Origin: a virus | Length of the DNA stretch: 28,909 nt | Strand: one strand, 5' to 3' | IMG/VR virus record: IMGVR_UViG_3300035698_016379 | Coordinates: 1-28,909 of that record | Shown: positions 1 through 28,909 of the stretch, one piece after another | How the letters are laid out: each line of letters begins with the position of its first letter | How positions within the stretch are numbered: the first letter of the stretch is position 1 | Notes under the pieces: generated by a model | The model's input: the letters and a program-made list of their open reading frames with translations, nothing else | What the model was told of the DNA's origin: nothing | Database searches by the model: none | Program-made: the position numbers and the translations under genes

Positions 1-127
1 GTAGTTCAACCAGTAAGCAATGCCAGCCTGGGTTCCGAGCTTCACAGCAGTATCAAGCTCGTCATTCAATCGTCTCCAGTTCATAAACGTATCTTCAACA
101 ACAAAGAACTCTGTGCACACTTCTTGA
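1..127. repeat. Terminal direct repeat, left copy (circular overlap)
   Basis: Bases 1-127 are identical to 28783-28909. The repeat lies inside the terminase small subunit gene, which is open straight across the join. A length of exactly 127 equals a common maximum k-mer of de Bruijn assemblers. The simplest reading is therefore an assembly overlap marking a circular or circularly permuted molecule, not a biological terminal repeat. Confidence 0.95.
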
Positions 128-228
128 ATGCTTTTGCCCCCGCTCAGCATCTCATAAGCTCTTTCGATGTACTCTTGCTTGAACAGCAGTCCCGTTTTCC
201 CAAATCTGCCCATTTTGTGCTTATTCAT
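1..228 (-). CDS. Terminase small subunit, N-terminal part (gene continues at 28782)
   Basis: This is the first 76 codons of a 171-residue protein. Across the circular join the reading frame continues without a break from base 1 to base 28782 and ends at 28495. The ATG at 228-226 is the first start after an in-frame stop at 267-265; its Shine-Dalgarno is weak (GGA). Residues about 20-60 look like a helix-turn-helix followed by a tryptophan-containing helix (SIQEVCTEF, then FMNWRRLNDE), and AVKLGTQAGIAYWLNYGR follows. That order is typical of phage TerS proteins that recognise the packaging site and feed DNA to TerL. It lies 36 bases downstream of the 265-534 gene, in the direction of the late operon. 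The assignment rests on motif pattern and position only. Confidence 0.75.
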   Translation of the reverse strand, partial: MNKHKMGRFGKTGLLFKQEYIERAYEMLSGGKSIQEVCTEFFVVEDTFMNWRRLNDELDTAVKLGTQAGIAYWLNY

Positions 229-264
229 ATGATCCAAACCTATTTTACTAGCTACGTGTCTAAA

Positions 265-534
265 TTAATCTTCCGCTTTCCGACAACAGATGCTCAAAAA
301 ATTGAAGCGTCTTGTTTTTGTATTCTCCGTGCGCGAAGTATCAACCTGCCTGTCTTCTGTCTCTGATGATATTTCGCCGGATACACCGGAAAACTTCGTC
401 ATCATGAACTTATGCACAACAACGCGGGTTCTGTCTTCATCTTTAATAAGCTTGCGCAGTTCATCAACGTTAGTTGACCCTGACGCCGATAACTCTACAT
501 TTCTAACCGTCTGCAAAATCAAGTCGGGTGTCAT
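265..534 (-). CDS. Hypothetical protein, first gene of the late transcript
   Basis: 89 residues with no recognised family. The ATG at 534 follows a good Shine-Dalgarno (GGAG, 8 bases upstream) and a promoter at 568-596. The protein is hydrophilic, begins MTPDLILQTVRNVEL, has a basic/acidic middle part and ends in a Cys-Cys pair (SICCRKAED). Its first 17 codons, with the ribosome site and -10 region, are duplicated exactly at 1323-1386, where they begin a different small protein. TerS follows after a 36-base gap, so this is probably the leader gene of the whole late operon. Function unknown. Confidence 0.65.
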   Translation of the reverse strand: MTPDLILQTVRNVELSASGSTNVDELRKLIKDEDRTRVVVHKFMMTKFSGVSGEISSETEDRQVDTSRTENTKTRRFNFLSICCRKAED

Positions 535-579
535 CGTGCGTCTCCATTCGACTGGCCTTTAATAACCAGTATAGCTTTT
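485..579. repeat. Direct repeat A1: duplicated gene-start module
   Basis: A 64-base block (485-548) is identical to 1323-1386. After a short divergent stretch a second 22-base block (558-579) matches 1395-1416. Read on the minus strand the module holds a -10 box (TATACT), a 5' leader, a GGAG ribosome site, the ATG and 17 codons. The two copies are about 838 bases apart and head two different small genes. Confidence 0.95.
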
Positions 580-596
580 CTTGCTATTCGTGTGAA
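568..596 (-). promoter_or_regulatory. Predicted sigma70-like promoter for the late (leftward) operon
   Basis: On the minus strand TTCACA (596-591) is followed after 17 bases by TATACT (573-568). Each hexamer is one mismatch from consensus. Transcription would start near 560, just upstream of the 534 start codon, and could run through TerS into the capsid and tail genes. The inverted repeat at 583-611 covers its -35 box, so regulation at this site is likely. Assigned by eye; no expression data. Confidence 0.6.
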
Positions 597-611
597 TTAA
601 GCATGAATAGC
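583..611. promoter_or_regulatory. Candidate operator: inverted repeat between divergent promoters
   Basis: GCTATTCGTG (583-592) and CATGAATAGC (602-611) are inverted arms matching at 9 of 10 positions, with a 9-base spacer. Arm centres are 19 bases apart, close to two helical turns. The site covers the -35 box of the leftward promoter and ends 2 bases before the -35 of the rightward promoter, which drives an RHH protein. That protein (748-927) is the obvious candidate ligand; this is inference. Confidence 0.55.
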
Positions 612-613
612 TG

Positions 614-642
614 TTGACTTGTCACTACGTTGTGTATACAAT
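614..642 (+). promoter_or_regulatory. Predicted sigma70 promoter for the RHH regulator operon
   Basis: TTGACT (614-619), 17-base spacer, TACAAT (637-642). Both hexamers are identical to those of the leftward promoter at 4585-4613. The first start codon downstream is at 698. It probably drives the leader ORF, the RHH protein and the 924-1217 gene. Confidence 0.7.
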
Positions 643-697
643 AGCTACACAGTCAAGCAAAACACATAGCAACTAACGCTCAAACAAGGAAACACAA

Positions 698-751
698 ATG
701 CGCGAAAAAACTAAGATTGCAAAAGTTGAAGCAGATAAGGAGGAGTCATGA
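698..751 (+). CDS. Short leader ORF coupled to the RHH gene
   Basis: A 17-codon ORF (MREKTKIAKVEADKEES) with its own AAGGA site 7 bases before the ATG. Its stop overlaps the next gene's start as ATGA (748-751), and its last codons are themselves the AAGGAGGAG ribosome site of that gene. The arrangement points to translational coupling of the regulator to this ORF. The peptide may have no function of its own. Confidence is limited by its small size. Confidence 0.45.
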   Translation: MREKTKIAKVEADKEES

Positions 752-927
752 AAAACAATAAAGATAAATACATACAAATAAGAGTAACAGAAGAGCACAA
801 AGATAATATTGTAAAATACTGCATCGACAACGATATAACAGTGTCTGCTTTTTTAGTCAGAGCTGCTAAATACGTTATGCAAATAGAAGATTGGAAGGTA
901 GTTGGAACATTTGGGGGTAAATCATGA
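748..927 (+). CDS. Ribbon-helix-helix (Arc/CopG-like) DNA-binding regulator
   Basis: 59 residues, ATG at 748 after a near-perfect AAGGAGGAG. The layout fits the RHH fold: a short beta strand (residues 8-13, YIQIRV), helix A (EEHKDNIVKYCIDN), a turn with DITVSAF, and helix B (LVRAAKYVMQIE). RHH dimers bind tandem or inverted half-sites with the beta ribbon. It lies directly downstream of the divergent promoter region with the 583-611 inverted repeat, so it probably controls its own promoter and the late leftward promoter. It overlaps the next gene by 4 bases (ATGA). Fold assignment is by pattern; the target site is inferred. Confidence 0.7.
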   Translation: MKNNKDKYIQIRVTEEHKDNIVKYCIDNDITVSAFLVRAAKYVMQIEDWKVVGTFGGKS

Positions 928-1217
928 AAGTTCCATTTTCACATGAGGAATTTTTAGAAGCTCTTGCCGAGGTTACCGTGATTCGAGGAAATATGGACGA
1001 AATAACTACGCTTCAATCTAGCATTCTTCGGCTTATCACAAACGACGCTTTCGGAATCGGCTTTGTGTTAACTCTTGAAGATGAATACAAAAAATTATCG
1101 GCGAAATTGGCAGATACGGAAATAAGCCTAGCTCAAAGCGTGAAAGTGAAAAACTTTATAGAAGAGCGCATCCAAGAGCAGGACGATGAAGACGATGAAG
1201 ACGATGAAGACGATTAA
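924..1217 (+). CDS. Small acidic-tailed hypothetical protein
   Basis: 97 residues, translationally coupled (ATGA overlap) to the RHH gene. The body is predicted helical and hydrophilic. The last 11 residues are only Asp and Glu, encoded by a GATGAAGAC-type nonanucleotide repeat (about 1185-1214). Such tails occur in DNA-mimic and anti-repressor-like proteins and in chaperone-like proteins; which applies cannot be told here. Location beside the RHH gene makes a regulatory partner role possible. The repeat tract could vary in length between isolates. No family recognised. Confidence 0.65.
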   Translation: MKVPFSHEEFLEALAEVTVIRGNMDEITTLQSSILRLITNDAFGIGFVLTLEDEYKKLSAKLADTEISLAQSVKVKNFIEERIQEQDDEDDEDDEDD

Positions 1218-1246
1218 GAAGGCCTAATTTTCGGCACAGAAAGAAA

Positions 1247-1273
1247 GAGTCTGAACCCCTAGTTAAAGGACTC
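1247..1273. terminator. Possible terminator between convergent transcripts
   Basis: GAGTC (1247-1251) pairs with GACTC (1269-1273). On the minus strand the hairpin is followed by TTTCTTTCT, and an inner AAC/GTT pairing is possible. It lies between the convergent stops at 1217 and 1259. The stem is short, so this is weakly supported. Confidence 0.3.
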
Positions 1274-1372
1274 AAGCTCTTTTTCGGGTCTGTACTTAGC
1301 GCCGCACTTTGTGCAGACTTGAGCCGATAACTCTACATTTCTAACCGTCTGCAAAATCAAGTCGGGTGTCAT
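1259..1372 (-). CDS. Small CxxC protein with duplicated N-terminus
   Basis: A 37-residue ORF. Its first 17 residues are identical to the 265-534 protein (MTPDLILQTVRNVELSA) because of the 64-base repeat; the remaining 20 hold CTKCGAKYRP, a zinc-ribbon-like knuckle. The upstream GGAG site is intact. The adjacent gene at 1424-1633 ends with a similar CTKCGLKH, so this ORF may be a recombination product joining the duplicated start to the tail of a former CxxC gene. It could be expressed, or it could be a remnant. Confidence 0.5.
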   Translation of the reverse strand: MTPDLILQTVRNVELSAQVCTKCGAKYRPEKELESFN

Positions 1373-1416
1373 CGTGCGTCTCCATTTGCTTACTTTTAAT
1401 AACCAGTATAGCTTTT
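1323..1416. repeat. Direct repeat A2: duplicated gene-start module
   Basis: Second copy of the 485-579 module: 64 bases exact (1323-1386) plus 22 bases (1395-1416). The -10 box TATACT (1410-1405) is kept. The bases in the -35 position (1428-1433) lie at the end of the upstream gene and do not match consensus. Confidence 0.95.
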
Positions 1417-1423
1417 TTATCCT

Positions 1424-1633
1424 TTAGAAAAATGGATCCGCTCTTTCGACTGAATTATGCTTAAGCCCGCACTTGGTGCATTCCTTGTATGACAACCCGA
1501 ACATCTTTTGCATCATCGATGGCGTTTCTATCTCTTTGTACTCATGTACGCATTCCTTGAGCTGAACAACTCGGTTTGATACTTCAGCTAGCATCTTTTC
1601 TAGCGCCAATACCCGTATCTCTAAATCTTCCAT
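1424..1633 (-). CDS. Small coiled-coil protein with C-terminal CxxC knuckle
   Basis: 69 residues, ATG at 1633 after AAAGGA (spacing 6), just past the stop of the VRR-NUC gene. Residues 1-30 have heptad-like Leu/Val spacing (LEIRVLALEKMLAEVSNRVVQL). The C-terminal part contains a single CTKCGLKH motif with a nearby upstream Cys/His (KECVHEYKE), enough to bind one metal. Small proteins of this build are frequent in phage replication clusters but the function is not known. It is the last complete gene of the Rep operon. Confidence 0.6.
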   Translation of the reverse strand: MEDLEIRVLALEKMLAEVSNRVVQLKECVHEYKEIETPSMMQKMFGLSYKECTKCGLKHNSVERADPFF

Positions 1634-1644
1634 GATGGGTCCTT

Positions 1645-2004
1645 TTATGCGCTGTTCCCTGTTACGTAATACTGTATTGATACTCTAGCTTCTTCAAAAC
1701 TATGACACACTTCAACTTGATAACCCACAGCCGACAGAATCGCCTGCATCTTCGATTGATTCGGGCTGTTTCTACCCTTAGGGCTCTTCATCTCTATATA
1801 TAATCCAGGGTATCGCTCAGTAGGGTAAGCCAAGTGCATGTCCGGTATGCCGCTTACAACCCCCGACCTCTTAAGTCGTGCTCCAACCTTGGGGCCTACA
1901 TTCTGGCCATTTGGGATGTGGTACAAAAGGCCGTCAAGGTGAGGGTAAGCCAGCCTGAACCAGTGGATAACATAAGCTTGGGACTTGTCTTCTAGGTGTC
2001 GCAT
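1645..2004 (-). CDS. VRR-NUC domain nuclease (PD-(D/E)xK fold)
   Basis: 119 residues, a typical length for a stand-alone phage VRR-NUC protein. Catalytic-type residues are visible: GIPD with Asp55, then YIEMK with Glu71 and Lys73, followed by GRNSPNQ with a conserved-type Gln. The N-terminal HIPNGQ and LKRSGV segments also fit the family. VRR-NUC proteins act on branched or flap DNA; in phages they are proposed to resolve replication or recombination junctions. The start is supported by AAGGAG 6 bases upstream. It lies 30 bases after the Rep stop, in one operon. Substrate is unknown. Confidence 0.85.
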   Translation of the reverse strand: MRHLEDKSQAYVIHWFRLAYPHLDGLLYHIPNGQNVGPKVGARLKRSGVVSGIPDMHLAYPTERYPGLYIEMKSPKGRNSPNQSKMQAILSAVGYQVEVCHSFEEARVSIQYYVTGNSA

Positions 2005-2034
2005 TTTGGGCTCCTTCCGTGGGCAATGGTATAG

Positions 2035-3498
2035 TTAATGCGCTAGCTGTAATGGGGTTACTGCCGTACCATTTCGCGTTATTTTGATTTGCTCTGCAAT
2101 CGCTTGATCGTAGTCGTGCGCGCAGCTGAAATTGTACTGGCTGCCGACTATATCCATGGCGCCTTGTCTTTCTTGCTGGTAAGCCTGATGTCTCATTGCT
2201 CTGATTCGCCCAGCTTCTTGCTTTGCCCGGCTCGTAGGTAGCGCGTCATGTGCATTCCTTGCATCTGCTTGCTCTGCGGTCTCACCTGGTCTGGCTTTTC
2301 TGCCTGGCTTAGGTTTTAGCGACTCTCTTTTCCTGGCATTAATTATGCGCCTTCTCGCTTCAAACTCTGTCTCATTCCCTTGTGCCAAGCGCCTGAGATC
2401 TTTGGGCGTTATAGCCTCCATGTCCTTCTTGGTGTTGTATGAACCGACAAGGTAGCCAATGGGGTTAGCTAGAACCACCTTATCTTTTAGAGCCTTGCTT
2501 AGTACTGCGTTGAACAGACTCATGCGCTCCTCTGAATCCTCGTACCTTCCCTGCTTAGCAATGAATTTATCGGCCTCTTCCTTTTCTACACCCGCTGAAA
2601 GCAAATTAAACAAGAGTCCTGGGTGGGGTGGCTCGTGGGTAATGCCGGCAGGCTTATCCACAGGCACGTCCTCCCTATTATCTTTGTTAGAGTTATTCAT
2701 ACTTGAACCCTGAAAGGGTGAAAGAATAGATGGTGTCCGGTTTTTGGGTTCGCGGTGTCCGGTTTTTGATGAAAAGCAGGGTTTGGCGCGGTTCTGGATG
2801 GTTTTATCCACAATCTGAGAGTAGGCAGCTTTACCCAGCATCGTCAGTGTAACCTCAACAGTTGACCATTTGGCGCCCATCTTCTTCTGCTTGGTCTTGC
2901 TGATTAGGTCCCTGGCGCTAAGGTCTGATATCGCTTCATTTGCGCGCTGCCGGCTCATAGGTTTCCAGCCATGGGCGCCAGCCATTTCCCCGATAGTAGT
3001 CTGAGTCGCGTACAGAACCCCTTTCTTGTACCTGTACTGAAAACTTCCGACAATAGAGAGGATTGCTTTGTCTCTTCGGGTCAGCTTTAGTGCGTTGCAC
3101 TGGTCAAGAAGGGCTTGGGAGAGGTAAAAGTCATCACTGAGCTCAATAACCTCGTCTATCTCATTCGATGAGAGGCTTGAATGACTTTTTAAGTTGGGTT
3201 TGCCTAGATTATGCTGATATTGTGTTGGAAAGCTGTTCCGCTTGGCGTCATCTAGTGTACAATTCTTGTGTGGCATGTTTCGGTCCTTGTTTTGAAGGAT
3301 TGGGCATGTTGCAGGTAGCATGTTTCGGTCCTTGTTATGAAGGATTGAGGCTGTTACAGGTAGCATATTTCGGTCCTTGTGTTGAAGGATTGAGGCTGTT
3401 ACAAGTGGCATGTTTCGGTCCTTGTTGTGAAGGATTGGGCATGTCGCGCGCACGCGACCAAGCCCGATCCTTTGAGGTGTTGTCAAAGGTAAAGTCAC
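2035..3498 (-). CDS. Lambda O-like replication initiator with internal origin repeats
   Basis: Up to 487 residues. About residues 120-225 (FYLSQALLDQCNALKLTRRDKAILSI and on through TTIGEMAGAHGWKPMSRQRANEAISDL) look like the winged-helix DNA-binding domain of O/replication-initiator proteins. A proline/Ser/Asn-rich linker follows, then a C-terminal part with NPIGYLVGSYN, common in phage replication proteins, and a basic tail. The longest frame starts at a GTG (3498) with no clear ribosome site. In-frame ATGs at 3411, 3366, 3321 and 3276 each follow AAGGA with 7-base spacing, because the site is part of the 45-bp repeat. The true start may be one of these (458 residues from 3411). No helicase or helicase loader is recognisable nearby, so host helicase is probably recruited. 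Confidence 0.75.
   Translation of the reverse strand: MTLPLTTPQRIGLGRVRATCPILHNKDRNMPLVTASILQHKDRNMLPVTASILHNKDRNMLPATCPILQNKDRNMPHKNCTLDDAKRNSFPTQYQHNLGKPNLKSHSSLSSNEIDEVIELSDDFYLSQALLDQCNALKLTRRDKAILSIVGSFQYRYKKGVLYATQTTIGEMAGAHGWKPMSRQRANEAISDLSARDLISKTKQKKMGAKWSTVEVTLTMLGKAAYSQIVDKTIQNRAKPCFSSKTGHREPKNRTPSILSPFQGSSMNNSNKDNREDVPVDKPAGITHEPPHPGLLFNLLSAGVEKEEADKFIAKQGRYEDSEERMSLFNAVLSKALKDKVVLANPIGYLVGSYNTKKDMEAITPKDLRRLAQGNETEFEARRRIINARKRESLKPKPGRKARPGETAEQADARNAHDALPTSRAKQEAGRIRAMRHQAYQQERQGAMDIVGSQYNFSCAHDYDQAIAEQIKITRNGTAVTPLQLAH
3274..3450. repeat. Four 45-bp direct repeats (iteron-like, probable origin)
   Basis: Units begin at 3274, 3319, 3364 and 3409, the last slightly shorter. Core shared by all four: TTTCGGTCCTTGT then GAAGGATTG. 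The period is 45 bases (15 codons), so the Rep frame stays open and reads a repeat containing KDRNM. Placement inside the initiator gene resembles lambda, where origin iterons lie within gene O. The origin role is inferred. Confidence 0.8.
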
Positions 3499-3617
3499 TT
3501 GGGAACTAACAGGAGCTTGCCGGCTTCTCTAGTTCAGCTCAAAACGATAAGGTAGGCAGGATGCCTTCTTTATCTCTTAAACTAGCGCATTCGCGCATAT
3601 CTAAGACTTCATGAATT

Positions 3618-3638
3618 CTCGCTAAACTTGTTAGCGAG
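3618..3638. promoter_or_regulatory. Perfect inverted repeat, candidate operator or RNA hairpin
   Basis: CTCGCTAA (3618-3625) and TTAGCGAG (3631-3638) are perfect 8-bp arms around a 5-base spacer. It lies about 120 bases before the longest Rep start in the presumed leader. A 21-bp operator-like dyad or a leader hairpin are both possible. No T-tract follows, so it is not an intrinsic terminator. Confidence 0.45.
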
Positions 3639-3692
3639 CATCAATAGTAAATGATTTCCGCCCCCAATGAACAGCTCTATTGTCACTATATA

Positions 3693-3753
3693 TATGACCT
3701 ACGACCAAACACTGTGCAAAACCACAGGTCTTTTATGACCTACCACCAAACAC
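3693..3753. repeat. Pair of 20-bp direct repeats upstream of rep
   Basis: TATGACCTACGACCAAACAC (3693-3712) and TATGACCTACCACCAAACAC (3734-3753) match at 19 of 20 bases and are 41 bases apart, about four helical turns. AGGTC at 3726-3730 forms a small dyad with the second copy, and an inverted AGGTCAT occurs at 3870-3876. They could be initiator or regulator binding sites. Confidence 0.6.
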
Positions 3754-3768
3754 CAGTCTTACGCGCAT

Positions 3769-3791
3769 AAAAAAGCCCCAATAAAGGGGCT
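3769..3791 (-). terminator. Intrinsic terminator after the SSB gene
   Basis: On the minus strand AGCCCC (3791-3786), a 6-base loop, and GGGGCT (3779-3774) are followed by a run of T. It lies 131 bases past the SSB stop and would end the RHH-SSB transcript. Confidence 0.85.
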
Positions 3792-3921
3792 GATTTGACC
3801 GCATCCTTGCGACCGCCAAGGAAGTACATCTTCATAAGCTTTGAACCATAATAACGTCTAGCTATACTCAGGTCATGAGCTTATATCTCTTTAACGTGTA
3901 CGCATTTCCCTGGTCACTCAT

Positions 3922-4338
3922 CTAGAAAGGTATATCTGAATCATCGAATGCCGAAGGCGCTGACCATACAGGCTTGCCACTGGCGATAGGCTTAGGGTCT
4001 TCGTTCCTAGGCGACTTGGTGAGCAGCTGTAAGCTGTTGGCGATAACTTGTGACATAGTCCTGTCTTGGCCCGTAGCCTTGTCTTGATACTTGCTGTACT
4101 TCATCTTTCCGTCTGCGCTGACAAGGTCGCCTTTTCTGATGTGGTCACGCGCAAAATCAGCAGTCTTGCCGAAAACCAACACTCTGTGCCAATCGGCTTC
4201 TTCCTTGTACTCGCCGCTCGCTTTGTCTTTGACTCTGTCAGACGTGGCTAGTGATAATGTCGTCATGCCCATGCCGCTTGCACTAACGCGATGCTCTGGG
4301 TCTTTGCCGATGCGCCCAATCAGTATTATTTTATTCAT
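3922..4338 (-). CDS. ssb: Single-stranded DNA-binding protein
   Basis: 138 residues. It starts MNKIILIGRIGKDPE, the standard first strand of a bacterial-type OB fold. It keeps the WHRVLVFGKTADFARDHIRKGDLV type core (residues about 50-75) and ends in an acidic tip, DDSDIPF. That tip is the docking tail that recruits host or phage repair and replication proteins. AAGGA lies upstream of the ATG, and the gene follows the RHH stop by 14 bases, so the two are co-transcribed. It is expected to coat single strands made by the YqaJ exonuclease and act with the ERF annealing protein. The terminator at 3769-3791 follows. Confidence 0.95.
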   Translation of the reverse strand: MNKIILIGRIGKDPEHRVSASGMGMTTLSLATSDRVKDKASGEYKEEADWHRVLVFGKTADFARDHIRKGDLVSADGKMKYSKYQDKATGQDRTMSQVIANSLQLLTKSPRNEDPKPIASGKPVWSAPSAFDDSDIPF

Positions 4339-4352
4339 TTGTTAACATCCTT

Positions 4353-4547
4353 TTATATTTTACCTAAACGCTTTAATAGCTTTCGTATCTCTTTCATTAC
4401 AATCGTGTTCACGCTCACCTCAGTTTCGCCAGCATGGTCCCTTAACATTTCTAATTGGTCTTCAGGCAACCTGAATGATGTCGTTATCATCGGAATGGTG
4501 ATTCTGCGTTTATACACCCTACCCGATGGGCTGATTACTTTGCTCAC
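4353..4547 (-). CDS. Ribbon-helix-helix (Arc-like) regulator
   Basis: 64 residues from the GTG at 4547, which has AAAGGAG with 9-base spacing. An upstream in-frame ATG (4586) is rejected because it lies upstream of the predicted transcription start (about 4578) and has no ribosome site. Residues about 21-64 fit Arc/Mnt-type RHH proteins: a strand (TTSFRLP), helix A (EDQLEMLRDHAGET), VSVNTIVM at the turn, and helix B (KEIRKLLKRL). The gene sits beside overlapping divergent promoters that contain a direct repeat ATTGTA at 10-bp spacing, and probably represses both. SSB follows in the same operon. Confidence 0.75.
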   Translation of the reverse strand: MSKVISPSGRVYKRRITIPMITTSFRLPEDQLEMLRDHAGETEVSVNTIVMKEIRKLLKRLGKI

Positions 4548-4568
4548 TTGTTTGCTCTCCTTTTGTTG

Positions 4569-4597
4569 TTGACTTCTTATTGGCATTGTATTATATT
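4569..4597 (+). promoter_or_regulatory. Predicted promoter of the recombination/TerL operon
   Basis: TTGACT (4569-4574), 17-base spacer, TATATT (4592-4597). Start of transcription near 4604; first gene at 4641. It overlaps the opposed promoter at 4585-4613. Confidence 0.7.
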
Positions 4598-4600
4598 GTA
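4585..4600. promoter_or_regulatory. Candidate RHH operator (tandem ATTGTA)
   Basis: ATTGTA occurs at 4585-4590 and again at 4595-4600, a 10-bp period that suits RHH dimers binding successive major grooves. It covers the -10 boxes of both divergent promoters. ATTGTA also occurs, on the other strand, at the -10 of the 614-642 promoter. Binding is inferred. Confidence 0.4.
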
Positions 4601-4613
4601 AGCATCAAGTCAA
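4585..4613 (-). promoter_or_regulatory. Predicted promoter of the RHH-SSB operon
   Basis: Minus strand TTGACT (4613-4608), 17-base spacer, TACAAT (4590-4585). Its hexamers are identical to the 614-642 promoter. It is face to face with the rightward promoter, so simultaneous full use of both is unlikely. Confidence 0.7.
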
Positions 4614-4640
4614 TATGCACTTAACAACAAAGGACACTAC

Positions 4641-5021
4641 ATGAGCGACTTAGAGCCCCGGGTATTTAGCACTATAGAAGAGCACTTTTCATTAAATGAA
4701 ATGAAGTTTTTTTCTGATATGGATGAAAACGAGAAACGTGCATTAATTAAAACATGTTACAACGCGCTATCTGATTCTGAAAAAGAAGAGACGATGATAA
4801 ATGCTGAGTATTTCAGCACTTTCTACAATAACTTTTTTGCCAAAAATACAACAATCTTCGGCAGAATGGATATGATGATAGCCCTTGAGTCAGACATGTT
4901 TAATGACATGTCGTATGGTGTTGAAGAAGCTGTTTTTACTTACATCGACGAGCTATGCATGTACGACCAAGCCTTAAAGCGCAGAATGTTTGATGCTGAG
5001 CCTTGTCCACGTACTCACTAA
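4641..5021 (+). CDS. Acidic hypothetical protein, first gene of the rightward operon
   Basis: 126 residues, ATG after AAAGGA with 6-base spacing. Strongly acidic, Met- and Phe-rich and predicted helical, with no signal peptide or membrane segment and no recognised motif. As the first gene after the 4569-4597 promoter it should be made early and in quantity. Acidic early proteins of phages often inhibit or redirect host enzymes, but nothing here shows a target. The recombination genes follow in the same direction. Confidence 0.7.
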   Translation: MSDLEPRVFSTIEEHFSLNEMKFFSDMDENEKRALIKTCYNALSDSEKEETMINAEYFSTFYNNFFAKNTTIFGRMDMMIALESDMFNDMSYGVEEAVFTYIDELCMYDQALKRRMFDAEPCPRTH

Positions 5022-5052
5022 AGTGGTCTTAACTTACCAGGAAATTATTAAA

Positions 5053-5646
5053 ATGAACAAAAGTGAATCAGTAAGAGATTTAACAGCGGCACTTTGCAAA
5101 GCAAGACTGGAGATGACAAATCTATCAAAGGATAAAAGTGGATATGGGTACACTTATGCCGACCTTGGCCAGCTCATCGATGCTTGTATTCCTATTCTCT
5201 GTAAGCATGCCGTGCTGTTGATGCAGCCTGTACATATTGTCGATAATCGCGTGTGCATAGAGACAATACTGATGCTCGGCGACCAATTTGTATCCGAGAC
5301 CCTTAGCCTTCCTGTCCTTAGCGCCAAAAGCATGAATGAAGTCCAATGCATCGGCTCTGTCATCACCTATGGGCGACGATACGCGCTTAGCAGCATGTTA
5401 GGCATAGCTCAGGAGGACAGTGACGCAGCTGAGCTTAGAGACAAGAGGGCGGCTGTCGAGGAGCGCGCAACTGAAGCCACAATAACATTAGATCAGGCCG
5501 AGGAGATTGTTGAACTAGCTAAGCAGACCAGCACCGACTTATCTAAAATATTGTCATATTTTAAGATATTTAGCATTGCTGACCTGCCGGAATCAAGGTT
5601 TGAGCAAGTCATGAAGAGGTTGCGGGCGCCGCAAGAGCAAGCATGA
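5053..5646 (+). CDS. erf: ERF-family single-strand annealing protein
   Basis: 197 residues from the ATG at 5053; AGGA lies about 10 bases upstream. The frame is open upstream to 4990, but that start lies inside the previous gene. Family features: GYGYTYADLGQLID near residues 30-43, a middle region with IPILCKH, and GSVITYGRRYALSSMLGIAQEDSDA at about 101-125 (family signature). The C-terminal third is variable and charged. ERF proteins bind single strands and anneal complementary DNA, supporting recombination and genome circularisation or concatemer formation. It overlaps the exonuclease gene as ATGA, so the pair is translationally coupled like Red beta/exo. Confidence 0.92.
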   Translation: MNKSESVRDLTAALCKARLEMTNLSKDKSGYGYTYADLGQLIDACIPILCKHAVLLMQPVHIVDNRVCIETILMLGDQFVSETLSLPVLSAKSMNEVQCIGSVITYGRRYALSSMLGIAQEDSDAAELRDKRAAVEERATEATITLDQAEEIVELAKQTSTDLSKILSYFKIFSIADLPESRFEQVMKRLRAPQEQA

Positions 5647-6245
5647 CAATACATAACGTTGAGCAGCGCAGTGATGAATGGTTTTCATTGCGCCGCGGAA
5701 AAATCACAGGTTCTAATGCCGACAGACTTCTGACCCCGGCTAAGCGTAAAACCTACGCTCAAGAGCTGCTGGTTGAGACGTTAACTTGCAACACGACAGA
5801 GTCTTTCACCAATGAAGCTATGCAGTGGGGCATCGATCATGAAAACGATGCAATCGTGTGGTACGAATTCGAAACCCCCCACAGGGTCAGGTCTGTTGGG
5901 TTCGTCACACATGACGACCAGCCCAGCTTTGGAGCTTCGCCAGATGGGTTCATAGGCGACGATGGGCTCATCGAAGTGAAATGCCCAAGCTCTAGAGTGC
6001 ACCTCGAACACTTAGAGTCAGGGCCGCCAAGTAAGTACGTCGCTCAAATTCAGTGGCAACTGTATGTATGCGGGAAATCATGGTGTGATTTCGTTAGCTT
6101 TGACCCGAGATTCAATGATGACCTGAGCGGCTGCATCTTTCGCATAAAAAGAGATGAAGCCTATATAGAAAAGCTAAAAGAAGGCGCCGATAAAGTCTTA
6201 GAGTATATGGAGCGCTTCAAATCAAAGATGTCTAAAAGCTTTTAA
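5643..6245 (+). CDS. YqaJ/lambda-Exo type recombination exonuclease
   Basis: 200 residues. Motifs in order: QRSDEWFSLRRGKITGS (residues 8-24), MQWGIDHENDA (60-70, with the Glu of the first metal motif), FGASPDGFIGDDGLIEVK (96-113, with Asp101 and Glu111-x-Lys113) and AQIQWQLYVCGK (134-145). These are the PD-(D/E)xK active-site elements of lambda exonuclease and YqaJ. The enzyme should degrade one strand of linear duplex DNA to make 3' single strands for the ERF protein encoded just upstream (ATGA overlap) and coated by SSB. It is a two-component phage recombinase. Confidence 0.95.
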   Translation: MTIHNVEQRSDEWFSLRRGKITGSNADRLLTPAKRKTYAQELLVETLTCNTTESFTNEAMQWGIDHENDAIVWYEFETPHRVRSVGFVTHDDQPSFGASPDGFIGDDGLIEVKCPSSRVHLEHLESGPPSKYVAQIQWQLYVCGKSWCDFVSFDPRFNDDLSGCIFRIKRDEAYIEKLKEGADKVLEYMERFKSKMSKSF

Positions 6246-6272
6246 GACTGTAAAATGTGAAATGTAATATTA

Positions 6273-6290
6273 ATGTTCTACGTAGAACAT
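6273..6290. promoter_or_regulatory. Perfect 18-bp palindrome upstream of the 6301 gene
   Basis: ATGTTCTACGTAGAACAT is fully self-complementary. It ends 10 bases before the 6301 start codon and 1 base before the GGAGG ribosome site. As DNA it is operator-like; as RNA it could form a hairpin that limits access to the ribosome site. A weak promoter-like pair (TTAAGA 6242-6247, TAATAT 6265-6270) lies just upstream. Confidence 0.6.
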
Positions 6291-6300
6291 CGGAGGCCTC

Positions 6301-6594
6301 ATGAATATTAGTGTTTTAACAGAATTAGCAGAAATTAAAGACTTTGTGCGCGCATGCTCGAAAGATAGAGAAATCCAAGGGTTCAACGTGTACGCATCAA
6401 TACATCCAGGCAGAAGCTACGTGTTCGCAAAAACCTGGCATCATGCGCAACCAAAGTACGTTCTGTCCGTCGAGATGGACTACACAAACCCCCTTCAGCG
6501 ACCCCTAATCTCTAATGCTATACACACAGGCCTTCACGGGTTTGAGATGACCCCCGAGGACATGGAAGCTGAAATGATTTCAAAAGAACACTAA
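6301..6594 (+). CDS. Hypothetical protein
   Basis: 97 residues, ATG 6 bases after GGAGG. Soluble, mixed alpha/beta character, with several aromatic and His residues (KTWHHAQPKY, HTGLHGFEM) and an acidic C-terminus. No family recognised. It lies between the exonuclease and the terminase genes, in the same direction. The palindrome at 6273-6290 just ahead of it suggests separate control from the upstream recombination genes. Confidence 0.65.
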   Translation: MNISVLTELAEIKDFVRACSKDREIQGFNVYASIHPGRSYVFAKTWHHAQPKYVLSVEMDYTNPLQRPLISNAIHTGLHGFEMTPEDMEAEMISKEH

Positions 6595-6603
6595 GGAGTA
6601 TTT

Positions 6604-6828
6604 ATGAACGATAGAATCAAACACAAAGTAGATATGAAGCTTTGCAGAGCAAAAAAGCACACCTTTATCCCTATTACCTGGAGAATGAGCACGACTACTA
6701 GATCAGTAACCGAGTTCGCTTGCTCCTCATGCCTTGTCACAATTGAAAGACGAGACGTGGAGGTGTTTAACCAGCAAATAAACCGTGAAGTAGACGCAAG
6801 CAGCAGGAAGGAAGCCGAAGGTAAGTAA
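6604..6828 (+). CDS. Small CxxC protein, hypothetical
   Basis: 74 residues, ATG 5 bases after AAGGAG, 9 bases past the previous stop. CSSC at residues 40-43, with Cys14 and His19 upstream, could form a zinc-binding site. The C-terminal part is hydrophilic and helical. Otherwise unrecognised. It is the second of three small genes between the exonuclease and TerL. Confidence 0.6.
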   Translation: MNDRIKHKVDMKLCRAKKHTFIPITWRMSTTTRSVTEFACSSCLVTIERRDVEVFNQQINREVDASSRKEAEGK

Positions 6829-6906
6829 CCCAAGGCAATAAAGCAAAGCGTAATGCCCCAAACGAACTAGGGCACCACTGATCAAATTCACCATGTAGGA
6901 GTCAAT

Positions 6907-7083
6907 ATGACTGACTATACTTTAAAATATCAACACCTGATTGGCAAGACCTCAGGTCATTTGGCGGTATTGAGCATAAGCAGAAAAGCCGGAGCGAGTA
7001 TTAAGCTTCTATGTAAGTGCGAATGCGGGAAGGCAACATCATGTAGCAATGCGAATCAACATAGAAAGAGCAAAGAAGCATGA
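6907..7083 (+). CDS. Short zinc-ribbon-like phage protein coupled to TerL
   Basis: 58 residues, ATG 5 bases after TAGGAG. The beginning (LIGKTSGHLAVLSI) and the later LLCKCECGK resemble the first half of a widespread small phage protein whose longer members read LIGKxFGRLxVI, then CxCxCG, and usually end in SCGC. Here the ending is replaced by NANQHRKSKEA and the stop overlaps the TerL start as ATGA. It may be a shortened member kept to couple TerL translation, since TerL itself has only a weak ribosome site. Family resemblance is from memory of the pattern. Confidence 0.6.
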   Translation: MTDYTLKYQHLIGKTSGHLAVLSISRKAGASIKLLCKCECGKATSCSNANQHRKSKEA

Positions 7084-8402
7084 CCAAGATACTTACTAAG
7101 TTCGTTCCACGACCGTACCAGCAGCCAATTATGAGGGCCTTTCTGTTAGGTGAGCTTAAGAGGTTTTTGTTAGTTAGTCACCGTAGGTCGGGAAAAGATA
7201 CTCTTTCATTTAATTTGCTTTTTATGGGGGCCCTAATGAGAAAAGGGCTGTTTTTACATCTCCTGCCTAAAATAGGGCAATCAGCTTCCGTTATATGGCA
7301 TGGGAGAGGAAAAGACGGGAATAGCTTCAGGTCATATATCCCTAAAGAGCTTGTTGCCAAGGTGAATCATTCTACCATGACCATCACGCTCATCAACGGT
7401 TCACGCATCAGAATTACGGGGGCGGATAACTATGAAGCGTTAATTGGCTCTAACCCTCTTGGGATTGTCTTTAGTGAGATGCAATCTATCGACCCCAGAG
7501 CTTGGGACTACCTCCGTCCCATACTAAGTGAAAACGATGGCTTTGCTATATTTTTGGGAACTCCTCGTGGGCTCAACCACTTTTACGACATGTACGAGAG
7601 CACAAAAGATAACCCAGCGTGGCACACACAGCTTCTTACCGTTGACGACACCAGGAAATGGGATGGCACCCCAGTCATTACACCTGAGATAATAGAAGAA
7701 GAGCGTCGTGCAGGCATGTCATCTGACTTAATACTTCAGGAATTTTATTGCTCATTCACCGCTGCAATTCAAAATGCTTACTTCGCTAACGAGATGAAAA
7801 TCATACGCGACAAGGGCAATATCAAAGAGTTCGAAATCGACAAGAACCTGCTGGTCTTCACATCGTGGGATTTGGGCATCTCAGACGCTATGGCCGTTGG
7901 GTTTTACCAGTGCAATGCAAAAGGTGAGATGTTCATGTTCCACCACATCGAAGAATCCGGCTATGGGCTCGAATATTACATAGACCAGCTGCATCGTGTC
8001 AGAGAAAAGTACGGATTCACGCGATACGGTACGCACTTCTTCCCGCATGATGTGAAAGTTCGCGAACTCGGCACTGGAAAGACACGTTTTGAGATGCTCA
8101 GAAAAGCAGGACTAAATATATTTGTCGTGCCCCGGACAAGCATTCAAGAGCGCATACAATGTGCAAGGTCCTTGCTGCCGGATATGATTATACATCCGCG
8201 CTGTAAGCACATGATTCGGTGCTTAGATGAGTTTCACGCCAAGAAAGATGCAAGGAAAGGAGTATCCACGGGACCTGAACACGATTGGAGCTCCCATTCC
8301 GCAGATATGTTTTCGTACTTCGCTACAGGCTTCCTACATTCTATGGACCCTGACAAAGCCCGCAAGATTACGAGCTATGCCAAGCTACTTCCGCTGAACT
8401 AA
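7080..8402 (+). CDS. terL: Terminase large subunit (packaging ATPase-nuclease)
   Basis: 440 residues. ATPase: HRRSGKD Walker A (residues 34-40), GIVFSE Walker B with catalytic Glu (128-133) and GTPRG coupling motif (160-164). RNase H-like nuclease: SWDLGISD with Asp264, FPHD with Asp324, and HDWSSHSADM (401-410) carrying the last acidic residues. It cuts concatemers and pumps DNA through the portal. It is translationally coupled to the 6907 gene (ATGA). The gene is on the plus strand in the recombination operon, while TerS and all head genes are on the minus strand. Its last 4 bases overlap the end of the convergent 8399 gene, with no obvious terminator between them. Confidence 0.96.
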   Translation: MTKILTKFVPRPYQQPIMRAFLLGELKRFLLVSHRRSGKDTLSFNLLFMGALMRKGLFLHLLPKIGQSASVIWHGRGKDGNSFRSYIPKELVAKVNHSTMTITLINGSRIRITGADNYEALIGSNPLGIVFSEMQSIDPRAWDYLRPILSENDGFAIFLGTPRGLNHFYDMYESTKDNPAWHTQLLTVDDTRKWDGTPVITPEIIEEERRAGMSSDLILQEFYCSFTAAIQNAYFANEMKIIRDKGNIKEFEIDKNLLVFTSWDLGISDAMAVGFYQCNAKGEMFMFHHIEESGYGLEYYIDQLHRVREKYGFTRYGTHFFPHDVKVRELGTGKTRFEMLRKAGLNIFVVPRTSIQERIQCARSLLPDMIIHPRCKHMIRCLDEFHAKKDARKGVSTGPEHDWSSHSADMFSYFATGFLHSMDPDKARKITSYAKLLPLN

Positions 8403-8659
8403 TATAGTCCCGGCTTTGTGCGATGAACTTCAAACGTCGCATCAGATTCTTCAGCTGACCAAGGCGTTATATCTATAACGTCTTTTAAAGCTTCGTCATC
8501 GAGCCCAAGATGCCGCTCAATATAGTTTTCCACATGGATTTCGATTGTCTCTTCGATGATATTGTCGTCACCTCGCAATTTTGCTGATGCAAGACCTGCT
8601 GCCACGCCTATTGCGATGATTGTTAAGATTATCGCTACTCCGCCGTCATAAGTTTTCAT
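8399..8659 (-). CDS. Single-transmembrane hypothetical protein (last late gene)
   Basis: 86 residues from the ATG at 8659, which has GGAGG with 6-base spacing; an in-frame ATG at 8683 lacks one. One hydrophobic helix covers about residues 6-26 (GGVAIILTIIAIGVAAGLASA). An acidic soluble domain follows (DDNIIEETIEIHVENYIERHLG, then LDDEALKDVI). No family recognised. A membrane protein at the end of the late operon, in a genome without a recognised holin, spanin or endolysin, makes a lysis role worth considering. A virion-associated role is equally possible. Confidence 0.65.
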   Translation of the reverse strand: MKTYDGGVAIILTIIAIGVAAGLASAKLRGDDNIIEETIEIHVENYIERHLGLDDEALKDVIDITPWSAEESDATFEVHRTKPGLY

Positions 8660-8683
8660 TCTCTGCCTCCATGCAGGTATCAT

Positions 8684-9067
8684 TTATTTAGGGCCTTTCT
8701 CTTTCTCTTTCTTTCGTTCTTTATATCTTTCATCGCTAGCGTCCCACTTTGCTTGCGCTTCGTTCCAAGAGTATTCAAACTCCTCGGAAAAGTCCGGCAT
8801 TTTAGTAGGCGCGTCCCACTGACCTGTTTCTTTATCTAGTGTCCAGCTTGCGTGGGGCTTGGGCATAACAAATCCGCCAACTTCAGCATCATATTTAGAT
8901 CCCAGGCTCGCTTTTAACTTCACTGGTGCACTTTTAGAATAGTTTACTTTACGCCATGTTCCAAGGAATGTTGACGCGCACCACTTTTCTCCATCTTCTA
9001 TAGAATCATCGACTACTATTACTCTTACGACAACGTTGTCATGACCTAGCTCTGCATAATATGCCAT
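8684..9067 (-). CDS. Tail-associated hypothetical protein (aromatic-rich)
   Basis: 127 residues, ATG after GAGGAT. It begins MAYYAELGHDNVVVRVIVVDD and contains EKWCAS, GTWRKVNYS, GSKYDAEVGGFVMPKPHASWTLD and QWDAPT. From memory this spacing of Trp, Pro and Gly matches a small protein often encoded beside tail-fiber genes in marine cyanophages and other marine phages. The C-terminus is a charged KERKKEKEKGPK tail. It follows the glycine-rich fiber gene and probably is a fiber component or accessory. Function not established. Confidence 0.65.
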   Translation of the reverse strand: MAYYAELGHDNVVVRVIVVDDSIEDGEKWCASTFLGTWRKVNYSKSAPVKLKASLGSKYDAEVGGFVMPKPHASWTLDKETGQWDAPTKMPDFSEEFEYSWNEAQAKWDASDERYKERKKEKEKGPK

Positions 9068-9081
9068 TTTTATCCTCTATA

Positions 9082-9900
9082 TTAAGTAAGGTATCTTATT
9101 ATTACGACACCAGAGCCACCGTCTTCGCCAAGCTGATCTGATAATCCACCGGCATAAGCACCACCACCGCCACCGCCAGTGTTTGCTGTTCCCGCTGTTC
9201 CTGCTCCATCGTTTGTGTTCCAGCCGCGTCCTCCGCCGCCAATTCCGCCTTGCCCATCTGATCCGCCTGCGGCGCCGCCACCACCACCAGCCCGCGTCAC
9301 AGCAGACCCCGTGATAGAGCTTGAGGTTCCTGCGCCACCTGTTCCGCCAGACGCTCCCGCAACACCGACCGCGGTATGGCCACCACCACCACCACCTGAG
9401 CCGCTGGTTCCGTTGTAATTTCCTTCTCCACCATCGGACCCTTGAGACCCAGTACCCACGCCAGTGTCGTCACCTGTACCACCACCTGAACCACCTGAAC
9501 CAGCAGTATTGTTTCGATAACCTCCTCCGCCACCTCCTGTACCAGTGTTCAAATTAAAGGAAGAGCCGCTACCGTTTACTCCATTTACCCTAACTGTCGT
9601 CGACACGCCTCCAGCACCAACAGCAACAGTATAGGAAGCGGTTATAACAGATGAAACCCCGGTTATGTAACCGCCGGCTCCACCACCACCCCCTCTGTCA
9701 ACGTTATGCGCCGCTCCTCCGGATCCACCACCACCAATTATTAAATAATCAACATTCCCAGATCCTGCGGTGACTTCAAATGTTCCGGAGCTGTTAAACG
9801 TATGAATCGTGTACCCGCCAGAGGTTGTAATCGTCCCGCCAGTTGCAGTTATCCCCGAACCAGCAGAAGCGACTATATAGCTGTTTACAAGAAAGCTCAT
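9082..9900 (-). CDS. Glycine-rich tail-fiber tip/adhesin-like protein
   Basis: 272 residues. Residues about 30-60 read YTIHTFNSSGTFEV, then VDYLIIGGGG, and the C-terminus ends GGSGVVIIRYLT. Between them lie many poly-Gly runs separated by short variable loops. This frame around a glycine-rich sandwich is typical of phage adhesins at fiber ends, where polyglycine helices pack and the loops contact the receptor. GAGGT precedes the ATG. It lies directly downstream of the long T7-like fiber gene, which would carry it. The low-complexity coding makes it a likely site of variation. Confidence 0.75.
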   Translation of the reverse strand: MSFLVNSYIVASAGSGITATGGTITTSGGYTIHTFNSSGTFEVTAGSGNVDYLIIGGGGSGGAAHNVDRGGGGGAGGYITGVSSVITASYTVAVGAGGVSTTVRVNGVNGSGSSFNLNTGTGGGGGGYRNNTAGSGGSGGGTGDDTGVGTGSQGSDGGEGNYNGTSGSGGGGGGHTAVGVAGASGGTGGAGTSSSITGSAVTRAGGGGGAAGGSDGQGGIGGGGRGWNTNDGAGTAGTANTGGGGGGAYAGGLSDQLGEDGGSGVVIIRYLT

Positions 9901-9903
9901 ATG

Positions 9904-12156
9904 TTAAGACCTCGTTCCGATAAGGGTCACCTTTAAGCCAGACCCCGTCAGAGTTGATCCCACCTGGTCTATGTCCACTGTTATCTCTGCGTCATCTGCA
10001 AGCGCAGAATCAGAAATGACAGGGGCCGTCGCAGCCGTAGTTGACGTTTTCTCAGAATCATCGATAGTTATCTTTGTGCTCAATATTGTAGAACCAGACT
10101 CATTGATATCAACCGTTACTGTTGCGCCGGTGGGGGCGCTTCGAACACTTGCACGAACTTCTGTAAGAGTGACAGCTGTTGGCATTCTAAACGTCACTTT
10201 CGCAGTGCCCACCGAGAGATCTGATTCTTCATTGCTTGCGGCAATCGTCATCTCGAAAGGAATAGCGGCAAAAGAAGGTGCAGATCCTGCCCCGTTGCTT
10301 GTCAAAACATGACCGCTTGTCCCTGCTGAAACAACATCAGGAACCCCCAACGCGCTCCAGGTTATGAGCTCTCCTGCGGTTGAGTTCGCCAGGCTTGATA
10401 CGGGGACATTGCTAAGGGTATTAGAATCAACATCTATGGATTTGTTGGTTAAGGTGTCTGTTGTTGCTTGACCTACCAGGGTATCGGTAGCAGACGGCAA
10501 AGTCAGAGTAACATTAGCAGTGCTTGCAGGACCGGCCAAAGTGGCTCCGTTAGTACCATTGTCAGTCCCCTCTAAAAACTTAAATCGTGCTGACGTGGTC
10601 GTTGTCTCGGATGTGTAGCCAGAAGCCAGTTCGGTCAGGTCTTCATCATATGCCTGAACATCGCTTCCGATTGTCAGACCAAGTGAAGCTCTAGCCGTAG
10701 CGCCTGTCTCAGCAACCCAGTTCGCTCCATCTCCTACAATAATATTGCTGTCCGTGACGGCAAGGCCGGCAAGGTCCGTTAATCGAGCGCTTGATGCCTG
10801 AACATCCGTTCCAATCGTTAGGCCAAGAGAGGTTCTGGCAGTAGAACCAGACTCGGCAACCCAGTTTGCACCGTCACCTACGATGATATTACTGTCTGTG
10901 ACCGCGAGGCCGGCGATGTCTGATAGTCGAGCGCTTGATGCCTGAACATCCGTTCCAATCGTCAGTCCAAGAGAGGTTCTAGCGGTGGCGCCAGACTCAG
11001 CTACCCAGTTCGCTCCATCTCCTACAATAATATTGCTATCAGTAACGGCAAGGCCTGCAATATCCGATAGTCGAGCGCTAGATCCCTGATACGTTCCAGT
11101 GGTCGGCGTCAAATCAATGGCAGAATCAGGCATTGTTATCGTGCGAGTCGTTGCTGTCGATATTGCAGAAACTTCAAACGCCAACTCTTTTGTTGCATCG
11201 CCGTTGTCCTGGATTCTAAAAGTAGAGTCGTCAAACTCGGTCACGTCAGCGGCAAGGTCAGCGATGGATTGTGCTGTAACCGTTGCGAATGAGTCCGCGT
11301 CATCTGAATCTTGAATGAGCACCTTGTCTGCTGCTGCCACCGTCGCGGCCGGAATCGTCGCGCCTGAAATCAAGTTGTCTACTGCTGCACTTTTCGTTGA
11401 AGCGCCTGTGCCACCATCGGCAACGGCGACATCAGTGCCGCTTGGGGCGTAATAATCTGTGCCCTGAGATGCAATTCCGACGGTTCCCACGGATGCGGCG
11501 GTTGTGTTCTTCATGATGCCGGTGGCTAAACTGCCTAGAACTTGCGCATTTGGCAGCAGAGCTTCAGCCGTTCCCACAATATAATCTGCTTCATTGAGAA
11601 CAAGCCCTTGAATCGTGCTTACCAAAACTTTCGTGATGTCATCGGGAGAGTCTCCAGCGTTGCCTCTTCCAATCCATATTTCATTATTGTCGAGCAACGG
11701 CACCTTAACATTGTCTTGTCGATACGTCGGAGATATGCGCTCTGAGCGATTATAGCCTACGCTGAGCTCTTGAGCTTCGGTTGAAATCTGCTTGTCATAC
11801 ATGACGTTGTCGTTAAAATCGTTGTTTAAATCAGACTTTTTGAGCGTCACAGACTGGTCATAAATTGCGGAGCGGTCGATAGCTTTGTCGCCCACTACTG
11901 TAATTATGTCGCCGGTCACGGCGCCGGTGACTAAAACAATCGTGCCGCCGGACGCCGAATTTTCTCCTGTGACTGTGTAGTGAGTTGTTAGCGTCAGCAG
12001 GTCGTCAGCATCGGACGCATCAGAGCCGGCTATTCGTTGATAAACTTTGAGGTCGCCATCGGCTTTGATGGGGAAAGTGTAGCTAAAAGTCGTCTGTAGA
12101 TTCGTTGCTACGTACTGTACCCGGGTCGGTACACTGTTGATTGCTATGTTAGCCAT
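9904..12156 (-). CDS. Tail fiber protein with T7 gp17-like N-terminus
   Basis: 750 residues. Residues about 1-150 match the virion-attachment domain of T7-type fibers: VQYVATNLQTTFSYTFPI, DGDLKVY, THYTVTGEN, TGDIITVVGDKAIDRSAIYD. A long shaft follows with common fiber phrases (DGGTGAST, LTNKSIDVDSNTLSNV) and three 48-residue repeats at about 357-500. The C-terminus (about 650-750) is a separate beta-rich domain. The start codon overlaps the stop of the upstream ejection-protein gene by one base. The fiber should attach to the nozzle and reach the cell receptor, perhaps with the glycine-rich protein at its tip. Confidence 0.85.
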   Translation of the reverse strand: MANIAINSVPTRVQYVATNLQTTFSYTFPIKADGDLKVYQRIAGSDASDADDLLTLTTHYTVTGENSASGGTIVLVTGAVTGDIITVVGDKAIDRSAIYDQSVTLKKSDLNNDFNDNVMYDKQISTEAQELSVGYNRSERISPTYRQDNVKVPLLDNNEIWIGRGNAGDSPDDITKVLVSTIQGLVLNEADYIVGTAEALLPNAQVLGSLATGIMKNTTAASVGTVGIASQGTDYYAPSGTDVAVADGGTGASTKSAAVDNLISGATIPAATVAAADKVLIQDSDDADSFATVTAQSIADLAADVTEFDDSTFRIQDNGDATKELAFEVSAISTATTRTITMPDSAIDLTPTTGTYQGSSARLSDIAGLAVTDSNIIVGDGANWVAESGATARTSLGLTIGTDVQASSARLSDIAGLAVTDSNIIVGDGANWVAESGSTARTSLGLTIGTDVQASSARLTDLAGLAVTDSNIIVGDGANWVAETGATARASLGLTIGSDVQAYDEDLTELASGYTSETTTTSARFKFLEGTDNGTNGATLAGPASTANVTLTLPSATDTLVGQATTDTLTNKSIDVDSNTLSNVPVSSLANSTAGELITWSALGVPDVVSAGTSGHVLTSNGAGSAPSFAAIPFEMTIAASNEESDLSVGTAKVTFRMPTAVTLTEVRASVRSAPTGATVTVDINESGSTILSTKITIDDSEKTSTTAATAPVISDSALADDAEITVDIDQVGSTLTGSGLKVTLIGTRS
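10653..11084. repeat. Three 144-bp tandem repeats in the fiber gene
   Basis: Units begin at 10653, 10797 and 10941, each 144 bases (48 codons). The encoded unit contains ARLSDIAGLAVTDSNIIVGD, then GANWVAESGATAR and SLGLTIGTDVQA. Copies differ at scattered bases. They form part of the fiber shaft and could change in number by recombination. Confidence 0.85.
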
Positions 12157-15100
12157 TATTCTATTTCCTCAAATCCGATAGCTCTACCAATTTTCTTGGA
12201 GACCTGTTTGTTTAAATAATTAAGATAAAATATATTTTGGAAAGGGGCGAGGCGCATCATTTTAATAGCATCCTTGTCTGTCATCTGAATATCGCCCTGC
12301 GCGGCCCCAGAGATTGTTCTAATCAAGTTAAGCAAGTCTTCACCTAAGCCAAAACTTGGTCCCATGAGCGAGCCCATGATTCCCCTGGATTGATATCTTG
12401 TTGTGCCTCCGATTCCCAGAGCTTTGGAGCCAATATTGAATCCCGTCATCACGAGCGCTATTAAGCCGGACCTATCTATAGCTTCTTGTGCCACAGTTTC
12501 AAAAGACAAATCAACTGGCTCATCTGGTCGTTTGAATTTTGCAGAAGCCACATAGCTCATTGCACCAAACGCTAGCATAGTGACGACGCCCTGATAAAAC
12601 TCTTGGTCATTTCGCGTTAGCCCTGATATCAGAACTTTGTTTGTTGATGCAAACTCGAACGATCGAAACTGCATGACACTTTTGGTCCATTCGTTAGCGC
12701 CGGCAAATAGCGGTAAGTCACCCGCTGTAGGCTCAATAATGGCACCCACCACCGTTTCACGTATTGCACCAAAGAAAACGCGCAGCGCCTCGGCGACTTC
12801 CGGGTCCGATACGTTCCAGTCGTTATAGTTTGTGTAATAATTTCCATCGTCTATGCCCCCGGTGCGCTTAAACTCTTTGTGTATCGTGGCCCAATGCTTT
12901 CTTTTAACACCGGCTGCGTTTAGCTCTATTGCGTCTTTTCGGGAGACCTCGCCCGTTTTCGCGTGCGTGTCGATAGTCCGCAGGATTCGATTGATGGCAA
13001 CAGTGCCTGCAACTTCTTGTCCTAGGTCCTGCCACATATTGAACAGTGAAATATTGCCTAATGTCTGAGAGCCAGCTTCCAGCAGTCGTGTAATCGGCCC
13101 TGCCTCGGCCGCCGTTCCGGTATGGTCTAAATAGCTCTTGATGCGTTGTCCATTTTTCTTATTTAAAACAAAATTGAGCGCTTGTAGGGTATCGCGATTG
13201 GTAATTTTAGCTATGCCGTTACCTAAAACCACATTCATGCCCGCATCTATTGAAGCATAAAGTCCGTTTTTAAGGACGATACTGCCGGCATCCGCCAATG
13301 ATGACAGTACGATGCCGCCCATGAATCTCAGATAGTTCCAAGCTCTAAGCGCCCTTAAAAAAACAGCCCCACTGTTATCTACGGCATTGGGTCCAGCGCC
13401 ATAAATGCCGAACAACATATCAAACCCAGCGTTAATATCTTTAATATTAGAATCGTACTCGGCTTCTAGCTTGATTGACGCTTCTGGCGACGGATTTGTG
13501 GCTTCTTTTTTAGCGTTTAGCTCGTTCGTCAGCTCTTCAATGAAATAACCGCGCAAATCTTCAGGAGCGCCGCCGATTTCGGCTTGTTTGAGCTCTATTT
13601 GAGTTATCTTTTCTTTCAGCCCTATTAATTCTGATTCGCTTAAGCCCGGTTCCTTTAGATTTTCTTCTAGCGCAAACTTCTGATCTTCCATCTTAGATAG
13701 TCGCTTTATATTCTTATCGGGAACGCCAAGTCTTCTGGCCATTCGAACCGTTTCGATGACAGGAACCATGCCCCTTGTATACGTATCCGCTATTGCGAAT
13801 GCGTCGTTAATTGTCCAATCTTGGATGCGCTCGTCTGGGATTAAAAATGCACGATTATTTAAAGGTTTTGGTTTTCCGCTGCCCATATATCGATTTAGAA
13901 CAGGGTTTTTAATTTTCTGAGAGTTTCTATTTAGAATGTTCATCACAACGCCATCTGCGACGCTAGCTATATGCTCGTCATCTATCAATACGTTTCGTAT
14001 GTTCCCTTCAGAATCAAACAGCGTGTTTGGGATAGCGTCTTTAAAGTCTTCCTCAAGCTTAGCAATAATATCTTCAGCTTCTTTAATGCGAGCCTGCCTT
14101 GTGTCTTCGTCTTGCTTCTTCTTTTCTTTTTTTTGCTCAGGCGTTAGCTTTGGCTTTTTCTCTTTGACGGGCTTAACAAGCTTTACGGCGTTAGCTTCAG
14201 CTAACTTTTCTTCAATTTTGGCAAGACGCTCATCAAAGGGGGCCATTTTCTCTTGGTGTGACTCGCGAAGAGTGGCGGCTTCAGCGTCTAGCGTAGCTTG
14301 CAGCTTATTAGTCTTGTCTAAAATGTCTTTTTCAAGCAGATTTAATTTTTTCACCAGCGCTTTTTGTCTATCTTTAGCGGCTTTTATGCGCGCCTTTCTG
14401 TTAGCTTTGATTGTATCGAATCTTTCTTTTTGCCTGCCCGCTGTCAGCAAGCTTTTTTTGCCAGCCTTAGGCTTTCTAGCTTTGACTAGCTTTAGGTCGT
14501 CAACGTCTATCCCAGCGTTTAATATCTGTGTTTCAGCATTTTCACGTCTGAGTTGCTGGGCAGCCTCGAATTTCTTTAGCCTTTTCTTGTGTCTAGCCGC
14601 CAATCCTCTCGCCAAATCGTTAAGCCTACGAACTTGAAGGTTGTTTTTACCAATCTGTCCTTTTTTCGTCAAGTTCAGCTTGTCTATTTGTGCATTTAAA
14701 GCGTCTGTTTTTCGCTCAAACTCTTTAACAGTTTTGTTGAATGCTTTTTCTTCTTTGATAGCAATGTCTGGGTCTACGCGCACAGGCTCTTTGGCTGCTT
14801 TAACTTGCCTATTGGCGCTTGTTATAGATTTTCTAAATTGTTTTATGGCGGGCTGATAGCTTTTTAACAGTTCGTTTTGCTCTGCAATCCAAGGGATAGC
14901 GATAGTATTCGTAAACTCTAACTGGTTTGCTTTTATTTTTTCATGATTTAAAAGACGCGTTACATATTCTACAGCCGTAGAAATGCTAACATTTTCAGGC
15001 AGAAGGTCCATTTCGATAGCGTCTTTCTTTATGGGCTCAACAATCTCGTCTAAAAACACCCTAGACGCAGCTTTAACATGCGGATTTTCGTGAACGGCGC

Positions 15101-16262
15101 CAGCTCGAGCCGCAAAAATGATTTGCTCCCCGAATTTCTCACTCGCTAGGCCCTGCTGGGAGAACTTAGCCCGAACGGCTTTCAAGGGCCCGCCTTCAAT
15201 GCCCGCATTTGCAAAGAAATGGTCTTGCATTTTAAGCTGGGGGACGGCAAACCGAGCCAGTCCGTTTTTTATGTGCGTTTGAAGTGAAGTTTCAGAAGCT
15301 TCCCCGCCGAATTCAGGAAGGTTTTTGTTGCGAACATAATCACCCCCTAATAATATTTCTCCGGCCGTCTGGGCAGATGTGAACACGGAATTTGCCAGTC
15401 TCAAAATGGGATTTAAGTTTTTTATCTTTTCAGAAACAAGGCCGCCAACATTTGCAAACTTTTGGCTTTCTCTTTTGTACTCTTCGCTATAACGTGCAGC
15501 GGATAAGGTTTCGCCTGGGCCGAGAGGCTCAAGACTCTCATTTGTTCCGGCATACGTAGATATGATGTCTTTCTTGATGCCTTTGCCCAGAGCGCTATAC
15601 CCCGATATCAGTCCGCCTAGAGATGCGCCAAACACTGAAGACCCTATAACATTGAATGCCGATTCTTCGATGGTCCTGATTTCTTGTGTCGCCTGTAGCC
15701 CAGCTTCTTGAACCGAGGTAGAAAAGGCACTTGCCGCCCCCACAGAAAAAGCAGACTTTGCCACATTAGCCGTGGTTCGTGCATTTCTGACAATTGCGCC
15801 GCCCGGGACCAATATTGAGGGGTCTAAGTTTCCGATGACGAGCCCCATGGCGAATGAGGCCCATGGACGCTCAGCCATTATCTGTCGGCTTTGCTCTTCT
15901 TCTCTAATTTTATTTGTGATGAGCTGCGCCATGTCGTCGCTTTCAGCCCAGACAAATCTATCTCGATACGCGGTCATGTCGGGCGCGTTATCATTAATCC
16001 AGTCGGCATAACTAAAGTCGGGCTGACTTTCCATAGAGGCCATGTTTTTCATTAGCAACGATTTTTGAATGCCTGAACCAATCATGTTTTCTTGTTTGAA
16101 AAGGGCGCCGCCAATCTCAAATAAAGAAGGTTTTCTTCCCCTTTGGCTGGGCGCTAGGTTTGCAACGGACCTGGGGCCGAATGCTTCATCCTCTCGCGCC
16201 TTGTCGCTGAGCTCGTGACCCAGAAGGGTTGGGTCTAAAAAACCGTCGTTGTCGGGTGTCAT
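12156..16262 (-). CDS. Large internal virion (ejection) protein, T7 gp16-like in position
   Basis: 1368 residues, the longest gene. Hydrophobic segments lie near residues 135-155 and 205-225, and near 975 (RFMGGIVLSSLADAG) and 1225 (TMLAFGAMSYVAS). A very long Lys/Glu/Ala-rich coiled coil covers about 465-755. Size and its place after the 858-residue protein and before the fiber fit the largest ejection protein, which enters the cell first and helps form the DNA channel. No transglycosylase motif is visible at the N-terminus, unlike T7 gp16. It overlaps the upstream gene by 4 bases (ATGA) and the fiber gene by 1. Confidence 0.75.
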   Translation of the reverse strand: MTPDNDGFLDPTLLGHELSDKAREDEAFGPRSVANLAPSQRGRKPSLFEIGGALFKQENMIGSGIQKSLLMKNMASMESQPDFSYADWINDNAPDMTAYRDRFVWAESDDMAQLITNKIREEEQSRQIMAERPWASFAMGLVIGNLDPSILVPGGAIVRNARTTANVAKSAFSVGAASAFSTSVQEAGLQATQEIRTIEESAFNVIGSSVFGASLGGLISGYSALGKGIKKDIISTYAGTNESLEPLGPGETLSAARYSEEYKRESQKFANVGGLVSEKIKNLNPILRLANSVFTSAQTAGEILLGGDYVRNKNLPEFGGEASETSLQTHIKNGLARFAVPQLKMQDHFFANAGIEGGPLKAVRAKFSQQGLASEKFGEQIIFAARAGAVHENPHVKAASRVFLDEIVEPIKKDAIEMDLLPENVSISTAVEYVTRLLNHEKIKANQLEFTNTIAIPWIAEQNELLKSYQPAIKQFRKSITSANRQVKAAKEPVRVDPDIAIKEEKAFNKTVKEFERKTDALNAQIDKLNLTKKGQIGKNNLQVRRLNDLARGLAARHKKRLKKFEAAQQLRRENAETQILNAGIDVDDLKLVKARKPKAGKKSLLTAGRQKERFDTIKANRKARIKAAKDRQKALVKKLNLLEKDILDKTNKLQATLDAEAATLRESHQEKMAPFDERLAKIEEKLAEANAVKLVKPVKEKKPKLTPEQKKEKKKQDEDTRQARIKEAEDIIAKLEEDFKDAIPNTLFDSEGNIRNVLIDDEHIASVADGVVMNILNRNSQKIKNPVLNRYMGSGKPKPLNNRAFLIPDERIQDWTINDAFAIADTYTRGMVPVIETVRMARRLGVPDKNIKRLSKMEDQKFALEENLKEPGLSESELIGLKEKITQIELKQAEIGGAPEDLRGYFIEELTNELNAKKEATNPSPEASIKLEAEYDSNIKDINAGFDMLFGIYGAGPNAVDNSGAVFLRALRAWNYLRFMGGIVLSSLADAGSIVLKNGLYASIDAGMNVVLGNGIAKITNRDTLQALNFVLNKKNGQRIKSYLDHTGTAAEAGPITRLLEAGSQTLGNISLFNMWQDLGQEVAGTVAINRILRTIDTHAKTGEVSRKDAIELNAAGVKRKHWATIHKEFKRTGGIDDGNYYTNYNDWNVSDPEVAEALRVFFGAIRETVVGAIIEPTAGDLPLFAGANEWTKSVMQFRSFEFASTNKVLISGLTRNDQEFYQGVVTMLAFGAMSYVASAKFKRPDEPVDLSFETVAQEAIDRSGLIALVMTGFNIGSKALGIGGTTRYQSRGIMGSLMGPSFGLGEDLLNLIRTISGAAQGDIQMTDKDAIKMMRLAPFQNIFYLNYLNKQVSKKIGRAIGFEEIE

Positions 16263-18835
16263 ATTTGACCTCCTTCTCGGATCTCATCTGCTATTGCCGG
16301 GGCCTGCTGGTCTACAAAGATGCCTTGGAGCACTGGGGTCACCGTACTGGAAAGGAATTTCACCGCTGTACTGAGCTCATTACGCTTTTTCTTGAAGCGC
16401 TCCTTGGCTTCTTTTCTAGATATCTGGGTAATAGTCTTATCGCTCAGCTTTTGAGCTGTCTCGGGCAAGAAGTCATTAAGTCCGCCTAAGGTAATTTCAA
16501 GGATGCCTGATTGGTTTTGAGGGTCTTCATAGAAGACCTCGTACCCATTTTTATCAATAACCGCCAGTCCATAAGTCAGCTTCCCGTCGGTTCGAGTGCC
16601 GGTTTCCGGAAGCGATTTTAAATACCAGCGCGTTTTAAAGCCGTCAATCTCGGCATTTCGTCCCTTGACTGATTGGGTGCCGCCAAATAATCCTGCGCCA
16701 GGGACTGCCAAGCCAGCGGGGAGGGGGTCGAAGCTAAGCGGCAGTGAAAACAGTTCGTCAGACGTCATTTTTTCCGGGATGTTATCCAGGCCTTTAATGG
16801 TTATCTTTCGGTCTGGAACAAAAGTAGCGATAGCCGCATCTTTGATGAGCGCGATAGACTCGGCTTCTATTTCATCCTGGCGCTCGAGTGATGCCCCGCC
16901 AAACTCCGCTTTTAAAGCGCTCATGCGCTCCCGCATCTGGGGGATTTGGGCTTCCAATTTCGGCTTTTGGGCAACTCTTTGGTTGCTGGAATGAATCTCA
17001 AGCTTTATATAGTTGTCTAGCCATTGTCCCTGGTCCGCCATCGGAATAAGCTCCGGCGGGAACTTCATTAACTGGTCTTTTTCGGCCGTATATTTGCTTG
17101 TCTGCCAGATACTCGTCATGTCCCTTTTGGTCATGTCTAAAGCATCTTCGTTGGTGTCAAACATCAGCGCTTCTTGAGACAAGACATCTTGAAATTGCCT
17201 GAACGCTTCAGGGTTTTTGTCTGCCGGCACGTCAAAGGTATCCTTGAAAGCAGCTTGAAGATTCTTAAACCCTTTACTTGCGGTTGTTTTGCCACTGGCG
17301 CTGTACGTTTGCTGGTATCTGTCTAAACGCGCCTGAATGGTCGCACTATCGGTGTTTAAAACCGTGTTTCGAGCCAGCTCTATTGAACGATCTTCATCTA
17401 TTGCCGCCATTGTGTTATTTCTAAGCGCTAGATTCGCAATGCGAGCCGTATTTTTACTTACCACGAGCCCCGGGTTTTTGAGACTGCCGGGCTGACCATT
17501 GCCGGCTAGCGACCCGTAGGCTAAAGCGGCGTCAAATGCCCGCCCTGTGTCGCCTTTGAGAATAGAGAATTCAAGCTTGTTATTGAAGACGGGAACCGGA
17601 AAGCCAAGCGTCCCTGCAACTTCAGCTTCGTCCGTCATTGTTAATGCCGCGCCCGGGTTTTCTGTGCGTCGTGCTTTTTCTTGCTGTTTGGCTTCTAAGG
17701 CATCTTCAAAAAGAGAGTTCCTGACCTTTTCAGGCGCATTGGCGGCGACCCATGGGCTAAACTGAGAATCGATAAGTAGCTGGGCTTTTTGCCGCTGCGT
17801 CTTGCCGGCTTTGGCTTGAGTGTTCTCAATCTGTTGTTCTAAACTCTGGAATTGAGCAGCAGTGACAGTATCCCTAACCTCGTCTAAGTCTTCGGCGGCT
17901 TGATAGGTCCCGTTGTCGACCTTATTTCTTGCATCAGAATAATTAAGTACTTGCTGCTGACCCAGCGCCCGGCTTAGCTCGGAATCTGTCTTAAGAGTCT
18001 TTGATAAGGCCGCGCTCCACTGGTCGGTCGTAACGCCCTTGGGCTGGACAGCAAGACTCGCCAGATACTGCTCTTTAGTGCCGTTTGCCACAGAATTTAG
18101 GTAAGCCGCGTTAAAGTTCGCCGCAACAATCACGTCATCAAGAGACTCTATAGCCTTAGTCTCTTCGTTTTCGGTCATGTAGCCAAGGGTTCTGTGGTCT
18201 TTAATAAGCTGTAGAGCATTGTTCGAAGCAAGACTGACCTTCTCTTGGTTGCCTTCGTTTGTTCCGTCTTCAATGTCTGTAACATTGCGGGACATTATTG
18301 AGTTAAAGTTTTCGTTTGATGTGCGTATGTTGAATCCGCGCACCGATTCCATCATTTTAGACATGTTGTCTATATAGATAGGCTGTAGCATTGCGGCTAC
18401 ATTACCTTTGTTTGAATCATTAACCCCGTCAATCGTGCCCTGGTTGATGGCTTTTGCAATCTCATCAAAGTTATTGACGCTTTCGGAGTTTAAAACGCCG
18501 GCCTGCGACATGGCTTTACGTTTCTGGTCATACAAAAGCGCAGCATTTGAAACAACTCCGCTGGCTTCGACGTTATTGAACGCCTTATTGTAGGCAGCCG
18601 TAGACTTGGTGAATCCAGGAGCAAGATTAGCGGTCCGTCCTTCTTCCACTGCTGACTGAGCGTCTAGTGCGCCTTGTTGCTGGGAGCCTGCAACCGCTAC
18701 GTTTTCAGCCGCGAAGGTACCGACAGAGGATATGGTATTAAAAACATTCTGAATATTGGAAAAAGATGATGTTCTTAACAGCTTTGAAGCATTCCCAAGC
18801 ACTTGTCGCTGTAAAACTTTTAAATCGCCTGCCAT
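16259..18835 (-). CDS. Internal virion (ejection) protein, T7 gp15-like in position
   Basis: 858 residues, mostly alpha-helical and Gln/Asn/Ala-rich, starting MAGDLKVLQRQVLGNASK. It has no signal peptide or long membrane helix. Order and size (after the 145-residue gp14-like protein, before the 1368-residue protein) match the middle ejection protein that forms the periplasmic tube in T7-type phages. The start at 18835 is 3 bases after the upstream stop, and the end overlaps the next gene as ATGA. Sequence motifs are weak, so the call rests on synteny, length and composition. Confidence 0.75.
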   Translation of the reverse strand: MAGDLKVLQRQVLGNASKLLRTSSFSNIQNVFNTISSVGTFAAENVAVAGSQQQGALDAQSAVEEGRTANLAPGFTKSTAAYNKAFNNVEASGVVSNAALLYDQKRKAMSQAGVLNSESVNNFDEIAKAINQGTIDGVNDSNKGNVAAMLQPIYIDNMSKMMESVRGFNIRTSNENFNSIMSRNVTDIEDGTNEGNQEKVSLASNNALQLIKDHRTLGYMTENEETKAIESLDDVIVAANFNAAYLNSVANGTKEQYLASLAVQPKGVTTDQWSAALSKTLKTDSELSRALGQQQVLNYSDARNKVDNGTYQAAEDLDEVRDTVTAAQFQSLEQQIENTQAKAGKTQRQKAQLLIDSQFSPWVAANAPEKVRNSLFEDALEAKQQEKARRTENPGAALTMTDEAEVAGTLGFPVPVFNNKLEFSILKGDTGRAFDAALAYGSLAGNGQPGSLKNPGLVVSKNTARIANLALRNNTMAAIDEDRSIELARNTVLNTDSATIQARLDRYQQTYSASGKTTASKGFKNLQAAFKDTFDVPADKNPEAFRQFQDVLSQEALMFDTNEDALDMTKRDMTSIWQTSKYTAEKDQLMKFPPELIPMADQGQWLDNYIKLEIHSSNQRVAQKPKLEAQIPQMRERMSALKAEFGGASLERQDEIEAESIALIKDAAIATFVPDRKITIKGLDNIPEKMTSDELFSLPLSFDPLPAGLAVPGAGLFGGTQSVKGRNAEIDGFKTRWYLKSLPETGTRTDGKLTYGLAVIDKNGYEVFYEDPQNQSGILEITLGGLNDFLPETAQKLSDKTITQISRKEAKERFKKKRNELSTAVKFLSSTVTPVLQGIFVDQQAPAIADEIREGGQI

Positions 18836-18838
18836 TGT

Positions 18839-19276
18839 TTATGCTCCACTGCTGAAGTTTACAGAATCAATTCCAGATTTGAGCAAGCTAGTAATAGCAC
18901 TGGCGTCTCGCCCAAACCTCCCGGATTTAGCGTTTGATATCCCCAGACCTTTATTGATATCGATAGTCTTTTGTTGCCGCTCAAACACCGCAGCATCCCC
19001 GGACATGGCTGCCAAGCTCTTAGATGCAAACTGGAGAGCAATAGAGCCGCCCCCGCCCCTGAGCGCTGAAATAGCCAGCTGAGACGACAGCGCTTGCCTA
19101 AATCCCTGCGCTGAAGCAAAAGATTGCTGAGCTGCTTCATTCTTTGCAGATTCAGCCTCGAAGTTTACAGATGCAACATCTAGCTTTGCTTGCTGTCTGG
19201 ATGCAAATAATCCGGTGCCAGTGCTAGCTGCTGATGCTGCTAAAAGGGCGATTGCGGGGCCTTCCATTCCACTCAT
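18839..19276 (-). CDS. Internal virion protein, T7 gp14-like
   Basis: 145 residues; GGAGG lies 7 bases before the ATG. The N-terminus is hydrophobic and small-residue rich (AIALLAASAASTGTGLFASRQQ), followed by an Ala/Ser/Gln helical region (NEAAQQSFASAQGFRQALSSQ) and a GRFGRDASAI segment. Small, Ala-rich proteins with one N-terminal membrane-seeking segment and this position correspond to the outer-membrane pore ejection protein of T7-like phages. The start overlaps the stop of the nozzle gene. Confidence 0.75.
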   Translation of the reverse strand: MSGMEGPAIALLAASAASTGTGLFASRQQAKLDVASVNFEAESAKNEAAQQSFASAQGFRQALSSQLAISALRGGGGSIALQFASKSLAAMSGDAAVFERQQKTIDINKGLGISNAKSGRFGRDASAITSLLKSGIDSVNFSSGA

Positions 19277-21747
19277 TATATTGCCTCCAGGCGATATCCG
19301 ACGCCGATAATGGTCATCGGAAGGGGTAATTCTTGTGAAATTGTCTGTACGTCTCTCGGGTCCCAGCCCCGCATAGGTGTGACTTCATAAAAGCCAGTGA
19401 CGGGAATTGGTGCTTGATCGAGCGTCAAGACATTTAAAGCCAGGCTTGGAATCTCGAACCCGTTCACTAATATGCCGAGAGACTTGTAGTAATCAACGTA
19501 AATAGACTTGATGTGCTTCGGCTGATACACAGACTGAGAGAACTCAGAAGCAGTGACTAGCGGCATGGGTTTAAGCGTCGGAATATAGTTAATGCCGATG
19601 CTTACAGTGCTCGATGTCTCTGTTATCGTTATCTCTCCGTCGGCATCCACAAACTTTGGACCTTCCGGTATTCCGTTGAACGTTGCATATACGTGCTGTC
19701 CAAGGAGGTGGTCTAAACCTGTCACCAGCCCGTCCGCATCTGATGTAGTCGCTATTGTGGCGTCTGTGTACACATCAAAATCGATAAATTCAATCTGAAG
19801 CGTGTTTTCGACATTGATTAGAATCGTGTCTTCGATGGGCAAGGTTGCGAGCGTTGCCGCGGTCCGACCAATACGCATCCAGAACTTGCGAAGAGGCGGA
19901 GCAATGATGCTTTCTTCTGTCGAAACCGGAAACTCTTGAGCTTTCCACGTCCCTGTATCTGCGCTCAGGTCCCAAGAAATCGTGCCCGCTCCAGTGAATC
20001 CAGCAGTGCCATCGGTCGGGGTAAATGTTGTCCACACCCCGGTGTCATCTAAGTACTCAAATGTAGGAGCAATGGTGACATCAGCAGCCGTATTCAGCGC
20101 AACAGCAATGCTATAAAACGATGACTCATGCCCGATGACCACATAATCACCGTCGATAGCGAAAAGAGTAACGTCCGTGCCCGCATCTGCTGCTGCTGCC
20201 GTAATATCTGTAATGCCTAAGAATTCATCGTTAGCCGTGAACACATTGTTCGCAACGCCCGTAACCGTTGCCCCCGTTGTAATAGAGCGTTGAACAATTA
20301 CATGCGCTGACGCCCCATCTGCATAGACCTTCTTAAATAGCCCTTGGGTTCTACCAAGCGTCCAGCCCTGCACGTTTTCAAGCACTAAAGACTGAAGCAT
20401 GGCTAAGGTGCCATCGGCGTTGGTCAGCAGTAGGATTTCACCATCATTGGTGGCCGGACTGAAGGCTGCAATAGTAGAAGGGTTATCGACAAGCTGGGGT
20501 GACGTCAGGCTTACGTTCGATACGTTGAAACTGCCGCTGCTCATGTCGTAGCCCAGGGCGTTTACTTGCTGTGTGTTCTGATCGACATACATTGCTTGAT
20601 CGTCAAGAATCACTACGCCCACATCGGCCGCTCCGTGCGATGACTGTGGCGTTATAAAGACATTCTTTGGGCTAACCGGGGTCTCTAAGAATATAGAACT
20701 TGATTCAACCGTGGATGCTGTCAGCACTGTTAGCGCTTTGTTCGATGATATATCAATGACATCATCAGTGACTTGATACGAGAAACCGTTAGTATCGAGT
20801 TCTTCTGAGTCGTCAAACTGATAGTAATCTAGCGTGTCTGAAGCAAATACGAATTCTGGCAAAACGGGCGTTCTAGCTAAAAACAATCTGCTTTGAAAGA
20901 ATGCGCCTAGAGCCGGCCACCCTCTATCTTCGCCGGCAGGGGTTCCACCCGTGAAATCTCCCCAGGCTGCCGAGCTCAAAAGGCAATCTACGCCATTTAT
21001 GGCCGCTGTTGTGTTGCTGAAGTCATCAAGAACGTCGCCGGTGGCTATAGTGCCCGCGCCATTTATAGAGTTGAGCCGCATTACGCCGCCCCCGCCCACA
21101 AACATACCGCCAACGTGGCCAGCATCAAAGAATGCGCTGCTTCCCGTAAGGGTTATTCCCAGCCCATTGCCCGCGCTTGGCGTGAATGTGTCACTAGACC
21201 CGCGATATGACGCCCCATCAACTAAGGAGAAATCATAAGTTGGGACGCGTCCAAAGGCGACTGTTGATACAGCCCACACGGCATCGGAGGTTCGAACTAG
21301 CTCGTGCGGCGCTATATCTTCATGCAAAATGACGACCCTGGACTGCGATGCGACAAAATGAAGCTCAGATATCTGTGCAATCGCATAATCTGTCGTCGTA
21401 ACTGTCGCTTGAAGCACATTATCTAGATATATCTCGAACGCGACCCCAGGAGTCCCGGTTCTATCGTGCGGTCTGGCAATAATCAGGTAGGTTTTAGTCC
21501 CCGAGAACCCGTACTCAATGCCGTTAATCTCATCGGCATCCGTAATAAGGGCGTCCCCATCCCCAGTATCGACAATAGTTTTTATGTAGGTCGTGCCAAA
21601 GCGACGCTTTGCGCCTCCTTGGGGAATCGCCAAGATGTCCCGTAATACCTGGGCACCTTTGTAATATCCCGGGAAATCCGTGCGCCCGAGCAGCTTCGGG
21701 TCAAGCTCGCCGAGCGTAAAGCTGTTCTGTATCTGACGTGTAGCCAT
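19276..21747 (-). CDS. Tail nozzle protein (tail tubular protein B, T7 gp12-like)
   Basis: 823 residues. The N-terminus is diagnostic: QNSFTLGELDPKLLGRTDFP, then YYKGAQVLRDILAIPQGGAKRRFGT, as in podovirus nozzle proteins. The rest is beta-rich with propeller-like Gly/Asp segments, and the C-terminus ends in a compact domain (RGWDPRDVQTISQELPLPMTI). The protein forms the hexameric nozzle that closes the tail and holds the fibers. It is located 3 bases after the adaptor gene and before the ejection proteins, the usual T7-like order. Confidence 0.9.
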   Translation of the reverse strand: MATRQIQNSFTLGELDPKLLGRTDFPGYYKGAQVLRDILAIPQGGAKRRFGTTYIKTIVDTGDGDALITDADEINGIEYGFSGTKTYLIIARPHDRTGTPGVAFEIYLDNVLQATVTTTDYAIAQISELHFVASQSRVVILHEDIAPHELVRTSDAVWAVSTVAFGRVPTYDFSLVDGASYRGSSDTFTPSAGNGLGITLTGSSAFFDAGHVGGMFVGGGGVMRLNSINGAGTIATGDVLDDFSNTTAAINGVDCLLSSAAWGDFTGGTPAGEDRGWPALGAFFQSRLFLARTPVLPEFVFASDTLDYYQFDDSEELDTNGFSYQVTDDVIDISSNKALTVLTASTVESSSIFLETPVSPKNVFITPQSSHGAADVGVVILDDQAMYVDQNTQQVNALGYDMSSGSFNVSNVSLTSPQLVDNPSTIAAFSPATNDGEILLLTNADGTLAMLQSLVLENVQGWTLGRTQGLFKKVYADGASAHVIVQRSITTGATVTGVANNVFTANDEFLGITDITAAAADAGTDVTLFAIDGDYVVIGHESSFYSIAVALNTAADVTIAPTFEYLDDTGVWTTFTPTDGTAGFTGAGTISWDLSADTGTWKAQEFPVSTEESIIAPPLRKFWMRIGRTAATLATLPIEDTILINVENTLQIEFIDFDVYTDATIATTSDADGLVTGLDHLLGQHVYATFNGIPEGPKFVDADGEITITETSSTVSIGINYIPTLKPMPLVTASEFSQSVYQPKHIKSIYVDYYKSLGILVNGFEIPSLALNVLTLDQAPIPVTGFYEVTPMRGWDPRDVQTISQELPLPMTIIGVGYRLEAI

Positions 21748-21749
21748 GC

Positions 21750-22349
21750 TTATCTCCTGCCGTTAGACGTGCCCGAAGAGCCAAATTGCCTAGCCTCAAT
21801 CCACGGACTGCTCTGTATGGCGACCGTGGGAGAGTTTTGAGAATCCACCCACATTGCCTCAGCATGCACGCGATGTCGTTCCTGCTGCATCATCTGGACC
21901 ATTCTAGGGTCTTCTGTAACCGCAGCTGCAACTTGAGACGCCAGCGCGTAAACCATGAACTCTTTGAATGCAGTCGACCAAAAAGTGACCGGCACTTGAT
22001 AGTTGTACTCAAGCTTCAAAATACCCGTTCCGCCGGTGTATATCTGCTTACCAAAGATTTGATAGTGCACGCCCGGGTATATCCGAACAGCTGACAGAAA
22101 ATCCGCTGGCAAATCGTACGCACTGCTGTACTCAGCGAAATCCGGACTGCTAGAAGACTGCGACAACTGAGCGTGTTTCTTGCAGAATTTCCACTGGTTT
22201 TTAGACAGCTCGGAAGGAACAAGCATGTCATAGAACTTTTGCAGACTAACCGCAAACTCGTCAGAGTCCTCAATTGTCGCAAAAGGCCTTTTGCCTAGCA
22301 AAACTGCGGCGTTCGCCATGATTTCGATGTCAGTGTTAGGTCCTGCCAT
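21750..22349 (-). CDS. Tail adaptor protein (tail tubular protein A, T7 gp11-like)
   Basis: 199 residues, the usual size. NAAVLLGKRPFATIEDSDEFA near the start, then FYDMLVPSELSKNQWKFCKK, YDLPADFLSAVRIYP, and a helical region with AVTEDPRMVQMMQQERHR. This is the pattern of the gatekeeper/adaptor ring between portal and nozzle. It is followed directly by the nozzle gene. Confidence 0.9.
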   Translation of the reverse strand: MAGPNTDIEIMANAAVLLGKRPFATIEDSDEFAVSLQKFYDMLVPSELSKNQWKFCKKHAQLSQSSSSPDFAEYSSAYDLPADFLSAVRIYPGVHYQIFGKQIYTGGTGILKLEYNYQVPVTFWSTAFKEFMVYALASQVAAAVTEDPRMVQMMQQERHRVHAEAMWVDSQNSPTVAIQSSPWIEARQFGSSGTSNGRR

Positions 22350-22365
22350 AAATTTACCTCAATTC

Positions 22366-23436
22366 TTAAGCTACTGTAGTAACAGTGCTATACGACACAT
22401 GAAGATATGTTGTGCTGTTTCCAGACGCGAACGCACCAGTATCGTTTGATATCGTAATCGACTTATTAATAAAATCTGAAGTAGCACCAGACGACATGTC
22501 TCCGAGAAGCTGAAAGAAGAAATCATTAACAACGCTGTTCAATCTGCTCGCTGGTTTCGTCTCTGATGCACTTTCTCCCGAAAGCGCAGCGCCCGCCCCG
22601 TATTGCAGCCCAAAAGTTCCGCCGCCTGAAAATGAAGTGCCGCCAAAATCGTTCTCGAACACTACATTCTTTACAATATGCACTGTATTTGCGCCACTAG
22701 CTGGGATGATCTCAACCGGAGTCGTGAACATGCCGATTATTTGGGCGGCCGACAATGATACCGTAACCGTTCTTGAAACGAGCGTTGAGAGCTCAATCTT
22801 ATCGCCAGATCCGCCTTCGATGTACGTGCCAAAAGACGTAGAAACAATCTTGTTTTCATCAACAGAGTCATCTGACATCTTAGCAAGAGTGACAGACTCG
22901 TTGGATATCTTGTCAGTAGCAACCGCATCATCCGCAATCTTAGCTTCTGTGACAGCTAAATCTGCAATCTTAGCTTCTGTGACAGCTAAATCTGCAATCT
23001 TAGCTTCTGTGACAGCTAAATCTGCAAGCTTTGCAGTAGCAACCGCATCATCTGCAATCTTAGCTTCTGTAATAGCTTCATTAGCTATTTTGTCAGTAGC
23101 AACCGCATCATCTGCAATCTTAGCTTCTGTGACAGCTAAATCTGCAAGCTTTGCAGTAGTCACCGCGCCATCTGCAATCCCGCCAGCACCCGAATAAAAC
23201 GCGGTAGTTGTTACAGACGTCGCATTCTTTAATGATGAAACAGAAAGGATGTTTGTTTCGTCTGTTCCGACAGCAAATATAAGATCGTCTTTTTCTAAAG
23301 CGAATCTCATTGCTACGAAATAATCTGCTGCTTTAATGTCTGAGATTACGTCAACAGCACTCTTATAAGACCAGAGCCTAGCTACGCCAAGCGCGCCGGA
23401 CGAAATGTTATTGAATGCATTAATATCAAAAGCCAT
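22366..23436 (-). CDS. Capsid-associated fiber protein with decapeptide repeats
   Basis: 356 residues. Residues 1-80 are homologous to the start of the 23475-24125 protein (both begin MAFDINxFNNxSSGA and keep DDLI near residue 50). Residues 87-196 are eleven decapeptides of the type [10 protein letters not shown]. The C-terminal domain again matches its neighbour ([13 protein letters not shown] against [13 protein letters not shown]). A decoration domain split by an elongated repeat shaft suggests a head fiber, or possibly a fiber on the tail neck. GGAGG precedes the ATG, and a strong terminator lies just before that ribosome site. The exact role is inferred. Confidence 0.7.
22849..23178. repeat. 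Eleven 30-bp repeats encoding decapeptides
   Basis: The DNA repeats with a 30-base period. The encoded consensus is (I/L)AD(L/D)AVTEAK. Several units are identical at the base level, so recent expansion is likely. The shape recalls repeat shafts in phage fibers. Confidence 0.85.
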
Positions 23437-23452
23437 TTTTACCTCCAGAAAA

Positions 23453-23468
23453 GGGGGCCGAAGCCCCC
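23453..23468 (-). terminator. Strong UUCG-loop terminator between capsid and fiber genes
   Basis: On the minus strand GGGGGC, loop TTCG, GCCCCC, then TTTT. It ends only a few bases before the GGAGG site of the 22366-23436 gene. It probably ends most transcripts coming from capsid and decoration genes and lets a fraction through. Confidence 0.85.
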
Positions 23469-23474
23469 CTGTTA

Positions 23475-24125
23475 TTATACAGCGTTAACGATTCTGTAGA
23501 ATGTATCGACAGTAAGCGTTGAATCACCATCATTACCAAAGTTAGCGTTGTTGTTATCTAGAACTAGAGCCTGATTAGCGCACCCTGTGTTAGCAACAAT
23601 CGGATTGATTGCTGGGAACCCGCGAGTAGAGCTATCAGCTGTCAACGTGATGAAGCCTGTCATCTCAATGACTTGAGACACAACAACGCCCGCTGCGTTT
23701 GTATAAGCAACAACCAGATTGTCGGACGACTCTGTATAAGCAACTGAGTTGTAGTCCAACTGCACATGACATCCCTCGAAGATTGCAATCTTACCAGCGC
23801 CTGGAGCCGGTACTAATACTTTTGGAGTCGTTGCAAGCAACAGAACTTCAGCAGAAGTTATAACGACACGATTAACGGTAGCGCCATCGGATGCGCCTAA
23901 TTTAACAGAGGTGCTAGTGGCAACAAAGACAGCAAATGTGCCCTTTCCGTCAGAGCCCGCGCAGTAAATCAAGTCATCAGCGCTCAAGCTTCCCGCGACA
24001 GATAAAAAGTAATCGTCTGTAACAATAGTAGCCAGCGTGTCCGTTGATGAGCTGTAAGCCCAAGATTTCGGGCCCTTTGCGGCACCTGAAGACCAGTTAT
24101 TAAAGCTATTAATATCAAAAGCCAT
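23475..24125 (-). CDS. Capsid decoration-like protein
   Basis: 216 residues, directly downstream of the major capsid gene and before a strong terminator, so likely expressed as highly as the capsid. It begins [21 protein letters not shown] and has a beta-rich C-terminal domain ([21 protein letters not shown], then [16 protein letters not shown]). Both parts are related to the 22366-23436 protein, which carries an extra repeat shaft between them. A decoration or head-surface protein is the best guess from position. AAGGGG lies before the ATG. Confidence 0.7.
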
Positions 24126-24142
24126 TTCTATATCCCCTTAAA

Positions 24143-24979
24143 TTATGCTGATTCATCGATGTCGATTTGAACGATGCCGGTAGCGTCAATCGCTTTAGCA
24201 TTCGCTTTGAACTTGCTGGTTACTAAGTAACTTAGTTTTTGCGGCATGTAGTTCACTTCAGTGCTGAAATCGATTCCGATGCCCATGCCCATTGATTGCT
24301 TGTCCCACATGAAGCAATTGCGAATGTTGCCAACTTTGGTCAATCCGCCTTCAGTCATGTCGCCAATCACAATCCAATTCACACCAGCAAGCCTAAGACC
24401 ATCAAGGCCAGCGTTTTCGATAACACGAGAGTTAACGAAGTCAGATGAAGTTAATTTGTCTTCATCTAAAAGTTGCTGCTCTGCTTGTGCAGAAATTAAG
24501 CAATACACACCGTTCATGCCGGCGTTGTTTTGATGAAGTGTGCTAATAGCTGAACGTACTTTAGCGTAAGTGAAGTTAGTTCCACCATTAGCAATGGTAG
24601 TCGCGCCGGAATTAACAAGACCATCAATAACCATTTGATCCATTCTGCGACCAATAGCCATAGCTGAAGCCCTAACAAGATCTAAACGCTCGTCAAAGTT
24701 AACTTCTGCTTGAGCAAACAGATCGGAATAATCAGAGGCATGCCAATCTTGGAGGGACAAGGTTACCGGCTCATACTGAACGTTCATTGCAACAACATCA
24801 GCCTGTATGGCTTTTTGTTGAGCTATGCCCGCGCCTGATTTTGGAAATTGTAGCTGTGAACCAACTACGTTGCGACGCATACGCATTGCATCTTTTGTTT
24901 TAAAGCCGCTTGATTGAAATTCAGCATGAACCTCGGACTCAAACGCTTTTACTGCTACTTCGTCTAGAAAAACTGACAT
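24143..24979 (-). CDS. Major capsid protein (HK97-fold type)
   Basis: 278 residues from the ATG at 24979, which has AGGAG 8 bases upstream; an in-frame GTG three codons earlier is less well placed. Segments typical of phage capsid proteins are present: VNFDERLDLVRASAMAIGRRMDQMVIDGL, ISTLHQNNAGMNGVYCLISAQ and LRLAGVNWIVIGDM, followed by MGMGIGIDFSTEVNYMPQK near the end. There is no long N-terminal delta domain, consistent with the separate scaffold gene upstream. Position after portal and scaffold supports the call. Confidence 0.9.
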   Translation of the reverse strand: MSVFLDEVAVKAFESEVHAEFQSSGFKTKDAMRMRRNVVGSQLQFPKSGAGIAQQKAIQADVVAMNVQYEPVTLSLQDWHASDYSDLFAQAEVNFDERLDLVRASAMAIGRRMDQMVIDGLVNSGATTIANGGTNFTYAKVRSAISTLHQNNAGMNGVYCLISAQAEQQLLDEDKLTSSDFVNSRVIENAGLDGLRLAGVNWIVIGDMTEGGLTKVGNIRNCFMWDKQSMGMGIGIDFSTEVNYMPQKLSYLVTSKFKANAKAIDATGIVQIDIDESA

Positions 24980-25152
24980 AGAAAACACTCCTAAAGATTA
25001 AAGAAAAATAATCGTGGTGTCTTGCGCGGTTTGGAGGGGTCCATGGCGGGAGTGTCCCAGGGCACAAGAGCCTAAATTGCATTAGACAAGAGTGCCCGCA
25101 GAACGGATCTTGATATCAACAGTGTAGCTGCTTGAACTACCCGATGGAAGGG
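24980..25152 (-). other. Leader region of the capsid gene with a stem-loop
   Basis: A 173-base gap in an otherwise tightly packed operon. It contains a stem-loop at 25060-25097: GGGCAC/GTGCCC, a symmetric 5x5 internal loop, and an inner 5-bp stem that is complete only in the minus-strand RNA through a G-U pair. A small GGGA/TCCC hairpin (25048-25058) follows. No T-tract is present. It may stabilise or process capsid mRNA. A 24-codon frame continuing the scaffold gene in -1 also ends inside it (25082). Confidence 0.6.
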
Positions 25153-25947
25153 CTACTTTTTACCGTGCTTTTCACGCTGCACTGCTTTGCCCATACGGTT
25201 CATCATTTCACCACGATACACTTCATCACTCTTATATTTTGCCCAATTAGCATTCATATCAGATTTGATGTCAGCTGAGGACTCGAAAGAGGCAACTTGC
25301 AGCATGTCAGATGCTCCAGGAATAGCAGACCGAGGTTGAAAAGCCCTGAGAGCTTGAAGCGCCTTCATATCATCAGCTGAAGATACCCAATTTCTGACAG
25401 TCTCAGCTGTGGCATCATCAAAAGTGTTATCAATCCACGTGTTGATTTTGGCCACTTCCTGCGGACCACCAGGCCCAAGTTTCTTCATTTCAGCCGCCAT
25501 GTCGACTTTAGCCGCAGATCTATGGAAGCTGTCGAACTCGGACAGCACACGCTCAAAACCGACTTGCGACAAGTTTAGGTCTTTGAATGTCTCTTTGAAG
25601 TGAGCAACTAAAGGGTCGTTTTCATCAATGCCCTCCATTGCCTCAAAGTTATAGCCATCTTTGGGCGCGCCAAGGGTCTCGCCAAACTTCTTTTCTAGCT
25701 CGCCGTAAGCCTGAGCTTGGTCTGCCATTGTCTTGTATTTGTCCTTCATCCACTCCGGCTTATCGCCCTCCCCTTTCACACCTTCGGAGAAGTACCAGTC
25801 GCCCTGCCCTGATTCTGCCTGGGCAGGGGGGGTAGATTCACTTTCAGAAGCGGCGGGGTAGGGGGCCTCGGATGCTCCCTGGTCCCAGAGAGTTTCGATC
25901 TTAGATGTTGCTTCGATTGCGTCCGTTGCTGCTGCTTCTTCAGTCAT
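25153..25947 (-). CDS. Capsid assembly scaffolding protein
   Basis: 264 residues, acidic, with an Ala/Glu/Ser-rich disordered N-terminus, then DWYFSEGVKGEGDKPEWMKD and YGELEKKFGETLGAPKDGYNF, a stretch common in podovirus scaffolds. Helical segments make up the middle, and a basic C-terminus ends REKHGKK, which would bind the capsid. It lies between portal and capsid genes as usual. The stop TAG follows AAAAAG; a -1 slip there would add 24 residues. Confidence 0.85.
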   Translation of the reverse strand: MTEEAAATDAIEATSKIETLWDQGASEAPYPAASESESTPPAQAESGQGDWYFSEGVKGEGDKPEWMKDKYKTMADQAQAYGELEKKFGETLGAPKDGYNFEAMEGIDENDPLVAHFKETFKDLNLSQVGFERVLSEFDSFHRSAAKVDMAAEMKKLGPGGPQEVAKINTWIDNTFDDATAETVRNWVSSADDMKALQALRAFQPRSAIPGASDMLQVASFESSADIKSDMNANWAKYKSDEVYRGEMMNRMGKAVQREKHGKK

Positions 25948-25950
25948 AAA

Positions 25951-26205
25951 TTATCCTTTGTTATTTTCTTTGTGCTGTTCAATGTTAGAGATGATTGAGC
26001 GAATCACATGATTCTGACCTTCTCTAAAGTACGCATGACTAGCGTCTTTACTCGGGTCAGCGACGGGAGCCATATCAATCAACGACTCTTTAAAGATAGC
26101 TAATAGCTCTCGTCCTTGCTCATTGTCTTCAAAAACGTTGTAGCAAAGCTGTAAGAATCTCTCGCTCTTCTGCTGCATTTTCTGCTGGTTCTTTGGATCA
26201 AGCAT
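25951..26205 (-). CDS. Small head-module protein (Bbp19-like?)
   Basis: 84 residues from the ATG at 26205, which has AGGAG with 7-base spacing. The longer frame (from 26268) lies inside the portal gene and lacks a ribosome site. The start overlaps the portal stop by 8 bases. Core: FLQLCYNVFEDNEQGRELL, then MAPVADPSKDASHAYFREGQ and HVIRSIISNI. The layout resembles the Bbp19-like small phage proteins placed between portal and scaffold genes. Function is unknown. Confidence 0.7.
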   Translation of the reverse strand: MLDPKNQQKMQQKSERFLQLCYNVFEDNEQGRELLAIFKESLIDMAPVADPSKDASHAYFREGQNHVIRSIISNIEQHKENNKG

Positions 26206-27733
26206 TTGGTTGCTCCTGCTGCTGTAACTGCTGCTCTTGTTGCTGCTTAAGAATTTTTTCGCCTTCAATCATCATGAGCTTAATCTGATTCTCATCCTTG
26301 ATTAAGTCTAGCTTGCTGTTGAGCTTCTCGCCCACCCAGCGCGGGAATCTCGGCGCATCGATAAGCGATTGAGAAACTTCCGGACCAAACGTGCCCATCA
26401 TAACTTGATAGAAGTTTAAGAAGTTCTCAAGCTCTGCTTGCTCTTTAGACTGAGCCAGTGGCGTCGAATACGTGAGAGACACAAGCTTTCCATCAACTTT
26501 CACATCGCTGACAAGACCCTTTTTGCGCAGTATATATAAAACGCGGTCAACAATCGGGTCAAACAGCTCCTTTTGTATGCGCTGATACGCAGCAGAAGCA
26601 TTTTCACGAATCGTATTCTGAGTGATTGTGACTTCCGTTGCTGTCCTGTCCGGAGCTTGCATCACTGGCTGCAGAGGCTGGGTCATCATGATTTCATTAA
26701 TCTGCTCGCGTAAGTCATTGACCACTAGTGCGGTGAAGTTAATGTTTCCGGCTGTCGGTAATGGCGCAATCGGCCATTGGTCAGAGCCCGTAGGGTTCAC
26801 AGCAATAATCTCATTGGGCGCAATCTTGAAGTTATACGGATTCACAATCCCAGACGTGTACGCCATGTAGACGGGGGCGGCCTGCAATGCAGCAGCTGTT
26901 AGCTCATCTTCGATGGCTTTGTTGATGGTGGCAGCGGATGGTAGGGCGTCCAGTACCGGCCCACGTCCACGGTCTTCGCCGGGAAGTTTGGACATTCTGA
27001 AAGCCACCCACTCCCAGCTTTCTTCTTCGCGCATGTAGGTAAGCTCGGATGTTGCTTTATCAATGACAACATATCTATATGTCTTTTCCTTGTAGTCATA
27101 GTAAGAAATCTCATATAGCTCTAGTTTTGCCTGGTCGTCATCACGATAGCGCTCTGGCAGCGTAAATTCTTCGCCCCAAAGTTGTTCGCAATGCTCGGGT
27201 CTTAGGTCGTGCCAGTCTCTGAAGAATGCGCTAAACTCTCCGCGCGGGCCGGTTTCGAAACTGATTTGGTCGCTTGGTATGGCGCTAAAAATAATAGGAT
27301 GTTCATCATCGCCCTCATTTATCTGCATTACGCCGGTCGAGATGGCCATATCCATGAATGCCTCAGATATGACAAGGTCGAAGTTTGACTGATTCAAGTA
27401 GTGGAAGAACGTGTCAGTAATAGCTTGCAGCTCTTTGTTCTTCTGCTCTTTTTCTTCTTCCGGTATCTGACGGCCTGCGACAAGCTTGACGAAGTTCTGG
27501 CCTGCCGGCATCAAGGCGTTGGTGGTGTTGTGGACGAACTTCTTCAGAGCACTTACCAACGTTGTGTCGTACACGTCCCAGTTTAAGTTGCTGCCCTCAG
27601 ATGTCATTTCCCACGGATTTCGATTCGGAATTGCATACTTATAAGCGTTCTTTAGAAGCTCTGACCAGCTTGCAGTGCGCGCTACTGCTTTTTCTCTTCT
27701 CTTAAGAAGAGCTCTAAGATGATTTTCTTCCAT
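26198..27733 (-). CDS. Portal (head-tail connector) protein, T7 gp8-like
   Basis: 511 residues. Recognisable segments of the podovirus head-tail connector family: YAIPNRNPW, VYDTTLVSALKKFVHNTTNALMP, an internal GRGPVLDALPSAATINKAIED, and PDRTATEVTITQNTIRENASAAYQRIQKELFDPIVDRV. The C-terminus ends in a Gln-rich coiled tail. Twelve copies form the DNA channel that docks TerL. It overlaps the upstream 66-residue gene by 1 base and the downstream small gene by 8. Confidence 0.95.
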   Translation of the reverse strand: MEENHLRALLKRREKAVARTASWSELLKNAYKYAIPNRNPWEMTSEGSNLNWDVYDTTLVSALKKFVHNTTNALMPAGQNFVKLVAGRQIPEEEKEQKNKELQAITDTFFHYLNQSNFDLVISEAFMDMAISTGVMQINEGDDEHPIIFSAIPSDQISFETGPRGEFSAFFRDWHDLRPEHCEQLWGEEFTLPERYRDDDQAKLELYEISYYDYKEKTYRYVVIDKATSELTYMREEESWEWVAFRMSKLPGEDRGRGPVLDALPSAATINKAIEDELTAAALQAAPVYMAYTSGIVNPYNFKIAPNEIIAVNPTGSDQWPIAPLPTAGNINFTALVVNDLREQINEIMMTQPLQPVMQAPDRTATEVTITQNTIRENASAAYQRIQKELFDPIVDRVLYILRKKGLVSDVKVDGKLVSLTYSTPLAQSKEQAELENFLNFYQVMMGTFGPEVSQSLIDAPRFPRWVGEKLNSKLDLIKDENQIKLMMIEGEKILKQQQEQQLQQQEQPNA

Positions 27734-27933
27734 TACCCAAGCGTCCCACGTTCAGCCGGAGATAAGAATCCGCCACCGGACCTCGATCGGACTTGTCTAA
27801 TAAACAGCCTTTGAGCACGATTTCTTTCGCGCTTAGCTTTCTCTTCTGCTGACAGCCTAAGCTCTCGCTGTTCATCTGCTGCGATGTTTGCTTTCTTTTG
27901 AGCTCGCTTTGCTTCGTGTCTTCCTGTTGACAT
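27733..27933 (-). CDS. Small basic head-module protein
   Basis: 66 residues with a very strong ribosome site (GGAGGTGATAA before the ATG). Lys/Arg/Ala/Glu-rich helix over residues 1-48, then VRSRSGGGFLSPAERGTLG. Small basic proteins with a Gly-rich end are common just before portal genes in podoviruses, but no function is assigned. The stop overlaps the portal start. Its first 62 bases overlap the end of the 27872 gene in another frame. Confidence 0.7.
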   Translation of the reverse strand: MSTGRHEAKRAQKKANIAADEQRELRLSAEEKAKRERNRAQRLFIRQVRSRSGGGFLSPAERGTLG

Positions 27934-28417
27934 TTATCACCTCCGATTTTTCGATGTTTGAGTGCTTAGCTGCGACAAGTCGCGTGAAAAGCTGGTAGGG
28001 AGTAAGACAAAAGAATGAGAATCCAACTCCGCTCATGTATTGCAACATAGTAACGCACGAGATAAGTTTGGGTCTATAAGTCAAAGAACTCCCGTTACCG
28101 CACGTGATGACTTTAACGCACGTCATGCCTGGGCTCTGGCTTAGAAGATTGTCTATAAAGGGGTGATGGCTAGCGCAGGGAGGCAGGATAACGTTCATTC
28201 CCACGCGCGTCGGGTCGAACATCATATAGATGAACTCTAGCTTTTCTACCATGAAGCAGTGACTAAACCCGCGCCTGCAAAACACCGAAAACAGATGAGG
28301 CCCCGTTTCGTAAAAGAAGAAATAGAGCTCTCTTGGTCTATATTCGAATCGAGATTTCGATTGAATCAGCGATTGGGCTTGCTGGGTTGCTCTTGATGAG
28401 CTCGCCGGTCTGCGCAT
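27872..28417 (-). CDS. Conserved-type hypothetical protein, start uncertain
   Basis: About 181 residues if started at the ATG at 28417; the frame is open to 28483, but that first part is probably not coding because another small gene occupies it. Recognisable stretches are RELYFFFYETG, RRGFSHCFMVEKLEF, MMFDP, and near the end CLTPYQLFTRLV. From memory, phage proteins with SHCF and C-x-TPYxLY segments are found in head modules of marine podoviruses, with unknown function. The paired Cys/His could suggest an enzyme (NlpC/P60-like), but I cannot confirm that. It overlaps the next gene by 62 bases. Confidence 0.55.
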   Translation of the reverse strand: MRRPASSSRATQQAQSLIQSKSRFEYRPRELYFFFYETGPHLFSVFCRRGFSHCFMVEKLEFIYMMFDPTRVGMNVILPPCASHHPFIDNLLSQSPGMTCVKVITCGNGSSLTYRPKLISCVTMLQYMSGVGFSFFCLTPYQLFTRLVAAKHSNIEKSEVINVNRKTRSKASSKESKHRSR

Positions 28418-28508
28418 CAACAAAAAAAATAGTGATGTCAGTGCTTTTCTCGAATGATTTTTCAATCTTTGAAACAACGTCAAACAATTCCTTTTTAGTT
28501 TTTCGCAT
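28338..28508 (-). CDS. Small hypothetical protein overlapping the TerS end
   Basis: 56 residues, ATG at 28508, overlapping the TerS stop by 14 bases. Protein-like composition: KKELFDVVSKIEKSFEKS, then DITIFFVDAQTGELI and IADSIEISIRI. It is a better candidate for this stretch than the Ser/Arg-rich translation of the competing frame. The ribosome site is weak and translation is probably coupled to TerS. No family recognised. Confidence 0.55.
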   Translation of the reverse strand: MRKTKKELFDVVSKIEKSFEKSTDITIFFVDAQTGELIKSNPASPIADSIEISIRI

Positions 28509-28909
28509 CTAGCTTCGCTTCAAGCGACTCAATCTTATCGCTTAACTCTGTGTGTTCTTTGAGCGTAGCACCTGCGAGCAAAAGCTTAGACAGCTCTGTG
28601 CTCTCTTTAGAGTCTATCTTCCCTTCGCTCACGATTTCTAATAGCTTTTTATAGCTGTCCACTATCTTGTCAGCACGTAAATCAATGCGCTTCGCCTTCA
28701 TCTTGCCGATTCCATAGACCCGGCCCAAGTACGTATTGAACGCGCTTTCATTGAAATCCGGATCGTCTAGCCGCTTTCTGCCGTAGTTCAACCAGTAAGC
28801 AATGCCAGCCTGGGTTCCGAGCTTCACAGCAGTATCAAGCTCGTCATTCAATCGTCTCCAGTTCATAAACGTATCTTCAACAACAAAGAACTCTGTGCAC
28901 ACTTCTTGA
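28495..28909 (-). CDS. Terminase small subunit, C-terminal part (5' end at 228 across the join)
   Basis: Bases 28782-28495 encode residues 77-171 of the TerS-like protein that starts at 228; 28783-28909 repeats the coding already given at 1-127. The C-terminal half is a charged helical region (GKMKAKRIDLRADKI, then ESTELSKLLLAGATLKEH and a final coiled-coil-like stretch). This fits the oligomerisation and portal/TerL-interaction part of small terminases. The stop overlaps the start of the next small gene by 14 bases, and the portal gene lies about 0.8 kb downstream. The partner TerL is not adjacent: it is on the other strand at 7080-8402. Confidence 0.75.
   Translation of the reverse strand, partial: QEVCTEFFVVEDTFMNWRRLNDELDTAVKLGTQAGIAYWLNYGRKRLDDPDFNESAFNTYLGRVYGIGKMKAKRIDLRADKIVDSYKKLLEIVSEGKIDSKESTELSKLLLAGATLKEHTELSDKIESLEAKLDAKN
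28783..28909. repeat. Terminal direct repeat, right copy (circular overlap)
   Basis: Exact second copy of bases 1-127. Removing one copy leaves a circle of about 28,782 bases and restores one uninterrupted terminase small subunit gene. Confidence 0.95.

Follow-up and report, generated by a model that had tools for sequence, protein, structure and literature searches.

The four 45-bp repeats at 3274..3450 (minus strand), at the start of the replication initiator gene O, are best explained as a tandemly amplified translation leader of O that acts in the mRNA and is not the main origin of replication. We hold this reading at about even confidence, on the basis of the sequence, homology with the relative G002 and predicted hairpins. 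The DNA analysed, here called the window, is a 28,909-base IMG/VR virus record with a 127-base direct terminal repeat, and the genome is podovirus-like as judged by its portal (PF12236), terminase and capsid genes.

The repeat array and its predicted hairpins

The repeats, described in an earlier note as each carrying AAGGA, 7 nt and ATG on the minus strand, were confirmed in all of these respects. Tandem Repeats Finder reports 3273-3437 with a period of 45, 3.7 copies, 90% matches and a score of 265, and a repeat search of the window gave spacings of 45, 45 and 45 between the four copies. In the O sense, each repeat contains CAATCCTTCANNACAAGGACCGAAAYATGCYAC and has the arrangement TCCTT-N6-AAGGA, 7 nt, ATG. 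The AAGGA-CCGAAAY-ATG elements (7 nt between) place ATGs at 3411, 3366, 3321 and 3276, all in the frame of the open reading frame 2035-3498 (minus). With a length of 45 nt and no stop codon, the unit continues in frame into O. Chance alone would put a 45-nt unit in frame in one case of three, and the four copies, being of a single unit, provide little independent evidence for the open frame. AAGGA and TCCTT are the two arms of a palindrome, so that AAGGA is present on both strands. Exactly four sites match the dyad, ATCCTTCANNACAAGGA, with 0 mismatches (3284..3300, 3329-3345, 3374-3390 and 3419-3435, minus strand), the shuffle expectation at up to 3 mismatches being 0.83 matches. Just upstream of the array lies another inverted repeat, GTCGCGTGCGCGCGAC (3443..3458, minus). 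Elsewhere in the window, long virion-type genes contain tandem repeats in codon register, of 144 bp and of 60/30 bp (10650-11089 and 22907-23179).

As RNA, each dyad would form a 5-bp hairpin hiding the Shine-Dalgarno sequence. The TCCTT arm is predicted to pair with AAGGA at -3.5 kcal/mol in each copy, and every Shine-Dalgarno of the array is predicted to be buried because each repeat carries TCCTT-N6-AAGGA. In local folds, the unpaired probability of the Shine-Dalgarno was 0.05-0.06 at all four starts, whereas 20 other genes in which such a site could be recognised had a mean of 0.51 (range 10-91%); given that the array copies are not independent, this occlusion counts as one outlier, not four. 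The strength of the Shine-Dalgarno sequences is ordinary (-5.1 kcal/mol). A search of Rfam gave no match.

Among the four copies, 4 of the 33 core columns vary, as compared to 5 of the 12 columns of the 12-nt spacers (Fisher p=0.04). The variable core columns are the two bases at the centre of the dyad and one base on each side of the ATG; the dyad arms are invariant, and the two loop bases vary. This pattern bears on the possibility that the array is a recent slippage duplication without a selected role, in which one ATG matters, probably 3276 or 3411. Slippage generates tandem repeats, the codon differences among the copies are mostly non-synonymous, and the core would look conserved because the copies are young. 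However, the spacers have diverged more than the cores, and both dyad arms and all four pairs of Shine-Dalgarno and ATG are intact, and we regard this explanation as unlikely.

The O gene, its starts and the leaders of relatives

The gene encodes an O-type replication initiator of 413 aa (2035..3276, minus), with the frame open up to GTG 3498. Residues 52-134 match PF04492 (E=6e-4, 20.8 bits, below the curated cut-off of 28.7), and the PHROG profiles phrog_345 and phrog_678 match at 1.6e-5 and 3.1e-5, respectively. By its profile match to the O DNA-binding domain, the protein is classed, on sequence grounds, as a lambda-type O initiator. Searches with tblastn found no match even at high E-values, either for O among phages or for its DNA-binding domain among phages and plasmids, and a scan of viral contigs with O found no relative. 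Scans with VRR-NUC and additional portals revealed no further O start of the window type, and a sequence search of solved structures with the window O and lambda O gave no match. The AlphaFold models were too poor for use (pLDDT 41 for O and 38 for the domain without homologues).

The closest relative having an O gene is G002 (28,853 bp), with a portal 84% identical and a terminase 78% identical to those of the window phage. The two O proteins are very different (22% identity), and their N-termini align: MLRTNCTL...DEIVELSDEFY in G002 and MPHKNCTL...DEVIELSDDFY in the window. Because the G002 N-terminus aligns there, the conserved O start is placed after the array at the fourth ATG (3274..3276), which is most likely the main O start; G002 is the one relative that anchors this homology. 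Relative to this start, the array occupies -146 to -11. GTG 3498, the first possible start of the frame, lacks a Shine-Dalgarno sequence. Since homology also favours 3276, the view of the repeats as lying inside the initiator frame holds for the open frame and not necessarily for the main protein.

The leaders of the window and G002 are homologous (local score 64, as compared to a mean of 34.7 and a maximum of 60 in 300 shuffles). The first ATG of the array (3409..3411) matches the leader ATG of G002 (L018:1740), with 15 of 19 surrounding bases identical, and the second (3364..3366; Shine-Dalgarno -5.1 kcal/mol) and third (3319..3321) are in frame and share an identical Shine-Dalgarno. The single leader ATG of G002 lies 43 nt before the O ATG at 1697, out of frame with O, and opens an 18-codon reading frame ending inside O. 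From leader start to O start there is one interval of 43 nt in G002 and there are three in-frame intervals of 45 nt in the window. The dyad is absent from the leaders of G002 and G008. Amplification of one leader unit is the simplest history, since G002 has one interval and the window three.

These starts also bear on the possibility that the repeats are coding, O beginning at 3411 or farther up and the 15-residue repeat LPVTASILxxKDRNM serving as a functional N-terminal tail. The frame is indeed open throughout, and TASIL weakly resembles TAKIL/TAEI, a motif found N-terminally in lambda-type O proteins. Nevertheless, the homologous start is 3276, the G002 leader is out of frame with O, and second-position codon changes occur among the copies, all of which make a coding role very unlikely.

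Two more distant relatives, G008 and L025, have near-identical DNA as far as the leader and diverge there. G008 carries a 52-bp duplication (two copies) before O that includes a Shine-Dalgarno, while L025 carries three ATGCAAATGAATA-type start motifs before O, and its region L025:600-900 (minus) holds chained short reading frames that overlap one another and O, as judged from the sequence. That these leaders differ so strongly between near-identical flanks points to an instability in line with the slippage explanation. Both phages have an identical iteron-like array of four 17-bp dyads, GTGACGTAAATTGTCAC, with 20-bp spacing, located at L019:2003-2079 and the equivalent position of L025, 445-505 nt upstream of the G008 O start; these dyads are likely the iterons of the G008/L025 lineage. 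Duplicated start regions before O are hence recurrent in relatives and, in G008 and L025, are separate from the iteron-like array. The four nested translation starts proposed earlier stand at the level of sequence, as four in-frame pairs of Shine-Dalgarno and ATG with repeated or coupled start regions in G002, G008 and L025.

Upstream of O, a terminator-like hairpin follows the SSB gene (3774..3791, minus), so that a separate promoter for O probably lies downstream of the hairpin. The motif TTGGTNGTAGGTCA occurs in two copies upstream of O both in the window (3736-3749 and 3695-3708, minus) and in G002 (L018:2582 and 2088, minus). The copies sit between the terminator of the upstream genes and O, one of those in G002 after a small AlpA-like reading frame, and the motif is possibly a shared promoter or operator of the two phages. 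The intergenic region between SSB and O in the window also holds a perfect palindrome, CTCGCTAAACTTGTTAGCGAG (3617-3638). In G002, a cluster of TAACCG/CGGTTA half-sites including the palindrome TTAACCGAATTCGGTTAA lies upstream of the small AlpA-like reading frame (L018:2312-2414).

Lambda-type iterons and a candidate origin within O

The earlier note suggested that the repeats could be iterons bound by Rep, a reading that is weakened by comparison with lambda and 15 diverse lambda-type O genes (n=16). In 14 of the 16, a detectable family of 3-7 dyads lies inside the gene, at +290 to +582. The starts of these dyads are mostly 18-25 bp apart, and their centres are A-rich, with AA at fixed central positions. 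The window array resembles them in its number of dyads, four of 16 bp with inverted arms, and the dyad shares 13-14 of 18 bases with the lambda iterons, a likeness that at 14/18 beats chance (P 0.0005 in shuffles, 0.003 with the arms fixed). When the lambda iteron matrix was run over the whole window, the top four matches were the four array dyads. However, the array lies at -146 to -11 rather than inside O after the DNA-binding domain, its spacing is 45 bp, and its centres are CA, AC, TA and AA in the four copies. It also lacks a flanking AT-rich unwinding tract: the flanks are near the genome average, and the nearest mild AT-rich stretch is ~50 bp off.

These data allow, tentatively, that the four repeats are O iterons shifted to the beginning of the gene, where they would serve as origin or as autoregulatory operator and carry the ATGs along. 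Besides the likeness of the dyads and their top matrix ranks, the four copies of a 16-bp dyad share their TCC/GGA arms with the repeats of lambda and Gifsy-1. When three complete O genes were compared, only that of the window proved to have the lambda-type DNA-binding domain of PF04492, the O genes of G002 and G008 lacking it, and the domain co-occurs with the dyad only in the window phage among those compared. The exact core pattern was not found in viral contigs. A tandem dyad pattern generalised from the window matched 48 contigs among 2.9 million viral contigs; all 48 carry the same lambda/Stx-type iteron array, and the one context that was translated proved to be an O gene. Lambda was in mind when this pattern was designed, and the specificity of the pattern is therefore no independent evidence. 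A scan of GTDB with the same pattern gave one match, a glycine/proline-rich coding repeat that we took as chance. Against a transplanted set of iterons stand the position and spacing of the array, the absence of an AT-rich tract beside it, and the fact that the central bases, almost always AA in the 14 O genes, are the very ones that vary. A separate candidate site with an AT-rich flank, described below, further argues against this reading, which we consider somewhat unlikely.

This second site is in the central part of O, where a 15-bp repeat, CAAAAACCGGACACC, occurs as two perfect copies 22 bp apart (2732..2768, minus; +509 to +545 of O) that are candidate true iterons. Upstream of them, the dyad TGGATAAAACCATCCA (2795..2810, minus) shares their AAAACC core, and together with CAAACCC at ~2785 it spaces the cores ~18-22 bp apart. 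Directly after the repeats comes an AT-rich tract (2672..2716, minus; +561 to +605) with 33% GC, at the 4th percentile of the genome. The mid-O array hence consists of two perfect copies, which are not dyads, and two degenerate AAAACC-type cores, one of which is a dyad. Its 15-bp repeat is the only one in the genome at 16-30 bp spacing out of codon register, and it is not a protein repeat, since 22 bp is not a multiple of three. In lambda, the origin is placed centrally within O and consists of iterons and, after them, an AT-rich tract (PMC7466680). The mid-O site of the window has this layout, with direct repeats about two helical turns apart inside O and then an AT-rich tract. No switch of the kind expected at an origin is seen in the GC skew at O. 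Because the layout is that of lambda, at the place where 14 of the 16 O genes have their iterons, we prefer 2672-2810 to the 45-bp array as the candidate origin, with moderate confidence.

Proposed relay of starts and its relation to known systems

The preferred reading, an amplified leader, would run as follows. In the ancestor, a short leader start preceded the O start by ~43-45 nt and both starts had a Shine-Dalgarno of their own, a layout still kept in G002. In the window lineage, the leader interval was presumably multiplied from one copy to three. The TCCTT-AAGGA pairing would close each start, which would be opened mainly by a ribosome passing from the unit above. Such a relay of coupled starts would yield O from ATG 3276 together with forms extended by 15, 30 or 45 residues, and replication would more likely begin at the lambda-like array within O. 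We infer start use, coupling, regulation and the site of the origin.

The array may also have a role as DNA, with O binding to it for autoregulation. The RNA hairpin and the DNA dyad are one property of the sequence, and the two roles are therefore inseparable from one genome. A single element that is both an O-bound DNA site and an RNA switch, with four hairpin-closed in-frame starts whose N-terminal forms are set by repeat number and O binding, is highly doubtful. The notion that repeat number alters the origin as well as the protein is not new: in lambdoid phages, the six iterons of Stx phages, as compared to lambda's four, add 13 residues to O (PMC7466680). For the array itself, the origin half of that notion is weakened.

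As compared to the lambda-type O genes of lambda, P22, HK97, Gifsy-1 and Stx phages, the window shares the PF04492 O family, four dyads in the O sense with TCC..GGA arms and, with the Stx phages, a repeat number that also changes the protein (PMC7466680). It differs in that its repeats lie upstream of the conserved start, 45 bp apart and with the central AA lost, that each carries a Shine-Dalgarno and an ATG, and that a separate array lies in the middle of O. In P22-type phages, a small reading frame of the DUF2740 type likewise adjoins and overlaps the start of gene 18/O, suiting translational coupling. That frame is single and of ~48 codons, whereas the leader of G002 has 18 codons and the window has a repeated unit that lacks stops and is joined in frame to O. 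In IncFII plasmids (tap-repA), synthesis of the initiator is coupled to an upstream short reading frame encoding a leader peptide; there is one leader in IncFII and several repeated in-frame starts in the window. The initiator TrfA of RK2 has nested in-frame starts. Longer and shorter initiator forms arise from nested in-frame starts in R6K pi and pIGRK RepR/RepR' as well (PMC6854812). Unlike those of the window, the starts of these three systems are not on repeated DNA.

No paper on phage start sites duplicated in tandem turned up in a literature search requiring all of several terms, a result that speaks weakly for novelty. The combination of features appears new, while its separate kinds, namely intragenic iterons, nested starts and overlapping small reading frames, are already known. 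If the starts are not used, the array warns against taking every set of repeats at an initiator gene for its iterons. If they are used, the array shows how a leader can be multiplied into protein, and it would act as a natural relay in which translation starts are coupled and copy number tunes the dose of the initiator and its N-terminus.
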